From: Fibrobacter sp.
Lineage (GTDB): Bacteria; Fibrobacterota; Fibrobacteria; Fibrobacterales; Fibrobacteraceae
Reading direction: 5' to 3'
NCBI GenBank assembly: GCA_024399065.1
Contig: JAKSIB010000011.1
Coordinates: forward strand, 1-64,000
DNA length: 64,000 nt
Shown here: piece after piece, positions 1 through 64,000 of the stretch
Position numbering within the stretch: position 1 is the first letter of the stretch
Layout: each line of letters starts with the position of its first letter
Notes under the pieces: generated by a model
What the model saw: only the letters and a program-made list of their open reading frames with translations
What the model was told of the DNA's origin: nothing
Databases searched by the model: none
Translations under genes and position numbers: made by a program

Positions 1-82
1 AAGTGGTTTTACCGTGGTCAACGTGACCGATGGTGCCGATGTTGCAGTGCGGCTTACTTCTGTCAAAATGTTCTTTTGCCAT
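1..82 (-). CDS. tuf: Elongation factor Tu, N-terminal fragment
   Basis: The first 27 residues of EF-Tu are readable on the minus strand and run off the left edge. They include [20 protein letters not shown] followed by VDHGKTT, which contains the G1 P-loop that binds GTP. EF-Tu delivers aminoacyl-tRNA to the ribosome. The ATG at 82 is preceded by an AGAGGAA ribosome-binding site. No tRNA genes are seen upstream, although tRNAs precede tuf in some bacteria. Confidence 0.97.
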
Positions 83-204
83 TTTATTCCTCTTCTTCAG
101 CAGAAGGTTTATCGCTTCGAATCGTAGGAACGGCGCGGGTTAGAGCCTGATTCCTGTTATTTCGCAGAGCATAGGAAGCGGTACTCTACGAATTTTGCTG
201 CTCA

Positions 205-232
205 AATTTAGCAATTTCAAGAAATATTTCAA
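205..232 (-). promoter_or_regulatory. Putative tuf promoter
   Basis: On the minus strand TTGAAA (227-232) and TAAATT (205-210) are separated by 16 bases, upstream of tuf. This would leave a leader of roughly 115 bases. A second TTGAAA lies at 215-220. The call is inferred from spacing and position only. Confidence 0.35.
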
Positions 233-654
233 GGATTTTTCTTTGATTTTTGGCGAAAAATGGGGATTTTCGGCTTTTCAACACCAGTAGCAGAGCCACC
301 CCACCGGTTGCGCAATATCACGTCTTCAAGAAGTGAAAAACGCCCTTTTTTGCAAAATTTCAACGGTTCAACATTTTTATTCTTCTTTAAATTCCAACTT
401 ATCAACACATCTTCAACAAGAAAGAACTTTATCGCAACCCGTTAAAAATCAACATTTTATGAATATGTAAAACATTTTTTACAAATAAAGAATTTACATT
501 AATTTACATTCGTCATCTCGACACATTCGACCAAATTATGACGGAGAACACTTCAAGAACGAAATCCACCCCTATTCCCGAGTTTTTACAAAAGATTACA
601 TAATAAGTAATTATCTTTTAGGCCGGTGTTTTTAGGGCAAACAAAGGATTGTAG
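233..654. other. AT-rich intergenic stretch
   Basis: About 420 bases lie between the divergent tuf and first GH45 promoters. The stretch is AT-rich with many T and A runs. A 61-codon frame at 260-445 has no ribosome-binding site and no recognisable protein character. An AAAGGA sequence lies just before the gene at 655. I see no RNA gene or repeat here. Confidence 0.5.
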
Positions 655-2079
655 ATGAAGTTTCCATTTTTCAAGGCTCTTGTCGCTGCAAGCGCATTCG
701 CACTGATCTGCAGCTGCGGCGACGAATCCCCGACAAAAACAGAAGATAGCGGCTCCAAGTACATCGTTGCCGATCGTTCCTACATTTTTGTTGACTCCAA
801 CAAAAACACATACCTCATTTCCGACAAGGGTGTCGTATCCGACACCAATGGCACTGTCATCGGCCTTGCAGACAGCGCATCCGGTCTTATCGTCTATGCA
901 GACGGCACCCCAATCGCCACGGAAGTCGATTTTTCCAAGCTTGAAGTCGTAGAACCCACCATCATCCTCGCCGATGGCTGGCTCCTCAACACCGACCAGA
1001 CCTTGATCATCTACCAGGATCTCATTGTCTACGACGCAGCCGGTAATCCCATCGGAACCTTCGTCCTTAACGAAGGCACCTTCATCGGCAACATCTACAC
1101 CATCGACGGAAACCTCATGGTGAAGGATGTAGACCTGAGCGCCCTGCCTATCGTCTCTGCAAACGTATCCCTTCCGGGTTCCAGCAGCGCAGGCTCCGAC
1201 GATCTCGGCACTCCGAGTTCCGACAGCAACCCCGGATCTTCCGGAAGCGTCCCGAAATCCTCCAGCAGCGTCGCAAAGTCCTCTTCCAGCTCCGCTCCTC
1301 CCCCGAGCAGCTCCAGCGCCGACCCCAACGGAAACTGCCCCGTCATCAAGTACGTGAACGGTGGTGCCAGCGGTTCCGGCTTCGCCAGCCGTTACTGGGA
1401 CTGCTGCAAGCCCAGCTGTTCCTGGAACGAAAACGCAGGCGGCCATTTGGCCAAGCAGTGCGACGCCAAGGGTAACCAGATCAACGACCCGGGTTCCGGA
1501 AGTATCTGTAGCGGCGGCAACGCAGCAACTTGCGTTAGCCAGTCTCCGTTCACCATCGAAGGTTGCGAAAATATCGGTTTCGCCTTCGCTGCAGTTCCTG
1601 GAAGCCAGGGCGGTAAGTGCGGTCACTGCTACGAGCTCACCTTCACCGGCGAAGCATATTACTACGATGGCGACCAGAAGAAGTCCAGCACCGGCACCGG
1701 TTCCAAGAGATTGAAGAACGCAGGCAAGAAGCTCATCATCATGGCCTCCAACATCGGCTACGACGTCAGAAACGACCAGTTCGATATCATGATTCCGGGC
1801 GGCGGCTACGGCGCATTTGACGGATGCTCCTCCAGAATGGGTTGGGGCGACCAGGGCGAACGCTACGGCGGCCTCCTCAGTCAGTGCGAAATCGCCAATA
1901 ACTATGCCTATGTCAAGGCCAAGAACTGCCTCATCGAAAAGTGCAACAGCAACTTCGGCAGCGACAAGGTGGCAAAGGAAGGCTGCCTCTTCCTGGCCAA
2001 CTTCCTGGAAGCCACCAGCAACCCGGCACACACTTTCAAGGAAGTGGAATGCCCGGAAGTCCTCAAAAACAAGTACTAA
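655..2079 (+). CDS. GH45 endoglucanase lipoprotein with duplicated N-terminal module
   Basis: This is a 474-residue lipoprotein with a lipobox near Cys21. Two copies of a ~65-residue beta-rich module follow (about 30-98 and 99-170), then a serine-run linker and a GH45 catalytic domain from ~226. GH45 enzymes cut internal beta-1,4-glucan bonds with inversion. The base motif RYWDCCKPSC places Asp249, and the acid Asp377 lies in QFDIMIPGGG. The loop Asp370 is seven residues earlier, as in Humicola Cel45A (from memory). Paired cysteines match the classical fold. It is expected to be surface anchored. The start follows AAAGGA. A similar gene follows at 2319. Confidence 0.93.
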   Translation: MKFPFFKALVAASAFALICSCGDESPTKTEDSGSKYIVADRSYIFVDSNKNTYLISDKGVVSDTNGTVIGLADSASGLIVYADGTPIATEVDFSKLEVVEPTIILADGWLLNTDQTLIIYQDLIVYDAAGNPIGTFVLNEGTFIGNIYTIDGNLMVKDVDLSALPIVSANVSLPGSSSAGSDDLGTPSSDSNPGSSGSVPKSSSSVAKSSSSSAPPPSSSSADPNGNCPVIKYVNGGASGSGFASRYWDCCKPSCSWNENAGGHLAKQCDAKGNQINDPGSGSICSGGNAATCVSQSPFTIEGCENIGFAFAAVPGSQGGKCGHCYELTFTGEAYYYDGDQKKSSTGTGSKRLKNAGKKLIIMASNIGYDVRNDQFDIMIPGGGYGAFDGCSSRMGWGDQGERYGGLLSQCEIANNYAYVKAKNCLIEKCNSNFGSDKVAKEGCLFLANFLEATSNPAHTFKEVECPEVLKNKY

Positions 2080-2103
2080 TAGCTGGTTAACCCGATATTC
2101 AAC

Positions 2104-2133
2104 AAAAGCCTCCGCTAAGGCGGGGGCTTTTTC
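2104..2133 (+). terminator. Rho-independent terminator after first GH45 gene
   Basis: The stem AAAGCCTCCGC / GCGGGGGCTTT with a short AAG-type loop is followed by a T run, 25 bases after the stop. Only a weak T run flanks it on the other side. Confidence 0.85.
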
Positions 2134-2318
2134 ATTTTTTAGGTGCGTCAAACTTATTTTTTTTATAACAAGTTAAAGTGTGTTACAGGACACGCAACTC
2201 AATATGTAACAAAAATTTACATGCACCTGACTGCTTAAAAATTTATTTTTGGGCGCGGATGGAATTGGAAGGGCTTTCTTACAGAAAGTCTAAGTTTTGG
2301 TTTTTTTGAGGATTCTTT

Positions 2319-3872
2319 ATGAAACACCCATTTTTTAAGTCCGTCCTGGTTCTTGCAGCAGCTGCAGCACTGATTAACTGCTCCGAAGAGAATACCACTG
2401 CCCCCGAAAACGACCAGGTCGTAAGCGGACAATTAGTCGCCAGCGACTACTGCTGGGTTCTCAACACCGACCAGACCTTGCTTATCCTGGCAACTGGCGT
2501 TGTAACAGATGTGAACGGCAATGCTGTAGGCTACACCGACCCGACTTTCACGAACATCGTCACTCTTGACGGCACTCAGTTCATCGTCACGAACATCGAC
2601 CTGAACAATCTTACCATGCTGAACCCGGGTGACCCCATTCCGAGCAACAACTCCCTGATTCCGGGATCTAGCGCAACCGTCGCTGTTCCGAGTTCCTCTG
2701 CAACTATTGCAACCCCGGCTTCCTCCGCTGCAAACGGCAATGGCAACGCAGGAACAGTTGTAAACCCGACTTCTTCTGCAACTAACGTAACAGCAAAGTC
2801 TAGTTCTTCCGCAAAGCCTGCTTCCTCCACAGGAACCCAGAATAACAACAATCAGCAGACTCAGGGCGGCTCTGACGGCACTTGCTTCGACAAGCCTTCT
2901 AACAAGTATGTAAAGCCCTACGACAATCTCAACGTGAACGGTGCATCTTACGCCTACAAGGAAGACTGCACCATCAACTGCTATTACGATCCGCAGGGCA
3001 AGAATTGCGCAAGCCTCGGCTCTAGCACCAACACCAATAATAACCAGCAGCAGACTCAAAACAATAATCAGCAGCAGTCTTCTTCTAGCAAGCCAAAGTC
3101 TTCCAGCTCCGCTCCGAAGTCTTCTTCTAGCCAGCAGCAACAGCAGCAGAGCGGCAACACTAGCGGCACCGTTTCCAGCAACTACACCATCAAGTACGTT
3201 GCCGGCGGTAAGTCTGGTTCCGGCTATGCCTCCCGTTACTGGGACTGCTGCGAACCTCACTGTGCATGGCCCGAACACGGCGGCAAGGCATCCACTTGCG
3301 ACGCAAGGGGTAACAAGGTCCAGGGCGGTTCCCAGAGTATGTGCGATGGCGGTAACGCAGGCATTTGCCGCGGTCAGTTCCCCATCGTTGTCAACGACAC
3401 CCTGGCATTCGCCTTTGCAGCAACTCCGGGTGGTGAAAGCAACTGTGGTAAGTGCTTCGACCTGGTATTTACTGGTCAGGGCAAGTATGCAACCGACAAC
3501 CATACCAAACTGAAGGGCAAGCATCTTATCGTTATGTCCAACAACGTGGGTTATGACGTGGCCGGCGGCCAGTTCGATATTATGATCCCTGGTGGTGGCT
3601 TCGGTATCTTTGACGGTTGCTCCGCAAAGATGGGCTGGGGCTCCCAGGGCGCACGCTACGGTGGACTCCTGACCGAATGTGAAGAATCCTCCGGATATAA
3701 GGCATCCACCTACAAGAGCTGCCTCACCAACAAGTGCAACACCTCCTTCGCAAACGACCCGCAAGCCAAGGAAGGCTGCCTGTTCCTCGCCAACTGGATG
3801 AATGCTGCAGGTAATCCACTCCACAACTACAAGGAAGTGGAATGCCCGCAGGAACTCATCGCAAGATTCTAG
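2319..3872 (+). CDS. GH45 endoglucanase lipoprotein with Ser/Gln-rich linkers
   Basis: This is a 517-residue lipoprotein (signal MKHPFFKSVLVLAAAAALIN then Cys). It has one copy of the N-terminal module shared with the preceding gene (about 36-105). A Ser/Thr linker, a short cysteine-containing insert (~188-228), a second Ser/Gln/Asn-rich linker and a GH45 domain from ~288 follow. Catalytic candidates are Asp309 (RYWDCCEPHC), loop Asp413 and Asp420 (QFDIMIPGGG). The small domain between the linkers has cysteines and could be a binding module, but I do not recognise it. It ends in its own terminator and starts after GAGGA. Confidence 0.93.
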   Translation: MKHPFFKSVLVLAAAAALINCSEENTTAPENDQVVSGQLVASDYCWVLNTDQTLLILATGVVTDVNGNAVGYTDPTFTNIVTLDGTQFIVTNIDLNNLTMLNPGDPIPSNNSLIPGSSATVAVPSSSATIATPASSAANGNGNAGTVVNPTSSATNVTAKSSSSAKPASSTGTQNNNNQQTQGGSDGTCFDKPSNKYVKPYDNLNVNGASYAYKEDCTINCYYDPQGKNCASLGSSTNTNNNQQQTQNNNQQQSSSSKPKSSSSAPKSSSSQQQQQQSGNTSGTVSSNYTIKYVAGGKSGSGYASRYWDCCEPHCAWPEHGGKASTCDARGNKVQGGSQSMCDGGNAGICRGQFPIVVNDTLAFAFAATPGGESNCGKCFDLVFTGQGKYATDNHTKLKGKHLIVMSNNVGYDVAGGQFDIMIPGGGFGIFDGCSAKMGWGSQGARYGGLLTECEESSGYKASTYKSCLTNKCNTSFANDPQAKEGCLFLANWMNAAGNPLHNYKEVECPQELIARF

Positions 3873-3894
3873 TCTGAAGTTCTCCTGAATTTGA

Positions 3895-3927
3895 AAAAGC
3901 TCCCGGCGAAGCCGGGGGCTTTTTTGC
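3895..3927 (+). terminator. Terminator after second GH45 gene
   Basis: AAAAAGCTCCCGGC and GCCGGGGGCTTTTTT form a strong GC stem with flanking A and T runs, 22 bases past the stop codon. Confidence 0.88.
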
Positions 3928-4201
3928 TGTACTCTGGTGAGGCGGGTGACGGAACAATTCGCGGGCACAGCGGAACACTGGCGCGAACTGCGAGGCGGGT
4001 GACGAAATGTTCCAAAGGGGCAGATCCGCCCTGATGAACGGCAGGCATAGAACTTGTATGCAATCGGGGGAGCGGAAGACGGGACGGCCAGCAATAATTG
4101 TACCGCGGGAATGGAGGCACGGCTGAAGCGAGGGGGCGAGTGCCGGAGTTAATTTGTATGAAGTAGCCCCCACCCAAAAAAGTGCTGCCCCTCCCCTGCA
4201 C
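3928..4201. other. GC- and purine-rich noncoding stretch
   Basis: No supported gene is present. GAGGCGGGTGACG occurs twice (around 3940 and 3990), and a related purine-rich phrase recurs around 4130. The composition differs from the AT-rich gaps elsewhere in the window. It could be decayed sequence. Confidence 0.4.
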
Positions 4202-4231
4202 AAAAAAGGCCTGCGGAAAATTCCACAGGTC
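4202..4231 (-). terminator. Terminator of the alpha/beta hydrolase gene
   Basis: On the minus strand CCTGTGGAA / TTCCGCAGG forms the stem and is followed by TTTTTT. It lies about 30 bases past the stop of the gene ending at 4260. Confidence 0.75.
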
Positions 4232-4259
4232 AAGTTCTTGCAAGCTTTTTGCCCGGCAA

Positions 4260-5330
4260 TTATTCAGCGGCCATGGTCGAAGCGGGAAGTGTTTCGTCCA
4301 GGAAGTTGAAGATGATGTTGTAGGCGTTGTCGCGGACAGGTTTCTTGGAAAGGACGATATCGTGGAGGGCGCCGGGGATTTCGGCCATGGTGATCTGGGA
4401 GCCCAGTCGTGCGCCGTAGCGCTTGATGTCTTCCACGTTGAGGACGCCGTCGCAGCGGGTATATTCGTCGGCCCATTCGTCCTGATCGATGCTGCAGTCG
4501 CTATGCATCACGAGGATCGGGGTGTCCAGCTCCAGACCCTTCTGCACGAAGGCGTGTGCCTTGTGGATGGCGCGAACCCAGGCGAAGTTCACGGGGATGC
4601 TGTTGATAGTCTTGATGGTGGTATCGAATTCCCATTCGCCGCGGTACTGCTTGAGCAGGCTTTCAGCGTAGTTGGTATTTTCACCGCGGGGAACGCCGAA
4701 GCTCGGAAAGAACTGGCCCAGCACGGAAATGCCCGGGATGATCAGTTCGCGGGTGAGGAACTCGTAGTTCATTTCCAGGAAGGGGCTGTTCAGAACCACG
4801 GCGGAGAAGTCCTTGCCTTTTTCGCGGGCGTCCGCATACATGGTGGCGACGAGGCCGCCGGTACTGTGGCCGATAATTGCCACGGGAGCATCAGGGTGCT
4901 GGCGCTTCATTTGGGCGACGCAGGAATCCAGCTCGGGATAGTATTCCGCGATGTTGTGGACTTCACCGATGCGGTCGCCTTCTCGGAGGGAGCGGCCATA
5001 GTTGTGCAGATCGACGGCATAGAATGCGTAGCCTGCAGAGTCGGCCTTTTCAGCCATTTCCCGCTGGAAGTAGTAGTCGTTGAATCCGTGAATGTAGAGG
5101 ACGGATGCCTTGGGCTGAGCAGTCGCAGAATCAGCCGCAACGAAACTGCCGAAGGGGTATTCAACGATGGTGGCGTGGAAACTCGGGAACTGGGCGACGG
5201 GTTCGGTATCGAAACTGCGCGCAATGAAAGGTTCCCCCAGATAGGGATCCTTCACGGCGTCTTCTGCAACGGCATTTGCAGCCAGCAGAGACAAGCCCAA
5301 AAAATAAACCCAATTGCTCACCTTTACCAC
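4260..5330 (-). CDS. Secreted alpha/beta hydrolase (serine aminopeptidase / lysophospholipase-like)
   Basis: The protein of about 356 residues has an N-terminal hydrophobic segment ending ANAVAEDA, probably a signal peptide. The hydrolase_4-type fold shows the nucleophile elbow GHSTGG, a likely catalytic Asp after the strand LVMHSD, and a His in ALHDIVLS. The substrate cannot be read from sequence; lipid esters, acylated sugars or peptides are possible. No ATG start exists. TTG at 5348, GTG at 5330 and GTG at 5321 are alternatives, and 5330 is preferred because it keeps a lysine before the hydrophobic core. It is a single-gene unit with its own terminator. Confidence 0.85.
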   Translation of the reverse strand: MVKVSNWVYFLGLSLLAANAVAEDAVKDPYLGEPFIARSFDTEPVAQFPSFHATIVEYPFGSFVAADSATAQPKASVLYIHGFNDYYFQREMAEKADSAGYAFYAVDLHNYGRSLREGDRIGEVHNIAEYYPELDSCVAQMKRQHPDAPVAIIGHSTGGLVATMYADAREKGKDFSAVVLNSPFLEMNYEFLTRELIIPGISVLGQFFPSFGVPRGENTNYAESLLKQYRGEWEFDTTIKTINSIPVNFAWVRAIHKAHAFVQKGLELDTPILVMHSDCSIDQDEWADEYTRCDGVLNVEDIKRYGARLGSQITMAEIPGALHDIVLSKKPVRDNAYNIIFNFLDETLPASTMAAE

Positions 5331-5482
5331 GGAAAAGCAATATAACAAATTGAAAACTCTGAAAACTTACTTTTTTATCACATTTGCAAGTGGGGCTTAA
5401 GGGGACCGAAAAGAAGCTTTTTAAGTGGTTTGATTTGAAAGGAAATATGCGAATAACTATATTTATGCATAGAGGTATTAAT

Positions 5483-6943
5483 ATGGAATACAAAGTTAAA
5501 GATATCAACCTTGCCGCCTGGGGCCGCAAGGAACTGGACCTGGCCGAAACTGAAATGCCGGGCCTCATGGCTCTCCGCAAGGAATACGAAGGCAAGAAGC
5601 CTCTCGCTGGCGCACGCATCATGGGTTCTCTCCACATGACCGTGCAGACCGCTATCCTCATCGAAACTCTCGTTGACCTGGGCGCAGACGTTCGCTGGGT
5701 CTCCTGCAACATCTTCAGTACCCAGGACCATGCTGCCGCTGCAGTTGTCGTGGGCAAGAAGGGCACTGTGGAAAACCCGCAGGGTGTTCCTGTTTTCGCT
5801 TGGAAGGGCGAATCCTTGGAAGAATACTGGGAAAACACTGCCAAGGCTCTCGTATGGCCCGACGGCAAGACTGCAGACCTGATTGTGGACGACGGTGGCG
5901 ACGCTACCATGCTGGTGACCTGCGGTGCCGAGTTCGAAGAAGCAGGCAAGGTTCCTGAATTCAACCCGGAAACCGACTCCGAAGAATGGGGCGTGTTCCT
6001 CGCAACTTGCAAGAAGATTTTCGAAAAGGATCCGAAGCAGTGGACCCGCGCTCGCGAAACCCTCAAGGGTGTTTCCGAAGAAACCACTACCGGCGTGCAT
6101 CGCCTGTACCAGATGGCCAAGGAAGGCCGCCTGAAGTTCCCGGCCATCAACGTGAACGATTCCGTGACCAAGTCCAAGTTCGACAACCTCTACGGTTGCC
6201 GCCACTCCCTCATCGACGGCATCAACCGCGCTTCCGACGTGATGATGGCCGGCAAGATCGCTGTGGTCTGCGGCTACGGTGACGTGGGTAAGGGTTGTGC
6301 CCAGTCCCTCCGCGGTCAGGGCGCTCGCGTGATCGTTACTGAAGTGGACCCCATCTGCGCTCTCCAGGCTGTGATGGAAGGCTACGAAGTGAAGACTCTC
6401 GACGAAGTCGTTTCCGAGGCAGATATCTTTGTCACCACCACCGGTAACATCGGCATTATCTCCGCCGCTCAGATGAGCAAGATGAAGCATCGCGCCATCG
6501 TGGGCAACATCGGCCACTTCGACAACGAAATCGACATGGCTGGCCTCAAGAAGATTCCGGGCATCGTTCGCAACGAAATCAAGCCCCAGTACGATGAATG
6601 GATCTTCCCCGATGGCCACAGCATCCTCGTGCTCGCTGAAGGCCGCTTGCTGAACCTCGGCTGCGCTACCGGTCACCCCAGCTTCGTGATGTCCGCTAGC
6701 TTCACCAACCAGACCATCGCCCAGATCGACCTGTGGCTCAACGCTACCGGCAAGCAGACTGTGGCTGGCATCAAGTACGAAACCGGCGTCGTTTACACCT
6801 TGCCGAAGATCCTGGATGAAAAGGTTGCTCGCCTGCACCTCGAAAAGCTGGGCGTTCACCTGACTACCCTCACCCAGGCTCAGGCCGACTACATCGGCGT
6901 GAAGGTTGAAGGTCCGTACAAGGTGGACTTCTACCGTTACTAA
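5483..6943 (+). CDS. ahcY: Adenosylhomocysteinase
   Basis: This 486-residue cytoplasmic enzyme reversibly hydrolyses S-adenosylhomocysteine to adenosine and homocysteine, relieving product inhibition of methyltransferases. The substrate-binding part has [16 protein letters not shown] and the Cys/Asn region [14 protein letters not shown]. The NAD-binding Rossmann motif is GYGDVGKG, and the C-terminus ends in a lysine/tyrosine-containing tail ([10 protein letters not shown]). An in-frame extension begins further upstream, but ATG 5483 follows AGAGG and matches the usual N-terminus. No SAH riboswitch could be recognised in the 150-base leader. Confidence 0.97.
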
Positions 6944-7015
6944 TAGGCGCGAGGTCCGAGGCTCCAGGCACGAGGCACAATGATCGTGAACTAACGTCTC
7001 GACATATCGCAAAAT

Positions 7016-7050
7016 AAAAACGGCTGCGTGATGAACGCAGTCGTTTTTTA
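7016..7050 (+). terminator. Terminator of ahcY
   Basis: AAAAACGGCTGCG and CGCAGTCGTTTTTT form a long stem around a 7-base loop, ending in a T run about 75 bases after the ahcY stop. Confidence 0.88.
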
Positions 7051-7079
7051 ATTGTTTTGTCGTAGAGCGAGCTCTGCCG

Positions 7080-7256
7080 CGACACTCGGTTTGCTAGTAA
7101 TGGCGCTCGACTTGTTAATAGTGGCGGCGCTTCACGCCGCTTACTCACTTCGCCCCACCTAAAGGTGGCCATGTCCACGTAAGTGCTAAAGCACTAAGTG
7201 GCCAAAGGTCGGCCATAGGAAAATGCAAGCATTTTCCTGCGGCACTCACCTTGCTA
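7080..7256. repeat. Cluster of short palindromes and degenerate direct repeats
   Basis: Between the convergent ahcY and 7254 genes lie successive hairpins: GGCGGCG..CGCCGC (7123-7140), CCACCTAAAGGTGG (7155-7168), AGTGCTAAAGCACT (7182-7195), GGCC..GGCC (about 7200-7214) and AGGAAAATGC..GCATTTTCCT (7217-7238). Three degenerate copies of a phrase like CTTGCTAATAGTGGCG begin near 7083, 7105 and 7244. The last copy overlaps the stop codon of the minus-strand gene. Confidence 0.6.
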
Positions 7257-8105
7257 ATAGTTGATAGCCAGGTAGAAGTTGAAGGCGCCGTAGACGTGAG
7301 CGGCAGGTTCCATCTTCAGAACGTTCACGAGAACATCGTAGCTTGCGCCAAGTTCCAACTGAGTGGTGGTGGTGCGGAACACGACCATACCGACTTCAAC
7401 GTTGGCGGCAAAGCCAAAGCCAAACTTGTCGCCGAAGGTGCTCTTGGAATATTCGTTCAAGTAACCATCGTACTGAAGACCAAGACCGAAGCCACCGCCA
7501 ACATACGGGGAGTAAATGTCGTTGAGGAAGAAGTATCTACCGCCGAGAACGCCGATAGCCTGAGTTTCAAAGTAGTCACCGAAGGCAAAGTTTGCGTTCA
7601 TCACAAAGGTGATGGAACCATGGGAAGTCATTTCCCAAATACGGCCGTGGTGAACGAGGAGAGCCAGGGCCCAGTCACGTTCCGGGTTCATTTCTTCGTG
7701 GCGCCAGTTGTGCCAAGTGGAGAAACCGATACCCCAGCTTCTGAAGGTGTACTTGCAGCGCTTCAGTTCCGGGATGGAGTCGTCGTCGAAGGGAGACTTT
7801 GCAGGCATCACATCATCTTCCACCGGTTCGGTAGAACCAGAGGTGTTTGTGCCAAACAAGGTATCGTAGTCGGTAGAAGCATAAGATTCCTCGGAGGAGG
7901 AAGATGCTACAGCGGGAGCTTCAGCTGCGGCAGTTTCAGCCACATATTCTTCAGAAGAACTGGAAACATATTCTTCCACGGAGCTGGAGCTTTCTGCCTC
8001 AGAGATTCCGGAGACATCTGCGATATAATCGTCAGCGAGGTAGTCTTCCTGTGCAAAAACTGCACCGGCAAGAGCGATGGTAAGGACTGCAAAAATTTTC
8101 TTCAT
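7254..8105 (-). CDS. Exported, probably outer-membrane, beta-rich protein of unknown function
   Basis: This 283-residue protein has a clear signal peptide (MKKIFAVLTIALAGAVFAQ). An acidic Ser/Glu/Ala-rich stretch (about 20-100) is followed by a domain from ~110 to the end with alternating aromatic and glycine-rich strands, typical of small outer-membrane barrels, ending in AINY. Closely related families are often annotated only as hypothetical. The start at 8105 is chosen because the in-frame extension lacks a signal-peptide character. The role is not readable; structural or adhesive functions are guesses. Confidence 0.7.
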   Translation of the reverse strand: MKKIFAVLTIALAGAVFAQEDYLADDYIADVSGISEAESSSSVEEYVSSSSEEYVAETAAAEAPAVASSSSEESYASTDYDTLFGTNTSGSTEPVEDDVMPAKSPFDDDSIPELKRCKYTFRSWGIGFSTWHNWRHEEMNPERDWALALLVHHGRIWEMTSHGSITFVMNANFAFGDYFETQAIGVLGGRYFFLNDIYSPYVGGGFGLGLQYDGYLNEYSKSTFGDKFGFGFAANVEVGMVVFRTTTTQLELGASYDVLVNVLKMEPAAHVYGAFNFYLAINY

Positions 8106-8223
8106 GATACCAAATATACAAACAAGTGGGGATTCGCGCAAAAACCATTTTGTAACATCTTTCTAATTTTACATGCGTTAACATAACTAAGACCGGTTTT
8201 CAGCATTAATCCGTCAAATTACT

Positions 8224-9807
8224 ATGAATAAAGCCGCCATTATTGTCGCTGTCAGTATGCTCCTCAGCCGTGTGCTGGGAATTTTCCGTGAAATGCTCCT
8301 GGCCCATGCCGCTGGCGTGTCCCTGGAAAAGAACGCCCTGGACCTTGCCTTCATGATTCCGGACATCCTGAATCACGTGGTCAGCACTGGTTTCCTCTCC
8401 ATCATCTTCATCCCGATTTTCACCGGCTACAAGGTGGCGGGTGACGAAGAGAAGAGCTGGAAGTTCTTCAGCAACGTGCTGAACACCTTCGGCATGGCAT
8501 TGCTCATTCTGGTGGTGCCCGCATTTATCTTCATGCCGGAACTTCTGCAGCTATTGACTGTGGAAGGCGCCACCCCGGAACTGATTGAACGCGCCACCTA
8601 CTACGGCCGCATCATCCTGCCGGGTCAGATTTTCATCTTCGTGGGAAGCATCCTCGTCGCAGTGCAGCACACCCGTAAGCAGTTCCTCATCCCCTCCCTC
8701 ACCGGCTTGATCTACAACGTGGCCATCGTGGGCGGCGGCCTCGCAGGTATTCTGCTTGGCAAGCAGAATGGCGTGAACTACGGTCTGGAAGGTTTCGCCT
8801 GGGGCGTTCCCGTGGGCGCGTTCATCGGCTTCTTTGCACTGCAGATTTTTGGCGCAAAGAGGGGTGGCGTAAAATACGAATTCATCTTACAGCCTACTCA
8901 TCCGGATATCGTTCGCTACTTCAAGATGATGATCCCCATGTCCCTGGGCGTCGGCTCCATGTTCGGTCTTGAATTCATCATCAGAAGCTTCGGCGCCAAC
9001 TTCGGCACCAGCGGTATCTCCAGCCTCAACTACGCCTACCGCGTGATGTACACTCTCGTTGCCGTCTTCGGATTCTCCGTTTCCGTCACCAGCTATCCTG
9101 ACATGGCTCGCCTCGTGAAGGAAGGCCAGATCAAGCAGCTGAACGAAAAAATCTGGAAGAGCCTTTCCCGCATGTTCTGCATCTTGATTCCTGCAGTTGT
9201 TGCCGTGTGGGCCCTCTCCTTCCCCGCTGTCCGTATCCTGTTTGAACGCGGCGCCTTCCATCGCGAAACCACGGAAGCCATCACTGAAATCCTCCGCTGG
9301 TACTTACCCGTTTCTCTCGGCCTTTGCCTCCAGGCAGTTCTCGTGCGCAGCTTCTACGCTGCAGAACGCATGTGGCTCCCCACCCTCCTGAACACAGGCA
9401 TCTTCGCATTGACCATCCCCGCCTACTTGCTCCTTGGCGCACCGCTTGGCATCAAGAGCGTTCCTATCGTAGGCGCAACCGGCGCCCTGCTGCAAGTCAT
9501 TTCCATGATCTTCATGTGGGCCCGCAAGAACGGTACCGACGGTATGAAGGAAGCCTTGATGAACATGGGTCGCGCACTGGTCGCCTTCGGCATCATGATT
9601 TGTGCCGCCCTGGGCCTGGACCACGTTACCGGCGAATTCGTCCGTAGCACAAGCCTCGTGGTTCTCGTAATCTACAGCTGTATTGCCGGCGTAATCCTTC
9701 TGGCAGTCACCCTCTTCATCCAGAAGCTTTTGGGCAGCAAGGACGCAGGCGACATCCTGAACGAACTCCTGGGCAAGGTTCTAAGAAAACTCCACTTGAA
9801 GAAATAA
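8224..9807 (+). CDS. murJ: Lipid II flippase MurJ
   Basis: This 527-residue polytopic membrane protein of the MOP superfamily has about 14 hydrophobic segments. It moves lipid II across the inner membrane for peptidoglycan synthesis. The N-terminus MNKAAIIVAVSMLLSRVLGI is followed by FREMLLAHAAG, a typical MurJ/MviN signature. The charged central-cavity region around RSFGANFGTSGISSLNYAYR and the motif LFERGAFH also fit. It appears monocistronic with a terminator just downstream. Confidence 0.96.
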   Translation: MNKAAIIVAVSMLLSRVLGIFREMLLAHAAGVSLEKNALDLAFMIPDILNHVVSTGFLSIIFIPIFTGYKVAGDEEKSWKFFSNVLNTFGMALLILVVPAFIFMPELLQLLTVEGATPELIERATYYGRIILPGQIFIFVGSILVAVQHTRKQFLIPSLTGLIYNVAIVGGGLAGILLGKQNGVNYGLEGFAWGVPVGAFIGFFALQIFGAKRGGVKYEFILQPTHPDIVRYFKMMIPMSLGVGSMFGLEFIIRSFGANFGTSGISSLNYAYRVMYTLVAVFGFSVSVTSYPDMARLVKEGQIKQLNEKIWKSLSRMFCILIPAVVAVWALSFPAVRILFERGAFHRETTEAITEILRWYLPVSLGLCLQAVLVRSFYAAERMWLPTLLNTGIFALTIPAYLLLGAPLGIKSVPIVGATGALLQVISMIFMWARKNGTDGMKEALMNMGRALVAFGIMICAALGLDHVTGEFVRSTSLVVLVIYSCIAGVILLAVTLFIQKLLGSKDAGDILNELLGKVLRKLHLKK

Positions 9808-9841
9808 ACAGCAAAAAAAGCGCTGGTAATTTTCATATACC

Positions 9842-9875
9842 AAAAAGAGCGGCCCCGTCGAGCCGCCTCTTTTTG
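9842..9875 (+). terminator. Terminator of murJ
   Basis: AAAAAGAGCGGC and GCCGCCTCTTTTT flank a CCCGTCGA loop. The flanking A and T runs would allow function in both directions. Confidence 0.87.
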
Positions 9876-9879
9876 CCCT

Positions 9880-10147
9880 AAATTCGCCAAAGAAGGCCTT
9901 TTTTTAGAGCAAAAGTGTAATCTATATCACACCTGGGCGATACAGTAGGGACAGTTTGGGACATTTTGAGGGTTTGTATATTTAAAATTTACCTAGATTC
10001 AGCTAAATTTACATTGCAAACTGAGAAATACATTGTTATAAATGGATTGCTCAAGTTTAAAGAATTTTGTCCTAAGGGACATCAAGGATCCTCCTAACCC
10101 CCAAAAAGCTCTCGATGGCCTCGGCTGTCGGGAGTTTTTTTATATAA
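9880..10147 (+). other. Gap ending in an orphan terminator; possible small RNA
   Basis: Between the murJ terminator and the next gene there is an AT-rich region. It ends in a second strong terminator-like hairpin at 10102-10146 (AAAAAGCTCTCGA / TCGGGAGTTTTTTT). A small GTCC-TAAG-GGAC hairpin lies at about 10068-10080. A TATATT-like element sits near 9978. The only short frame (ATG 10042) reads through the terminator and lacks a ribosome-binding site. A noncoding transcript of 100-150 bases is possible but unproven. Confidence 0.35.
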
Positions 10148-10191
10148 TTTTCTCATAGTTGGAGTTAGATGCTATTTGCATTGGGGGTCGA

Positions 10192-10740
10192 ATGAAGATC
10201 TTAACAAAAATCATCGCACTGTTTCTAGTGGTTTCGTTGGCAGGTTGCGCATACAACCACCCGAACCCAATTGCCCGAGACGTTTCCTACGGGGCGACTG
10301 CGGGTGCCCTACCCGGGCTGGCCATGATGTCACTCCTTGCAGAATCCGACGATGCAGCAGACGCAGAAACCGAACTCGGGTTCTTTGGATTATCCCTGGT
10401 GGTCCTCGGAGGAGGAGCCCTTGTGGGTACCGCAGTGGGCGCAGTCGTTGGCGTAATACAGTGGTTTATTGAAACCGCAAATTACGATCCCACCAAGGAT
10501 CCGGACCATCCCGACTACATCCCGCCACAGCAGTACCAGGCGCCGGAACAGTACGATTCCTATGACGAACCGCAGGCTGTCCGACAAGGTGAAGATTATT
10601 CCGAAGAGGCTGAGCAAGCCGCGCCACAGGCGGTCCGTCAAAGCGAGGAATACGCTCCCGAGGCAGTCGAGCCTGCGGAGGCCGCCGAGCCAGCCGTCCA
10701 AGAAATTCAAGATTACCAACCTGCACCTGCAGCACCGTAA
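10192..10740 (+). CDS. Glycine-zipper lipoprotein with repeated acidic C-terminus
   Basis: This 182-residue lipoprotein has signal MKILTKIIALFLVVSLAGC, with the lipid-modified Cys at 19. Residues ~37-95 hold two small-residue-rich hydrophobic segments of glycine-zipper type. The C-terminal third is Pro/Glu/Gln/Tyr-rich and contains two copies of PQAVRQ(G/S)E(D/E)Y. Glycine-zipper lipoproteins often insert in or stabilise the envelope. The precise role is unknown. The start follows a G-rich ribosome-binding site, GGGGGTCGA. Confidence 0.8.
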   Translation: MKILTKIIALFLVVSLAGCAYNHPNPIARDVSYGATAGALPGLAMMSLLAESDDAADAETELGFFGLSLVVLGGGALVGTAVGAVVGVIQWFIETANYDPTKDPDHPDYIPPQQYQAPEQYDSYDEPQAVRQGEDYSEEAEQAAPQAVRQSEEYAPEAVEPAEAAEPAVQEIQDYQPAPAAP

Positions 10741-10741
10741 A

Positions 10742-10777
10742 AAAGAAAAAGGAATCCCTGGCGGGATTCTTTTTCTT
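10742..10777. terminator. Bidirectional terminator
   Basis: AAGAAAAAGGAATCC / GGGATTCTTTTTCTT forms an A/T-flanked stem between the convergent genes ending at 10740 and 10799. It can serve both strands. Confidence 0.85.
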
Positions 10778-10798
10778 GCAATTATCAATACGATAGAA

Positions 10799-12121
10799 TT
10801 ATTTTATATGTACTTTCGCGGTCACGGAATGACCATGGCTGCGGGCAACCACCATGTAATTTCCGGAAGGAAGGTTGCCAGTATTTTGCATCACCTGCCC
10901 CATGGGATTTACAATGCTGACGCTGGCATCGGAATCCATTCCCGAGATACGGATGGACTTGTCTACCACACTTATCTGCGGAACCGCGAAACGAATATTG
11001 CGAACCTGCGCAGCCCCAATTCCAGCAGCATCGCTAGCCGCATACAAAGGCGCCACAGCTTCCGCCCACAGGCGGTGCATGCTTTGCGCACCTGATGGCA
11101 TGGGATGCACGCCATCGCCATTGGTGGCGATCAATTCTTCCGGATGATTCAAGAAGTGGTTGTAAAAATCCGGCCCCTGGGGAAGGTTGTTCTTCTCCAC
11201 AAGATCGTCAATGGCTTTTACATAATCCGGATGCACCTGCCATTTCGCAACCGCAGGATTAGTCGCCATGATCCTCGCAATAATCGGGGTGATTCCGTGA
11301 GCCTTTGCAGAATCAATGATGGTCTGCATATTGCGAGTAAATATTTGCAGGTTATCCTTGCTACCGCCCCAGGCATCATTGGTCCCCATTTCAATAGCCC
11401 AGTACTTTACGTTGGTCGCATTGTCCATGTAAATAGAAAAGGCATCCATGATGTTGGACGTGTTCACGCAACCAACTCCGCCACGAATCATCGCCGGGGT
11501 AAACGCAGGGAACCGTGCATGGATGAAATCAGAAAAAGTGGAGTCCACGGCGATCTGCTTCAACCCCATTTGGCTGATGCTTGTACCCAAGAAAAACCAT
11601 GTGTCGGTACCACCGTTGCTGATATCGTAGGCGCCAACTTCCTCGAACATCTGCACCTTTTCTGCACTCATGATGCGGAACCAGGATTTACCCTTGAAGT
11701 CAATTTCCACGCCACGGGACATCACAGGATTGTTCGTCACCTGCAAGGCGATTTCCCAATCACCGTCTACGCCATTGGTTGAATTTGCAGAAGTCAGGAT
11801 AGCGAAATTCTTTAAAGGGATTCCCAAGTGCTGACAAATAGTTTGTACATACTCGTTCCCTACCCAGCCCTCATCTCCGCGGGTGTCCCAGGTAATGAAA
11901 AGCTTTGTAGGCCCCTCACCCACATTCAAGGCGATGTCGGTCATGTCGAACTGATGATCATCCAAATGGCCATCGGTATAAACGCCAGGATTACCTGAGG
12001 CTACGGCCCCCGAAATATAAAGATTCCTGCCCGCACTCAAATTAGCATTGGGCGTAATCCCAAAAGCCGCACCAACGGCAAGCGCAGCAAAGCACATGGA
12101 TTTTAGTCCTGGAAGTTTCAC
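10799..12121 (-). CDS. Secreted SGNH/GDSL esterase with N-terminal beta-sandwich and T9SS-like tail
   Basis: This 440-residue secreted protein has a signal peptide (about 1-26). A discoidin-like beta domain (~27-168) contains the CBM-like phrase TSANSTNGVDGDWE. The SGNH hydrolase domain has the nucleophile Ser181 in FFLGTSISQMG, Asn248 in GTND, and Asp336/His339 in DGVHP. The C-terminal ~70 residues resemble a T9SS sorting tail (SVSIVNPMGQ, PSGNYMVVA). SGNH enzymes of this layout deacetylate plant polysaccharides. The start is GTG with GGAG nearby. A full-length paralogue lies at 36917-38302. Confidence 0.87.
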   Translation of the reverse strand: MKLPGLKSMCFAALAVGAAFGITPNANLSAGRNLYISGAVASGNPGVYTDGHLDDHQFDMTDIALNVGEGPTKLFITWDTRGDEGWVGNEYVQTICQHLGIPLKNFAILTSANSTNGVDGDWEIALQVTNNPVMSRGVEIDFKGKSWFRIMSAEKVQMFEEVGAYDISNGGTDTWFFLGTSISQMGLKQIAVDSTFSDFIHARFPAFTPAMIRGGVGCVNTSNIMDAFSIYMDNATNVKYWAIEMGTNDAWGGSKDNLQIFTRNMQTIIDSAKAHGITPIIARIMATNPAVAKWQVHPDYVKAIDDLVEKNNLPQGPDFYNHFLNHPEELIATNGDGVHPMPSGAQSMHRLWAEAVAPLYAASDAAGIGAAQVRNIRFAVPQISVVDKSIRISGMDSDASVSIVNPMGQVMQNTGNLPSGNYMVVARSHGHSVTAKVHIK

Positions 12122-12196
12122 GCATACTCCATCGTACTCCTAACGCCCAGAACTATCACTTTTAAAAAAAATAATACTTTATTACAACCTCAACAA

Positions 12197-12228
12197 AAAA
12201 AGGCAGCCCAGTCGGACGCCCTTTTTTG
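12197..12228 (-). terminator. Terminator of the GH45 gene ending at 12245
   Basis: On the minus strand AAAAAAGGGCGTCC pairs imperfectly with GGGCTGCCTTTTTTT around a GACT loop, just past the stop codon. Confidence 0.7.
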
Positions 12229-12244
12229 AAATTTTCGCAGCTTA

Positions 12245-13528
12245 TTACGGAGCGCAACCCTTCGGATATTCGTCCGTCAGGCAGTCCTGAGTTTCCAGAG
12301 GATCGCCCTTCTCATAGCTGGACCAATCGTCACGCCAACGGAAGCGGTTTTCCTTGGTGGTATTGATTGTAGTCATGTAATGGTCCACCAGGTACTGGGG
12401 GCATTCCACTTCTTCCCAGTTGAAGGTCGGATTATCTGCAGTCATGTACCATTCAGCATACCACTTACAGCCACGGAGCAAGTTGGGCCAGCCCTGGAAT
12501 ACGCTTTCGCACTTTTCAATAACGCACTTCTGATATGCCTCAACCGTGTTATCCCAGCCGAGGGCACTCTGGCATTCGGTCATGAAGCCACCGCCGTTGG
12601 CACCAAGGCCAGAAGCGGGAACGCCGATCTGGGTAGAAAGGGCATTGAATGCACCCACGCCACCACCCGGCACCATCATGTCGAACTGGCCGTCTTCCAC
12701 ATCGTAACCGATATTGGAGACCATGACCACCAAGTGCTTGCCCTTGAGGGCCTTATGGGTCGCCTTAATGTCGTTGGCATGGTTGCCACCGTTAAACTGC
12801 AAGTGATAGCACTTGCCGCAGCCATACTTATACAAGTTTCCGGAGCCAGCCACATAGCCATAGGCAAGAGTATCGTTCACGGCAATAGGAGCCATGTCGG
12901 TACAGGTGTAAGTACCACCGGCATTGGAATTTACGCAAGCGCTGTTAGTACCTTCGTAGCCCATCCAGTACTGCTGAACTGCATGGCCAAGGGTAAATGC
13001 CGGAACTTCCACATCGTGGATGTTGCAGTTACGGGCAACCGTCATACCAGCCTGGTAGGTTTCTTCGCTAGTGGTATCCACGCTGCTCAACCAAGAGCAA
13101 TGCGGCTTACAAGCATCCCAGTAACGGGAACTCCAGCCAGTCTTACCGTTGCTCAAGATATCGGTAGTATAGGAGGCGGGAGGAGCACCATAGGATTCAA
13201 TGGTCGGGAAACCGTTTTCGTCAAGTTCCGGATTCTTGCTTTCGGAGCTTGCAGGAACCGATGCCACAGAGGAGCTGGAGCCCACAACAGGAGCGGAGCC
13301 ACTGGATGCGGGAGCACCTTCAACAGAACTGCTGGAACCCACAACAGGAGCAGAACCGCTGGAAGCAGGAACAGCAGCAACAGAGCTGCTGGACAACACC
13401 GGTTCGCCACCGATGGGATTTTCAGGATTACCCGGATTTGCAGGAGTGTCATCGCCACATGCAATCATGCCGCCAGCTACAGCCAGCATACCTGCCGCAA
13501 TCAAGCTCTTATAGAAAGGATGTTTCAT
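12245..13528 (-). CDS. GH45 endoglucanase-like lipoprotein (disulfide-reduced subtype)
   Basis: This 427-residue lipoprotein has signal MKHPFYKSLIAAGMLAVAGG and lipid Cys24. The linker (~40-98) has repeats of SGSAPVVGSSSSV. The GH45 domain begins at ~130 with base Asp138 (SSRYWDACKPHC), loop Asp276 and acid Asp283 (QFDMMVPGGG). Relative to the 655 and 2319 enzymes, the first Cys of WDCC is Ala139 and the Cys of FDGC is Leu297. A C-terminal extension (~375-427) is shared with its neighbour. It should act on cellulose at the cell surface, although activity of this subtype is inferred. The start has AGAGG upstream. Confidence 0.9.
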   Translation of the reverse strand: MKHPFYKSLIAAGMLAVAGGMIACGDDTPANPGNPENPIGGEPVLSSSSVAAVPASSGSAPVVGSSSSVEGAPASSGSAPVVGSSSSVASVPASSESKNPELDENGFPTIESYGAPPASYTTDILSNGKTGWSSRYWDACKPHCSWLSSVDTTSEETYQAGMTVARNCNIHDVEVPAFTLGHAVQQYWMGYEGTNSACVNSNAGGTYTCTDMAPIAVNDTLAYGYVAGSGNLYKYGCGKCYHLQFNGGNHANDIKATHKALKGKHLVVMVSNIGYDVEDGQFDMMVPGGGVGAFNALSTQIGVPASGLGANGGGFMTECQSALGWDNTVEAYQKCVIEKCESVFQGWPNLLRGCKWYAEWYMTADNPTFNWEEVECPQYLVDHYMTTINTTKENRFRWRDDWSSYEKGDPLETQDCLTDEYPKGCAP

Positions 13529-13605
13529 ATAACCTCTTCTGCGCCATCTACACCAAACACGGCGCCTTATTTACTGGGGTAAAAAATATATTCTTACACC
13601 CCAAA

Positions 13606-13648
13606 TTCAAACAGTTGACGGTTCCTTGGAAGCTTAAAATGTTCCCGA
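13606..13648 (-). promoter_or_regulatory. Conserved 43-bp upstream element, copy A
   Basis: Located 78-120 bases upstream of the GH45 gene starting at 13528. It has two invariant 15-bp blocks (minus strand TCGGGAACATTTTAA and CGTCAACTGTTTGAA) around a 13-bp dyad centred on TTCCAAGGAA. The same arrangement occurs at 15121-15163, with 37 of 43 bases identical. Confidence 0.7.
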
Positions 13649-13662
13649 AGTGCGCCCAGTCA

Positions 13663-15039
13663 CTACTGGGGTACGTCGCAACCGGCGCTGGGATTCTGCC
13701 ATCCACCAGGTTCTACAGGAGCTTCGCCAGCCTTCCAGCAATGCAAGGTATCCAGCACATCGCCTTCCTTGAAGGTGGACCAGTCGGTGACCTTCTTGAT
13801 GTTGGTTTCGACGGTGGTGTTAATTCGGGTCATGTAATGATCCACCAGGTACTGGGGGCATTCCACTTCCTCGATGTAGTAAGTAGGATTGTCTGCAGCC
13901 ATATACCAGTCGGCAAACCAATGGCAACCGCGAAGCAGGTTGGGAAGGCCTGCATTACCGAATGCGGCATCACACATGTCCTTGATGCAATTCTGGTAAG
14001 TCGCCATGGAGGCATCATAGCCATACTGATTCTGGCATTCCGTGAGAAAACCGCCAAAGCCTGCACCCCAGTTCACGTTGGCTCCGTTCACCTGGGTGGA
14101 AAGAGCATCAAAGGCGCCAACGCCACCACCCGGCACCATCAAGTCGAACTGACCTGCCGGAAGGTTGGGATTGCCGCCAGCCACATCCATACCAATGTTG
14201 GATGCCATCACCACAAGATGCTTTCCCTTGAGGGACTTATGGGTCTCCCTAGGCGGATTGTTTTCCATTTCGTCCTTGAAGTGGCCATCGTACTGCAGAT
14301 GATAGCACTTGCCGCACTTGCTATCGGCGGTGCCAGCGACGTATGCGTAGGAGAGCGTATCATTCACCGCAATAGGAGCCATGTCGGTGCAGGTAAATAC
14401 ACCCTTCTCCTTTTCAGCGCCGCAGGCACTTCTGGTACCATTGTAACCCAGCCAGGACTTGCTTACGTCACCCAGCGTAAAGGTGGGAACTTCCACATCA
14501 TGGATGTTGCAGTTGCGGGCGGTCATCAAGCCAGCCGCATAGGCTTCGTTCGAGGATGTATCAGCACGGGTCGTATCGTTTGAACTTTCCCTAAGCCAGG
14601 AGCAATGAGGCTTACAGGCATCCCAGTAACGGGTGTTCCAGCCACGTTTTGCAGTAGCGGAAATGTCCTTGGTGTATTCCGGAGAAGGTGCACCATAAGA
14701 TTCAATGGTGGGGAAACCGCTGGCATCAAGTTCCACTTTCTGGCTGCTGGAGCTTGCGGGGGTGTCGCTTGCAGGGATATCGCCGCCTACAATGGCTGAA
14801 CTCGCACCACCTACGGCACTAGAGCCAGGCACCATAGCACTTGACCCAGGAACCGTTGCACTAGAACCCGGCACAACACCTGCAGAGGAACTGCTAACGC
14901 CAGGGAGAACCTGGACAACAGAACTGGAGGAGTCATCACCTCCGCTAGGATTGGAAGGATTGTCATCACCGCAGGCTACCAAGCCAACCAAAGCCAAGGC
15001 TCCTGCTGCCACTAAACTCTTGTAAAAAGGATGCTTCAT
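13663..15039 (-). CDS. GH45 endoglucanase-like lipoprotein (disulfide-reduced subtype, extended loop)
   Basis: This 458-residue lipoprotein has signal MKHPFYKSLVAAGALALVGL and lipid Cys23. The linker contains repeated PGSSA units (~46-85). The GH45 domain has Asp140 (TRYWDACKPHC), Asp285 in the catalytic loop and acid Asp299 (GQFDLMVPGGG). The loop between the last two is 14 residues rather than 7. As in the paralogue at 12245, two cysteines of one expected disulfide are replaced (Ala141, Leu313). The two genes are tandem duplicates with similar leaders. ATG 15039 follows AAAGAGG; an upstream extension is not plausible. Confidence 0.9.
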   Translation of the reverse strand: MKHPFYKSLVAAGALALVGLVACGDDNPSNPSGGDDSSSSVVQVLPGVSSSSAGVVPGSSATVPGSSAMVPGSSAVGGASSAIVGGDIPASDTPASSSSQKVELDASGFPTIESYGAPSPEYTKDISATAKRGWNTRYWDACKPHCSWLRESSNDTTRADTSSNEAYAAGLMTARNCNIHDVEVPTFTLGDVSKSWLGYNGTRSACGAEKEKGVFTCTDMAPIAVNDTLSYAYVAGTADSKCGKCYHLQYDGHFKDEMENNPPRETHKSLKGKHLVVMASNIGMDVAGGNPNLPAGQFDLMVPGGGVGAFDALSTQVNGANVNWGAGFGGFLTECQNQYGYDASMATYQNCIKDMCDAAFGNAGLPNLLRGCHWFADWYMAADNPTYYIEEVECPQYLVDHYMTRINTTVETNIKKVTDWSTFKEGDVLDTLHCWKAGEAPVEPGGWQNPSAGCDVPQ

Positions 15040-15120
15040 AGAACCTCTTTTTTTGCGCCACGTACACCAAACACGCGCTATCGAAATCCAGATCAAAAAA
15101 ATAAATTCCCCTAGGCCATT

Positions 15121-15163
15121 TTCAAACAGTTGACGCCTTTTTGAAAGGTTAAAATGTTCCCGA
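15121..15163 (-). promoter_or_regulatory. Conserved 43-bp upstream element, copy B
   Basis: Located 82-124 bases upstream of the GH45 start at 15039. It has the same two 15-bp flanks as copy A. The 13-bp centre differs (CCTTTCAAAAAGG on the minus strand) yet is again a dyad, so the symmetry is kept while bases change. Confidence 0.7.
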
Positions 15164-15338
15164 TTCGTACCCAGCGCCTATATAAAACAGCTTGTATCAT
15201 TTACATCAACAATTATACAATATCATCTTAAATATTAAGAAAAATTTGTGATTTTCAGCAATTTTTGTTTCATTTATAAATCTATTATAAAACCATAAAA
15301 CAACACAATCCAGAAATACAAACCCTGGAGGAGCAACA

Positions 15339-15998
15339 ATGAAGAAGCTTTTTGAATTAATGATGGTTGGATCCATGGCCCTGATGGCCTGTTCCGGCGA
15401 AACTAATCCGCAGAATTCCGTTATGGAAGATTCCTCTGAAACTCCGAATATCACAACCCAAGAGCCAATCGCCCTGGATACCACAACCCAAGAACCCGTC
15501 ATCCTGGATACCACGACCCGGGAGCCTATCGCCTTGGACACCACAATCCAGGAGATTGCCGTACCGGACACTACCGCAGCAGTCATGTACAAGTATGAAT
15601 CCAGCTTCGATACCGACGGCTGCAAGAGAAGCTCTTTCGACGCCCTGGCAAAAGCCGCCCCTGCAAAAAACTACTACGCCTTGGCCGACGAATCCCCCAT
15701 TGCCATGGAACAGGAACTGCCCATCATCAACCTGATTCAAAACGGTGATTCCTACCAGGTTGTCATTCCCGACGCAAAAGAAGATTGTGGCTTTAGCTCC
15801 AGCATAGCCGTCACCACCATCGAACGACAGGGAAACCTCCTGACCATATCTGTTCAGGATACCAGTTCGCTTAAGGCTGATTGCGGCTTCTGCTACTACG
15901 ATCTGAAAATCAACATCAAGCCCGAAGATGCCAATGCGCAATTCATATATTTCAGAGGAACCACCTACAAAGTAGTGAGAAAACATTCGGAGGAGTAA
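15339..15998 (+). CDS. Lipoprotein with TTTQEP repeats
   Basis: This 219-residue lipoprotein has lipid Cys18 (SMALMACSGE). Residues ~37-76 carry four repeats of the type TTTQEPIALD. From ~78 a cysteine-containing beta-rich domain follows, with a YQVVIPDAKEDCG block and a closing FRGTTYKVVR. Related domains recur in the next gene. It is not a recognised family. The start has GGAGG eight bases upstream. The stop TAA overlaps the next start in TAATG, so the two are translationally coupled and probably act together at the envelope. Confidence 0.8.
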   Translation: MKKLFELMMVGSMALMACSGETNPQNSVMEDSSETPNITTQEPIALDTTTQEPVILDTTTREPIALDTTIQEIAVPDTTAAVMYKYESSFDTDGCKRSSFDALAKAAPAKNYYALADESPIAMEQELPIINLIQNGDSYQVVIPDAKEDCGFSSSIAVTTIERQGNLLTISVQDTSSLKADCGFCYYDLKINIKPEDANAQFIYFRGTTYKVVRKHSEE

Positions 15999-17236
15999 TG
16001 AGCAAGATTTTCCCACTTTTTACTGTGACAGCCTTCGCCGTAATGGCAGCTGTGACCGCCTGCGACAGTACCTCAGGAAACGGCCCCTCGAACGGAAGGA
16101 CTGTCAGTGATTTTGAAACGAAGAACTGCGATGGAGATTTCAACTCAAGGTTCCCGGTTTCAGAGGCCCTCCTGTTCCAGGAAGACGGATCCTACAAGAT
16201 AGAGATCAAGAGCCAAAAACTTCACTGCTATTCCAAAGGCGCCCACAGCGAATGGGAGTGGAGCGGAGACTCCTTGAACCTCTACACCATCAACGACGGC
16301 ATTCCTGCCAGTTGCTCCGTTGTTTGCGACCTGATTTTTGACGTAGGTGAAAAGGAGGCGGCCGCCAAGGCGTTCACGTTCAACAACGATCCCTTCAAAC
16401 TGGTGACAGAATATTCCCAGGAAGAAAAAGAACGTACCTCATGGTTTACCATCAGCATCTGCAAGGACAATTCTCTTGACGACGACCTTACCAACAGCCT
16501 GTACGATCCTGGATTAGCACAAAGGACCGAACTAGAAGGGAGCATGTACCAGATTACCATTCCCAACGTACCAGGGAATTGCGGCATGGATCCAGACCAG
16601 GTCAGCGTTACTTACGACTACAAGCTAGACCTTGTTGCCAAGACCATGACCTTGATTATTGACCTCCAGGATAGCAGTCCCCAGGCCAACTGCGTATGCA
16701 ATTTTGACATGAGCTTCAAGGTTCCTAACGAATACGCAAGGAACGCAAGCTTCGTTTCCCTGCTAGGCACCACCTACCGTTTCGAAGGTGTTGCAGTGGA
16801 CACCACCGTAGCAGACACCACTTCCCGCGATACCGTCAAAGCGCCTGCATTCATTCCCACCGAAAAAACGGCAGGCCTAACCCTCATGGAAACAAATCAG
16901 TACGGCATAGGCAAGGGTGAATGCAAAGAAAATAAATCCGAATACGAAAAGATACACGAAGAAATGGATCGTGATTACGAACTTCCCACCGCCTATCTGA
17001 TTAGCGATGGCAAGCGCTATCAGATTCTATTCAAGGATGTTGAAGACTACTGCGACGTTGACGGAGAAATTTCCATGGAGTTCGATTACAATTGGGTTGG
17101 CATCAGCTATAGCAACGACGCCATCGTATCCAAGTGCACCTGCACCTACGACCACTACTTCGATATCGACCCGAACATCGCTCCCAAGATTTATGACGCA
17201 TCATTCAAGGGAAAGCGTTACGACGTGGTCCGCTAA
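15998..17236 (+). CDS. Lipoprotein with repeated cysteine domains, partner of preceding gene
   Basis: This 412-residue lipoprotein has lipid Cys22. It contains an N-terminal cysteine-bearing region (~40-135) and two copies of the domain also found in the preceding protein. Copy one is around 145-265 (YQITIPNVPGNCG ... CVCNFDMSF ... LLGTTYRF). Copy two is around 290-412 (YQILFKDVEDYCD ... CTCTYDHYF ... FKGKRYDVVR). A DTT-rich spacer lies between them. The CxC pairs probably form disulfides. The function is unknown. The start overlaps the upstream stop and has GGAGG. Confidence 0.8.
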   Translation: MSKIFPLFTVTAFAVMAAVTACDSTSGNGPSNGRTVSDFETKNCDGDFNSRFPVSEALLFQEDGSYKIEIKSQKLHCYSKGAHSEWEWSGDSLNLYTINDGIPASCSVVCDLIFDVGEKEAAAKAFTFNNDPFKLVTEYSQEEKERTSWFTISICKDNSLDDDLTNSLYDPGLAQRTELEGSMYQITIPNVPGNCGMDPDQVSVTYDYKLDLVAKTMTLIIDLQDSSPQANCVCNFDMSFKVPNEYARNASFVSLLGTTYRFEGVAVDTTVADTTSRDTVKAPAFIPTEKTAGLTLMETNQYGIGKGECKENKSEYEKIHEEMDRDYELPTAYLISDGKRYQILFKDVEDYCDVDGEISMEFDYNWVGISYSNDAIVSKCTCTYDHYFDIDPNIAPKIYDASFKGKRYDVVR

Positions 17237-17283
17237 CAAAATTTTGGACCAAGCTTTAACCGCCATATTTTGAACAACATAAC

Positions 17284-17312
17284 AAAAGCCCGCCTTGTCG
17301 GCGGGCTTTTTG
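17284..17312 (+). terminator. Terminator of the lipoprotein pair
   Basis: AAAAGCCCGCC / GGCGGGCTTTTT forms a perfect stem with TTGTC loop. It lies between convergent genes and may also serve purM on the other strand. Confidence 0.87.
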
Positions 17313-17354
17313 CTTTGACTCATATGGAAGGGTTCGGCCTTCCCTCGAATCATC

Positions 17355-18380
17355 TTAGTCGCGGAACTTGACCTGCTTGGAGCCTTCCACAACTTCACCG
17401 ATCTGAGTCCACTTTTCACCCTTGGCTTCGAGGTGGGCTACGACTTCAGCCTTGTCAGCCGGGTCGATGAAGATCAACATACCCATGCCCATGTTGAAGG
17501 TAGAGTACATTTCGTCCTTTTCAACAGAGCCTTCCTTCTGGATGAGCTTGAAGATCGGAGACGGATCCCAAGTGGTACGGTCGATGATAACATCCACATT
17601 GTCCGGGAGGATACGGGGAATGTTGCCCTGGTAGCCGGAACCGGTGATGTGTGCGAGACCCTGGATGATCTTCTTGTTGCAGAGATCAATGAGGCTCGGG
17701 TAATAGCTGCGGTGCGGCATGGTGAGAGCTTCACCGATGGTCATGTCGGTGCCTTCCAGCGGAGTGTCGACCTTGTAGCCGGCAACGTCGAAGAGAACCT
17801 TACGGGCGAGAGAGTAACCGTTGGTGTGGAGACCGGTGGACGGGAGACCGAGGATGATGGTACCCGGCTTGATCTTCTTGCCGTCGATGATGTTTTCGCG
17901 TTCAACGACACCCACGATGGTACCGGAGATATCGTAGTCGCCCGGACCGTAGAAGCCCGGCATTTCAGCGGTTTCACCGCCGATCAAAACGAGACCGTTT
18001 TCGCGGCAAGCCTTAGCCATACCTGCCACCAGCTGGTCCATAACACCCGGTTCGAGACGGCCGGTTGCAACGTAGTCGAGGAAGAACAGCGGACGAGCGC
18101 CCTGGACGAGGATATCGTCGCAGCAGTGGTTCACAATGTCCTGGCCAGGCAGGGTGTGAGTACCCATTTCGATATCGACCTTGAGCTTGGTACCGACGCC
18201 GTCAACGGAGCTGACGAGGACGGGATCCTTCATGCCAAGGTGGTTCAAGGTAAAGAGGCCACCGAAGTTGCCAACGTCACCGAGAACGCCTTCGTTAAAG
18301 GTGGTACGGACGGACTTCTTGACTCCGACCATTGCTTCGTCTGCACGGGCCAGAGATACACCAGCGTCTGCGTAGTTCAT
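17355..18380 (-). CDS. purM: Phosphoribosylformylglycinamidine cyclo-ligase
   Basis: This 341-residue cytoplasmic AIR synthetase closes the imidazole ring at step five of purine synthesis, using ATP. Family motifs are NYADAGVS at the N-terminus, SVDGVGTKLK, VNHCCDDILVQGARPLFFLDY and GGETAEMPGFY. Length is typical. It is the last gene of an apparent three-gene minus-strand operon (43 bases after the upstream gene) and starts after AGGAAACAAA. Confidence 0.97.
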   Translation of the reverse strand: MNYADAGVSLARADEAMVGVKKSVRTTFNEGVLGDVGNFGGLFTLNHLGMKDPVLVSSVDGVGTKLKVDIEMGTHTLPGQDIVNHCCDDILVQGARPLFFLDYVATGRLEPGVMDQLVAGMAKACRENGLVLIGGETAEMPGFYGPGDYDISGTIVGVVERENIIDGKKIKPGTIILGLPSTGLHTNGYSLARKVLFDVAGYKVDTPLEGTDMTIGEALTMPHRSYYPSLIDLCNKKIIQGLAHITGSGYQGNIPRILPDNVDVIIDRTTWDPSPIFKLIQKEGSVEKDEMYSTFNMGMGMLIFIDPADKAEVVAHLEAKGEKWTQIGEVVEGSKQVKFRD

Positions 18381-18423
18381 TTTGTTTCCTTTGCCCTATA
18401 CGGGGCACTTGTGGTTGTGCCAG

Positions 18424-19227
18424 CTAGTGCTGCGCACTTTGTTTTTCATCAATATTTCTGAGCGCATCCAAGATGAGGCTTGTGGTATCGGACATCTGGT
18501 TGATGTTCACGATGCCAGGCATCAAGTGGGTATCCAGCTTGAACAAGGTTTCGTCACCCCAGGAGAGCAACTTTTCGAGAGCGTCCGGACCTGCCAGTTT
18601 GCCGCACTTGGCACAGCAGATTCGACCATCCTGGAAAGCGATAAAGCCGTTTTCGCCATTGCTTTCGAAAAGGACCGTACCAGTGATACGGCTCTTCTCC
18701 ATAGTCTGCGCAAAATCGATAAAGGGCAAAACCTTGCCGGAAGCCAGAAGGGAGAGACGTTCGAATTCATCGAAGGCCTGGTTCTTGGCGCGGAGGCGGT
18801 CTGCCACCACCTTGTACAAATACACCATGATGTTCGGGTTCTTGTCCAGGAACTTCACGAATTCATCGCGAGGAACGTGGAGCACCGTGCAGCCATCTTC
18901 GGCAGCGATCACAGTGTTGCTGGTGGGTTCGTTACAAATGATGGACATTTCACCAAAGCAGGCGCCAACATTCAAGCTGGCCAATGTATTGTAGTGTCCA
19001 TCAGCTAAAATCTGTCCGCAGATAACGGCACTACCACTCTGCAATACGCAGAAGGAGTCGCCAACAGTACCGCCATTGATGATAATTTCACCGGCGTCGT
19101 ACTCGCGGATCTGGGCATTCAAAAGCAAATAATCGGCGCAGTCGCGAGGAACCTGCTGGAGGAACGGAGTCCCCAGTTCATAATTCGCTGCGATCCAGTC
19201 GCCAATACCTGTGTGAGGTTTCATCAT
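18424..19227 (-). CDS. Cyclic-nucleotide-binding domain protein with PATAN/DUF4388 domain
   Basis: This protein of about 267 residues has an N-terminal cNMP-binding beta-roll (~18-140), with an acidic GACFGEMSIICNEPTSNTVIA block in the phosphate-binding cassette region. A C-terminal PATAN-like (DUF4388) segment follows (~160-255; GTVLFESNGENGFIAFQDGR, then a CxxC pair). No HTH or kinase is present, so it is probably a signalling adaptor. The two adjacent ATGs at 19227 and 19224 are both possible starts. It sits 10 bases after a binding-protein gene and 43 before purM. Confidence 0.8.
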   Translation of the reverse strand: MMKPHTGIGDWIAANYELGTPFLQQVPRDCADYLLLNAQIREYDAGEIIINGGTVGDSFCVLQSGSAVICGQILADGHYNTLASLNVGACFGEMSIICNEPTSNTVIAAEDGCTVLHVPRDEFVKFLDKNPNIMVYLYKVVADRLRAKNQAFDEFERLSLLASGKVLPFIDFAQTMEKSRITGTVLFESNGENGFIAFQDGRICCAKCGKLAGPDALEKLLSWGDETLFKLDTHLMPGIVNINQMSDTTSLILDALRNIDEKQSAQH

Positions 19228-19237
19228 ATTGCCAATA

Positions 19238-20569
19238 TTAGAAAATATTATGGTACCATTCAAAGGAAGTATCTACGGAAATAGGCCTAATTGGCTTCCC
19301 TAGGGTTGTTTTGGGTAAAACTTCCGGAGCAGTGCCAAACTGTTTCTTCAAATTCCAAAGCAATTCGGCAGGCCGGGCCACAGCACTTTCAAAGAAATCG
19401 TTTCCTCCGCCGGGTCCCTTGCGGCCATCATTCTGGAATACCTTCTTGTTCTTGAAAGCCTTGATATGGGCGGCACGAGGTTCAGCCGCAAGAATTTCTT
19501 CGGGCGTTCCGAACATGCCAGGATTGATCCAGATGTCTACGGAATCAGCCAGGGCAATCACGTCTTCAATGGTCAGCTTCAATTCGCGGGTGGTATCGCC
19601 TGCCCACAGGTAGCAACCGCCAGCATCCTTGATGAGATTGCCCGTGTAGCTGTTTCCACCAGGAGCATACCACACACCTCCGTAGCTCATGCCCGCAAGG
19701 ACCCTTGGACCCTCGCAGTCCACCATCCGGGAGGCAGAGGCCTCCCCCACCTTCTGATTCTTCGAAAGGGATTGCCGGATTTCCTTGAACAAGGCGTAAG
19801 ATTCCTCGGACTTGCCAAACAGGATTCCATATAAATTAATCCATTCAAACTTGGCCATGGGGCTGTCTTCCTGCCATTCGGAGGTCAGCATCACAGGAAT
19901 TCCAAGCTTCTCCATACGCTCGTAATCATCCTGGGAACCACCCGTTGCAAATGTCATGACCAAATCCGGCTTTAGGGCGATAAGCTTTTCCATATCAAGC
20001 CCCGTACCACTGCCAACTTCTACAACCGGAATCTCGCCATCAGCAAGAGTTCCCTGGCGGGTTCGTTCCACACGGCCATACAGGGCGGTATCTGCAATAT
20101 ACTTGCCATCACCAACCCCAACAATCCTGTCCTGCAGCCCCAAACGAAGCATATACCCGATCTGCGCCGAAGACAATACAACCACACGACGCAGGGGCGC
20201 CCTAAGAACGATAGCGTCTTCCCATTTCCCGGAAGAACTCATCTTGCTTAACGTTTCCAAGTCCGACGCCTTGCTGTAATCCACAAGAACGAAGGTCTTT
20301 TTCAATGTGTCCCGCCCCACGATGGACTGAATCTTCACAAAGTCAAGCTCGCAAAAATCTCCAACCCGCAGCATCTGGGCAAATTTTCTTGGCTTCAAGG
20401 TCGCAAAAAGACACTTATCCGACTGACCTGGCAGATTCCATCTCTGCGCCGCGGTGGACTTTTCTGCAACCGCACCGGCACCTTCAGCTCCATTTTTTTC
20501 GCCGCAGGCAACTAAGAAAAAGGAGACCGCCAATGCCAATGCCCCAATTTTTCCACATAAATTCAACAC
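19238..20569 (-). CDS. Periplasmic metal-chelate/cobalamin-binding-like lipoprotein (BtuF/FhuD type)
   Basis: This 443-residue lipoprotein has lipid Cys at about 22 (FFLVACGEK). From ~120 it has the class III substrate-binding fold: RRVVVLSSAQIGYMLRLG, then GLDMEKLIALKPDLVMTFA, a long helix, and a C-terminal lobe with LADSVDIWINPG. Such proteins hand Fe-siderophores, heme or cobamides to ABC importers. No permease or ATPase is adjacent, so the partner is elsewhere or the protein is a sensor. GTG 20569 was chosen because GGAGG lies seven bases upstream and a signal peptide follows. Confidence 0.82.
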   Translation of the reverse strand: MLNLCGKIGALALAVSFFLVACGEKNGAEGAGAVAEKSTAAQRWNLPGQSDKCLFATLKPRKFAQMLRVGDFCELDFVKIQSIVGRDTLKKTFVLVDYSKASDLETLSKMSSSGKWEDAIVLRAPLRRVVVLSSAQIGYMLRLGLQDRIVGVGDGKYIADTALYGRVERTRQGTLADGEIPVVEVGSGTGLDMEKLIALKPDLVMTFATGGSQDDYERMEKLGIPVMLTSEWQEDSPMAKFEWINLYGILFGKSEESYALFKEIRQSLSKNQKVGEASASRMVDCEGPRVLAGMSYGGVWYAPGGNSYTGNLIKDAGGCYLWAGDTTRELKLTIEDVIALADSVDIWINPGMFGTPEEILAAEPRAAHIKAFKNKKVFQNDGRKGPGGGNDFFESAVARPAELLWNLKKQFGTAPEVLPKTTLGKPIRPISVDTSFEWYHNIF

Positions 20570-20687
20570 TTCTAGGCCTCCAAACGTTCGTAAATCATTG
20601 ATTTTTAACGATTTATGATTTTTTTCACTGCAAAATTTCCAAACATAATGTATTTTATATACTCGGAAATTTAAACGGAATCTTTTT

Positions 20688-21548
20688 ATGAAGACAAAGA
20701 TAGCCTCTTTTTTGACCGCTGCCCTCGTCAGCATCATGGCACTTGCCACCAGTTCCTTCGCCGAAGACAACGGCTTCTACGAAAAGGAACACATCCGCGG
20801 TTTTATCTCCATCGGTGGTGACTACCGTGGCATGTTTGACGAATTCCAGAACTACGTCAACCGTACCGCTTTCATTACCGGCGCTTATTCCGTTTCTGGC
20901 GCAGAAGACGTCTATGCCATTGACGGTGACGGTCCTGAATACAAGCTTTTCAACGACTACTACCTGGGCCTCCACGTCAATGTCGGTGCTCAGTACAAGC
21001 AGTTCCTCACCTGGTTCGACTTCAACTTCATGCCCACCCAGATTTCCGAACGTCCCGGCAAGAAGGTGTCCACCACCTCTGAGAGCGGCGACTCCCGCGA
21101 CTTCGCCTTGTTCGATGTCCGCTGGTTCACCTACGGTGCCGACTGGATGTTCGGCTGGAAGATCCTTGGCGAAAACAGCTTCATCAACGTGATTCCGGCA
21201 GTTGGTGTCGGTATGAACCTCATCAACTTCCACTTCTCTTCCGAATACACCATTTCCTCTGTGGATGGCAGCGAATCCGCCACAATGCGCGACCGCTACT
21301 ACAGCACCCTCGCTACCACCATCAACGCAGAACTTGAAGTTCGCCTGGAATTCGACCCCATTGCAATCGGCCTCTACGGCGGTTACCGCTATGTCCGTTA
21401 CAACGAACTTAAGGTCGAAGGCTTCGAACTCAAGAACCCGAGATACGAATATGACACCGACAACGTTGGTGACACCTTCTTCTTTGGTCTCCGCGTGACC
21501 TGGACCTTCCTCAGCGACTGGCAGAAGAAGCAGGCCGACAAACTCTAG
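20688..21548 (+). CDS. Outer-membrane beta-barrel-like protein
   Basis: This 286-residue protein has a signal peptide (MKTKIASFLTAALVSIMALA, cleavage near SSFA-ED). The mature part is rich in alternating aromatic strands (DYYLGLHVNVGAQYKQFLTW, WFTYGADWMFGWKI, IGLYGGYRYVRY, FFFGLRVTWTF) typical of a small barrel. It ends with a short charged tail rather than a terminal Phe. It is related in general style to other Fibrobacter envelope proteins. The function is unknown. It is divergent from the binding-protein operon and followed by a terminator. Confidence 0.75.
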   Translation: MKTKIASFLTAALVSIMALATSSFAEDNGFYEKEHIRGFISIGGDYRGMFDEFQNYVNRTAFITGAYSVSGAEDVYAIDGDGPEYKLFNDYYLGLHVNVGAQYKQFLTWFDFNFMPTQISERPGKKVSTTSESGDSRDFALFDVRWFTYGADWMFGWKILGENSFINVIPAVGVGMNLINFHFSSEYTISSVDGSESATMRDRYYSTLATTINAELEVRLEFDPIAIGLYGGYRYVRYNELKVEGFELKNPRYEYDTDNVGDTFFFGLRVTWTFLSDWQKKQADKL

Positions 21549-21590
21549 TCTAAACCAACTTTTCGGCAATCCTCGCCAGACATGGTTTTG

Positions 21591-21622
21591 AAAAGCTCCG
21601 TCAAAAGACGGGGCTTTTCTTT
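21591..21622 (+). terminator. Terminator of the barrel-protein gene
   Basis: GAAAAGCTCCGTC / GACGGGGCTTTTC stem followed by TTTTT, about 45 bases past the stop codon. Confidence 0.85.
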
Positions 21623-21643
21623 TTGCAGGTGCGGCCCTGTGGA

Positions 21644-22318
21644 CTAGGCGCTCTTATTTAGCCACAATGCGGGACGACCACGGCTGAAGGGGCGATCCTT
21701 CTGGAAAAAGAAACCGCGGGGCGGAACATCAGAATCCAGGCCCGCATCCATCACCTTCTCCATGGGAATGTAGTGGGAACATGTACGCCTCAGGCAGGTA
21801 TCGGTCTTCCAGCGGATGGTGCGGTTCTTCTTAGGATAGATGAAGTCCCAGCCCAGAAGCATGGTGGGGATTCCCATCATGCGGAGGCGATCAGGAAGAG
21901 GCGCAAACTGCCCCTGGGTGCTGAGCAGTACAACCGCCTGCATCTTGCTATAGCTGGCAAAAAGAAGTGCATCCTCCATCAGCCCGAGGTTCGGACCCAG
22001 CAGCCCGTTTTCTTCCTCATGGTCGCTGTAGTGAACTTGAAAACCCGCAGACCTCAGTTCATGTTCCAGCTTCAGCACGCCTTCGACGGAACGGCCATAA
22101 ATATGGGGATTCCTGTAAGGATGGTAATAATGGCACTCCATCTCAATGAGCGCCTCGGACGATCCGAAATGCTTGCAGGCCTGCATTTGAACCCAACTCT
22201 TGAGCCCCCGGAAATCCACATTGGAATGGAACCTGTGGTGGACCCTGTAATATTCATTGACTTTCTTCAACGTGTAGCCGTCGAGAAAGAACCCAATACG
22301 AAGCGTCTTGTCAGACAC
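21644..22318 (-). CDS. NYN/LabA-type PIN-like nuclease domain protein
   Basis: This 224-residue cytoplasmic protein opens with the NYN strand IGFFLDGYTLKKVNEYY. The later block has GLMEDALLFASYSKMQAVVLLSTQGQFAPLPDRLR, followed by MMGIPTMLLG, the usual NYN core. The second acidic site usually seen as SGDGDF is STQGQF here, so the metal site may be altered. NYN proteins are RNases or RNA-binding PIN relatives. The start GTG follows GGAGGAGAT. It is a stand-alone gene. Confidence 0.8.
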   Translation of the reverse strand: MSDKTLRIGFFLDGYTLKKVNEYYRVHHRFHSNVDFRGLKSWVQMQACKHFGSSEALIEMECHYYHPYRNPHIYGRSVEGVLKLEHELRSAGFQVHYSDHEEENGLLGPNLGLMEDALLFASYSKMQAVVLLSTQGQFAPLPDRLRMMGIPTMLLGWDFIYPKKNRTIRWKTDTCLRRTCSHYIPMEKVMDAGLDSDVPPRGFFFQKDRPFSRGRPALWLNKSA

Positions 22319-22389
22319 ATCTCCTCCATGTTAAAGTTGTTTGTCTATAACACGCAGGAAATTTTGAATCGGGTACATTTTTTTAATTT

Positions 22390-22424
22390 TTTTTTAACAA
22401 GAAAGCCCCCGCCTGGGCGAGGAC
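22390..22424 (-). terminator. Terminator of the TPR-protein gene
   Basis: On the minus strand CCTCGCC / GGCGGGG forms the stem, followed by CTTTCTTG and a long T run. It lies immediately after the gene ending at 22430. Confidence 0.7.
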
Positions 22425-22429
22425 TACTA

Positions 22430-23374
22430 TTAAAGAAGATCTTTTTTCTTTAGACCATCGATAAGGGAACCCGGCATCCATTTTTCAAGAGCCTTGTATG
22501 CAGGGTCGTCCAGCCTGGACTTCCATTCCGCGGACTTTTCCTTCTGGCCAGCATCATGATAAATTCGAATCAAGTTCAATGCTGCACACCAGTAGCGGAT
22601 GGACTTGCCCGTGCGCTTTTCATAGCTTGCAGCGCTGGCTTCGTAAATCTTGGCAGCCTCGTCATAACGCTTGAGGCAGTAAAGCATGTCAGCCTTGATC
22701 TGCAGGAACACCGGATGGTTGGGAGCCTTGGAGAGACCGCGTTCAGCAAGTTTCAAACCCTTGGCATAATCTTCCTTGTCGTAGTACATCCATATTAACG
22801 GAGTCAGGAAGAGGGGCCAGAAACGCTTGGACTGCAGGGATGCGGAATCCAGAACAGACAAGTACTTGGCGCGATTGTCGGACTTGAAGGGAACCCAGCT
22901 GAAACTCTGGTCCACGTAGTAGGCGTAGATCGCATAGAACGCCTGGGCTTCCAGGTTCTTGGAATCTTCGAACATGCCTGCGGCAGAACGTGTGGTCATG
23001 GCGCCTTTCACAGAATGTCCCGTCTCGCCCTGCACGTAGCCGATTTCAAATTTACGGAGTGCATCCCAGAGGCCGTCGGTCTTGCACTTTTCAAGACGGT
23101 TGCCGGCCTTCACCAAGGCTGTGGTGTCGCCCTTGTCGTCGTAGAGGCTGATACGAACAACATTTTCAAGAAGGCAGCCTACCCCTTCGTTTTCCCCGCG
23201 AAGCTTACCGGCCATTTCCATGGCATCACCATAACGCAGCTGCATGGTAAGGGACGTTGCCTTGTTCCACATTTCCATCTGAACCTCGGGCAGGAAAAGG
23301 CCCAAGGTGTCGGCGCCACCGGCAAAGGACATGGTCAAAGCAAAAAAAACAATGGAAAAAATACGGGTAGCCAT
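22430..23374 (-). CDS. Exported TPR-containing protein
   Basis: This 314-residue protein has a signal peptide (MATRIFSIVFFALTMSFAGG). Helical repeats follow, clearest at ~225-295 (GLKLAERGLSKAPNHPVFLQ; YDEAAKIYEASAASYEKRTG), which are TPR units. The region ~120-200 is helical and carries little signature. TPR proteins scaffold protein complexes; the partner is unknown. The start at 23374 is chosen for the signal peptide because the upstream in-frame stretch lies in noncoding-like sequence. Confidence 0.75.
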   Translation of the reverse strand: MATRIFSIVFFALTMSFAGGADTLGLFLPEVQMEMWNKATSLTMQLRYGDAMEMAGKLRGENEGVGCLLENVVRISLYDDKGDTTALVKAGNRLEKCKTDGLWDALRKFEIGYVQGETGHSVKGAMTTRSAAGMFEDSKNLEAQAFYAIYAYYVDQSFSWVPFKSDNRAKYLSVLDSASLQSKRFWPLFLTPLIWMYYDKEDYAKGLKLAERGLSKAPNHPVFLQIKADMLYCLKRYDEAAKIYEASAASYEKRTGKSIRYWCAALNLIRIYHDAGQKEKSAEWKSRLDDPAYKALEKWMPGSLIDGLKKKDLL

Positions 23375-23432
23375 TGACCATAAAATAGAAAAATAACGAG
23401 CAGTACAAGAGGCCGAGCTGTCGGTCGGTTTT

Positions 23433-23820
23433 TGTTGATAAATTGTGGGTTTAAATCGCCGAAAAATCGTTTTCAACACTTTATCCACAATCCCCTTTGG
23501 GTAAAAACAGCCCCTACAGATGCTACAGACAAGATAATTTCATAGGTTTTCTATTCCAAAATGGAATAGACCGCTTCAAGAAGAATGGTTGGAAAACCAT
23601 TTAGAGTGCCGTAAATAATCCCTTATATATCAATAAGTTACGAGCAGATTTTTATCATCGTTTTTTCGTTTGTTCGTACCGTCGTCTTTTCAGGGGCGCC
23701 GCCATGGCACAAAAGTGACGCCCGTCATAGTCTTTGGAATGCAAAACAATCTATTTATTAGTCATGGATTCAACAACATTTCAACAATTCTTATACACAT
23801 TCAGGAGTGTTCGTGGATAA
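23433..23820. other. Cluster of DnaA-box-like 9-mers in a long AT-rich gap
   Basis: The gap 23375-23856 has two consensus DnaA boxes on the plus strand, TTATCCACA (23481-23489) and TTATACACA (23791-23799). Two near matches lie on the minus strand, TTATCAACA (23433-23441) and TTATCCACG (23812-23820). An AT-rich stretch lies between (about 23600-23660). No dnaA or dnaN gene is next to it. It may be an origin, a DnaA-regulated promoter or a titration site. Confidence 0.4.
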
Positions 23821-23856
23821 GTCTTGATAAATGTTGTACAAGAACGGAGGTTCACC

Positions 23857-24042
23857 ATGCAGTTATTCCTATCTGGATTCCAGCACTACAAGACCCGGGT
23901 CAGGGAAGTACTGGACGCCACCGGTGGCGTAAACTTGGAAGACTTTCTGGACGACGACAATCTGCACGCTTACTACAGGAATGGGGATTCCGCAGAATTC
24001 GTCGCCGCAGCACTCTGGAACCCCGGCCTAGACGAGAACTAG
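23857..24042 (+). CDS. Small acidic protein of unknown function
   Basis: This 61-residue protein (MQLFLSGFQHYKTRVREVLD ... WNPGLDEN) has no signal peptide. An excellent CGGAGG ribosome-binding site lies six bases before ATG, and a strong terminator follows, which supports a real gene. It is acidic with several aromatic residues. It is not a recognised family. It sits directly after the DnaA-box cluster. Confidence 0.75.
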   Translation: MQLFLSGFQHYKTRVREVLDATGGVNLEDFLDDDNLHAYYRNGDSAEFVAAALWNPGLDEN

Positions 24043-24075
24043 GCTCCAAAAAATCTCTTCTCTCCTCCTAGAAAC

Positions 24076-24110
24076 AAAGAACCCCGCGATTTCGGTCGCG
24101 GGGCTTCTTT
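24076..24110 (+). terminator. Terminator of the small acidic gene
   Basis: AAAGAACCCCGCGA / TCGCGGGGCTTCTTT forms a strong stem with TTCGG-type loop. Confidence 0.88.
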
Positions 24111-24163
24111 ATTGCGTGAGATTTTTTTGCACCCGGTTCCAGGCGCGAGAATCAGGCACCGAT

Positions 24164-25081
24164 TTATTTCTTGGAGGAAACCTTCAAGTTGGTCAGGCTG
24201 CGGGCAAGCTTCTTACCAAAGGCGCTGGGATCAAAGCCTCCGAAGTCGAAATCACCGAAGTCAAAACCACCTTCACCGCCAAACATGCTACCCATAATGG
24301 CCATCATCAGAGCATTGGTGAAGTCCTCGGTGCACTTGGGGTTGGACTGGGTGTAAGGATAATCCTCGAAATCAAATCCTTCAGCGTCCTTGGCATTCTT
24401 GAAATCGTCGTATGCAGCCTTGCAGTCGCTTTCATTATAGGCAAAGCGGGGCTTGGAAGAGTTGGTGCAGGATTCCTTTCCGTAGGTGTACTTGGCCTTG
24501 ATTTCATCCTTGGACCAGCTTACGACTTCCACGGTATAGTCCTTCATGACGGTAATCTTGTCACAAGTGATTTCGACGTCTGTCAACATATCAAGGCCTT
24601 CGCTAATTTCACCGCCAGCAGCTTCCATGAAGATATCCTTGAGGAAACAGTTGCCGGAATAGATGATACCGGCTTCGACGGTCTTGTCGCCATAAACTTC
24701 CACAGACGCCACAGCACCGTCTTTCTCGTCTTCATAGGCATCACGCCAGACGCCCTTGGGGAAGTTGGATCCGGAGTAGTTGTATGTTTCTTCATCGCCA
24801 TCGTAGTCAACGGTAATACGACCCGTCTTGGAATCATACTCGTAGGAATAAGTTCCCTTTTCGCCTTCACGCTTCCAGACCAGCTTGCCATCTTCTTCTT
24901 CGCAAACCGGCTCGGAGTATGTAATCGTATTAGCGGACGTATTGATTTCGTAGCTAGCCTTGAAGCGAGCCATAAAGCCCTTGGTATCGGCAGAAGAGCC
25001 TTCACTGTCAGCAGAGCTGGAGGAAGAGCAGGCGGTAAAGGCCAATGCAGAAGCCAACGAAGCAAATAAAATCTTTTTCAT
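24164..25081 (-). CDS. Lipoprotein of unknown function
   Basis: This 305-residue lipoprotein has lipid Cys at 18 (ALAFTACSSSSS). The mature region begins Ser-rich, then has beta-rich segments with paired cysteines (PVCEEEDG, GNCFLKD, VEITCDKI, KESCTNSS, SDCKAAYDD). It closes with a Gly/Phe/Asp-rich stretch (GGEGGFDFGDFDFGGFD). The start follows AAGGAGTG. No family is recognised. It probably lies at the outer membrane. Confidence 0.75.
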   Translation of the reverse strand: MKKILFASLASALAFTACSSSSSADSEGSSADTKGFMARFKASYEINTSANTITYSEPVCEEEDGKLVWKREGEKGTYSYEYDSKTGRITVDYDGDEETYNYSGSNFPKGVWRDAYEDEKDGAVASVEVYGDKTVEAGIIYSGNCFLKDIFMEAAGGEISEGLDMLTDVEITCDKITVMKDYTVEVVSWSKDEIKAKYTYGKESCTNSSKPRFAYNESDCKAAYDDFKNAKDAEGFDFEDYPYTQSNPKCTEDFTNALMMAIMGSMFGGEGGFDFGDFDFGGFDPSAFGKKLARSLTNLKVSSKK

Positions 25082-25186
25082 AAACACTCCTTGATTAGCA
25101 TTAAAATAAATAAACACCCTTGCATGAGCAAGAGTGTCTAAAATTTTAGATTCAATAAGTGAGCTAAAGCACCTAGGTATTACCGT

Positions 25187-26980
25187 TTACTTTGCGGGGC
25201 AGCCGTCGAGGGTTTCGAACTTGCCCTTGATCACGGTAACGATCTTGGTATTGGTGTTGGCGCCGCGCTTGAACTTGATTTCGCCATACACACCCTTGAA
25301 GGTGCCGATGTTGTTGATGGCGTTGGTCAAGGAGCTGGAGCCCTTAGCCATGGCGGTAAAGACGATATTTGCAGCATCGTAGCTGAGGCCGGAAACCTTG
25401 TCTTCGCCCGGTTCTTCACCCCAACGTTCCTTGAAGGCGCTAGAAAAGTCCTTGAGGCTCTGGTTGTCGCGGCCCATGTCGAGAGCAGGCACGCTGAAGT
25501 AGGAGCTATCCACCAGACGCTTGCCCTGGATCAAGAGTTCGCGGCCATACCAGCCGGAAGTTCCCAGGAAGGTGCCGGAGATTTTGTTGAAGGCAGCCTG
25601 GCCAACCATGGAGCCAGCATCAGCCGGATTGGTAGCCGGAATGAAGATACCCGGAATATTGAAAGTGGAGTCGCGCATGGAGAGCATACGTTCCTTGGCA
25701 TTCACTGCATCCAGGTCGGAAGCGCCACGGGCAATGTTTCTACGACGGTTCAGCTGCTTGAAGCGAACATCGCGGAGCAGGTTGAATTCGGTCTTGTAGT
25801 CGGGACGGCCTTCTTCGTAGTTGCGGAAGGCAATCATGCTACCGCCGCGGCGTTCCACAGCCTGGGTAAAGCTCTGGGACATGGCGGAACCGTAATCACC
25901 CAAGGGGCTCAGCACTGCGAATTCGCGAATGTTCAGGCACTTCACGGCAAAGTCCGCAATGCTCTGGGCCAAGTTGTCCATGGTGATGTTCACCTGGAAA
26001 ATGTTCGGGCCCATCTTGGCGATACCGTCGTCGGTAGCAGTCGGGGTGAGCATCGGAATATTCTGGAAGTTGCTGCCCAGCCAAGCGCCAACGGTTGCTG
26101 CCGGGGCACTCATGATGGGGCCGATAACAGCAACGATGCTGTCCTGGTTCACAGCCTGCTGGGTGCGGAGCAAAGCCTGGGAAGCGTCGGCACGGGTGTC
26201 GGCAACGCGGATGTTGACCTTACCCTGAAGACCAGCCTGTTCGTGGGCCAGCATGACGCCCTGGATTGCGGCAGCACCGAATTCGGCAAAGTCACCAGAA
26301 AGGGGAGCAAGCACAAGGATGGTGGGCTGGCCTGCACCAGTACCATCGAGAGATTCCATACCCTTCTTGGCGGTGTTGGAAAGGTTTTCAGCAACGTCTG
26401 CAGCGAGAACCTTCTTGTACCAGTAGCGGGCGGCGCGGAAACGCTTTGCGTTCTGGCATTCACGACCGATCTGCAGCTGCATCCAGCCGATAACGTCCTT
26501 GTCCACCGGGAACTTTTCCAGGAGAGCCTGGAGCTGGTCGGCGTTCAGGAGGGAAGCGGCCAAAGTCTGGATAACCACGTCCTTGGTGCGGCTACGTGCA
26601 GCCGGATTCTTGGAGTAGGCCAAGATGCGGAGCATGGATTCAACGCCTTCATAAACGGCGCCCTTTTCCACGGAAACGATGGCGCTAGCCAATTCCATAC
26701 GTTCGCGGTAGTCCGACTTAACGTAGTATTCCAGGAATCGGGAGGAAACCTTTTCAGCTTCATCGCGGTTGTGTTCGCGGAGGTAGCATTCAGTAAGCAT
26801 CACTGCGGCCTTTTCGCCGGAGGACTTACGGAAGCTGGACTTATAGACCTTTTGAAGGGCCGAAATTGCTTCAGAGTAGTTGCCGTTCTGAATCAGGGAC
26901 TTTGCATTGCCCAAGTCATCTTGAGCGAAGATGGAGGTCGCAAGACCTGCGGCAAGAACCAGAGGAAGGATACGTTTCAT
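25187..26980 (-). CDS. LpoA-like protein: helical repeats plus type I periplasmic-binding fold
   Basis: This 597-residue exported protein has a signal peptide (MKRILPLVLAAGLATSIFAQ). TPR-like helices span ~22-210, and a Leu/Ile/Val-binding-protein-like domain (Peripla_BP_6) spans ~220-595 (ILVLAPLSGDFAEFGAAAIQ, VAVIGPIMSAPAA, FAVLSPLGDYGSAMSQ, GLSYDAANIVFTAM). This architecture resembles LpoA, an activator of penicillin-binding proteins, or an amino-acid binding protein. No ABC genes are nearby. It starts three bases after the stop of the preceding small gene, so they form an operon. Confidence 0.8.
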   Translation of the reverse strand: MKRILPLVLAAGLATSIFAQDDLGNAKSLIQNGNYSEAISALQKVYKSSFRKSSGEKAAVMLTECYLREHNRDEAEKVSSRFLEYYVKSDYRERMELASAIVSVEKGAVYEGVESMLRILAYSKNPAARSRTKDVVIQTLAASLLNADQLQALLEKFPVDKDVIGWMQLQIGRECQNAKRFRAARYWYKKVLAADVAENLSNTAKKGMESLDGTGAGQPTILVLAPLSGDFAEFGAAAIQGVMLAHEQAGLQGKVNIRVADTRADASQALLRTQQAVNQDSIVAVIGPIMSAPAATVGAWLGSNFQNIPMLTPTATDDGIAKMGPNIFQVNITMDNLAQSIADFAVKCLNIREFAVLSPLGDYGSAMSQSFTQAVERRGGSMIAFRNYEEGRPDYKTEFNLLRDVRFKQLNRRRNIARGASDLDAVNAKERMLSMRDSTFNIPGIFIPATNPADAGSMVGQAAFNKISGTFLGTSGWYGRELLIQGKRLVDSSYFSVPALDMGRDNQSLKDFSSAFKERWGEEPGEDKVSGLSYDAANIVFTAMAKGSSSLTNAINNIGTFKGVYGEIKFKRGANTNTKIVTVIKGKFETLDGCPAK

Positions 26981-26983
26981 AGT

Positions 26984-27298
26984 TTAATCTTCCACGGTGG
27001 ACTGAACCACTTCGTGTTCTTTCTTGATTTGCTTTTGGAGGGATTCCGGCAGTTTTGCCCAGTCCATGATATCTACACGGAACGGGAGACCACTATCTAC
27101 GAAAGCCTTTTCCACAGACGTCATAACCTCAAAAGAGAGAGGTTTTTCGGAAATCGCTACCAATTCGAGTTCGGTTTCAGGGGTAAGATCTACGCCCGAG
27201 ACGCGTGCGCCATGGGCCCAGACTTCCATGCCTTCGAAATGGAGGGCAATGATCCTCTGAACGGTTTCCAATTGATCGGTTTCAATGCATAATGCCAT
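26984..27298 (-). CDS. Degenerate minimal nucleotidyltransferase (MNT-like)
   Basis: This 104-residue cytoplasmic protein has the layout of the MNT/NTP_transf_2 domain: ETVQRIIALHFEGMEVWAHG, then GARVSG, then TELELVAI, and FRVDIMDWAKLPESLQKQI. Usual members have GS and SDxDL. Here these are Gly30-Ala31 and Thr42-Glu43-Leu-Glu45, so the metal-binding aspartates are glutamates and the serine is lost. Catalysis is doubtful. No HEPN partner is adjacent. It is the first gene of a two-gene operon with the LpoA-like protein. Confidence 0.75.
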   Translation of the reverse strand: MALCIETDQLETVQRIIALHFEGMEVWAHGARVSGVDLTPETELELVAISEKPLSFEVMTSVEKAFVDSGLPFRVDIMDWAKLPESLQKQIKKEHEVVQSTVED

Positions 27299-27495
27299 AT
27301 TGCCGCCAAATATAGTTTATTAGAGTGCCGGACCACGCCCAAAACAGGGGTTCCGACCCTCCTACTCCTTTTTTACCCTAAAAATTACTGAACAAATGTA
27401 TAATAATTTTGTATCTGCGGCAAGCCGGATTGCACCGTAGAACCCAAAGATCGGCCAAAACGTCACCAACAAACTAAAAAGATTATATTCAAAAC

Positions 27496-29145
27496 ATGAA
27501 AAAGTTTGCGTGTTTAGGATTAATGCCCTTCTTTATGTGGGCATGTGGAGACAATGGGAATAACGTCAATGGTAACGAAATCGGCGACGATATTTCAAGT
27601 TCATCTATCGAGAATTTGCCTATTGAAAGCCTGCCGGAAAGTTCCTCCAGTATCGACCTGCCGAGCAGTTCCACCGAATCCAGTAGCTCAAATGCCATCT
27701 CCAGCAGTTCTTTCGCAAGCTCAAGCTCTAGTGAAACGCCCTTTGTCGGCGATACAACAAAAGTAGTTTATCAACTAAAACCTTTCGAAGGTCCTTTGGC
27801 CAATCCCCACAAGGGCTTTACGGTTCCTACAGGCGGCACCTGGGTCTTTGACCCTTCCCTTCTATATGGCCCATACGGTGCCAACGGAAACAAAGCATGG
27901 GACTTGGTCACTTATGGCTCCGGTTACCAGCAATGGAACAAGTTGAATCCTGCGAAAGATGTTTACGACTGGACGGAGTTGGACAAGTTACTAGACGCTC
28001 TTGAACAACACGGCATGGGTTATGCACTCCGCGTATTGCCCTACACGCCCTCACACATTACAGGAAACGATACTCCCACAGAGAAATACGACTGGACTCC
28101 TAATTTCGTTTACGAGATGGGCGCCAAAAAGACTACCGCCACACTTCAGGGAAAAGGCTACAAGGCACAAGTTCCTGTTTGGGATGACCCAATCTATTTA
28201 CAGGCCGCAAAAGATTTCGGAACGGCACTTGCTGCAAAGTACGATGGAGACCCTCGCATTGAATATATCGACGTCCGCAGTTTTGGGGAATGGGGTGAAT
28301 GGCACGCCTCTCACCTAGACGGCAGCGAAATGCCCTCCGCCGAAATTGAAATGGACATGCTGAAACATTACGCTTCTGTTTTCAAGAAGACCCAGTTGGT
28401 GTTGCCCTCAAACGGCTCCGGTGATGTTTACACCTATGCATTAAGCCTCGGCATTACAAAACGTGACGACGGATTTATCGGTATCCCGGGAAGGCCCGAT
28501 TCTTTGGTACGCGCCTACAAGGCAAATCTGCCCACCATCGCAGAAAATATTGCCGGCTACACCACCATGTTACAGTACACCGATGTGGTGCCCGGGAATT
28601 ATTACAAGTGGACTCCCGACCGTTGGGTAAGCGCCATTAAAACCGCACACTTGACTTATTATGTTCTGGACCAGGACAGCGACGGTGGAGAAAAATTCTA
28701 CCAAGACAACAAAGCTCTGGCAGATTCCATGACTCATGTTATTGGCTACAATTTCAAAATTGAAGAGGCTGAACTTTTGACCATTACTGGTGACAAGGAA
28801 ACAAAAAACGCATTGAACATTACGGTGAAAAATTCCGGCGTTGCACCGTGTTTCTTTGACGTGTATGTGGTGGCGGAATTCGTAAACAGCGATGGAGAAG
28901 TTCTTTCTCAGTTAGGCGAAACCATCAAGATTGAAAAGGGCACCTTCCATGACGAAGACGTTCGCAAATTCTCGTTTGCAAATGTCGTACCTGCAAAAGA
29001 GACCAATGTGGCAGCACTGCCTGGTGTAAGCGTGGCGTTATCCATCTACGAAAGCGAAGAAGCATTCAAGGCAGGAAAAAAGCCCACCGTTAGATTCGAT
29101 AACGACGGGCTTCAGGAAAATAACAAGTTGCTTTTAAGGCAGTAG
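27496..29145 (+). CDS. Lipoprotein with DUF4832-type TIM-barrel glycosidase-like domain
   Basis: This 549-residue lipoprotein has lipid Cys17 (FFMWACGDNG). A Ser-rich linker (~32-84) is followed by a DUF4832/GH42-like domain: ANPHKGFTVPTGGTW, a barrel with LLDALEQHGMGYALRVLPYT, and a catalytic-looking strand IDVRSFGEWGEWHASH. The C-terminal ~120 residues form a beta-sandwich (NALNITVKNSGVAPCFFDVY). Members are thought to process polysaccharides, but the substrate is unknown. It is a single gene. Confidence 0.82.
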   Translation: MKKFACLGLMPFFMWACGDNGNNVNGNEIGDDISSSSIENLPIESLPESSSSIDLPSSSTESSSSNAISSSSFASSSSSETPFVGDTTKVVYQLKPFEGPLANPHKGFTVPTGGTWVFDPSLLYGPYGANGNKAWDLVTYGSGYQQWNKLNPAKDVYDWTELDKLLDALEQHGMGYALRVLPYTPSHITGNDTPTEKYDWTPNFVYEMGAKKTTATLQGKGYKAQVPVWDDPIYLQAAKDFGTALAAKYDGDPRIEYIDVRSFGEWGEWHASHLDGSEMPSAEIEMDMLKHYASVFKKTQLVLPSNGSGDVYTYALSLGITKRDDGFIGIPGRPDSLVRAYKANLPTIAENIAGYTTMLQYTDVVPGNYYKWTPDRWVSAIKTAHLTYYVLDQDSDGGEKFYQDNKALADSMTHVIGYNFKIEEAELLTITGDKETKNALNITVKNSGVAPCFFDVYVVAEFVNSDGEVLSQLGETIKIEKGTFHDEDVRKFSFANVVPAKETNVAALPGVSVALSIYESEEAFKAGKKPTVRFDNDGLQENNKLLLRQ

Positions 29146-29208
29146 AATTTTGAATTAGCGGTCCAAAATTTGCAGTCAAAAAACAGCACGCAAAATTAAC
29201 GCACGGAA

Positions 29209-30411
29209 CTATCGTTCAAAATTCAAGACCCACATTTCAGTGTCGCTGCCTACACGTACCGGCGGGCCCCAGGAATCAACACCAGAAGTTACGAGCCACT
29301 TGGTATTATCAAGAATACCGAAGCCCACGCTCAAGCGCCAGAACAAATCAATGAAAACGGTTCCCGGGAAGAACTGTCCGTCGTGAGTGTGTCCACTGAG
29401 GGCAAGATCCGGAAGGCGACCGTCGTAATCCTTTTCAATTCCCTTGGGCTGATGGTCCAACAAAATCCAAGGAATATTTTGGAGCTTCGCAGATTCCTCG
29501 GAAGCTAACTGAGCGCCAGGAACAAGATCTGCCAAAGGCTTGCGAGTTTCTTCGCGAGTGCGGGAAACCTGGAAATCTGTACGGCCGGTAAAGCAAGCGA
29601 CAGGCTCAATCGCCTGATTAGAACTGCCCGCCGGGAAACAAGCAGTAGAATCGTCGAGAACCACAAAGCCGTTACGACGGAGCCAGCCCATGGGATCAGA
29701 ACCGTTACGTTCCATGTAGCCTTCATGATTCCCATTGATAGCCACAGCGGCAATCTTCGCCGTGGAAGCCAACTGTTTCACCAGCTTGTCGTAGCCCTGG
29801 GCAGTCATCACAGAATCGTGAATGTCCGCAAGGTCGCCACCGAACAAAATGAAATCCGGCTTGATGCTCTTGGCTTCGGAAACCATACGTTCCAACTTGG
29901 CGGGTTTGGAAAGCATATCCAAGTGAAGGTCGCTAAAGAACATGGCAGTAAAGTTCTTTTGTTCTGCAACAGGGGCCGCAGCAGAATCTGTTACCTGACT
30001 TTGTGCCACGCGATTTTCCAGCTTGATGGTTTCAAAACGCAGCTCGTAGTTTTCGTTGTGCTGCATACCGTAAGTCAGGAACACCACGGTCAACGCAAAG
30101 GAAATTCCAAAGAGAAAACCGGCTTGGCGCTCGGCATCGGGCTGAAGCAAACGCTTCTTGGTCTTGAGGCGTCGAACAATGCGGAACACATCCCACAAAA
30201 GAAAAATCCACAAGGCCTGACAAAGCCAGATGATCATTAGCGTCTGAAGATAACTGAAGATGACGCTATTACGGTACAGCATAAAGCTGCCGATGGTGAC
30301 GATGATGTAGGCGCCTGCAATCAGGGAACCTTTTACACCGGATTTTACTTGGCGAATGTTCCAGAAGAAAAGTCCGAGGAGCGCGAGAATAAGAATGAAT
30401 CCAATAGCCAT
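29209..30411 (-). CDS. Membrane-anchored metallophosphoesterase (YkuE-like)
   Basis: This 400-residue protein has four hydrophobic N-terminal segments (~1-20, 30-50, 55-75, 95-115). A calcineurin-like phosphoesterase domain from ~155 has the metal motifs FFSDLHLD, FGGDLAD, INGNHEG, LLDHQP and LSGHTHDGQ. YkuE-type enzymes act on phospholipid or UDP-sugar phosphoesters (UDP-diacylglucosamine hydrolases are relatives). The first ATG is 30411. It overlaps the start of the divergent antiporter gene by 17 bases. Confidence 0.88.
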   Translation of the reverse strand: MAIGFILILALLGLFFWNIRQVKSGVKGSLIAGAYIIVTIGSFMLYRNSVIFSYLQTLMIIWLCQALWIFLLWDVFRIVRRLKTKKRLLQPDAERQAGFLFGISFALTVVFLTYGMQHNENYELRFETIKLENRVAQSQVTDSAAAPVAEQKNFTAMFFSDLHLDMLSKPAKLERMVSEAKSIKPDFILFGGDLADIHDSVMTAQGYDKLVKQLASTAKIAAVAINGNHEGYMERNGSDPMGWLRRNGFVVLDDSTACFPAGSSNQAIEPVACFTGRTDFQVSRTREETRKPLADLVPGAQLASEESAKLQNIPWILLDHQPKGIEKDYDGRLPDLALSGHTHDGQFFPGTVFIDLFWRLSVGFGILDNTKWLVTSGVDSWGPPVRVGSDTEMWVLNFER

Positions 30412-31714
30412 AATCAAAAAATACAAAAATTACCTAAATTTGTTTGTGATGCTTATTGCTCTTGCCATTGGATTCGTACTGCTGATGACCTACGGAAAAA
30501 TCCGCGGGTTCGGATTCGCTGAACTTTTTAAAGTGGCGGGAGCAGGAGTTGCATCGGTCAAGAACATTGCCATCGTCATGTTGCTTGTGGGCGCATTGAC
30601 TGCTCTTTGGCGAGCTACGGGTACCATCGCATTTATCGTGAGTCTTGCTTCAGGCGCGTTAACGCCGGGGTTGTTTTTACCGGCATCCTTTCTGCTGTGT
30701 GCCGCAATTTCCATTTTAACGGGAACATCTGTAGGGACTGCAGCCACCATGGGCGTCATTTGCATGACGGTGGGAAACGCCATCGGGATTGATGCCGCCA
30801 TTTGCGGCGGCGCGATTTTGTCGGGCGCGTATTTCGGAGACCGCTGTTCCCCGGTTTCAACGTCTGCGCTTCTTGTTGCCGAAGTAACAGGAACGAATCT
30901 TTACGACAACATCCGCGGAATGATTCGCACCGGATGGATTCCCACTGTAATCGCCTTGGCCGTTTACGCCATCCTCGGATTTTTTGCTGACGCACAGAGC
31001 GCCGCCGCAAACGTATCCGAAATCTTCGCGAAGTATTTTAATCTGCATTGGTACATGGCACTGCCCGCCATCTCCATCTTGGTGCTGGCACTGTTCCGCA
31101 TCAACGTCAAGATCAATATGCTTATAAGCATCGCCATCAGTATCGCAATTTATTTTATAGGTGGCGGAACGATTGACACAGGCGACATCAATTCACAAGT
31201 CGCGGGCATTGCAGATTTTGCGAACATCCTGAAAATTATGTTCTTCGGTTTCGACGCCCCCGAAGAAATCGCCGCTATGCTTAGCGGCGGTGGCATGCTC
31301 AGCATGATGAAACTGATTCTCGTTGTCATCATATCGCTGACTTACGCAGGCCTCTTCAAGCTCCTAGGCATCCTCGAAAAGATGAACCTCGTGATAACTC
31401 GTCTCGCACAAAAAGTTTCATCCTTCGGCTGCGTGACACTTACCGCCATCGCTACTTGCGCTCTAGCCTGCAATCAGACCTTATCCATCGTGCTTACCAA
31501 CGACATTTGCCAAGGCATCATGCCCAACGAAAAAGAACGCGCCATCGCTTTGGAAAACACATCTGTCATCATCGCCCCACTGGTGCCCTGGACCGTAGCA
31601 AGCCTTGTTCCCCTGGGAGCCATCAACGCTCCCACCACAAGCATCCTGTTCGCATTCTTCCTGATTTTAACACCCGCTATCCAGTGGATCGCAAGCAAGA
31701 AAAACATTAAATAA
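30395..31714 (+). CDS. NhaC-type Na+/H+ antiporter
   Basis: This 439-residue polytopic inner-membrane protein has about 11-12 segments. NhaC-family signatures are present: GTSVGTAATMGVICMTVGNA, the block GAYFGDRCSPVSTSALLVAE, TGTNLYDNIRGMIRTGWIP, and the late ALACNQTLSIVLTNDIC. Members exchange Na+ or carboxylates for protons. ATG 30395 is preferred; the next candidate at 30449 would remove part of the first segment. It overlaps the divergent phosphoesterase gene at the 5' end and is followed by a terminator. Confidence 0.85.
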   Translation: MNPIAIIKKYKNYLNLFVMLIALAIGFVLLMTYGKIRGFGFAELFKVAGAGVASVKNIAIVMLLVGALTALWRATGTIAFIVSLASGALTPGLFLPASFLLCAAISILTGTSVGTAATMGVICMTVGNAIGIDAAICGGAILSGAYFGDRCSPVSTSALLVAEVTGTNLYDNIRGMIRTGWIPTVIALAVYAILGFFADAQSAAANVSEIFAKYFNLHWYMALPAISILVLALFRINVKINMLISIAISIAIYFIGGGTIDTGDINSQVAGIADFANILKIMFFGFDAPEEIAAMLSGGGMLSMMKLILVVIISLTYAGLFKLLGILEKMNLVITRLAQKVSSFGCVTLTAIATCALACNQTLSIVLTNDICQGIMPNEKERAIALENTSVIIAPLVPWTVASLVPLGAINAPTTSILFAFFLILTPAIQWIASKKNIK

Positions 31715-31747
31715 AAAAACGCGGCCATTCGGTCGCGCTATTTTTAT
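31713..31747. terminator. Bidirectional terminator
   Basis: AAAAAAACGCGGCC / GGTCGCGCTATTTTT lies between the convergent antiporter and phosphatase genes and touches both stop regions. Confidence 0.78.
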
Positions 31748-32247
31748 TTCAGCATCGCATTTGCAATAATGTGATTCAGCAGGCCATCACAGCCTTCATT
31801 TACATCGCGCCAAGTGGCATCAAAATTTCCGGTGTACCAAGGGTCCGCTACATCACCAGGGCGGCGTGTCCAATCCATCATCATGGTGATTTTCCGCGCA
31901 TCATCCTTTAACTGGGCCGGAGATAAATTCCAGCGCAAGTTCCGCAGATTATTTCTATCCATCAAGATGATGTAATCATAATGATCGTAATCCCGCTGAG
32001 TCATCTGACGTGCAGCATGTCCATCGCAATTGATCCCATGGGAGTTCAGCATACGGCGTGCTGGCGGATAAACCGGGTTTCCAATTTCCTCGGTGGAAGT
32101 GGCCGCACTGCGAATTTCAAAATCCTCAGCAGAAAGGCCGACCTTGCGCAAGTCCTCTTCACGGGCCTGCACCATATCCTTCATCACATATTCCGCCATA
32201 GGACTGCGGCAAATATTTCCATGACAAATAAAAAGAATCTTGATCAT
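31744..32247 (-). CDS. Low-molecular-weight protein tyrosine phosphatase
   Basis: This 167-residue cytoplasmic phosphatase has the P-loop CHGNICRSPMAE at residues ~8-19, with the nucleophilic Cys8. The general-acid loop DPWYTGNFD lies near the C-terminus. Relatives dephosphorylate tyrosine kinases of polysaccharide export or arginine-phosphorylated proteins. No kinase is adjacent. The start MIKILFIC is taken at 32247. The gene is slightly longer than usual owing to an insertion at ~28-40. Confidence 0.93.
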   Translation of the reverse strand: MIKILFICHGNICRSPMAEYVMKDMVQAREEDLRKVGLSAEDFEIRSAATSTEEIGNPVYPPARRMLNSHGINCDGHAARQMTQRDYDHYDYIILMDRNNLRNLRWNLSPAQLKDDARKITMMMDWTRRPGDVADPWYTGNFDATWRDVNEGCDGLLNHIIANAMLK

Positions 32248-32266
32248 TAGTTGCAATTATAGAATT

Positions 32267-32298
32267 AAAAAATGCACGAATTGATCCGTGCACTTTTT
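32267..32298 (-). terminator. Terminator of the secreted zincin-like gene
   Basis: AAAAATGCACGaattgatCCGTGCATTTTT-type stem: TGCACG pairs with CGTGCA, flanked by A and T runs, just past the stop of the gene ending at 32320. Confidence 0.78.
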
Positions 32299-32319
32299 GA
32301 CTTCTTGAATTTTACAATT

Positions 32320-34725
32320 CTATTTCACAACAGTAACGCTTTTGACTTCGCGGTAGGTTCCTGTAGAAACCTTCACGATGTAGGTTCCCTGCGGAAGACC
32401 TGCACTATTCAAGTCAAGATATTCCTGATATTCACCAGCCGGTTTGACTCCAGAAATACTCTGGTACAAAAGCGCACCATACGGAGAATACAAACTGATT
32501 TTCACATTATCCTGCTGTTTGATAGCATACCTAATTTCAAGAACTCCGCGACGATTCTTTAACGACATATTTTTAGCGGGTCCCCGATTCTTGAAAGCAA
32601 TGGCTGTGGGGATTTCAGAGGTTCCCTCAGAAGAAGCATCATTGGCAATTTTTACAGTGATATTGTAAACGACCATCTTGCTTCCGCTCATAAAGCCTTG
32701 GGCAAACTTGTAACTTTCCCCAGCAGCAACTCTATTGGGATAATGTCCTAAAGAAATTTTGCTTTCTTCCAAGTTCCACTCAGCAAATACATAGGCGTTT
32801 TCACCCCATTCAACAACTTCCCCATTTTTACCGAACCAATGTCCCGGAGCATGGGCTGTAGAATTGGTATTGATAGAACCATCTGCATTCAAAGCAAAGA
32901 AAGTTGCGTTCGTAATGCTACTAGCAGAAATTCCAAGAGCCTCCGCAAGCTTTTCGGATTCAAATTCAACACTTGACGTTCCATAATCTTCACTGATTTG
33001 AACCGTTGCAGAAACTTCAATCTTTACCGTATCCGTTACGGCAATAGAAGAGCTGCTGGATTCGACACTAGAGGAACTATTCGGCTTCACGCTGCTAGAA
33101 CTACTACCGGGAACAACAGAAGAACTAGAAGAAACGCTGGAGCTAGAGGAACCCGGCTTAATGGATTCACCAATTTCCGGCCAGTCATACTTCAGCACAA
33201 AATTATTGTAGTACTTTGTATTGGCATCGCCCGCGCCACTCAAACCTTCTTCAAGCTTAATTTTGTAATTGTAATGGTTCTTGCGAATATCTTCGTTGCC
33301 CGTGTACTGATAATCGGTATTTACAACCACAGCGAAGACCATCTGGGAACCATTCGTTGCAGAAGGAGCCTTGTCCAAACGGAGAGTTACCGCACCTTCG
33401 CCAGTAATGGGTTCACTATAAACCGGGGTGCCATCAGTAGCGCGGTAGCAAAGCAGATAATTCATATTGGTGTTATTGGAATTATTGCCCACGTTGTAGA
33501 ATGAAACCTTCACCTGCTTTGCACCAGAGGAAACCTTCAGCGGAATAACGTTGGATCCAGACCAACCCGGGGTTGTTGCTTCGTCGGGAATTAAATATTC
33601 CCCGTTTGCAGCCATGGTCTGATAAGGAGTCATTTTCCAGGTATTTCGATACTGGTTGTTATCCCAATAGTACTGTTCTTCGTAGCTAGTACCCCCGAAG
33701 TTGTTATTCAGCAAATTCTTGATTTCTTCCGACCATTTCTTCATATCCAGCAAGGCCATCCTTGCACGGAATTCAGTAATGAGTCTACGGGTCGCCTCAG
33801 GACCCAAGCCTTTTTCCAAGGCATAAGTTTCAAGAAGATAGGTGGTCTTGCCGTAGGCATTTCCATAAATCCAACGTACGGAACCTGTACCGAGCCAAGT
33901 CCCCATAAAGGTGGGGAAAATGTTGCTGTACTGAGAACCACCCAAAAGATAGCGCTGATTCTTGCCAGTTACACCTTGTGCGCCCGGGCCACCAAAAGTT
34001 CCATCCACAAGCCAGCCAGAGTAACATTCAATAGGCATGAAGGGAGCAATAACTGTCGCCGCATTCAAGAAACCCATACCACTATAAACACCTTCGCGGT
34101 GGGAGAACATATCCTGCTGAATCCAGGTATTGCCCGCTTCCTGGAACCAGTGAGCTTGTTTTGCGCCAGGATAGCCGTTAGTCATGGAGTGAATTCCTTC
34201 GTGAATCATGGCATCCATCTGAGCCACACGATCACGGTAAGGACAACTGGTATTGAAACTGTAAAGCGGATAGAAAGAAGCCGCCACAGCGGTATAGCCA
34301 GCGACATAAGTTTGCCAACCACCAGTAGTATCCGACTTGGCACCACCCGCACAAGTGCCGGAGCCGTAATAATAGACAGCACTGTACTTACCTTCCTGTG
34401 CCTGGGCATCAGGGGCCCAACCCAAGGTATCATAAAGATACGTAAAATCGGTATCGTATTTCTTTAGAATACTGTCGATGGTTACATCGGTAATTCGGGC
34501 ATCGCGATCCTTGCCCCAATAGAAAGCCCACCACTTGCCAGCCTTCTTACCGGTAACTCCAGAGCAGTTATTATTGAATTCCGTAGGCGGCTTAATTTCA
34601 CCTAAGTTGGATTTCGTATCATAATCCAGATCAGAGCGATAAGTCGGCCATGTATAGGCATCACCATTGGCGGCGAAAGAAAATGCACTTGCAACAAGCA
34701 AGGCACCGAGTACCTTTTTTTCCAT
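32320..34725 (-). CDS. Secreted zincin-like protein with DUF4859 and T9SS-like C-terminus
   Basis: This protein of about 801 residues has a signal peptide (~1-19). A metalloprotease-like domain (~20-350) contains His175-Glu-Gly-Ile-His179 and Glu196 in AHWFQEAGN, a gluzincin-style zinc site. A beta-sandwich follows (~385-510), then a serine-run linker (~525-565). A DUF4859 domain (~575-690) contains HWFGKNGEVVEWG, and a sorting-like tail ends LPQGTYIVKVSTG...VVK. It probably works outside the cell or on its surface. ATG at 34734 is an alternative start. The zinc role is inferred from spacing. Confidence 0.8.
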   Translation of the reverse strand: MEKKVLGALLVASAFSFAANGDAYTWPTYRSDLDYDTKSNLGEIKPPTEFNNNCSGVTGKKAGKWWAFYWGKDRDARITDVTIDSILKKYDTDFTYLYDTLGWAPDAQAQEGKYSAVYYYGSGTCAGGAKSDTTGGWQTYVAGYTAVAASFYPLYSFNTSCPYRDRVAQMDAMIHEGIHSMTNGYPGAKQAHWFQEAGNTWIQQDMFSHREGVYSGMGFLNAATVIAPFMPIECYSGWLVDGTFGGPGAQGVTGKNQRYLLGGSQYSNIFPTFMGTWLGTGSVRWIYGNAYGKTTYLLETYALEKGLGPEATRRLITEFRARMALLDMKKWSEEIKNLLNNNFGGTSYEEQYYWDNNQYRNTWKMTPYQTMAANGEYLIPDEATTPGWSGSNVIPLKVSSGAKQVKVSFYNVGNNSNNTNMNYLLCYRATDGTPVYSEPITGEGAVTLRLDKAPSATNGSQMVFAVVVNTDYQYTGNEDIRKNHYNYKIKLEEGLSGAGDANTKYYNNFVLKYDWPEIGESIKPGSSSSSVSSSSSVVPGSSSSSVKPNSSSSVESSSSSIAVTDTVKIEVSATVQISEDYGTSSVEFESEKLAEALGISASSITNATFFALNADGSINTNSTAHAPGHWFGKNGEVVEWGENAYVFAEWNLEESKISLGHYPNRVAAGESYKFAQGFMSGSKMVVYNITVKIANDASSEGTSEIPTAIAFKNRGPAKNMSLKNRRGVLEIRYAIKQQDNVKISLYSPYGALLYQSISGVKPAGEYQEYLDLNSAGLPQGTYIVKVSTGTYREVKSVTVVK

Positions 34726-34851
34726 AATCCACATCCCATTTTAGGACGCCACAATAGCGTGACATCCTTACACATTCAAAATGTATTTCAATGGAGTTTG
34801 GAATACAAGATTTTGGAATATTCCAGCGTGTTAAAGTGTGTTTAAAATGTG

Positions 34852-36051
34852 TTACAGATTTTCACGACCGCTTTGCCACGCAGATTTAATCCATTCAGCA
34901 TCGCGGGCAACGCTTTCAATTTGCACTTCGTCAATAGCACCATCCCAGGTTTCGGTGCTGATTTCATCACCGCCAATACGGAACGGAACAGATGCGTCCA
35001 ACTGATTCGCCGTAAATTCGCTAGTCTCCCCCACCTGTTCACCATTCACGAACATGGAAACCTGATGATCCCTGGAAACCAATGTCAAGAAGCACCATTC
35101 TCCAACAGGAACAATAGAGGAATCGCCAAAAGTTATTTCCACAGGTTCCTTGGGAGCGCTCTTCATTACAGCAAAGACGCTGTTCGTACGTTCAAAATGC
35201 CACTGGAACTTTGAAGTACTGTCGCTCCAATAACTACGTTGGGCAACAAGAATTTGATGATTTTCATTTACGCCATTCCATTTCGTCCACAGAGAAATCG
35301 TAAAGTCGCCAGATGTCAGATCAAGTGTCCCCAAGTCAATAAACTGGCCTGGCTTAAGAAGGATGGCCTTACCGGAAATTCCATCCACATATTCCACATT
35401 CTCTGCAAGGGTGGAGTCGTTATCGTAAACCATTTCACCGCCATCCATGGAAAGATGCTTTTCAATGAATGTAGGGAGAATGATTGCATCGGAAGAATCA
35501 GCAGTAGAAATGGAGTAAGAAGCTATCGCAGCATCATCTTGTACGTACTGAAGAACAAGTCCTTCACTTGACGGAACACCGGCAAAGTCAAAAGATCCGT
35601 CTTTGGAAATCTTTGCAGTCAAGGACGTTCCCTTAATGCGAACATAGCCAGATTCTGCTCCGTCAATGTTTCCTTTCAAGGATTTTTTCTTGCTTATTTG
35701 CAAGTCATTATTTTCCTGAAGTTTTGGATTTGCCAACGCACAGAGCGATTCTGCTTCAGCATAAAGCATGACTAAATCACCGACAGAATCCGATACTACT
35801 AATTCATATTTGCCTTGCTTATCGGAAACCGTTTCAATGGAATCCACAACAGAAATAGAATTGTCAATATAGGCAACAACACGAGCTGCAGCCACGGCAT
35901 TTCCTGCATCATCAACAACTCTTCCCGCTAAAGTGATGGAGTGGTCAATATCAGTAATGCCGCCAGCAACATCGCCCTTTCCTTCAGAACAGGAACACAA
36001 CAGCAGGCACAAAGCAATTCCCAGGATTTGAACTAAACAGAATTTTCTCAC
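34852..36051 (-). CDS. Lipoprotein with carboxypeptidase-regulatory-like and LamG/concanavalin-like domains
   Basis: This 399-residue lipoprotein has lipid Cys at ~21 (LLLCSCSEG). A regulatory beta domain (~38-110; ITLAGRVVDDAGNAVAAARV ... DKQGKYELVV) and a short beta region are followed by a LamG-like sandwich (~195-385; FTISLWTKWNGVNENHQILV, VSMFVNGEQVG, GAIDEVQIES). It may bind carbohydrate or protein at the cell surface. Its ATG overlaps the TGA of the regulator gene (ATGA), so it is translationally coupled to it. Confidence 0.82.
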   Translation of the reverse strand: MRKFCLVQILGIALCLLLCSCSEGKGDVAGGITDIDHSITLAGRVVDDAGNAVAAARVVAYIDNSISVVDSIETVSDKQGKYELVVSDSVGDLVMLYAEAESLCALANPKLQENNDLQISKKKSLKGNIDGAESGYVRIKGTSLTAKISKDGSFDFAGVPSSEGLVLQYVQDDAAIASYSISTADSSDAIILPTFIEKHLSMDGGEMVYDNDSTLAENVEYVDGISGKAILLKPGQFIDLGTLDLTSGDFTISLWTKWNGVNENHQILVAQRSYWSDSTSKFQWHFERTNSVFAVMKSAPKEPVEITFGDSSIVPVGEWCFLTLVSRDHQVSMFVNGEQVGETSEFTANQLDASVPFRIGGDEISTETWDGAIDEVQIESVARDAEWIKSAWQSGRENL

Positions 36052-36896
36052 TTTTCATCCTTTGGAATCTTCGTACTCATGGGGAACGTCATGAACATCA
36101 TTTCATAAACACGTTCCACATCCCTATCGTTGGAAATTTTAGCCATGATCTTTTTTCTTGCTTCGCGCATCACTTCGACAACATAGTTAAATGAACTTTC
36201 ACTCATGGCAAGGGTTGTGAAAGCAGCGTACTGTTCATCCTTCGGGATACATTCTACGGCTCTCAAGGCATGCTGAATGTAGTCGCGACGGATTTGCTTT
36301 AAAGCGATAGGAGACACATCACTTGCATCCACCATCAGGGACGTTTCTTCATAACGGTCACCAATCTTTTTGACAAGACCTAGTTCCATCAATGTCTTTA
36401 CAGCACCGCGGGCTTCTGCAGCAGTAATGTTCGGGACAACCATGCGGGCCAACGCCCTGTAGTCTTCAGCCCAATTGGACGTTACCACAAGTTCACGGAC
36501 AATGGGGTGATACCACTTTGAAAAATAGGTCTGTTCGCGGTTGGTGAGATGGGTAAATTCAGCTTGCCTTTTTATCTGTAAAATCCGTTCCCAGGCTACA
36601 TCACGCTTGTCAATCCGCTCCGACTGATTGAATTCTACAAGCGACAGGAAATAAGATTCCTGAAGATTACCCAAGCCCATAGCCTTTGAAATTTTTTCCG
36701 CAGATTTTTCTGTCAGTTTGAAACGACCACGAATCACATTTAGACAATAGGAGGATGTCTTGAAACCGGCCTTCGCAGCAAAAAATCGGTGTGAAAATGC
36801 AGCACTTTGATTTTTCTGCTCTTCAAAATAATCCTGCAGAAACTTACGATAATCATCGTATTCAAAGAGACGTTCAATCACTTTACTTGCGGCCAT
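36048..36896 (-). CDS. TIGR02147/DUF4423-family regulator-like protein
   Basis: This 282-residue cytoplasmic protein has the N-terminal signature LFEYDDYRKFLQDYFEEQK and RFFAAKAGFKTSSYCLNVI, an HTH-like segment. A middle block TYFSKWYHPIVRELV and a C-terminal helical domain follow. The family is a paralogous group found in Fibrobacter (from memory) and is thought to be regulatory. The stop overlaps the start of a surface lipoprotein gene, which suggests it controls or senses that product. No DNA target is known. Confidence 0.87.
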   Translation of the reverse strand: MAASKVIERLFEYDDYRKFLQDYFEEQKNQSAAFSHRFFAAKAGFKTSSYCLNVIRGRFKLTEKSAEKISKAMGLGNLQESYFLSLVEFNQSERIDKRDVAWERILQIKRQAEFTHLTNREQTYFSKWYHPIVRELVVTSNWAEDYRALARMVVPNITAAEARGAVKTLMELGLVKKIGDRYEETSLMVDASDVSPIALKQIRRDYIQHALRAVECIPKDEQYAAFTTLAMSESSFNYVVEVMREARKKIMAKISNDRDVERVYEMMFMTFPMSTKIPKDEK

Positions 36897-36916
36897 AGGT
36901 CCATCCAGCAGAAAAT

Positions 36917-38302
36917 TTACTTCACCGTAACTTTCGTCGTGTAGGAAACTCCTGCGTCGCGAATGACAACAAAGTAATTTCCATTGGGCAAATTGCGATT
37001 TGTAACTGCATGGCCCATGGCGTCCATCACCGTAATGCCTGCGGAACTATTCACATTGGAAACGGTGATCGCCTTGTCCGCCACGCGAACCCGGGGCACA
37101 GCAAAATGGGCGTTCTTGAATTTGCGAGCATTGATCACTTCGGAACCCTCGCCAGCACCTTCACCAGAATCTCCGGCTTCGTACAAGGTAGCCACAGCTT
37201 CCGCCCACAAACGATGCATGCTTGCTGCACCCTTTTCTGCAGGGTGAACGCCATCAGTAGAAGAAAGTTCTTCCGGATGCTTGGAGAAGTAATCAAAGAA
37301 ATCCGGACCCTTGGGCAAATTATTCTTTGTAGTCAATTCATCAATGGCATCCAAGTAACCTTGGTAAACTTGCCACTTGGCAACTTCAGGATTCGTTGCA
37401 ATCATGCGGGCAATAATTGGCGTTACACCTTTTGACTTTGCGGCGTCAACAATCTTCTGCATGTTTTCCTTGAAGTGCTCCACGTTCCAACCCGTTTCAT
37501 CACCCCAGGCATCGTTGGTTCCCATTTCAATGGCCCAGTACTTCACGTTGCTCACATATTCAGTATAAGAGGAAAGACCGTCGATAATGCCGTCGGTATT
37601 CACGCAGCCAATACCGCCGCGAAGCATTGCCGGGTAGTAATCCGGATAGCGAGCGTGAATCAACTGTGCAAAATTGGAGTCAACTTCAATTTGCTTCAAG
37701 CCCATCTGGCTGATGCTCGTGCCCATAAAGAACCAAGTGTCGTTTCCGCCATTGCTAATGTCGTAGGCGCCCACTTCCTCAAGATTCTTCACGGGAGATT
37801 CTGCAACAATCCTGAACCAGGATTTCCCGGCAAAGTCAATGGCCATACCGCGGGACATGGCGCCACTCTCGCCAACTTCCGCAGCAACTTCCCAGTCGCC
37901 GTCCACACCGTTGGTAGAATTTGCAGAAGTCATGATCTTGAAATTTTGCAGAGAAGCGTCTTCAGTGGGATTGTGCTGGCAGGATGCCGCATGCACATAC
38001 TTGTCGCCAATCCAGGCTTCATCACCGCGGGTTTCCCAAGTCACGAAAAGTTTGGTGGGACCCTCACCCACATTCAATGCAAAATCAGATGCAGAAGCCA
38101 CCTGATTGAAATCCAGATGACCGTCGGTATAAACTTCCGGCTTCCAGTTGGAATTTACAGCACCGCCCACATAAAGGTTCTTACCCATACTTACGTTAGG
38201 ATTTGCCGTAATTGCAAAAGCTGAGGTCGCGGCACCAAAGGCAACTGCTGCAAAAATTGCACCGAAATTCGATGAACCAACGCCCTGAAAAATTTTATTC
38301 AT
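36917..38302 (-). CDS. Secreted SGNH/GDSL esterase, paralogue of the 10799 gene
   Basis: This 461-residue secreted protein has a signal peptide (~1-30) and a discoidin-like domain (~31-180; SANSTNGVDGDWE). The SGNH domain has Ser196 in FFMGTSISQMG, the GTND block, and DGVHP near 345-360. A C-terminal T9SS-like tail (VNSSAGITVMDAMG, LPNGNYFVV) follows. It is alike over its whole length to the product of 10799-12121. The ~23-residue acidic/glycine-rich insert (EAGDSGEGAGEGSE) before the tail is longer here. Likely acetyl-xylan or other polysaccharide deacetylation. GGAGATGG precedes ATG. Confidence 0.88.
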   Translation of the reverse strand: MNKIFQGVGSSNFGAIFAAVAFGAATSAFAITANPNVSMGKNLYVGGAVNSNWKPEVYTDGHLDFNQVASASDFALNVGEGPTKLFVTWETRGDEAWIGDKYVHAASCQHNPTEDASLQNFKIMTSANSTNGVDGDWEVAAEVGESGAMSRGMAIDFAGKSWFRIVAESPVKNLEEVGAYDISNGGNDTWFFMGTSISQMGLKQIEVDSNFAQLIHARYPDYYPAMLRGGIGCVNTDGIIDGLSSYTEYVSNVKYWAIEMGTNDAWGDETGWNVEHFKENMQKIVDAAKSKGVTPIIARMIATNPEVAKWQVYQGYLDAIDELTTKNNLPKGPDFFDYFSKHPEELSSTDGVHPAEKGAASMHRLWAEAVATLYEAGDSGEGAGEGSEVINARKFKNAHFAVPRVRVADKAITVSNVNSSAGITVMDAMGHAVTNRNLPNGNYFVVIRDAGVSYTTKVTVK

Positions 38303-38415
38303 AACACCATCTCCATAAACACAAGGTTAAATTACCCTATTTTGGAAGGCAATGCACCTTTTTTTTTCGATGGTGAGAACAAAACGTAGAGAAAGTCTCA
38401 ACCAGCCGCCTGGTT

Positions 38416-39744
38416 TTACCTTTTTGCAGCTTCTGAAACTTCGCGGAAGGTAACGCCAGCCTTTTCGGCAACTTCCTTCACGCTTTCGAATTCGGGTTTA
38501 CACTTTTCGATGTCGCCCAGTTTGCACTTCTTAACTTTCACTGTTCCATAGGGAGTTTCTACGTCGGCAAAAGTCCGTCCCATACAGGTGCGGGTGACGG
38601 GATAACGACGGATGCCCACCGTATTCGTGTGACGCAAAATGGCGGTTTCCACCTGGGGAAGCTTTTCGCTATCCGCAAGAGCGTGAAGAACGACGGCCGG
38701 GCGGTTCTTCTTCATGTAGCACGGAACAAAGTAAACGTCCTTGGCTCCAGCTTCGAAAATCTTGTCCATGGCAAGACCCAGTTCTTCGGGACTCTGGTCA
38801 TCGATATTGCATTCCACCATGAAGACTTCATCACCCCCGCGATTTTCATCTTCAACACTTTCGATGATTTGGGCACGCAGGAAATTGGCTCGACCGAAAT
38901 CGCGTTTGCCGAGTCCGATGCCGGATTTCAAAATCTTGTAACTCACAGGAAGTTTTTCGCAGGTACGGATAGCGGCTACCACGCCGATTCCTGTGGGAGT
39001 TACCATCTCGCCTTTGGTATCTGTAATGTGGAGCGCAATGCCTGCGGATTCTGCAATGCTTGCCACCGCAGGAACAGGAATCGGGAGCATTCCATGCTGG
39101 GTCTGCACAAATCCGGAACCCTCGTTAAGGCCCGTCACCACCACTTGAGAAACGCCTTGAGTTTCCTGCAGGTCTTCTACCAAAATAGCCACCGCCATAA
39201 TATCCACGATGGAGTCAATGGCACCTACTTCGTGAAAATGGACATCTTCTACTGCAACGCCGTGAGCCTTCGCTTCGGCCTGGGCAATCATCAGAAAAAT
39301 TTTCTTGGCAAGGGCAAGGGCGTTCTGGGAAAGGGTACCATGGCTAGCCACATGTTCCAAGATACCGTAGCATTCCTTTAGATGTCGATGCTCGTGGGAG
39401 TGATGGTGTTCGTGACTGTGTTCATGGTTGTGGTGCTCATGCTCATGGTGGTGATCGGCACATTCCTCATGGGAATGTTCATGGTGATGTTCTACGTAGC
39501 ATCCTTCATGGGCGTGAACATGATCTGCGCTTTCTTCGCCATGATGGGTATGCACGTGAACATCAAAGGTCGCCCCGGCAATACTGTAAGAATTACCACG
39601 ACCGAAATGGCAGTGCATTCCCTCAAGATGCATGCTGTTGATGGCGGCATCCAGCTTTTCACGGGATGCGCCCAAATCCAGCAAGGCGGCAACAGTCATA
39701 TCGCCACTGATTCCACAAGATCCGTCCAGATAAAGATATTTCAT
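38416..39744 (-). CDS. larC: Nickel insertion protein LarC
   Basis: This 442-residue cytoplasmic protein inserts nickel, using CTP, into the pincer nucleotide to give the NPN cofactor (family knowledge). It starts MKYLYLDGSCGISGDM, has VEDVHFHEVGAIDSIVDI, and a C-terminal half (~270-440) of the LarC2 type (ECNIDDQSPEELG, VKKCKLGDIEKCKPE). It is a single uninterrupted frame; in Lactobacillus plantarum larC needs a frameshift. Residues 63-121 are exceptionally His-rich, a probable nickel-holding insert. It follows larB with only two bases between. Confidence 0.95.
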   Translation of the reverse strand: MKYLYLDGSCGISGDMTVAALLDLGASREKLDAAINSMHLEGMHCHFGRGNSYSIAGATFDVHVHTHHGEESADHVHAHEGCYVEHHHEHSHEECADHHHEHEHHNHEHSHEHHHSHEHRHLKECYGILEHVASHGTLSQNALALAKKIFLMIAQAEAKAHGVAVEDVHFHEVGAIDSIVDIMAVAILVEDLQETQGVSQVVVTGLNEGSGFVQTQHGMLPIPVPAVASIAESAGIALHITDTKGEMVTPTGIGVVAAIRTCEKLPVSYKILKSGIGLGKRDFGRANFLRAQIIESVEDENRGGDEVFMVECNIDDQSPEELGLAMDKIFEAGAKDVYFVPCYMKKNRPAVVLHALADSEKLPQVETAILRHTNTVGIRRYPVTRTCMGRTFADVETPYGTVKVKKCKLGDIEKCKPEFESVKEVAEKAGVTFREVSEAAKR

Positions 39745-39746
39745 AA

Positions 39747-40457
39747 TTACTTAATCCTCAGCATACGGCAAGCACTTACGGCGGCTCCAAAACCGTTGTC
39801 GATGTTCACCACGGTAACGCCCTCGGCGCAGGTATTCAGCATTGTTAGAAGTGGTGCGACACCTTGAAACGAGGCGCCGTAGCCAACGGATGTCGGCACT
39901 GCAATCACGGGTGCTTTTACGAGCCCAGCAATGACACCAGCCAGCGCCCCTTCCATTCCTGCCACGGCAATAACAACATCCGCCTTGCGAATTTCATCAA
40001 TTTTGGAAAGCAAACGATGGAGGCCGGCAATGCCAACATCATAATGTCGCGAAACCTTGGCTCCAAAAAATTCAGCGGTCATGGCAGCTTCTTCAGCGAT
40101 GGGCAAATCGGCTGTTCCCGCGCAGCAGACTGCGATGGTTCCGCCAAGTTTTCCTGATTTCTTTGAAGCGTTGGAATGATCACCCTTGACTGTTTTTATG
40201 GAGATGATTTTTGCAGTTTCGTTATAGCAAACTTGCGGCATTTCGCTTTTTACAAACTCGTACTGTTCGGCGCTACACTTGGTACCTAGAACAGCGCAGC
40301 CATTCTCCTTGAAGGTTTGGAGAATTTTCAGAAGTTGTTCCTTTGTTTTTCCGGCGCAGTAGATTGCCTCGGCTGTACCAGTACGTTTTTCACGGCTGAT
40401 ATCCAGCTTGGCGAAGCCAATGTCTTCATAGCGTTCATTTGCAAGAGTATTCTTCAT
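39747..40457 (-). CDS. larB: Pyridinium-3,5-biscarboxylic acid mononucleotide synthase LarB
   Basis: This 236-residue enzyme carboxylates the pyridinium ring of nicotinic acid adenine dinucleotide and hydrolyses it, the first step of NPN synthesis. It has the PurE-like C-terminal fold: GTIAVCCAGTADLPIAEEAA, VAGMEGALAGVIAGLV, PTSVGYGASFQGVAPLLTML, and NIDNGFGAAVSA. Length and motifs are typical. It lies 28 bases after tatC and directly before larC. Confidence 0.95.
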   Translation of the reverse strand: MKNTLANERYEDIGFAKLDISREKRTGTAEAIYCAGKTKEQLLKILQTFKENGCAVLGTKCSAEQYEFVKSEMPQVCYNETAKIISIKTVKGDHSNASKKSGKLGGTIAVCCAGTADLPIAEEAAMTAEFFGAKVSRHYDVGIAGLHRLLSKIDEIRKADVVIAVAGMEGALAGVIAGLVKAPVIAVPTSVGYGASFQGVAPLLTMLNTCAEGVTVVNIDNGFGAAVSACRMLRIK

Positions 40458-40485
40458 AATCCAAATCTTGAACGAGTTTTAGAAA

Positions 40486-41400
40486 TTAGTTGGGTTTCCA
40501 CTTGTCTGCATTTCGCTCTGTTCCCACCTGGTAGGGGGATGAGATCTTTGTAAAGTCTACATCATCCTGGGAATCTTGATTTGCAGATTTCTGTGTCGCG
40601 GAATCTGAAATTGACGTTTCCGAACTTTCGGTTTTTGATTCCACGCGAACGGGGGAATTTTCTTCATTACATTCCTTGAACTGTTCGCCTTTATATTTTC
40701 GTGCAGCAAACAAACCCGCTTCAAAAAGTAGATAGGTAGGAGCGCCTAGAATCAGCTGGCTAATAATATCCGGCGGAGTCAGCAAAGCCGCCAACACAAG
40801 GATGGCCACCACTACGTAAGGGCGGGCATGGCAAACGGTTTCATAGTAAACAACGCCAGAGCGAATCAAGGCGTAAGTCACCAGCGGGAACTGGAACATG
40901 CATCCAAATGCAAGGGAAAGCCACAGCGCCAAGGTGACGATGTTTTCCACACCGAAAATTGGCTGTAGAGTTTCGCTTTCAAAACTCATGCCGAATCGCA
41001 CCACCAGCGGAAAGCAAATCCCCAGGCAGAACACCACGCCCGAAATAAAAAGCCCGCTGGTCATCCACACGATAGAACGAACAAACTTCCGTTCGTTTTC
41101 GTAAAGGCCCGGCAGCACGAACTTCCACAAGTTCCAGGCAATGTATGGAGAACAGATGACGCAATCCATAAGTGCCGCGATTTTTAGTTGCAACAGGAAC
41201 ACTTCCATTGGGGAAAAGTAATGGAGGGTGGCACCGCTCTGGGCAACAAGCTCTGCGCTGAACCAGTCAAGTACATGGGACGACAACAAAAACATCGGGA
41301 TAATCCCGATGCCTAGCGCCACAAAACAGTGAATCAGCGCCGTACGCAAGGCCTCCAAATGAGAGACCAACGTCTGTTCCTGATCAGCTTTCGAAGACAA
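40486..41400 (-). CDS. tatC: Sec-independent translocase protein TatC
   Basis: This 304-residue inner-membrane protein has six segments. The N-terminal cytosolic recognition region is SHLEALRTALIHC, and SPMEVFLLQLKIAALM follows. The last ~75 residues (~230-304) form a charged tail absent from many TatC proteins. TatC binds twin-arginine signal peptides. The start is a TTG (no ATG fits) nine bases after the tatA stop, with AGG nearby. No tatB is present. The adjacent Tat-signal DUF362 genes are natural candidates for cargo. Confidence 0.93.
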   Translation of the reverse strand: MSSKADQEQTLVSHLEALRTALIHCFVALGIGIIPMFLLSSHVLDWFSAELVAQSGATLHYFSPMEVFLLQLKIAALMDCVICSPYIAWNLWKFVLPGLYENERKFVRSIVWMTSGLFISGVVFCLGICFPLVVRFGMSFESETLQPIFGVENIVTLALWLSLAFGCMFQFPLVTYALIRSGVVYYETVCHARPYVVVAILVLAALLTPPDIISQLILGAPTYLLFEAGLFAARKYKGEQFKECNEENSPVRVESKTESSETSISDSATQKSANQDSQDDVDFTKISSPYQVGTERNADKWKPN

Positions 41401-41408
41401 GTCCGAAC

Positions 41409-41639
41409 CTATCTTTCGTCTTTCGTCTCTCGTCTTTCGTCTATTTTGGCTTCTGCTTCGCCGACTTTTTCCACAGTCTTCTGCAGATCTTCAGCTTCTT
41501 CCTTCAGGGCGTCCTTTGCCTTCTTGTATTCGTGCTGGGCACGGCCAAGAGAGCGGGCCAGTTCAGGAATGCGCTTGCCACCGAACAGCAGCAAAACCAC
41601 AACAACAATCAAGATGATTTCTGGAATTCCAAGAGACAT
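41409..41639 (-). CDS. tatA: Sec-independent translocase protein TatA
   Basis: This 76-residue protein has one membrane segment (~5-20), the hinge [16 protein letters not shown] and an amphipathic helix, typical of TatA, which forms the export pore. The C-terminus ([10 protein letters not shown]) is encoded by four tandem 7-base units. The start ATG follows CCGAGG. It is the first gene of the tatA-tatC-larB-larC unit. Confidence 0.93.
41413..41440. repeat. Tandem heptamer at the tatA/tatC boundary
   Basis: Four adjacent copies of TTTCGTC (one as TCTCGTC) lie inside the last codons of tatA and 13 bases before the tatC start. Because the unit is seven bases, a gain or loss of a copy would shift the tatA frame and move its stop relative to tatC. 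Confidence 0.75.
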
Positions 41640-41693
41640 GGGAACCTCGGCGCTTGTTAATAAAAATCAGCTTAATGGGAATTTATAAAAAAA

Positions 41694-41730
41694 TAGCGGA
41701 GCAGGAAACATTCATTCCCTGTTCCGCTTT
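41694..41730 (-). terminator. Terminator after the DUF362 genes
   Basis: On the minus strand AGCGGAACAGGGAA pairs with TTTCCTGCTCCGCT and is followed by ATTTTTTTAT, immediately past the stop of the gene ending at 41739. It separates the DUF362 unit from tatA-tatC-larB-larC. Confidence 0.85.
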
Positions 41731-41738
41731 AATTCGAA

Positions 41739-42725
41739 TTAGACTTCCACCAGTTTGTACTTACGGGAACCCATCTTATGGTGTTCCATGGCGTCAAGCT
41801 GATGCAAACCTTCGCGGGATTCGATACGTTCCTTCAGGTCGGCAAGTTCCTTAGGCGGAAGCTTGTAAACCATGTCGATGCTAGCCTGGTCCACAGCCAA
41901 AATGTCGGTAGAAGCAAGGATACCGATATCGCGGCAGGTAGGTTCTGCAGCACTGGTGCCTGCACAGTCGCAGTCCACGGACATACGGCGCAGCACGTTG
42001 ATGAAGCACATTTTGCCCTTGAAATGATCGCAGGTTGCCTTGGCGGAGTCGCCCATCAGTTCCATGAACTTGGCGCCCATAATCCAGTCGGCAGAAGAAT
42101 TCACGTCGGAAGTATTCAAGTGGACTTCGCGCTTACCAATCTGGCCGCCGGCGCAACCGATGGCGATGTTCTTCATGGAGCCGCCGAAGCCGCCCATGGC
42201 ATGACCCTTGAAGTGGGTGAACACCACCATGGAATCGTAGTTCAGCATATGCTTGCCCACGTGAAGTTCCTTAAGCCAGTAACCGTCCTTCACAGGAATG
42301 GGAGTTTCGCCATCTTCGTCCATAATGTCCACCACGGTGAACTTGGTGAAGCCATTGACTTCCAGGGCCTTGCGGTGATCGGCGGTAGTATAGCGGCCGC
42401 CTTGATACAGGGTGTTGGTCTCTACGATGGTACTGTTGGGAATAGCCTTCTGCAAGGCTTCATCCCATTCGCGGGGAATAATGTTGGGACCGTTGGGTTC
42501 GCCGGTATGGAGCTTGATGGCCACCTTGCCAGAGATGTTCTGCTTCACCTTTTCGTAAAGTTTCAGAACGCCAGCGGCACTGAGATCCTTGGTAAAATAG
42601 ACGGTAGACACCTTGTCCTCCTCAGAAGTTTTTTCGGGTGCAGAGCCGGAAGCACTGGCGCAATTAGCAAGACCAGCCACAGCAACGGCACCCGCAGAAG
42701 CCTTCAGAAAATCACGACGATCCAT
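41739..42725 (-). CDS. Tat-signal DUF362 protein, copy 1
   Basis: This 328-residue protein has a twin-arginine signal (MDRRDFLK, hydrophobic core to ~25, possible atypical lipobox LANC). DUF362 follows. Conserved features shared with copy 2 are His117-Arg118, THFKGH (His171, His175), GGFGGSMKN with Lys185, His202, and CxC (Cys252, Cys254) with Cys264. His117, His175, Lys185 and His202 have the order and near spacing of LarA His108, His174, Lys184 and His200 (LarA positions from memory). DUF362 proteins are otherwise of unknown function, sometimes linked to Fe-S. RBS AGAGG; a terminator follows. Confidence 0.9.
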   Translation of the reverse strand: MDRRDFLKASAGAVAVAGLANCASASGSAPEKTSEEDKVSTVYFTKDLSAAGVLKLYEKVKQNISGKVAIKLHTGEPNGPNIIPREWDEALQKAIPNSTIVETNTLYQGGRYTTADHRKALEVNGFTKFTVVDIMDEDGETPIPVKDGYWLKELHVGKHMLNYDSMVVFTHFKGHAMGGFGGSMKNIAIGCAGGQIGKREVHLNTSDVNSSADWIMGAKFMELMGDSAKATCDHFKGKMCFINVLRRMSVDCDCAGTSAAEPTCRDIGILASTDILAVDQASIDMVYKLPPKELADLKERIESREGLHQLDAMEHHKMGSRKYKLVEV

Positions 42726-42739
42726 AACGACCTCTTACA

Positions 42740-43747
42740 TTACACTTCGATAATACGATACTTGCGATTGCCCATCTTCAAAGCTTCCATTGCAGGGAGC
42801 TGATGAAGTCCTTCGCGACTTTCAATGCGTTCCTTGATATCCTTCAGTTCGCCAATGGGCAGCTTGTAAACCATGTCTACGCTGGCCTGGTCCACAGCGA
42901 GAATATCGGTGGAAGCGAGAATACCGATGTCGCGGCAAGTGGGTTCGGCAGCGCCAACGCCCGCACAGTCGCAGTCCACGGACATACGGCGCAGCACATT
43001 AATAAAGCACATCTTGCCCTTAAAGTGATTGACGGTTGCCTTGCCGGATTCAGCCATGGCTTCCATGAAGCGCTTGCCGCTGTTGCTCCACTTGGGGTAA
43101 AGTTCCGGCTTTGCATTGTAATCCGGATCTTCCATCTTTTCGTGAATCATCTTCTTGCCCACATTGGCGTCGGCACAGCCGATGGCGATGTTCTTGAGGG
43201 AACCGCCGAAACCACCCATGGTATGGCCCTTGAAGTGGGTCAGCACCACCATGGAATCGTAATTCACGATATGGCCGCCCATGCTCATTTCCTTGAAGTG
43301 CTTGCCGCCAGGAACAGGGAGCATCACCGTACCTTCTTCGTCCATGATGTCCACGGGGCAGAAAGTCCAGCCGTTTACCTTCAAAGTCTCGCGATGCTTT
43401 TCGGTAGTATCGCGGTCGCTGGGATGGTAGTAAGTGTTGGTTTCCACAATGTTGGAATTGGGAATCAGGGCCTGCACAGCCTTCACCCATTCGCGGGGCA
43501 AAATGTTGGGGCCGTTCTTTTCACCGGTGTGAACCTTGATGGCCACCTTGCCGGAAATATTCTGGTTCACCTTGTTGTACAACTTGATGAGACCTTCGGC
43601 AGAAAGATCCTTGGTGAAGTAGACGTTGGAAACATCCTTGCCGGCTTCCTTCACTTCCTGGTTCTTGGGCTTGCCAAAAACGGGAGTAGCCATGGCGCTG
43701 ATCAAAGCAGCAGAGCCTACAGTCTTTATAAAATCACGACGATCCAT
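42740..43747 (-). CDS. Tat-signal DUF362 protein, copy 2
   Basis: This 335-residue paralogue of the downstream gene has a clear twin-arginine signal (MDRRDFIKTVGSAALISAMA, cleavage near VFG). The pattern His118-Arg119, His175, Lys185, His202 and Cys259/261/271 is fully kept. It differs by an ~11-residue insert around 205-220. The two are tandem duplicates and possibly form a heteromer. The start codon directly follows the stop of the 99-residue membrane protein, with AAGGTGG upstream. This indicates tight coupling. Confidence 0.9.
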   Translation of the reverse strand: MDRRDFIKTVGSAALISAMATPVFGKPKNQEVKEAGKDVSNVYFTKDLSAEGLIKLYNKVNQNISGKVAIKVHTGEKNGPNILPREWVKAVQALIPNSNIVETNTYYHPSDRDTTEKHRETLKVNGWTFCPVDIMDEEGTVMLPVPGGKHFKEMSMGGHIVNYDSMVVLTHFKGHTMGGFGGSLKNIAIGCADANVGKKMIHEKMEDPDYNAKPELYPKWSNSGKRFMEAMAESGKATVNHFKGKMCFINVLRRMSVDCDCAGVGAAEPTCRDIGILASTDILAVDQASVDMVYKLPIGELKDIKERIESREGLHQLPAMEALKMGNRKYRIIEV

Positions 43748-44047
43748 TTAAGCCACCTTATGGAAACGACCCTTGGGGTCTTTAATGAGGAGCATGGCAA
43801 GCCAAATCACAAGGCCAAATGCCACAGCGGAGAAACCCAGGAAGGCGTCATTCAGCATGTCGCCTGCAGCCGGGGTGAAAAATTCAGCACGAAGTTCTGC
43901 ATATTCAAAAATGGCATCCACGAACCACATGAGGGATGCGCCCCAGTACATGTAGCACAAGGGAGAAAGATGCATCTTGTTTTCGACATCGCGGTACCAA
44001 AGAGCGGTGCAGATAATCGCCGCAAAAACAGTGATGAGAAGGGTCAT
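43748..44047 (-). CDS. Small three-segment membrane protein
   Basis: This 99-residue protein has hydrophobic segments at ~1-18, 30-50 and 67-88 and a basic C-terminus (KGRFHKVA). It has aromatic-rich LSPLCYMYWGASLMWFVDAI. It is not a recognised family. Its ATG overlaps the TAA of the upstream gene, and its stop touches the DUF362 start. It may anchor or supply electrons to the exported DUF362 proteins; this is inferred from coupling only. Confidence 0.8.
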   Translation of the reverse strand: MTLLITVFAAIICTALWYRDVENKMHLSPLCYMYWGASLMWFVDAIFEYAELRAEFFTPAAGDMLNDAFLGFSAVAFGLVIWLAMLLIKDPKGRFHKVA

Positions 44048-44442
44048 TACTTACCTGCCTTTACTTCTGCAGGAACAGCCTTGTGGAACTTGCTGCGGAC
44101 AGTCATGAGAGCGGCCCAAGCCACCGTAACGAGGCCAGCCATGGATGTGCCCACGGTAGCAACCTCGTGCCACATCTGACTCATGGCTTCGGGGCTGGAA
44201 GCCGCAGTCAAAAACGGATAAAAGGCCTGCAGTTCGCCGTGCCAGACATGTTCAAAAGCCAACAGAACAGAACCGCCCCAAAGCATCTTGGAAAGAACCT
44301 TCAGATTCTTGCAGACAGCCTGCTTCTTGGTAGCAACCTGAAGATCAGCACCCTGCTTGGCAGACTTGTCGGTCTGTTCCAAAACTATGGTGGTGACGGT
44401 GGTAACGATGGCTTCTGCCATGGGGGCGATAAAACAGCACAT
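44047..44442 (-). CDS. Small membrane protein, first gene of the DUF362 unit
   Basis: This 131-residue protein has segments around 1-22, 50-65 and 95-115, and a histidine pair in AFEHVWHGELQ that could bind a metal or heme. It is not a recognised family. The start has AAAGAGG eight bases upstream and lies about 45 bases after the MerR-style promoter at 44486-44516. It shares the last base of TAA with the next ATG. Confidence 0.82.
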   Translation of the reverse strand: MCCFIAPMAEAIVTTVTTIVLEQTDKSAKQGADLQVATKKQAVCKNLKVLSKMLWGGSVLLAFEHVWHGELQAFYPFLTAASSPEAMSQMWHEVATVGTSMAGLVTVAWAALMTVRSKFHKAVPAEVKAGK

Positions 44443-44485
44443 AAGTACTCCTCTTTTTCGACGTGCGAAGATATTGTTTGTTCTA

Positions 44486-44516
44486 AATATACCACCTAGA
44501 GTTAACTCTAAGACAA
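44486..44516 (-). promoter_or_regulatory. MerR-type promoter/operator B
   Basis: The minus strand has -35 TTGTCT (44511-44516), an exact 19-base spacer containing the perfect palindrome TAGAGTTAACTCTA, and -10 TATATT (44486-44491). The overlong spacer with an inner dyad is the hallmark of MerR-family activation. Twenty-five of 31 bases match promoter A at 45439-45469. Confidence 0.85.
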
Positions 44517-44556
44517 GCCCTTTTTAATTTTTTTGAAAAAAAGAGCCAAAAAATTT

Positions 44557-45393
44557 CTATTTCACCAAGGCTTCGTTCAAGCTTCCGGTACGGTAGCCTC
44601 GTTCATCCAAGGAAATTTCCTTAAAACCAAGATTTGTAAAACAGGAACGAATCTCAGCCTGATTTTTGTAGAAAAGCGGGAACTGGTCCGGAAGGATTTC
44701 TATGCTAGCCATATAGGTTTCTGCAGCAGGCGATTTTTGCGGAACAAGACGGCAACGAACTCGATATTGAACAAAACCCAAATCCTGCAGATACTGCTCG
44801 GCCCGCTCCACCAGCCGCAATTTTTCTTCTGTAATCTGTTCTCCGTAAGGAATGCGGCTGGCAAGGCAGGCAAACGAGGGCTTGCTCGCCGTCGGGAGCC
44901 CAAGTTCCCGGGACAACGTGCGGATGCCTGCCTTGGTGAGGCCCGCCTCACGGAGCGGGCTCTTCACGTTCAGTTCCGCAATCGCCTTCAATCCCGGGCG
45001 GTAATCTCCAAGGTCATCCACATTGGAGCCTTCACAAACTGCAGGAATCCCATGCTCCGCGGCCGCCCCGATGATGGCCTTAAAAATCGAACGCTTGCAC
45101 ACATAGCAACGGTCAGGAGGATTCTCCCGAAAGCCGTCCACATCCATCTCGTTAAAATCCAGGACCAAATGGAGAATGCCTTCTGCCTTGCAAAAATCCA
45201 GAGCCTCCTGAATTTCGCGGCCAGGAACCACCCTGGACTTTATCGTAACGGCAACCGCATTCTCTCCCAGCACATCATGAGCCACCTTCAACAGAAACGT
45301 AGAATCCACGCCGGCAGAATAAGCCACGGCAACCTTGCCGAGACTTCTCAACTGGCATTTCAACAACTCGAATTTCTGATGCAGTTCATCCAT
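44557..45393 (-). CDS. larE: ATP-dependent sulfur transferase LarE
   Basis: This 278-residue cytoplasmic enzyme adenylates the pyridinium nucleotide and transfers sulfur to form the two thiocarboxylates of the pincer. The PP-loop is YSAGVDSTFLL (usually SGGVDS), with a CYVCKR pair. Cys176 in FACLASRIPYG coincides with the sacrificial cysteine position of the L. plantarum enzyme (from memory). ATG 45393 is preferred over TTG 45399. It is driven from promoter A and is separate from the next gene. Confidence 0.93.
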   Translation of the reverse strand: MDELHQKFELLKCQLRSLGKVAVAYSAGVDSTFLLKVAHDVLGENAVAVTIKSRVVPGREIQEALDFCKAEGILHLVLDFNEMDVDGFRENPPDRCYVCKRSIFKAIIGAAAEHGIPAVCEGSNVDDLGDYRPGLKAIAELNVKSPLREAGLTKAGIRTLSRELGLPTASKPSFACLASRIPYGEQITEEKLRLVERAEQYLQDLGFVQYRVRCRLVPQKSPAAETYMASIEILPDQFPLFYKNQAEIRSCFTNLGFKEISLDERGYRTGSLNEALVK

Positions 45394-45438
45394 TTTCAAA
45401 AACCTGGAATTTTCAAAACCTTTAAAAAACGCCTCTTA

Positions 45439-45469
45439 AATATAAGATCTAGAGTTGACTCAAAGTCAA
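45439..45469 (-). promoter_or_regulatory. MerR-type promoter/operator A upstream of larE
   Basis: The minus strand has -35 TTGACT (45464-45469), a 19-base spacer with the imperfect dyad GAGTCAACTC, and -10 TATATT (45439-45444). It lies between larE and the divergent MerR gene, so it may control both. Confidence 0.85.
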
Positions 45470-45525
45470 GACTTGCCGTAGAAAATTTATTTTTTATTTT
45501 TCAAAAAAAACAAGGCAGGACCATC

Positions 45526-45990
45526 ATGGGATTTTCTATCGGAGAAGTTGTAAAGAAAACAGGACTTAGCGCCCACACCCTGCGCTACTACGAAAAGGAA
45601 GGGCTCCTCCCCTTCGTCACCAAGAGCAGCTCTGGTCTCCGCGTTTACACTGAATCCGATTTGGGCTGGCTCACCATGATTGAATGCCTCAAGTCCTCGG
45701 GCTTGCAAATCAAGGAAATCGCACAGTACATCAAGTGGTTCCAAATGGGCGATTCCACCTTGGCCGAACGCGTAGAAATGTTCCGCAAGCGCAAGGCCGC
45801 CATCGAAGAAGAAATGGCCAACTTGCAGATAGTGCTGGATAAAATCACCTACAAGACCGCCCTTTACGAAGAAGCCCTCAAGTGCGGCAGCCTGGATACT
45901 GCCACCAACCTTCCCAAAATGCAAAAGCTGAAGAAGAAGCTTTTCGAAAAACCCACCGACTTCGACAAGATCATGGACCAGGTCGGCTAA
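45526..45990 (+). CDS. MerR-family regulator (AdhR/NmlR-like)
   Basis: This 154-residue DNA-binding activator has a winged HTH (FSIGEVVKKTGLSAHTLRYY), wing (SSSGLRVYTESDLGWL) and dimer coiled coil (~80-120). Cys54 in MIECLKSSG sits where AdhR/NmlR proteins keep a reactive cysteine (from memory). Those respond to aldehydes or other electrophiles; whether this one does is unproven. Promoters A and B beside it have the matching architecture. ATG 45526 follows AGGCAGGA. It converges with the pectate-lyase-like gene, 17 bases apart. Confidence 0.9.
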   Translation: MGFSIGEVVKKTGLSAHTLRYYEKEGLLPFVTKSSSGLRVYTESDLGWLTMIECLKSSGLQIKEIAQYIKWFQMGDSTLAERVEMFRKRKAAIEEEMANLQIVLDKITYKTALYEEALKCGSLDTATNLPKMQKLKKKLFEKPTDFDKIMDQVG

Positions 45991-46007
45991 GTCCGGTTTA
46001 GTCCCGA

Positions 46008-47690
46008 TTACTTCACATTCACTTTCTGGATTTCGTGACCGATGCGAACCAGGTATGCGCCAGGCGTACGGAACTGAGTGCGCACAGCATCGACTACATT
46101 TCCACCACGAAGCTGTTCTGCCTGCAAAGTCCCCAGGTAACGTCCCTGCAAGTCAAACACTACAGCCTTGCCAACGAGTGCGGCAGACCCGTCGAAATTC
46201 GCAACGATAGAAGTTGTGTTGCCAATGGAACTGCTGGAAGGCAGTCCGAATTCATAAGCCCCAAGATCCGGTGCGGCGCCGGCAAATACCGCCCCCACAT
46301 CTTCACCCTTGTCGATGGCGTGGCTACCATCCTTCAACTTCAAAAAGTCCACATTAGGAACGCTTCCATCAGGATTTCGCGGTCCCAAAATTCCAGGAAT
46401 CTTGGAAAGGTCTTCGCCCGTCACCGTCATGCTGGGGTCGTCAATACTCATAAAGTCGTCTTCCGTCAAATCCAGTTTCAGGTTCCAAGTGTTGTTTTCG
46501 CCAGCGGCACAATTTTCATCATGCCCAGCATCGCTGTCATCGATTTTCACCCAGCACACACCAACCTGCGAATTCAGATTAGGGAATGCAATGTTGTTTT
46601 TCAGCACATGGGCGTTATCGCCTGTCAATACGGCTACATCGGCCGTGCGCCTTCCTTCAGCATCGAATGTGGTGGATGCCATGTTAAAGGCCCGTTGACC
46701 ATTCTGGAATGACGTATTGCTGATCCATTGAGTTCCCGCACCTGTATAGTTGGCATAAAAACCGAAAGTCTCATTCTTCCAGGCGACGCTGTTTCGAATG
46801 ATATGATGTCCACCGCCAAATGTACTTTCGCCCAACTTGAATCCAGAACCATTTCCATTTTTCGGCATCTTTGTACCGTAGTCGCTATAGCCGCTTCCCA
46901 TGGCGTAGCTGTTTTCTATGACAACAGGAAATTCCTGATTGATCAAGTCGTAGGCATCATCGCTGTTCCACCAGGAACGACAACCGAAAAATTTCGTGGT
47001 GTCGCCGTCATACTGGTAATGCACGCCAAAACCGTCGGCATTTTCACCATCGCCCTGACGGCCAGTGGGGTCATAATTATCGTGGGCGTCGCAGTTCAAG
47101 AACAGATGACCACCGCCGTTAAGGCCCCTTCCGCCTTCATTCACAAAGAAGCCCGGACCCGCATTGTGATGACTTTCCATCTGCTCCAAAATCACATGCT
47201 TGCATCGGGTAACATATACACCCGAATTGGAATTATGCTTCATGGGAACATTGCGGACCTCGATCCCCTTCAAGTGCAAATAGCTTGCATAAATCAAGAT
47301 GCCCGCCGTGTATTCCAGATCCGTAGACGAAGTGGTTTTATCCAGGGCCTGACCGATGGGAAGATTTGTGCCGTCAAAAATCGGACGTTCCCCAGGGTAG
47401 GCAAAATAATGGATTCGCTTGTCGTCACTTTCGCCGCTGGTAGTCAACAAAACACCTGCAGACATTCTGGCGCGTTCACAGTAGGAGGTATCGCGCATAT
47501 CATAGACACCGCCGCGGATCCACACCGTATCACCGGCAGCCACCACCGTATTGGCCTTCTTTAAAGATGCAAAAGGCTTTTCCTTTGAACCTGCGGCAGC
47601 GTCATTCCCGTCAACAGCAACATAATATGTTGAACCGAATGCCTGCGCTGCGCACAAAGCCAGCGCCGGAATAAAAAACTTCTTGTCCAT
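46008..47690 (-). CDS. PL9-like pectate lyase with T9SS-like tail
   Basis: This 560-residue secreted protein has a signal peptide (~1-18). A right-handed beta-helix (~20-480) follows with the PL9-type blocks GENADGFGVHY, FFGCRSWWNSDDAYDLI and GNGSGFKLG. These hold the aspartates that bind calcium in PL9 enzymes (family knowledge). A Ser linker and a sorting-like tail (VVFDLQGRYLGTL, RTPGAYLVRI) end the protein. It would cleave pectate by beta-elimination outside the cell. The upstream frame beyond 47690 lacks a signal. AGAGG precedes ATG. Confidence 0.85.
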   Translation of the reverse strand: MDKKFFIPALALCAAQAFGSTYYVAVDGNDAAAGSKEKPFASLKKANTVVAAGDTVWIRGGVYDMRDTSYCERARMSAGVLLTTSGESDDKRIHYFAYPGERPIFDGTNLPIGQALDKTTSSTDLEYTAGILIYASYLHLKGIEVRNVPMKHNSNSGVYVTRCKHVILEQMESHHNAGPGFFVNEGGRGLNGGGHLFLNCDAHDNYDPTGRQGDGENADGFGVHYQYDGDTTKFFGCRSWWNSDDAYDLINQEFPVVIENSYAMGSGYSDYGTKMPKNGNGSGFKLGESTFGGGHHIIRNSVAWKNETFGFYANYTGAGTQWISNTSFQNGQRAFNMASTTFDAEGRRTADVAVLTGDNAHVLKNNIAFPNLNSQVGVCWVKIDDSDAGHDENCAAGENNTWNLKLDLTEDDFMSIDDPSMTVTGEDLSKIPGILGPRNPDGSVPNVDFLKLKDGSHAIDKGEDVGAVFAGAAPDLGAYEFGLPSSSSIGNTTSIVANFDGSAALVGKAVVFDLQGRYLGTLQAEQLRGGNVVDAVRTQFRTPGAYLVRIGHEIQKVNVK

Positions 47691-47841
47691 AAACACCTCT
47701 AAAACCTGATTGTAATATATATGATTTTCGAGGTAAACGGACATAAGCATTGTTTATGGAGCTGCCATTTGCGCAGAATATTGAACCAGGTTCAGTTGCC
47801 AACATGCTGTATTCGCAATTGAAATGACTGCGCGAACACTT

Positions 47842-48095
47842 CTATTTCAGCAGGCGTTCGGATTGCGGCAGGCCTTCGTTAATCAGCACGGAGTTTAGCG
47901 ACTCCATATTGGAAAGACAAATCAGCTGGTTGATGGAAGCGTGGTCACGAACATTTCCGTCTAACATCGGATTCGCCTCACGCCACTGTGCAGCAGTAAA
48001 CCCGAAAAGGGCCTTGTTCAAGACATCCGCTTCTGATGCATAGACAACGGCTGCATCCTGGGGCGTAATCGCCGCGGAAATCAAATTCTGCTTAA
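47842..48095 (-). pseudogene. C-terminal remnant of a KilA-N-type protein
   Basis: The minus-strand frame reads ITPQDAAVVYASEADVLNKA, LFGFTAAQWREANPML, and ASINQLICLSNMESLNSVL, which resembles the C-terminal part of KilA-N domain proteins (from memory). The DNA-binding N-terminal half is missing. Upstream, the frame runs into antisense of the DUF1349 remnant. It is therefore a truncated piece, perhaps of phage or toxin-antitoxin-like origin. Confidence 0.6.
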
Positions 48096-48378
48096 GTACT
48101 TGGATAGTGAAAACTGGCTGAAGGCCTCTATCGAATTCGAGAACGAATCCATCCAGCATTTAGGAAGCGTCGTCACCAACATGGGCTATTCCGACTGGGC
48201 AACCACCGCGATTCCTGCCGATGTAATGAGAATTTGCCACATGGCCCGCGCCACCGACGAAATCCAGTTCGGCATTTACGCCTGCAGCCCAGAGGATTCC
48301 TCCTTTGACGCCACATTCACAGAAATGGAAATCACGGAATGCAAATGGCTCGCCCACGTAGGGCAAAAGCCGGATTGA
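48096..48378 (+). pseudogene. Truncated DUF1349-type protein
   Basis: The plus frame reads SENWLKASIEFENESIQHLG, SVVTNMGYSDWATTAIPADV, then RICHMARATDEIQFGIYACSP and a C-terminal EITECKWLAHVG. It resembles the C-terminal half of DUF1349 (concanavalin-like) proteins. No ATG or ribosome-binding site fits the start. Compared with the family as I recall it, about 20 residues seem to be missing between IPADV and MRICH. It abuts the KilA-N remnant. Confidence 0.6.
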
Positions 48379-48410
48379 TTTGATTATATTTTTAGTCAAC
48401 TGGAGTAATT

Positions 48411-49031
48411 ATGAAAGTTCTTTTAATTAACGGTAGCCCCCGTAAAAACGGCAACACTTTTACCGCATTGAATCAGGCTGCAGAACAGCTGAACAAGAAC
48501 GGTATCGAAAGCGAAATCGTGTGGATTGGAAACAAATGCATCCGCGGATGCATTGCCTGCAATGTTTGCAAGAACAAGGGCAACAACCGCTGCGCCTTTG
48601 ACGAAGACATCTGCAACGAAATCATCGCCAAGATGGAAACTAGCGACGCCCTGATTGTAGGCTCTCCGGTTTACTGGGGACAGCCCAACGGTTCCGTACT
48701 TTCGCTGATCCAGCGCATGGCTTATTCCGCCGGAAGCCTGATGCAGGGCAAGCCCGCCGCCGCCGTTTGCTGCTGCCGCCGCGGTGGTGCAACCGCCGCC
48801 TTCCAGACTTTGCAAATGCCCTTCCAGATGCTGAACATGCCTATCGTCACTTCCCAGTACTGGAACATCGCCTACGGCCGCAACGAAGCCGAATCCGCAC
48901 AGGACGTGGAAGGCATGCAGACCATGCGCACCCTCGCAAACAACATGGCATTCATGCTGAAGAAATTCGCCACAGGCACCGCCGAAGTGGAAGCCAAGGA
49001 ACCCTGGCAGCCCATGAACTTCGTGAGATAA
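48411..49031 (+). CDS. Flavodoxin-like NAD(P)H-dependent FMN reductase
   Basis: This 206-residue cytoplasmic protein has the flavin phosphate motif GSPRKNGNT and the block VGSPVYWGQPNGSVLSLIQR. It has a cluster CIRGCIACNVCK in the usual cysteine-bearing segment and a second CCCRRGG. Members reduce quinones, flavins or metals; the substrate here is unknown. The start has CTGGAG upstream. It is next to decayed fragments but is itself intact. Confidence 0.88.
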   Translation: MKVLLINGSPRKNGNTFTALNQAAEQLNKNGIESEIVWIGNKCIRGCIACNVCKNKGNNRCAFDEDICNEIIAKMETSDALIVGSPVYWGQPNGSVLSLIQRMAYSAGSLMQGKPAAAVCCCRRGGATAAFQTLQMPFQMLNMPIVTSQYWNIAYGRNEAESAQDVEGMQTMRTLANNMAFMLKKFATGTAEVEAKEPWQPMNFVR

Positions 49032-49037
49032 GAAAAT

Positions 49038-49883
49038 TTATCTGGTTTTGACGACGCCGTTGCAGGGCATCACCGGGTCGTCCCAGATGATTTCGCCGAC
49101 GGAGTCCACCACGATGGTTCCGGATTTCGGATTCTTGATGGAAATGACATCGCCCTTCACGTCTGCTTCGACATCGGAGTATTCAAAGGCTAGATCCGCG
49201 CCTTCCATGGTGCAGTTGATGAGCTTCAGGCCCTTGCAATAGCACAGGGGCTGGGTTCCGGAAATCTTGCAGTTTTCAAGAGTCAAGTTTTCAGAGAACC
49301 AGGCGAGATATTCACCCTTCACTACGGAATTTTTAACCGTAATATTTTTGCTGTGCCAGAAGGCATCCTTCGTATCCAATACAGAATCTTCGATAGTCAG
49401 ATTTTCGATGTACTGGAAAGAATACTTGCCTTTCATCTGCACATTTTTCAGGGAGATGTTCGTGCAATCCAGGAAAAGATATTCCGCTTCGATTTCAGAA
49501 TTTTCAAGGGAAATATCCTGACTCTTCCAGCCGAATTCCTGGGAAACAATTTTGCAGTTTTCCAGAGAAATGCGGTTGCATTCACGAACGGCCTTGATGC
49601 CGCCAAGAACACTGTCCTTGATGACACCGTCGTCGGCATACCAAAGGGCAGCGCGGGTGAGTTCATCCATGGAGGATTTTTCCAAGGTGAATTTCTTGAC
49701 GTGCCACATGGGATAGCGCAGAGAAAACTTGCAGTCAATGACATTGATGTCGCGGGCTTCCTTCAGTACAGACTCACCATCGGCGGGGCCTGCGAAAACG
49801 CAGGACACCACGTCGGAATTCTTCAAGTTATATAGGGAGCGTTCTTCGTCGAACTGCTTATTTTCTACCACATTTCGATTCAT
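49038..49883 (-). CDS. DUF3737 right-handed beta-helix protein
   Basis: This 281-residue cytoplasmic protein begins VENKQFDEERSLYNLKNSDV, diagnostic for DUF3737. It consists of ~20-residue beta-helix coils with the repeated pattern NISLKN / NLTIEDS / NITVKNS / NLTLENC. The biochemical function is unknown. There is no signal peptide. It lies seven bases from the convergent reductase gene. Confidence 0.9.
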   Translation of the reverse strand: MNRNVVENKQFDEERSLYNLKNSDVVSCVFAGPADGESVLKEARDINVIDCKFSLRYPMWHVKKFTLEKSSMDELTRAALWYADDGVIKDSVLGGIKAVRECNRISLENCKIVSQEFGWKSQDISLENSEIEAEYLFLDCTNISLKNVQMKGKYSFQYIENLTIEDSVLDTKDAFWHSKNITVKNSVVKGEYLAWFSENLTLENCKISGTQPLCYCKGLKLINCTMEGADLAFEYSDVEADVKGDVISIKNPKSGTIVVDSVGEIIWDDPVMPCNGVVKTR

Positions 49884-49961
49884 GTTAATAAAATATAAAA
49901 ATAAATAGCCGCACCCAATACCATCTCGTATTTTTCAGTTTCTCATTGTAAACATTTCCAC

Positions 49962-49992
49962 AAAAAAAGCTGACCCATTTTTTGGGACAGCC
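49962..49992 (-). terminator. Terminator of the metal permease gene
   Basis: On the minus strand GGCTGTCCCA / TGGGTCAGCT forms the stem with A-rich loop and is followed by a T run, about 20 bases past the stop at 50017. Confidence 0.82.
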
Positions 49993-50016
49993 TTTCTTTG
50001 AATTTATATGTAAGCG

Positions 50017-51468
50017 TCACTTTGCGCCGAGGAAATCGAAGCCGGCTTCTTCAATGGCCTTCTTCAATTCCGCCTCGTCCACCGTACCTTCGATGGTGAG
50101 AAGGTTCTTGCCCACATCAGCTTCGGCGTGAATAACTCCGGGGAGAGCGGTGGCAGCCTTTTCCACACACATTTTGCAGTGGTTGCAGCTCATACCCTTC
50201 ACGGTGTATTCCTTTACCCTGGAAGTTTCAGAATCCTTTTGGATCTTGCTCTTCTTCGGGAGTTTGGTGTAGATCATGAGCAAAGCGAGAACGCCTGCCA
50301 TCACATAATCAAATACGCCCAAGGCTTCTGCGCCGGCACAATGTTCAGACATACCGCTAGGAATCATTGCGGAGAGGAAGGTGTCCATCATAAAGGTATC
50401 CACCACCCAACCGAAGAACAATGCGCCGCCAGCAATGGTGATCAGGTATGCGACCAAGGTGCGCTTGCCAAAAGCCTTACCCACAACCATCATAGATGCG
50501 ATACTAGTTGCAGGACCAGCCATCAGCAAAACAAGTGCTGCGCCCGGAGTAATTCCCTTTGCCACCAATGCCAATGCCAGAGGAATGGAGCCCGTAGCAC
50601 AAGTGTACATAGGCATAGCCAACAGCAACACGGCAATCATGCAGAGGAACGGGTATTCACGGAGAGCCAAGAAGAAATCGTTGGGAATGAATGCAGCAAT
50701 CAATGCGCCCAGCACAAGACCAATCATGAGCCACTTACTTACATTGGCAACCATGTCCACTAAGCCATAACGGAAGGTTTCCAGAATCTTGCCGCCGATG
50801 GTCTTGGGGATTTCGCGATCTTCGCAATCGTCATCGCCACAGCCGCACTTGATCTTTCCGCAACCGCAGTGATCATCCTTACAACCGCAATGATCGCCGT
50901 CGTCATCGTCGTGATCGTGGTCGCCACATTCGCAGTGATCGTCGTGATCATGGTCGCCACATTCGCAATGGTCGTGATCGTGGTCGTGGCCACCGCAGCT
51001 GCAGTGTTCATCAACGCAAACGGCCTTGGCGTCTGCAGCAATTTCGTTTTCACCCTTCGTTGCAAAGTTCGTCACCACGCCGCCAAACAGTGCCGTAACA
51101 AAGGCCGCAATGGGGCGCAAAATTGCGAAAGGCAAACCCAGCAAAGAGTAGGTTGCCAAAATGGAATCCACCCCCGTCGCCGGAGTAGAAATCAAGAAGG
51201 AAACGCTGGCGCCCTTGCTGGCACCTTCCCTGCGGAGAGCCACAGCGGTAGGAATCACGCCACAGCTGCAAATGGGAAGCGGCACGCCAAAAAGGGCCGC
51301 CCACAAGCTAGACTTAAAAGTGGGTTTGGAAATTTTCGGAATGTACAGGGATTGCGGAAGCCATACGTGAATAATGCCTGCCAGCAAAAAACCGAGCAGC
51401 AAGAACGGGGCCATTTCCGCAAACAATGTTATAAATTCAGAAACAAAAGTCGATACGATTTCCATCAT
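50017..51468 (-). CDS. SO_0444-family Cu/Zn efflux permease with HMA domain
   Basis: This 483-residue inner-membrane permease of the DUF318/ArsP-like type has two blocks of four segments (~8-145 and ~225-385), each with a cysteine motif: PLPICSCGVIP and MYTCATGSIP. The cytoplasmic loop ~150-215 is packed with His, Cys and Asp (GHDHDHDHCECGDHDHDDHC and similar). A C-terminal HMA domain (~405-480) has GMSCNHCKMC. It should export Cu, Zn or a related soft metal. It is directly after an ArsR gene, in the same operon. Confidence 0.9.
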   Translation of the reverse strand: MMEIVSTFVSEFITLFAEMAPFLLLGFLLAGIIHVWLPQSLYIPKISKPTFKSSLWAALFGVPLPICSCGVIPTAVALRREGASKGASVSFLISTPATGVDSILATYSLLGLPFAILRPIAAFVTALFGGVVTNFATKGENEIAADAKAVCVDEHCSCGGHDHDHDHCECGDHDHDDHCECGDHDHDDDDGDHCGCKDDHCGCGKIKCGCGDDDCEDREIPKTIGGKILETFRYGLVDMVANVSKWLMIGLVLGALIAAFIPNDFFLALREYPFLCMIAVLLLAMPMYTCATGSIPLALALVAKGITPGAALVLLMAGPATSIASMMVVGKAFGKRTLVAYLITIAGGALFFGWVVDTFMMDTFLSAMIPSGMSEHCAGAEALGVFDYVMAGVLALLMIYTKLPKKSKIQKDSETSRVKEYTVKGMSCNHCKMCVEKAATALPGVIHAEADVGKNLLTIEGTVDEAELKKAIEEAGFDFLGAK

Positions 51469-51479
51469 AATTTTCTCCT

Positions 51480-51884
51480 TTACTTTCCTTCCTTTTTATG
51501 GAGAATATGGGACAGACCAATTTTGAAGATGGATCCGATATGTTCATCATCCAGAGAGTAGAACATCTTGCGGCCATCACGGCGGGGCTTGATCAAGTTC
51601 GCCGTACGGAGAATTCTCAACTGGTGACTTACCACGGACTGTTCCAGGTTCAGCTTGCCGGCAATGTCATTCACGGAAATTTCACCGCCAAGAAGAATCT
51701 GGAGAATACGGATTCGAGTGGTATCGCCAAAGAACTTGAAGAATTCCGAAAGTTCAAAAAGCGTATCTAGGGGCACGTTCATTGCCGCCAGTTCCATATC
51801 ATGGCAATGACTGCAATGGCATTCATGATGTTCATGATCGTCGTGACATTTGCATGTAGCCTTTGTAGATTCTTTCTTTGCCAT
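51480..51884 (-). CDS. ArsR/SmtB-type metal sensor repressor
   Basis: This 134-residue winged-helix repressor has a His/Cys-rich N-terminal tail (CKCHDDHEHHECHCSHCHD). The DNA helix region is ISVNDIAGKLNLEQSVVSHQ. The C-terminal alpha-5 segment DEHIGSIFKIGLSHILH carries Asp/His ligands as in SmtB-like zinc sensors. It precedes the permease gene by 11 bases. A perfect dyad at 51913-51928 is the likely operator, so it should repress until metal binds. Confidence 0.92.
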   Translation of the reverse strand: MAKKESTKATCKCHDDHEHHECHCSHCHDMELAAMNVPLDTLFELSEFFKFFGDTTRIRILQILLGGEISVNDIAGKLNLEQSVVSHQLRILRTANLIKPRRDGRKMFYSLDDEHIGSIFKIGLSHILHKKEGK

Positions 51885-51912
51885 AATTATCCTCTTTTCG
51901 TTTTGTAGATAT

Positions 51913-51928
51913 ATGAATATCTATTCAT
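51913..51928. promoter_or_regulatory. SmtB/ArsR-type operator
   Basis: ATGAATA-TC-TATTCAT is a perfect 7-2-7 palindrome just 29 bases upstream of the ArsR start. A further ATTCAT half-site follows at 51931-51936. The sequence matches the AT-rich 12-2-12 operators of SmtB-type repressors. Confidence 0.82.
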
Positions 51929-52106
51929 GTATTCATATTTAAAAAGAAATTTTCTGTTTGTCAAGCGGGGCGAGACGTTTTTTTGAAAAATGCCGATGAA
52001 AACTGTCGGAAAAGGGGAAATAGTTCCCTGGCGTAAACATTTTCAGGCGAAAAACCTTGCGTTAAAGCGAACTCTAGGTAAACCGTCCTTTAAAAAATTA
52101 TTACAT

Positions 52107-53138
52107 CTACACAATAGCCACTTTAATCACGCCGTCCAGTTTGTTTTCGAAGATGCGGTAGGCTTCTTCAATGTCCTGCAAGGGGAACTTGTGGGTAATT
52201 AGCGGGGTGGTGTCGATTTTTCCCTGCTCAATGAGGGAGAGAATTTCGGCGCAGTCGCAGCCGTCTACACCGCCGGTTTTGAAAGTGAGATTCTTGCCGT
52301 ACATTTCGGGCAAGGGAAGCGTCATAGGTTTGTCGTAAAGGGCCACCACTGTCACGATGGCGTTGGGCCTTGCGTTTTCCCAAGCCATGCGGAAAGTCTC
52401 TTCGGTGCCTGCCACTTCCAGAACCACGTCAGCACCGCCATGGGCACTTTCACTTTGCACCACCGTGCCACATTCCTCCGGCGTAGTCACAATCACCTGA
52501 GGATAATGCTTGCGCACAAATTCACGGCGGGCTTCGTCCTTTTCGCAAACGATAATCTTTTGTGGATTCTTCAGCATCACGCAAAGCAGCGTGCAAATGC
52601 CCGTGGGGCCAGCGCCAATAATCAGCACCGTATCCTCGGTCTTGATTTCAGAAATGCGGGCGGCCCAGAAACCTGTAGCCAGCACATCTCCTACAAAAAG
52701 CGCCTGCTCGTCGCTGACGGAATCAGGAATCCTGTTCAGGCCCTGATCTGCAAAAGGCACCCGCACAAATTCCGTCTGGCCGCCATCAATGCGGCAGCCC
52801 AAAGCCCAGCCGCCGTTCTTGTCGGTACAATTGTTCACGAAACCATTCTTGCAGAAAAAACATTCCCCGCAGAAAGTTTCCACATTCACCGTCACGCGGT
52901 CGCCCACCTTCACATTCTTCACGTCAGCACCGACGGATTCCACCACGCCCACCATCTCATGGCCTACGGTAATTCCCGGCACCGCCCGGGGCACAGAACC
53001 ATGCTTAATGTGCAAGTCACTGGTACAGATGCTCCCCATGGTCACACGGACAATGGCATCCCTCGGGCCCTGCAATTCAGGCTTCGGCTTTTCTACCAGT
53101 TCAAATTTCTTATGCTCTTTATAAACGTAGGCTTTCAT
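52107..53138 (-). CDS. Zinc-dependent alcohol dehydrogenase family protein
   Basis: This 343-residue cytoplasmic MDR enzyme has catalytic zinc ligands Cys (MGSICTSDLH) and the Glu/His of GHEMVG. The structural zinc loop is FCGECFFCKNGFVNNC, and the NAD motif is IIGAGPTGICTLL. It oxidises alcohols or reduces aldehydes; the substrate is unknown. The start at 53138 excludes a 14-residue upstream stretch lacking homology. It is 10 bases downstream of the nitroreductase gene, and the two form a likely operon. Confidence 0.92.
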   Translation of the reverse strand: MKAYVYKEHKKFELVEKPKPELQGPRDAIVRVTMGSICTSDLHIKHGSVPRAVPGITVGHEMVGVVESVGADVKNVKVGDRVTVNVETFCGECFFCKNGFVNNCTDKNGGWALGCRIDGGQTEFVRVPFADQGLNRIPDSVSDEQALFVGDVLATGFWAARISEIKTEDTVLIIGAGPTGICTLLCVMLKNPQKIIVCEKDEARREFVRKHYPQVIVTTPEECGTVVQSESAHGGADVVLEVAGTEETFRMAWENARPNAIVTVVALYDKPMTLPLPEMYGKNLTFKTGGVDGCDCAEILSLIEQGKIDTTPLITHKFPLQDIEEAYRIFENKLDGVIKVAIV

Positions 53139-53148
53139 GATTTGGAAT

Positions 53149-53799
53149 TTAGAATACTTTTCGTTCGGCACCCAGCTCAAAGAAGTACTTGGTAATGCCC
53201 AAGTCCACCTTGGTGCTTAATCCCAGTTTCAGTTTTGCTGTAACAGAATCGTCCTTGTTCAGGCGAAACTCCACGCGGCACTGGTTCAATCCTGTGGGGG
53301 CTAAAAGCACATAGTCAATTCCCTTCTTGAACCAATCGGGAGCGGTTCCATAATCCGGGGAAATTTTTTCCGGCGTTTTCATAGGATGCTGCACACCGCT
53401 AGTTTGTCCGTAACCTAGGGCGATGACGCCAAAAACTTTTTCGCCTGGAGCAACCTTGAAGTTCTCAGTCTTTTGGAAAGTCATGGCTACAATGCAAGTG
53501 TTCAATCCTAAGGTCTGGGCGAACAAGACAATTTCTGCAGAGGCGCGGCCCACGTCCTCGGCGCATTCCTTTTGAGCCACCAGAGCAAAAAAGTTTTTTA
53601 CACCGGAAAATTTTCCATAGTGAGCCATTCGGCTGTCGAAGGCCTTCTCGTCGTTTAAAATCAGCTGAAGATGCAACCCATAACGTTCATTCAATTCCGC
53701 AGTCTTTGCCTGGAGGGCATCCACCTGTTCCTTGGAAAGTTCTGTGGGCAGGTACTGGCGCACAGCATGACGTAATTTTACCGCTTCTTCAAGAGTCAT
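53149..53799 (-). CDS. Nitroreductase-family flavoprotein
   Basis: This 216-residue FMN-binding protein has the N-terminal signature EEAVKLRHAVRQYLPTELSK, where the RHAVR motif contacts FMN phosphate. Later blocks are VGRASAEIVLFAQTLGLNTC and VFGVIALGYG. It reduces nitro compounds, quinones or enones with NAD(P)H. The start follows AAGGAGG and excludes an upstream 14-codon extension. It is the first gene of an operon with the alcohol dehydrogenase. Confidence 0.88.
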   Translation of the reverse strand: MTLEEAVKLRHAVRQYLPTELSKEQVDALQAKTAELNERYGLHLQLILNDEKAFDSRMAHYGKFSGVKNFFALVAQKECAEDVGRASAEIVLFAQTLGLNTCIVAMTFQKTENFKVAPGEKVFGVIALGYGQTSGVQHPMKTPEKISPDYGTAPDWFKKGIDYVLLAPTGLNQCRVEFRLNKDDSVTAKLKLGLSTKVDLGITKYFFELGAERKVF

Positions 53800-53936
53800 A
53801 AAACCTCCTTTTTGAACAAATTTAATATACAAATGGAACACTTCACTGATTAGACTTTGCTACTACCCTTTTTTTTCTCCTACTATTTATACATTTGATC
53901 TATCTATGTTTCTCATCAGATAAAAACACCATCCCC

Positions 53937-54794
53937 ATGAAGTTTTTTCTCCTTCCTATTATCGTAATATTGTGCGCAAGTACACTATTTGCAGACGACA
54001 CTTCCTTTGAAAAGAAATGGAGCATCAGGGGGCTCATAGATTACAACTATTTTTCGCAGTCAACAGAAGGCTATAACAAGACCATGCACTCGAGCCGCCC
54101 CGTGGAGGTAGGTTTAGGCCTGGGCTACAAGGACTTCGTCTTTGACGTCAGATATGCGCTGCCATTTACCGCAAGTAAGAGCAAAAGCTCCGCCGCAAAT
54201 TTTGATTTCGCATCATCATTCTTTCCCAAAAGTTTGTGGATTGACGCATGGTTAAATATCTGCAGCGGGTTTAACGCAGGTGGCCAGGATACAACCGACA
54301 TTACAGACACAATTGTCTCACTGGACCTCACCCTTGTCAACTATGGCGCAAAAGTTCTATACACCACGAACCCCTTGCACACTCCTCGAGCTCCCTACTT
54401 TTTAGATCGCCGGCAAAAAACGTCTGGCTACAGCTTTATGGTGGGCGGTTCGATCCAACGTACAAGACTGCGTAGCAGAGACAGCATCCTGAATTTCAAA
54501 GACAGGACAGTGGACTATATCGGCCCCGTAGAAGGAGCATCCTACACTCATTTGTTTGCAAATCCCCTCTACTTTGTAAACATCACTGGACTTTTGGGAG
54601 AATACCTTAGCTACCAGGAACAAAAAGGCAAATTCGGTTACGCCCAAAACGCAAGTATCAAGGCAGCCTACGGTTACATCGGCGACGATTGGGCTTGGAA
54701 CATCACTCTCGGCTTCGAGGCAACCATCGGACTCATCAATCAAGAAACTCAAGCTCACGGGTTCTTCAAGATTCTTGGGATTCGCCGTTTTTAA
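53937..54794 (+). CDS. Putative outer-membrane beta-barrel protein
   Basis: This 285-residue protein has a signal peptide (MKFFLLPIIVILCASTLFA). Beta strands alternating hydrophobic and polar residues follow (FVFDVRYALPF, YTHLFANPLYFVN, WAWNITLGFEATIG), ending with a terminal phenylalanine in ILGIRRF, as outer-membrane barrels do. The function is unknown. Its 3' end abuts a truncated minus-strand gene fragment. Confidence 0.72.
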   Translation: MKFFLLPIIVILCASTLFADDTSFEKKWSIRGLIDYNYFSQSTEGYNKTMHSSRPVEVGLGLGYKDFVFDVRYALPFTASKSKSSAANFDFASSFFPKSLWIDAWLNICSGFNAGGQDTTDITDTIVSLDLTLVNYGAKVLYTTNPLHTPRAPYFLDRRQKTSGYSFMVGGSIQRTRLRSRDSILNFKDRTVDYIGPVEGASYTHLFANPLYFVNITGLLGEYLSYQEQKGKFGYAQNASIKAAYGYIGDDWAWNITLGFEATIGLINQETQAHGFFKILGIRRF

Positions 54795-55118
54795 TCCATC
54801 ACCAAAAACAAATTTCTCCGTTTTTGTTTTAGGCAAAATTAAATACGCAACTCCATCATCTAGATATTCATTTTCATAATCAAAAGTTGATAAGCCGCTG
54901 TCCCCTATCATCCCTATAGATAGTTTGACATTTTCTTTATAAAAACTTTTTAGTTCTAAATATTCACCAGATTCAATACCATCATTTAACGAAGCTAAAT
55001 AGTTTTCAATTTGGCAAGCGATTGTGTGACAATCTCCATTAGGAGCAAAAGGAACAATTATGGCATATCGTCCATCAATGGTTACACACAACTTCCCTAA
55101 TGGCGTGACAAGTCCCAT
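54795..55118 (-). pseudogene. Truncated gene of unknown family
   Basis: About 108 residues from MGLVTPLGKLCVTIDGRYAI to TEKFVFGDGLK read as real protein. The frame then continues as the antisense of the barrel gene until 54402, with no plausible protein. The 3' part and stop of the original gene appear lost. No family is recognised. It starts right after a second decayed gene. Confidence 0.5.
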
Positions 55119-55119
55119 C

Positions 55120-55235
55120 TTAAACCATCTCAAACATCACGAACTTTTCCTTCATGGAAATCTTCCCCAACTAGCCGCGCAGCCCTTACCCGCGACGTCC
55201 TTCACAAATTTCCAGAGCGGTTCGTATTTACTCAT
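55120..55235 (-). pseudogene. Remnant of a small protein gene
   Basis: The minus strand starts MSKYEPLWKFVKDV, then loses sense (GKGCAASWGRFP, stop). Another frame continues GKISMKEKFVMFEMV, stop. Small proteins that begin SKYEPLWK and end GKISMKE-like are known to me as a conserved type of about 70-80 residues. The middle appears deleted with a frame change. Confidence 0.55.
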
Positions 55236-55247
55236 AAATCAAATGCG

Positions 55248-56126
55248 CTATATTGCTTCAAATTTCTTCGTGACTCTTGCCGCGAACTGCACTTCCTCAA
55301 AATCATCCAACTGCAAACTGTCCACAAAGCTCTGAATTAAGTTGTTCACAATTTCAGGTGCATCGGTATTGGAATTATGGCCCGCGCCCTTGATCCATTC
55401 CAAAGGAATTCCAGTCTTTTTATGCCAAGCCTTGTTATAACGCTTGGCGGAACCTGCGGCATCCTTTTCACCGCAAATCAGCAAAGCCGGGCAACAGATT
55501 TCATAAGGCAAGTTCGCCGCAATACCATCGGCCAACATTCTATAGCCATGGCCAGCTAATTTCGCATAACGGTCCTGATTACCATCGTAGATCATCATCA
55601 TATCGAGCATCAGCTTGCGGCCATATTCCGTTGTGGCAACACCCTCGGAGCCAGCCTTTAAAAGTTTAGCCCAAGGATACCAGCGATAAACCGGTTCCAT
55701 AAATCTCAAGAGGAAAAGTTCCAATCCGGTAATATACTTGCGCTGCATGGGGCAAGAGTCCACAGACACAAAGCCCTTTAAACGATCCGGGTACATTTGC
55801 ATAAAAGTCTGTGCAACGTAGCCGCCCATGGACTGTCCGACAAACACGAGATTTTCAAGATGCTCGTGTGCCAAAATTTGATCCAACCAATTAGCCTTAT
55901 CCATCAAGGTAAAATTCATATGGAAAGGCCAAGAAGATGCATGACCCGGGGCATCCCAGACAAACACATTGTATCTAGATTCAAAAAACTCAATTTGTTT
56001 ATCGAACAATCGATGGTCCGCCGTTAACCCCGGTAAAAAAATCAAGGAAGGCGCACCCGGGCGCACCTCATCCGAAACCCAATAATGGATATCACCATTA
56101 GGAGTTGTAAATACTTTTTCTACCAT
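55248..56126 (-). CDS. Alpha/beta hydrolase
   Basis: This 292-residue cytoplasmic hydrolase has the oxyanion region IFLPGLTADHR, nucleophile elbow GQSMGG, the acid in LLICGEKDAAG and the His in KGAGHNSNTDAPE. The substrate is unknown; esterases and lipases share this layout. The start MVEKVFTTPNGDIHYW at 56126 was chosen over an upstream extension. Nothing in the neighbourhood suggests a pathway. Confidence 0.88.
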   Translation of the reverse strand: MVEKVFTTPNGDIHYWVSDEVRPGAPSLIFLPGLTADHRLFDKQIEFFESRYNVFVWDAPGHASSWPFHMNFTLMDKANWLDQILAHEHLENLVFVGQSMGGYVAQTFMQMYPDRLKGFVSVDSCPMQRKYITGLELFLLRFMEPVYRWYPWAKLLKAGSEGVATTEYGRKLMLDMMMIYDGNQDRYAKLAGHGYRMLADGIAANLPYEICCPALLICGEKDAAGSAKRYNKAWHKKTGIPLEWIKGAGHNSNTDAPEIVNNLIQSFVDSLQLDDFEEVQFAARVTKKFEAI

Positions 56127-56207
56127 ACCCCGAATATATAAAAAGAATGGCAAACCGCGTTCCAAACCACCCTTTTAATTTGTCATAATTATTTTTACAT
56201 TTAGGCT

Positions 56208-56816
56208 ATGATCAAGTCTATTCTCGCCGGTTTAATGATTAGTGTAGGATGCGTAAGCTTCCTTTCCGTCGACAACAAGATTGCAGGTACCTTCCTGTTC
56301 TCTCTCGGCCTCTACACCATTATTATTTTGAAGTTCGACCTGTTCACCGGCAAGGTGGGCTATCTTTCCACGAACCGCACCTTGAATTACCTGAAGTACC
56401 TTGGAAAAGTTTGGCTCGGCAACCTGATCGGTTGCGTTGTTGGTGCCGCCGCCGTGGCCGCCACCCGACTGACCATTACCACTTCCGCCTTGGTTAACGT
56501 GAAATACGCCGACAGTCTGCCCAGCCTGTTGATTCTTGGAATCTTTTGCGGCATGCTCATGTTCATCGGCGTCGAAGGTTACAAGCGCACCACCAACCCA
56601 CTGATCGTTGTACTGCCTGTCATGGGATTTATCCTTTGCGGATTTGAACACTGCATTGCCGACATGTTCTACTTCGCCTTTAACTTCTTTAAGAGCGGCG
56701 TTACCTTGGCAGGCCTTGGCGACACCCTTTTGCGATTGGCATTCATTACCGTGGGCAACCTGATCGGCGGATGCCTCGTGTGCTTCGCCAGCATCAACAT
56801 CCAGAAAGAAGCGTAA
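56208..56816 (+). CDS. Formate/nitrite transporter (FNT) family protein
   Basis: This 202-residue membrane channel of the FNT family has six predicted segments. It has LAGLMISVGCVSFLSV at the start, LKFDLFTGKVGYL, GNLIGCVVGAA, CGFEHCIADMFYF with the usual pore His, and GNLIGGCLV. It is shorter than the ~270-residue norm, lacking terminal tails. It would move formate, nitrite or hydrosulfide. The start at 56208 lacks a strong ribosome-binding site. Confidence 0.87.
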   Translation: MIKSILAGLMISVGCVSFLSVDNKIAGTFLFSLGLYTIIILKFDLFTGKVGYLSTNRTLNYLKYLGKVWLGNLIGCVVGAAAVAATRLTITTSALVNVKYADSLPSLLILGIFCGMLMFIGVEGYKRTTNPLIVVLPVMGFILCGFEHCIADMFYFAFNFFKSGVTLAGLGDTLLRLAFITVGNLIGGCLVCFASINIQKEA

Positions 56817-56823
56817 CTTTGCG

Positions 56824-58134
56824 CTAGACAGTTTTGCCGCCCCACTCCTTGGAGTGGGCGTTTTCATGTTCAATGGTCTTGTCGAAATCGGCGAGCGGTT
56901 CGCAGTTTCGTTCCACTGCTAATTGAGTTGCATGCAAACGATTCAGGCAATCCATTTTTTCGCGGTCACCAATTTTTGCCTTTTCAATGGAGTCCCCAAG
57001 AATGCGGATGGACTCGTCGTAGACTCTGCAAGGCACAGGGAAGGGATGGCCATCTTTACCGCCATGGGCAAAGGAATAACGGGCAGGATCTCGGAACCTG
57101 GAAGGCGTTCCATTAATGACTTCACTGACGAGGGTCAACGATTGTAATGTGCGGGGGCCAAGTCCCGGAGTCAAAAGCAAGCTTTCAAAATCGCTGGGAT
57201 CCGATTCGTAGGCCGTTGCTAGCACTGCTCCTAGGCGTTTCAAATCCACATCTTCTGCGTGGACTTCATGTCGTGCGGGCATAATGCAGTCGCGACTAGA
57301 ATTTACGAGAATAGGATCGCGGGCACCGCTAAAAATCAAGTCCTGCGCAGAACTGCCCACAAGATCGTGCGACGAATCTGCCGGCGCAAACATGTCCATC
57401 TGAGGCGACACGATGATAGAAGAGCTTGGCTGCACAATCTGACGAATCTCACGCATCACACGGTCGGGATTTTCGCGGGACAATTCCAGAATCGAACCGC
57501 GAGTACTGCGGGCATTCTGATCCGTCAAATTCAAAATCTCTCCGCGGTTCTCCCCCACAATTGCCGTATGAGGATTTTCCACAAAAGATCTCAAGTTGGC
57601 AGAACACCAATGGTAACGTCTAGCAGCGCGAGCATCTGTATTCATGCCCTGCTGCACCACAGCCCAGTCGCCTTCATCCGTCACAATAAAGTTGTGCTGA
57701 TAAAGTTGAAAACCGTCCTGTACCGCGGTGCCGTCCACCTTGGCGCAAAGGCGGCTTGTGCGCGACAAGAAATTTCCGTCCACACCGGTTCTATCACCAA
57801 TCTGCAAAAGTTCCGTAGGTGTCTCGCGGGAGAACTTTCCGCGACCACCACACACGTAAATTCCGAGATCATTCGCAATAGGATTCAAACCACGCTTCAG
57901 CGCATACATGACGCTAGTGGTGATTCCGGAAGAATGCCAATCCATTCCCAGCACAGCACCAAAGGACTGAAACCAAAGAGGATCACTTAAACGTACAAGG
58001 AATTCCTTCTTGCCATAATTTTCAACAATGGATTCTGCAATCAATCTTCCCAAGTCTCGCATACGGTCCGCGAGCCAGCGAGGCACTGTACCCGTATGCA
58101 AAGGAAGATCGGCAACACCTGTACGTTTCGGCAT
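56824..58134 (-). CDS. DUF763 domain protein
   Basis: This 436-residue cytoplasmic protein begins PKRTGVADLPLHTGTVPRWL, the diagnostic opening of DUF763. GMDWHSSGITTSVMYALKRG is also characteristic. A helix-hairpin-helix-like segment (LLLTPGLGPRTLQSL, ~320) suggests DNA contact. The family is known mainly from archaea and some bacteria; its function is unknown. It converges with the FNT gene, seven bases apart. Confidence 0.9.
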   Translation of the reverse strand: MPKRTGVADLPLHTGTVPRWLADRMRDLGRLIAESIVENYGKKEFLVRLSDPLWFQSFGAVLGMDWHSSGITTSVMYALKRGLNPIANDLGIYVCGGRGKFSRETPTELLQIGDRTGVDGNFLSRTSRLCAKVDGTAVQDGFQLYQHNFIVTDEGDWAVVQQGMNTDARAARRYHWCSANLRSFVENPHTAIVGENRGEILNLTDQNARSTRGSILELSRENPDRVMREIRQIVQPSSSIIVSPQMDMFAPADSSHDLVGSSAQDLIFSGARDPILVNSSRDCIMPARHEVHAEDVDLKRLGAVLATAYESDPSDFESLLLTPGLGPRTLQSLTLVSEVINGTPSRFRDPARYSFAHGGKDGHPFPVPCRVYDESIRILGDSIEKAKIGDREKMDCLNRLHATQLAVERNCEPLADFDKTIEHENAHSKEWGGKTV

Positions 58135-58164
58135 AATCCAATTTTAGAAATTTAACAACTGCCG

Positions 58165-60153
58165 TTACCTGAAAATTGCAACAAACTTGTCGCCATCCTT
58201 GGGAGAAACCAATCGCGGATTTTCAGTAGAGCCATCAGACCAACTCTTGAAAATACCAGCGCTTCCAACAGCTTCCAGCAGCATATCGTTCCCGCTGAAG
58301 AATGTTCCAGTATAATTGACGCGGGGCAGTTTCATTCCATCAATGGTCACTGAACCATTTCCTTCTGCTCCGACAGTTACTGTAATATCGGCACCAAGAC
58401 CAAATTCCTTACGATATTCTTCGCGAAGAGATTCAGTTCTACCCTTGGCATTTTTCAAAATGTAGTCACCACGCCTGTCGAAGCCGCATCCTAAATCATA
58501 ATAGAACCCGCAATAATTTCTAGGGAATTTCTGCATGTCCCTGGTAATTTCCGCATCCGGAATTTGAGCATTCAAATTTGCGACAGAAGCGACCAAGCGA
58601 TCATAGGTTAAATAATCGTTCATCATGACAGCGCCATGATTGACAAACATTCTTGAGAAATGCGGATTAGCACGAAGCTTGATGAATATGTTCGCAAAGA
58701 ATCCCGGACCGGTTCTATCTTCGGGACTGGATGCCGATACTCGAGAATTTCGAATCCATGCAAACATACCACCCGTATTTCTTTGGAAATCGCTACTGAC
58801 CCACTTCCAGCCGAGACTCTGGTCTGTATCAAACAACATGAACTTGAACGGCTGTCCCGGAGAACGCCAAGCACGAACGTTATTACTGGGCCAGTCTGCA
58901 TTCTGCAAATAGAACTGAGCAGCAATATAGTCGGCATAATTGCCTACGTCCATCATGGTCTTAACTTTGTCGTAGTTTACGTTACTGGAACCACCAAAAT
59001 TATTGCTTCCTATAAAGTCAAGAAGTGCTTTGTATTGAGAACCGTCGCCAGCAACTGGAGTCACAACATCTTTCTTTTGCTTGATGACTTCAACGGTGTT
59101 ATTGTCGATACCATAATTAGTTTCTACAAAATGTTCATTCAGTCTTTCACGCATGTCGTGAATGCCGTAATATTCGCCATTGTAGAAAACCACAACCTGT
59201 CGGCTTCGCTGGTAATCCACAGAAGAGCCTTCCACGATAGCGGTCATGGCAGGGTCACCAATGTAATCGCCTACATAACGGTTACCACTGTTACGAAGAT
59301 TGAATCCTCTAAACTTGTTCACTTCCGGACGGGTAGCAAACAAGGGATACTTCAATTTTTTGGCGTTATATTGCTTTTTGATTTTGACACCTACAGGCTT
59401 TTTGGGATAGGTGCGGCTGTAATTACCCATCAAACCGATTCCAGCATCAACTTCCCAGGCCTTGCCGTCACTGCGGCTGCCATTCTCAAAAAATTCCACA
59501 TGAATAGGATCTTCAGTTTCATCCATCAATCCCGGGCACCCATAAGGATCCGCACCTTCACAATCTCTGGTATCTACATAGACACGAGAGAAGAAGCTGG
59601 GGTTCACACTAATTGCCACCACAGGCATGGAAACAGATTCATTGATGAAATAAGTCTGGGTTGCCCAACGTACCGCAGCACCATCCTTAAATTCAGCACA
59701 ACGAACTACAGTATTCTTTTCAATAGCCAGTGGTTCCAAAAATTCAGCGGATTCTTCCGACGGTTCGGCACCATTCGTTTCACAACGAATAGTCCCACCC
59801 TGAGTCGGTGCAGGAGCCGGAATCACTAAGCCAGAATAGAAACCTGCGGGCGGCAAAAGTACCGGATCCGAATTGACAGGTTCTTCATCTTCTTCGTCTT
59901 TTGCATCGGGAGAACCCATTGAATCGCCTTTAGCGGATTCCGTTTCCTTCTGTACCAAATCTTTCAGATACCATGAGAAAAGAGAATCTGATTGAAGAAT
60001 ACTATCAGGAATACCAAGGCTATCCAAATCAAAAACAAAGGAGCCTTCGGGGCTATCAACTTGGACAACATAGGAATCTTCTCCACTACAAGCAGAGAAA
60101 ATAGCGGAAACAAGTCCCGCAGCAAACATGATTTTGACAAAACCTTTCATCAT
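58165..60153 (-). CDS. CotH kinase-like lipoprotein
   Basis: This 662-residue lipoprotein has lipid Cys at ~22 (AIFSACSGED). An acidic linker (~60-95) and a chitobiase-like beta domain (~100-170; GGTIRCETNGAEPSEES) come first. The CotH domain (~185-560) has KPVGVKIKKQYN, FRGFNLRNSGN, VVFYNGEYYGIHDMRERLNE and the metal-binding FMLFDTDQSLGW. A small C-terminal beta domain ends it. CotH proteins are atypical protein kinases in spore formers; here the target is unknown and the protein is probably surface-exposed. Confidence 0.88.
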   Translation of the reverse strand: MMKGFVKIMFAAGLVSAIFSACSGEDSYVVQVDSPEGSFVFDLDSLGIPDSILQSDSLFSWYLKDLVQKETESAKGDSMGSPDAKDEEDEEPVNSDPVLLPPAGFYSGLVIPAPAPTQGGTIRCETNGAEPSEESAEFLEPLAIEKNTVVRCAEFKDGAAVRWATQTYFINESVSMPVVAISVNPSFFSRVYVDTRDCEGADPYGCPGLMDETEDPIHVEFFENGSRSDGKAWEVDAGIGLMGNYSRTYPKKPVGVKIKKQYNAKKLKYPLFATRPEVNKFRGFNLRNSGNRYVGDYIGDPAMTAIVEGSSVDYQRSRQVVVFYNGEYYGIHDMRERLNEHFVETNYGIDNNTVEVIKQKKDVVTPVAGDGSQYKALLDFIGSNNFGGSSNVNYDKVKTMMDVGNYADYIAAQFYLQNADWPSNNVRAWRSPGQPFKFMLFDTDQSLGWKWVSSDFQRNTGGMFAWIRNSRVSASSPEDRTGPGFFANIFIKLRANPHFSRMFVNHGAVMMNDYLTYDRLVASVANLNAQIPDAEITRDMQKFPRNYCGFYYDLGCGFDRRGDYILKNAKGRTESLREEYRKEFGLGADITVTVGAEGNGSVTIDGMKLPRVNYTGTFFSGNDMLLEAVGSAGIFKSWSDGSTENPRLVSPKDGDKFVAIFR

Positions 60154-60290
60154 TATTAAAGATAATTATTTTAAATAAACTAATGAATATTTATTTTTAC
60201 AATAGGAGTTTAATCACATCCCGCCACTAGTAAGACTCCTAGGTGTTGGTTTATTTCTATTTTCTGGTCGAAAATAACCCAATGCACACT

Positions 60291-61571
60291 ATGAAAGTTC
60301 AAGACCGTTTTTTAAAGTACGTTAGCTTTACTACCACTTCCGACGAGACTTCTGAATCCTGCCCCAGTACGGATTGCCAATTTGCGCTGGGCAAATACCT
60401 TGCGCAGGAACTGGCCGAAATTGGCCTTCAGCAGGTAAAGATTGACGAGAACTGCTACGTGTACGGTTTGCTGCCCGCAACCGCTGGCCACGAAGACGAT
60501 ACCCCCATCGGCTTCATTAGCCACATGGATACATCTCCGGATTTTTCCGGCGTAAATCCCAAGCCCCAAATTATTGAAAACTACGATGGCAACGATGTGG
60601 TGTTGAAAGGCTCTGGCGCGATTTTGAAAGTTACCGATTTTCCCACTTTGAAAACTTTGAAGGGACGTACCCTCATCACCACCGATGGCACCACTTTACT
60701 GGGCGCCGATGACAAGGCAGGCATCGCAGAAATCGTCACCGCCATTGAAGAGTTGGTGGAAACGGATCGCCATGCAGAAAGCCGCGGTTACGAAAACTTG
60801 AATGGCCACGGGGACATTTGGGTTTGCTTTACTCCAGACGAAGAAATCGGCCGCGGTGCCGACAAGGTGGACCTCGAATATTTCAAGGCCAAGTACGCCT
60901 ACACTGTAGACGGTGGCTATGAAGGCGACATCGCCTACGAAAACTTCAACGCCGCTAGCGCCAAGTTTATGATTCACGGCAAGAGCGTTCATCCCGGCGA
61001 AGCAAAGGGCATCATGAAGAATGCAAGCCTCATGGCTGCAGAAATCGCCATGGCGCTCCCTGCCGACGAAACCCCCGCCACCACCGAAGGCCATCAGGGT
61101 TTTTATCACCTGACGGACATGAAGGGCGACGTGGAAAATGCAACCCTCTGGTACATCGTCCGCGATCACGACAAGAAGCGCTTTGAAGAACGCCAAGAAT
61201 TCCTGCGCAAGATTGCCGCAGAGTTCAACGCAAAATTCGGCGGCACCGCTTTCGCAGACGCAGATAAGAACCGCGCCGGCGGCAACATTGTTGAACTGGA
61301 ATTAAAGCATTCCTATAGCAACATGCTGGAAGTCATCGAGAAGTGCCCGGAAGTTTTAGAGCGCGCCCGTGCCGCCATCGAGGCAGTGGGCGTCGAGCCC
61401 GTCAGCGAACCTGTCCGCGGCGGAACCGATGGAGCCAAGCTCAGCTTCATGGGTCTCCCCTGCCCCAACCTGGGCACCGGCGGCTACGGCTATCACGGTC
61501 CCTTCGAACACGTTACCGTCGAAGGCATGGAAGCTGTTGTGAAAATTATCAAGAAGATTTCGTTGAGTTAA
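60291..61571 (+). CDS. pepT: Peptidase T (tripeptide aminopeptidase)
   Basis: This protein of about 426 residues is an M20 zinc aminopeptidase removing the N-terminal residue of tripeptides. It has IGFISHMDTSPDFSG, LITTDGTTLLGADDKAGIAE, WVCFTPDEEIGRG and the lid-domain FMIHGKSVHPGEAKG. The C-terminus has RGGTDGAKLSFMGLPCPNLG. ATG 60291 aligns with known PepT starts; ATG 60282 is an alternative. Neither has a clear ribosome-binding site. Cytoplasmic. Confidence 0.94.
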   Translation: MKVQDRFLKYVSFTTTSDETSESCPSTDCQFALGKYLAQELAEIGLQQVKIDENCYVYGLLPATAGHEDDTPIGFISHMDTSPDFSGVNPKPQIIENYDGNDVVLKGSGAILKVTDFPTLKTLKGRTLITTDGTTLLGADDKAGIAEIVTAIEELVETDRHAESRGYENLNGHGDIWVCFTPDEEIGRGADKVDLEYFKAKYAYTVDGGYEGDIAYENFNAASAKFMIHGKSVHPGEAKGIMKNASLMAAEIAMALPADETPATTEGHQGFYHLTDMKGDVENATLWYIVRDHDKKRFEERQEFLRKIAAEFNAKFGGTAFADADKNRAGGNIVELELKHSYSNMLEVIEKCPEVLERARAAIEAVGVEPVSEPVRGGTDGAKLSFMGLPCPNLGTGGYGYHGPFEHVTVEGMEAVVKIIKKISLS

Positions 61572-61626
61572 TCGCCAACGAATTTTCGTGTTTGGGTTCC
61601 GATATATTTTCAAGTTTTGACATTCT

Positions 61627-63729
61627 ATGAAGATTCTTCAAATTAACAAGCTCTTCAACAAGTTGGGAAATTTCCAGACGAATCATCGCACTGGAATTCT
61701 TATCGCGGTCATCCTCTTTACGCTTCTCGCAGGTGCGGGAATTTTACGCTTCGAGTTTTCCTTTACCAATGACGGCTGGTTCCTTGAGGGGGACGCCGCA
61801 AAGGTCAACGCAGAAAAGTTCCGTAAGCACTTCGGGAATGACGCCAGCGTCGTCATGCTGGTAACCGCCAAGAGTGCCCAAGAGGCTGGCAGTGCCGAAG
61901 TAACCGCACCAAGTGTCCGCGACTCCGCCATCATGGAAATGCGGGATACCCTTTCCCGCTACATGCTCTCAAACATCCCGCTAGCAAAAGAAATCCACAC
62001 CATCGAAAATTCCAAAGGTACCGAAGCCCTCCTCCACCTGAGTCTGGAACGTTACAGCGACCCTGCGAATGATGCTGCAAAAATCGGCCGCGCCGTAGCC
62101 GACCTTTTGGAACGTCCCGAATTTCAATCTGATCGCTGGGACCTAAACGCCGGCGGCGAGCCTTATCTTGAGGTTTCGAAAAACGATTCCTCCATGCCCC
62201 AGGCCGCACGCTCCGTTGTCATCGGCGTGTTCATCATGATTTTCTGCCTGGCGTTCTTTACCCGTAACAAGTACGGCGTCATGATTCCCTTTATGGCAAC
62301 CGCCTTCGCCATGGCATCCGTTTTCGGCATTTGCGGTTGGCTGGGCGTCAAGCCCGACTTTACTTTGTTCACATTGCCCATGATGCTTGGCATGGCTTTA
62401 AGCGTTGGCTACTCCATCCATTACATCAACAGTTTCAAGCAGGCCTACCAACGACTGAACGATCGCAAGCCCGCTCTCGTCGAAGCTGTCACGGAAACGG
62501 GCTGGCCCATTTTCTTTACAGTGATGACTACCGTTGCCTCCATGCTTTCCTTCCTGTTCGTGGATATGCCAGTGCTGAAAATCGTAGGCTCCATTTGCGC
62601 CGCCATGGTTTTCGCCGTTTACCTGTACGTGATTATTCTGGTGCCGATCCTTTATAGCTACGGCCCCCAAAGTCGCAAGACGCCGAAGCCCCGCGACGAA
62701 CACCTTGAAAACTTCCTGGAAAAACTCGGTGCCAAGGCCCTGAATTTCAAGCTCCCCATCGTCCTCGTTTCCATAGCCGTTGTGGTGGTAAGCGCCATCG
62801 GTTGCAGGGACCTTAAAGTGAACATGGATTATGTGGAAATGTTCGGCACCAAGTTGCCCTTCGTGGAACGCCTCGTGGAGCTTATGAATTCCGAACTGGC
62901 CAACGTCTATTCCTACAACATCATGGTGGACACCGGCGAGCCCGACGCCTTCAAGAATCCAGAAAACATGCTGGCCATGGATAGCGCTTCCGCAGACCTT
63001 TCCAGCCTTCCGCTGACAAAGATTTCCGAAGGCAAGGCCCGCGTCATGATTGGCGGCGTCACCGATGATTTCAGCATGGCCTACATTCACGTGGAACTGA
63101 AGGAATGGAATTCCAAGCAGGTGGACATCGACATCGATAGCGCACAAACTCTGGTCCGCAAGTATTTCCCCAAGGCAGATGTTGGCGTAGAAGGTTACGC
63201 CGTGGAACAGTCCTCCATGAACAACAAACTGGTGGAAGGCGAAATCAAGTCCGTGTGCATTTCCTTCGTGGTGATTGCGCTGCTTTTGATCGCTTCCTTC
63301 ATGAGCGTAAAAACTGGCCTCATCGGCATGATCCCCAACGTGGCTCCCATCCTTGTGATTGGCGGCGTCATGGGTGCATGCGCCTTCAGCATGGACATGA
63401 TGACTATGATGGTCATCCCCATGGCTATAGGCATTGCGGTGGACGACACCATCCATTTTGTGAACCATTCCAAACTCTGCTTTGAACGATGCGGCAGCTA
63501 CCGCGAATCCGTTCTCGCCACCTTCCGAGACGTGGGCAAGAGCATGGTCAGCACCACCATCATTCTCTGCATGATGTTCCTCGCCTACATGGTCAGCCCC
63601 GTCACCATCTTCTTCAGAGTGGGCCTCATGGCAACCATCGGCCTCGTCACCGCATTGGTGGCCGACTTCACCATCACCCCGGTGCTGATTATGCTGACGA
63701 AACCGTTTGGGAAGGAAATCACAAAATGA
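61627..63729 (+). CDS. RND/MMPL-type exporter
   Basis: This 700-residue inner-membrane protein is built as two homologous halves. Each has one segment, a periplasmic domain and a five-segment bundle (about 195-330 and 545-695). The motif LGMALSVGYSIHYINSF is matched by IPMAIGIAVDDTIHFVNHS in the second half, as in MMPL/HpnN-type exporters of lipids or hopanoids. No fusion-protein partner is nearby. It ends in ATGA overlap with the next gene. Confidence 0.87.
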   Translation: MKILQINKLFNKLGNFQTNHRTGILIAVILFTLLAGAGILRFEFSFTNDGWFLEGDAAKVNAEKFRKHFGNDASVVMLVTAKSAQEAGSAEVTAPSVRDSAIMEMRDTLSRYMLSNIPLAKEIHTIENSKGTEALLHLSLERYSDPANDAAKIGRAVADLLERPEFQSDRWDLNAGGEPYLEVSKNDSSMPQAARSVVIGVFIMIFCLAFFTRNKYGVMIPFMATAFAMASVFGICGWLGVKPDFTLFTLPMMLGMALSVGYSIHYINSFKQAYQRLNDRKPALVEAVTETGWPIFFTVMTTVASMLSFLFVDMPVLKIVGSICAAMVFAVYLYVIILVPILYSYGPQSRKTPKPRDEHLENFLEKLGAKALNFKLPIVLVSIAVVVVSAIGCRDLKVNMDYVEMFGTKLPFVERLVELMNSELANVYSYNIMVDTGEPDAFKNPENMLAMDSASADLSSLPLTKISEGKARVMIGGVTDDFSMAYIHVELKEWNSKQVDIDIDSAQTLVRKYFPKADVGVEGYAVEQSSMNNKLVEGEIKSVCISFVVIALLLIASFMSVKTGLIGMIPNVAPILVIGGVMGACAFSMDMMTMMVIPMAIGIAVDDTIHFVNHSKLCFERCGSYRESVLATFRDVGKSMVSTTIILCMMFLAYMVSPVTIFFRVGLMATIGLVTALVADFTITPVLIMLTKPFGKEITK

Positions 63730-64000
63730 AAACCCTCGTAATCTACATTCATGGAAAAGGCGGCAACGCTGCAGAAGCTGAACATTACAAGCCTCTGTTT
63801 CCTGATTGTAAAGTCATGGGTTTTGATTACAAGGCAGAAACTCCTTGGGATGCCAAGGACGAATTTATCAAATACTTTGATTCCATCTCCACAGGCTTTG
63901 ATCAAGTCTATCTTATCGCCAATAGCATCGGCGCTTACTTTTCAATGATGTCTCTTAGCTCGGCCAATATCGCCAAGGCCTATTTCATTTCGCCCATAGT
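63726..64000 (+). CDS. Alpha/beta hydrolase, cut by window edge
   Basis: The first 91 residues are visible: MKTLVIYIHGKGGNAAEAEH and later VYLIANSIGAYFSMMSL, with the nucleophile elbow serine. It resembles small cytoplasmic hydrolases of the YqiA or DUF1749 type. The start ATG overlaps the TGA of the exporter gene, so the two are translationally coupled. The rest lies outside the window. Confidence 0.8.
   Translation, partial: MKTLVIYIHGKGGNAAEAEHYKPLFPDCKVMGFDYKAETPWDAKDEFIKYFDSISTGFDQVYLIANSIGAYFSMMSLSSANIAKAYFISPI

Follow-up and report, generated by a model that had tools for sequence, protein, structure and literature searches.

In a Fibrobacter sp., a rumen-type bacterium, an operon encoding LarB, LarC and LarE together with two DUF362 proteins and the translocase subunits TatA and TatC probably makes and exports DUF362-family enzymes that depend on the nickel-pincer nucleotide (NPN), with redox or hydride chemistry likelier than racemisation. 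A rare cofactor, NPN holds its nickel in a pincer and contains a metal-carbon bond. To our knowledge, the only established users are LarA-type enzymes. Approximately 15% of genomes, cyanobacteria among them, were reported to carry larBCE without larA, with the NPN-using protein unidentified (PMC11796402), and a protein of a fold distinct from that of LarA was expected to fill this role (PMC11796402). Our evidence favours a different answer, namely a known sister family that has the LarA fold and shares the same lysine and histidine residues. The DUF362 pair is a strong candidate for the NPN user of a genome that makes NPN and has no LarA, because the two proteins are encoded in an NPN operon, no known user is present, and they combine a LarA-type fold with the cofactor-attachment residues.

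The window analysed, a stretch of 64,000 nucleotides, belongs to a genome that is 99.1% complete. On its minus strand the genes follow the order LarE, sm2, sm1, DUF362 b, DUF362 a, TatA, TatC, LarB and LarC (Table 1). Cofactor genes had been noted beside the DUF362 pair in a preliminary description of the sequence, and family searches found LarB, LarC and LarE there, all three above equivalog cut-offs, as expected of an NPN biosynthesis locus. LarC carries a long, histidine-rich insertion at approximately residues 60-120 that may hold nickel. Exactly two DUF362 genes were found in the source genome, both in this operon, and no Lar_N match was found in that 99.1%-complete assembly. The small membrane proteins sm1 and sm2 had no Pfam or NCBIfam match; sm1 occurs at the locus of some relatives and sm2 is located on the upstream side of DUF362 in most relatives whose locus is complete, and the two may anchor the enzyme or otherwise serve it.

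Table 1. Features of the NPN operon and its surroundings in the window.
Feature	Coordinates	Strand	Basis and remarks
LarC, nickel insertion	38416..39744	-	TIGR00299, NF052512, PF01969 (1e-119); LarC1 and LarC2 within a single frame; His-rich insert
LarB, NPN biosynthesis	39747..40457	-	NF033503, 281 bits (cut-off 175)
TatC	40486..41400	-	TIGR00945, 163 bits; PF00902; sole TatC found in the genome (G000)
TatA (76 aa)	41409..41639	-	Open reading frame; assigned by TatA-type sequence and place before TatC
DUF362 protein a (P0001, 328 aa)	41739..42725	-	PF04015, E 1.1e-39; TAT_signal, 8.5e-6; Tat signal MDRRDFLK; H117, H171, H175, K185, H202, C252/C254/C264
P0001 His175 to Lys185 codons (HAMGGFGGSMK), LarA-like segment	42171..42203	-	Read from the sequence; aligned with LarA
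DUF362 protein b (P0002, 335 aa)	42740..43747	-	PF04015, E 1.9e-40; paralogue of P0001
sm1, small membrane protein (99 aa)	43748..44047	-	Hydrophobic segments; gene abuts DUF362 b
sm2, small membrane protein (131 aa)	44047..44442	-	
LarE, sulfur transferase	44557..45399	-	TIGR00268, 300 bits (cut-off 150)
SO_0444-type Cu/Zn efflux transporter	50017..51468	-	CopZ-like domain at the C-terminus; lies roughly 5 kb away from the operon

The two DUF362 proteins are 65% identical in alignment, and both match the PF04015 profile over its full length (137 and 139.5 bits against a cut-off of 24; profile positions 1-200 of 200). MDRRDF(L/I)K at the start of each protein is a twin-arginine signal. P0001 reaches 25.9 bits with the TAT_signal model (cut-off 22.7) and is a predicted Tat substrate; P0002 has RRDFIK, yet its TAT_signal score of 10.7 bits lies below the cut-off. 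A sequence search of the PDB gave no relevant match.

The suggestion that DUF362 is a remote relative of LarA is backed both by sequence profiles and by the predicted fold. Profile-profile comparison of DUF362 with LarA gave 94.8% (E 5e-8) and placed His175, Lys185 and His202 on LarA residues, in comparison with less than 0.5% for the controls LarB, LarC, LarE and TatC; a shallower hhalign comparison, built from three sequences of LarA and nine to twelve of DUF362, gave 5-8%. The Pfam Lar_N model matches P0001 at residues 116-194 in the register of the motif, at a score below the cut-off (E 0.005), and neither P0001 (16.4 bits) nor P0002 (12.9 bits) reaches the 23.3 bits for membership in Lar_N (PF09861). 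Two proteins from the phylum of the window genome, G040:C77 and G060:C186, score above the curated thresholds for DUF362 as well as for Lar_N along one shared stretch. Judged by these sequence comparisons, the LarA-like motif in DUF362 is real and marks homology. An AlphaFold2 model of P0001 (11 sequences, pTM 0.76, mean pLDDT 71) clearly matched LarA-type enzymes only, and not another fold: the best 12 PDB entries for the predicted structure were all LarA or LarA-like (Z 12.3-13.9; VIA Z of 13.9 to 9eia and 12.4 to 5huq), the next unrelated fold was that of methyltransferases (Z 5.1), and Foldseek gave an E of 2e-6. The part of the model that aligns with LarA amounts to approximately 200 residues, the LarA chains being 393-480 residues long; pLDDT is below 50 for residues 190-214, a segment containing His202. 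The LarA C-terminal domain is absent, with P0001 being 328 aa long including its signal and not matching any family of that domain. The relation itself is already on record and not new, since both families are placed in Pfam clan CL0471, the DUF362-like superfamily (PMC11770544; PMC7955657), and a paper covering the LarA enzyme family and DUF362 treats DUF362 merely as an outgroup. The operon context, on the other hand, appears to be new.

Most of the residue pattern proposed in the preliminary description was recovered. P0001 has the His-Arg pair at 117-118, and in P0002 it is shifted by one residue towards the C-terminus, His175-x9-Lys185 and His202 are in both proteins with 17 residues from Lys to His, and the fetched LarA proteins have H-x9-K with the His at K+16, the spacing that had been quoted for LarA. 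The segment HAMGGFGGSMKNIAIG aligns in the stated register with LarA 'PHFMAGFSGGYK...H'. A match of four active-site residues had been claimed, and it held for three: MAFFT and hhalign both align His175 and Lys185 with the catalytic His174 and the cofactor-binding Lys184 of LarA, and His202 aligns in sequence with the nickel ligand His200 (Lys+17 vs Lys+16). His117 is not the counterpart of LarA His108, a role for which it was ruled out on sequence alignment; its place there is in the helix that comes after, close to LarA 'TPEE'. LarA His108 belongs to a G-x-H type motif after a strand and is invariant in 18 fetched LarA and LarA-like proteins; DUF362 has no His at the aligned position, where P0001 reads ETNTLYQGGR. 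LarA-like proteins at L150, L151, L152 and L153, whose hosts have LarB, show a longer gap, H-x13-K (HTSFHGPLESGIHK), and in two of the host genomes (G079 and G090) neither LarA nor DUF362 was matched at the applied Pfam threshold.

His175, Lys185, Asn186 and His202 are kept in nearly all DUF362 proteins examined. His73, Arg111, His117, His171 and a CDC motif are confined to one DUF362 subfamily that includes the window pair, and the extra His residues are invariant within it. In LarA, a catalytic His pair, a Lys-cofactor link and a His nickel ligand have been described, and homologues with one catalytic His exist (PMC12611868). The window pair could be LarA-type enzymes that use NPN to racemise or epimerise hydroxy acids or sugars outside the cytoplasm, with His73, His117 or His171 as the second acid/base. 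The LarA fold with three catalytic or cofactor residues, the extra invariant His of this subfamily and the precedent of single-catalytic-His LarA homologues (PMC12611868) speak for such a reading, but we consider it unlikely in view of the missing His108 equivalent, the missing LarA C-terminal domain and the ties of relatives to iron-sulfur electron carriers. These three features are also the reason for favouring redox chemistry over racemisation. The iron-sulfur partners are proteins of the NapH/NapG type at L114 and of the NapH type at L009, together with the ferredoxin-type Cys motifs that DUF362 proteins of Bacteroides carry.

Overall, the window proteins resemble the NPN-dependent racemases and epimerases of the LarA/Lar_N family (PF09861, DUF2088) in fold (Z 12-14), in H-x9-K followed by a His 16-17 residues on, and in the LarB/LarC/LarE neighbourhood, and differ in lacking the His108 equivalent and the C-terminal domain, in a Lar_N score below the cut-off, and in having a Tat-type signal with TatAC alongside. 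With DUF362 at large they share the full-length match (137-140 bits) and the H/K/H residues; their branch is set apart by the Tat signal, by having no fused ferredoxin and by its place in an NPN operon. No cofactor was assigned to the DUF362 family in the literature found.

The association of DUF362 with NPN synthesis extends to other genomes. LarB served as the marker of NPN synthesis in the counts, with the Pfam families DUF362 and Lar_N scored per genome, because several Bacteroidota have LarC without adjacent LarB or LarE; LarC alone was dropped as a marker. Within the window family (66 genomes, none with LarA), DUF362 occurred in 20/20 genomes with LarB and in 1/46 without it, the exception being at a contig end. 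The corresponding counts were 52/64 vs 3/57 in a sample of the phylum (121 genomes) and 10/12 vs 21/186 in Bacteroidota (198 genomes). Fisher tests, which ignore shared ancestry and are a guide only, gave p-values of 5e-16, 8e-19 and 1e-7, respectively. The three phylum genomes with DUF362 and no LarB comprise one with a contig end, one with LarC and one that is 77% complete. Twelve LarB-positive genomes of the phylum sample had neither DUF362 nor LarA by Pfam, and weak LarA-like matches were seen in 3 of the 12. Two of the 14 genomes used as controls, those of Synechococcus elongatus and Haloferax volcanii, have LarC and DUF362 and no LarA.

DUF362 and lar genes lie side by side in about six lineages and with different DUF362 subfamilies, a recurrence that is more telling than the co-occurrence p-values. 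These lineages are Fibrobacter with g4, G093 (L063), g31 (L194 and L196), G190 (L114), G265/G269 (L116/L115) and L009; G190, G265 and G269 are Bacteroidota, and the order in G190 is DUF362-NapH-NapG-LarC-LarE-LarB. In all LarC-carrying genomes of Fibrobacter or g4, DUF362 and TatC share one neighbourhood with LarB and LarC, joined by LarE except at L054 and L058, both cut by contig ends. At L050 the LarBCE genes are inverted and still adjacent to DUF362. The operon may have been gained and lost as one block within Fibrobacter. TatC was found in 14/14 Fibrobacter genomes with DUF362 and in 21/35 others, and no exclusive link between Tat and the operon emerged, with 21 Fibrobacter genomes carrying TatC and no DUF362. 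Matches of the DUF362 model at L009:14807, L013:5838, L069:6275, L072:4903, L076:2340 and L067:1714/2566 were rejected as NapH/NapG-type polyferredoxins that match because of fused ferredoxin domains.

A different explanation is that DUF362 has the LarA fold and either binds some other cofactor or needs none at all, with Lys185 and the His residues serving a general DUF362 reaction and the NPN enzyme of the genome having escaped recognition. DUF362 proteins of Bacteroidota without LarB and LarC, Bacteroides relatives of the window pair among them, keep H/K/H equally, so that the triad alone is not diagnostic of NPN; the LarB-positive genomes with neither LarA nor DUF362 point the same way. The Bacteroides ferredoxin-domain proteins (L010-L012) even have the same K-H-N-R-H-H-K-H-K-N-H-C-D-C residue set as the window pair, and differ by an insert with ferredoxin-type Cys motifs and the absence of a Tat signal; LarB and LarC are missing from G123, to which L012 belongs. 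However, Lar_N was likewise found without LarB (11/17 of the Lar_N-positive Bacteroidota genomes, including a full-strength match in G291), and H/K/H in LarB-negative genomes thus does not single out DUF362. Given also that different DUF362 subfamilies repeatedly adjoin LarB, LarC and LarE, and that the association with LarB is complete among the 20 genomes of the window family, we regard this explanation as distinctly improbable. The Lar_N proteins of LarB-negative Bacteroidota could reflect NPN salvage, incomplete genomes or NPN-free LarA proteins.

For the preferred reading, in which this operon provides for both the production and the export of DUF362-family NPN enzymes, we infer NPN binding, loading before export and the reaction type along the following lines. 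LarB, LarE and LarC would build NPN in the cytoplasm, where the folded DUF362 apoprotein would take it up in a LarA-type pocket, with Lys185 as the putative covalent link, His202 as the fourth nickel ligand and His175 as an acid/base. Tat carries folded, cofactor-loaded proteins. The NPN-loaded enzyme could then pass folded through the adjacent TatAC and work in the periplasm, where it would more likely act on a hydroxy compound by hydride or redox chemistry than carry out simple lactate racemisation. Alternatively, DUF362 might handle or store nickel or NPN as a non-catalytic carrier or chaperone. The invariant His and Cys residues and the nickel pathway encoded by the operon are in keeping with a carrier, but export by Tat would separate it from cytoplasmic NPN synthesis, and the genome offers no LarA or further DUF362 as a recipient, which makes such a role very improbable.

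If the proposal that the window pair are NPN enzymes is true, a cofactor would be assigned to a large protein family of unknown function. In the literature searched, which left most subscription papers outside, neither DUF362 as an NPN user nor an exported version in Fibrobacter was found. More tentatively, and with rather more doubt than confidence, the DUF362 superfamily could be the missing NPN user of larBCE-positive, larA-negative genomes in general, including those of cyanobacteria and haloarchaea, with the Fibrobacter branch as the first exported NPN enzyme, served by its own Tat translocase and a redox enzyme rather than a racemase.

Several further observations were made at the lar loci. 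L009 (G121) is from a metagenome-assembled genome labelled Alphaproteobacteria, and its DUF362 is approximately 60% identical to that of Fibrobacter and accompanied by LarC, LarE and LarB, which may reflect either horizontal transfer or wrong labelling of the bin. LarC is apart from LarB and LarE at the Bacteroidota loci L117-L120 and L122-L126, several times beside priA-like or kdtA-like genes (named by eye), and LarC of G221 may serve another role, since no LarB above the cut-off was found in that genome. A CbiM-type cobalt/nickel transporter gene, confirmed by Pfam, lies alongside LarBCE at L009:16122-17024, as do genes of this type recognised by sequence likeness at L079:5456-6286, L083:11204-12034, L207:7337-8131 and L063:4922-5920. 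Tat-type aldo/keto reductases adjoin LarB/LarC at L067:226-5243, L009:10932-12236 and L121:1-944 and 4671-5621; those of L067 and L009 carry a ferredoxin domain, L067 also has NapH and NapG-type proteins, and this reductase is possibly a second protein tied to the NPN pathway.

Follow-up and report, generated by a model that had tools for sequence, protein, structure and literature searches.

The known nickel-pincer cofactor pathway consists of LarB, LarC and LarE, and about 15% of the genomes surveyed in a 2024 paper carry larB, larC and larE and lack larA; the authors propose that in such cases one or more proteins yet to be identified receive the cofactor (PMC11796402). The stretch of Fibrobacter DNA analysed here (64,000 nucleotides, termed the window) brings this question to one locus. 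Two promoter-like 31-mers flank larE next to a MerR gene, a search of the organism's own genome for the LarA family (PF09861) found no member, and larBCE appear to share regulator, promoters and operon with DUF362 proteins predicted to have a LarA fold. Because larBCE would be tied to LarA-fold proteins at all three levels, the question of the cofactor user in larA-less genomes becomes specific: are the DUF362 proteins the users? The features concerned are as follows.

45526-45990, plus strand: MerR-family regulator of 154 aa, NmlR/AdhR-like, with Cys54 (PF13411, NCBIfam NmlR, solved relatives)
45439-45469, minus strand: putative MerR-type promoter of larE; -35 TTGACT, 19-base spacer with dyad GAGTCAACTC, -10 TATATT
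44557-45393, minus strand: larE, sulfur insertase of nickel-pincer cofactor synthesis (TIGR00268, 300 bits, cut-off 150)
44486-44516, minus strand: putative MerR-type promoter of the membrane/DUF362/Tat/larBC genes; -35 TTGTCT, 19-base spacer with dyad TAGAGTTAACTCTA, -10 TATATT
44047-44442, minus strand: membrane-type protein 1, small and conserved; matches no Pfam family
43748-44047, minus strand: membrane-type protein 2, small and conserved; matches no Pfam family
42740-43747, minus strand: DUF362 protein a; RR-type N-terminus (MDRRDFIK), predicted LarA-like fold, H175/K185/H202
41739-42725, minus strand: DUF362 protein b, 65% identical to DUF362a, with Tat signal
41409-41639, minus strand: TatA (PF02416)
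40486-41400, minus strand: TatC (PF00902)
39747-40457, minus strand: LarB, nickel-pincer cofactor synthesis (NF033503, 281 bits, cut-off 175)
38416-39744, minus strand: LarC, nickel insertion into the pincer cofactor (PF01969, 400 bits; LarC1 and LarC2 above cut-off)

The sequence-only reading had claimed two matching promoters, and their coordinates, the TTG(A/T)CT-19-TATATT arrangement and an identity of 25/31 were all confirmed on the minus strand. The 31-mers at 44486-44516 (TTGTCTTAGAGTTAACTCTAGGTGGTATATT) and 45439-45469 (TTGACTTTGAGTCAACTCTAGATCTTATATT) have AACTCTAG in common. The window contains two exact TTGWCT...TATATT combinations, both with 19 bases between the hexamers, against a chance expectation of ~0.013 for any one spacing; the remaining spacings between 10 and 30 gave none. 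With two mismatches allowed, the hexamers alone were found in chance numbers (6 in the window against 5.8 expected) and this loose pattern was dropped as evidence; the signal thus resides in the shared palindromic spacer sequence. A scoring matrix derived from 15 genus sites located elsewhere, which include other loci of genomes G009 and G025 and neither a window site nor an identical copy, assigned the two promoters 47.2 and 44.2 bits, as against 5.8 bits for the third-best window site and 6.7 bits for the best of 10 Markov-1 shuffles. With 19 bases and a central dyad, both sites agree with the 19-20-base, dyad-containing spacer that characterises MerR-type promoters, and no sigma-70 promoter-like site with a spacer of 16-18 bases was found upstream of larE or membrane gene 1. 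The promoter pair is real and better than chance.

The adjacent regulator displays a MerR helix-turn-helix at its N-terminus and exceeds the Pfam cut-offs of PF13411 (72.9 against 21.6 bits), PF00376 (54.3 against 28.2) and PF09278 (29.3 against 25.4). Its best NCBIfam match is the NmlR equivalog (NF041849), and since the score of 91.8 bits lies under the curated cut-off of 175, the protein is termed NmlR/AdhR-like and not NmlR. The best solved relatives are chains 5d90, 5d8c and 5e01, of which 5e01 carries the name HI_0186; we take all three to be NmlR structures. Residue 54 is a cysteine that aligns with the cysteine of the H. influenzae HI_0186 chain. It is retained in 18/18 aligned sequences, a set that includes near-duplicates (L038, and L046 and L128 from one genome), while Cys118 is present in 2/18, leaving Cys54 as the sole conserved cysteine. 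The proposal, made from the sequence alone, that the neighbouring MerR protein carries the Cys54 of the AdhR/NmlR type is supported by these comparisons. H. influenzae NmlR is among the proteins named in a review (PMC9909328).

Searching the whole genome with PF13411 and PF00376 revealed two MerR genes, one of them full-length (45526-45990). The second (C1:201463 onward; L008:2440-2685) is a 100-aa frame that keeps the helix-turn-helix and is then internally deleted, approximately residue 57 joining directly to the C-terminal tail. It is probably a decaying paralogue, and was ruled out as the true reader of the sites because of this deletion.

The distribution of the sites was examined in the organism's own genome (3.82 Mb, 118 contigs) at up to three mismatches, using the reversed pattern as control; those close relatives of the window genes that carry a name are Fibrobacter MAGs. 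Six sites were found against no control matches, with a pattern that, like the one used across genomes, itself fixes the spacing at 19. Besides the two in the window, one site lies 5' of an amidohydrolase gene, one 5' of an aldo/keto reductase gene, and the remaining two point in opposite directions, each towards one of two flavodoxin genes that enclose them. The narrow larE-DUF362 regulon first envisaged was accordingly widened. At up to two mismatches, sites were identified in 15 of 60 genomes (own and relatives), all of them within the 37 genus genomes, again with no reversed-control matches. Orthologues of the regulator (E<1e-40) occur in 16/37 genus genomes, and sites are present in 13 of these 16 carriers against 2 of the 21 other genus genomes (Fisher 1.9e-5, a value that overstates the association because the genomes are related). 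The three carriers lacking a pattern match (G012, G028, G035) nevertheless retain the dyad and TATATT 5' of membrane gene 1, where only the -35 is weak; the two genomes with sites and no orthologue at E<1e-40 are G001 and G032. The dyad and TATATT precede membrane gene 1 in nine aligned loci, and a promoter is located at the lar/DUF362 unit in all eight LarC-positive genus genomes, of which the G025 cluster is not independent since it is 99% identical to the window cluster. Genome G009 has its two lar/DUF362 promoters on contig 46, whereas its regulator, 67% identical, is encoded on contig 4. Sites are also positioned 6 bases 5' of larB in G034, G008, G020, G006, G030 and loci L127 and L128 (the latter on the same contig as the G008 locus), and 5' of merR itself in six genomes. 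Further sites within the genus precede flavodoxin genes, a gene for a sulfatase-factor/flavodoxin fusion and one for a lipoprotein-like hydrolase. At the yak MAG locus L129, a lar/DUF362 cluster has no MerR gene in its 17 kb and a best site with six mismatches.

Of the earlier suggestion of a local regulon joining larE to the membrane/DUF362 unit, the shared control was thus supported comparatively, by a promoter that tracks the MerR orthologue and stands at the unit in 8/8 LarC-positive genomes, while its local character was not, with six sites spread over the genome. That the two 31-mers might be ordinary or duplicated sigma-70 promoters, alike for reasons unrelated to MerR, is hardly credible: two-mismatch hexamers do occur at chance level in the window and promoters can be duplicated along with genes, but the palindrome and its 19-base spacing, poor for unaided sigma-70, recur before unrelated genes in 15 genomes, in this genus only, and follow the MerR orthologue. 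A MerR regulon that includes larE and the DUF362/Tat/larBC unit under the adjacent regulator is, in our judgement, very probable.

Two peculiarities of individual sites were recorded. At L044:10120-10160, L046:13082-13120 and L042:13551-13590 the -10 element ends 6 bases before the ATG of a larB or flavodoxin gene, so close that the corresponding mRNAs may be leaderless. In the own genome, the amidohydrolase 3' of the site at L007:5548 looks broken (L007:5579-5720), as the frame that opens 7 bases after the -10 with a signal-peptide-like start reaches a stop after ~32 codons. The amidohydrolase frame starts only further on and lacks the first 52 positions of the family.

MerR proteins distort DNA to realign promoters with 19-base spacers, and NmlR responds to formaldehyde and other oxidant stress (PMC9909328). 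By analogy, a dimer of the adjacent NmlR/AdhR-like protein would occupy the AGAGTYAACTCT dyad within a spacer that exceeds the ordinary length by two bases. Modification of Cys54, probably by an electrophile, would then distort the DNA and align the -35 and -10 elements, allowing RNA polymerase to start. The first promoter would drive larE, and the second membrane proteins 1 and 2, DUF362a, DUF362b, TatA, TatC, LarB and LarC, such that the nickel-pincer cofactor, the DUF362 proteins and the export machinery would be made together. Elsewhere in the genome the same regulator would drive the aldo/keto reductase, flavodoxin and amidohydrolase genes, further targets with which a carbonyl/quinone stress response fits. 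Binding of the MerR protein to DNA, activation of both promoters and the identity of the inducer are all inferred here.

The inducer is probably an electrophile (an aldehyde, quinone or other) sensed via Cys54. The competing view is that the promoters answer a metal, a NimR-like MerR protein boosting cofactor synthesis when nickel is available. The controlled genes do make a nickel cofactor, and in cluster L132, outside the genus, a CbiM-type transporter adjoins a polyferredoxin gene and larB. Against this, the nearest solved structures are of NmlR type, the other members of the regulon are the aldo/keto reductase, flavodoxins and amidohydrolase instead of metal transport genes, and Cys54 is the only conserved cysteine (18/18, with Cys118 in 2/18), which makes a metal sensor less likely. 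Although a nickel-responsive MerR protein exists in the form of H. influenzae NimR (PMC9909328), we regard a nickel response as improbable at this locus. The open-licence papers found on Fibrobacter, MerR and nickel were, judged by title, unrelated. The electrophile-responsive system proposed here resembles the NmlR/AdhR branch (HI_0186 5e01, 5d8c, 5d90) in its MerR_1 domain, aligned cysteine, 19-base spacer with central dyad, and reductase and flavoprotein targets. It differs in the score of its regulator, under the NCBIfam NmlR cut-off, and in targets that would include the nickel-pincer pathway, DUF362 and Tat in place of adhC/estD. NmlR/AdhR-type control would constitute a regulatory setting for nickel-pincer cofactor genes.

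The eight genes 3' of 44486 share a strand, no gap between them exceeding 99 bases, and membrane gene 1 to larC presumably form one transcript, a view based on strand and gaps; terminator-like matches (13 against 10.0 in shuffled sequence) are near the shuffled level. LarB, LarC and LarE all exceed curated cut-offs, with NCBIfam scores of 167 against 90 bits for LarC1 and 146 against 50 bits for LarC2. Judged by these profile matches, larE, larB and larC constitute the complete known nickel-pincer cofactor pathway, the whole of which would be under this control because the DUF362 unit extends through TatA, TatC, LarB and LarC. Similar to the lactate racemase operon larABCE, LarB, LarC and LarE are all above curated cut-offs; the arrangement is unlike that operon in having no LarA found in the genome, putative MerR-type promoters, and Tat and DUF362 genes in the unit. 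LarA (PF09861) was found in none of the 37 genus genomes, while LarC occurs in 8/37 and the DUF362 type in 11/37, all eight LarC carriers having DUF362 (Fisher 4.3e-6, among related genomes). Since the lar genes, DUF362 and the sites travel as one cluster, their co-occurrence may reflect few evolutionary events.

LarE (44557-45393) contains a CxxC motif (DRCYVCK) and a later cysteine (SFACLA). By sequence it fits the [4Fe-4S] three-cysteine type described in PMC13329287 rather than the single-cysteine sacrificial type. A DUF3737 gene is present near the window cluster (49038-49883), and another lies inside the DUF362/LarCE run of L132 (L132:5212-6075).

The structure of DUF362a was predicted with AlphaFold (pLDDT 75, pTM 0.78), and the 16 best Foldseek matches of the model are lactate/malate racemases, LarA-like enzymes and the structural-genomics chain 4nar (E of 5.7e-6 to 1.2e-3). 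VIA-align gave 12 LarA-family or LarA-like entries with Z of 13.4-15.2 and rmsd of 3.0-4.1 over 195-222 residues, the next match being a methyltransferase at Z 5.0. As modelled, DUF362a has a LarA-like fold. When DUF362 was aligned with four LarA proteins from relatives using hhalign (E 9.6e-4, at a probability of only 22%), H175, K185 and H202 fell on His, Lys and His of LarA, which we take to be the catalytic base H174, the cofactor-bearing Lys184 and the nickel ligand His200. No DUF362 residue aligned with the first catalytic His of LarA, the alignment covering residues 153-202 only. All 12 sequences examined (8 DUF362 and 4 LarA) contain H-x9-K and, 15-17 residues further along, another His. 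In LarA, His108 and His174 serve as acid/base, with a lysine linkage and a histidine ligand (PMC12611868), and the cofactor adds about +450 Da to the protein (PMC11796402).

At the level of sequence the two families are distant. At E<=0.001 DUF362a and DUF362b have no PF09861 match and only PF04015 (DUF362b also the Tat signal model), and a profile of the DUF362 alignment found no LarA among PDB sequences, the likeness having come only from the fold and hhalign comparisons. The window proteins thus resemble LarA enzymes (DUF2088, PF09861; 5huq, 6c1w, 6d6z) in the Z scores of the DUF362a model and the H-x9-K...His pattern, and differ from them in lacking a PF09861 match, in an identity of ~11-15% and in their predicted export. 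The kinship itself is already known, as DUF362 and DUF2088 belong to one Pfam clan (CL0471) and a published LarA tree took DUF362 as its outgroup (PMC11770544). Among the open-licence papers listed, no function for DUF362/COG2006 was apparent and no nickel-pincer role for DUF362 was found; none of the matches listed linked larB, larC or larE with twin-arginine.

These comparisons make the DUF362 proteins candidates, put forward tentatively, for the missing users of the nickel-pincer cofactor. The main interest of the locus lies here, as it links LarA-less nickel-pincer synthesis to LarA-fold DUF362 proteins with predicted Tat export. In the scheme that we advance, likewise as a possibility short of probable, Tat-exported DUF362 would represent a second class of nickel-pincer enzyme, loaded by LarBCE in the cytoplasm, exported folded via the TatAC of the same operon and acting in a MerR-controlled electrophile response, and would explain at least some larBCE+ larA- genomes. 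Loading of the cofactor would precede Tat export of folded DUF362, the task of which may be periplasmic 2-hydroxy acid or related carbonyl chemistry.

It is, on the other hand, fairly likely that DUF362 functions without the cofactor and shares no more than its regulation with larBCE, whose true client would be a different, unrecognised protein, an assessment that concerns the cofactor user and not the regulon, with which it is compatible. Three Bacteroides genomes devoid of LarC have ferredoxin-type DUF362 proteins, 27-29% identical, that keep H73/H171/H175/K185/H202, and the conserved His/Lys set is therefore no proof of cofactor binding. UBA4309 and UBA4375 contain DUF362 and TatAC and no LarC, and plasmid loci of Selenomonas, Parabacteroides and Roseburia encode 41-51%-identical DUF362 proteins with no lar gene in ~21 kb. 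Conversely, of the 13 relatives outside the genus that are LarC-positive, 7 gave no match to LarA or to DUF362, from which it follows that LarBCE can serve other partners, and the window DUF362 proteins themselves lack the PF09861 match noted above. What argues for DUF362 as the user is its presence in 8/8 LarC-positive genus genomes, with LarA in 0/37, together with the shared operon and promoters, the modelled LarA fold and the His/Lys/His residues aligned with those of LarA.

Among control genomes, Synechococcus elongatus and Haloferax volcanii gave matches to LarC and DUF362 and none to LarA, and Corynebacterium glutamicum and Methanocaldococcus jannaschii gave matches to LarC and to neither of the other two. 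The LarC search of plasmids gave 98 records, and the DUF362 search of genome contigs only 10 loci.

A related cluster outside the genus is found at L132, in a MAG labelled Alphaproteobacteria, where a 60%-identical Tat-type DUF362 shares a run with a cupin, carboxymuconolactone decarboxylase, FMN reductase, aldo/keto reductase, LarC and LarE, after which come a MerR gene, polyferredoxin, the CbiM-type transporter and LarB. This run begins after TTGACTTAGAGCCCGCTCTAAATCGTAGCCT, a TTGACT-19-TAGCCT dyad with six mismatches to the Fibrobacter consensus, compared with 9-12 for the best in 30 shuffles, and by eye the polyferredoxin gene is preceded by a TTGACT-19-TAGGCT promoter. In Selenomonas ruminantium pSRC1 (L173), a 51%-identical DUF362 similarly stands beside flavodoxins, aldo/keto reductases, an amidohydrolase and a carboxymuconolactone decarboxylase, but the run starts with a TetR-type regulator and no lar or MerR gene was found in the 21-kb stretch. 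This cluster is largely the same module, perhaps under a different regulator.
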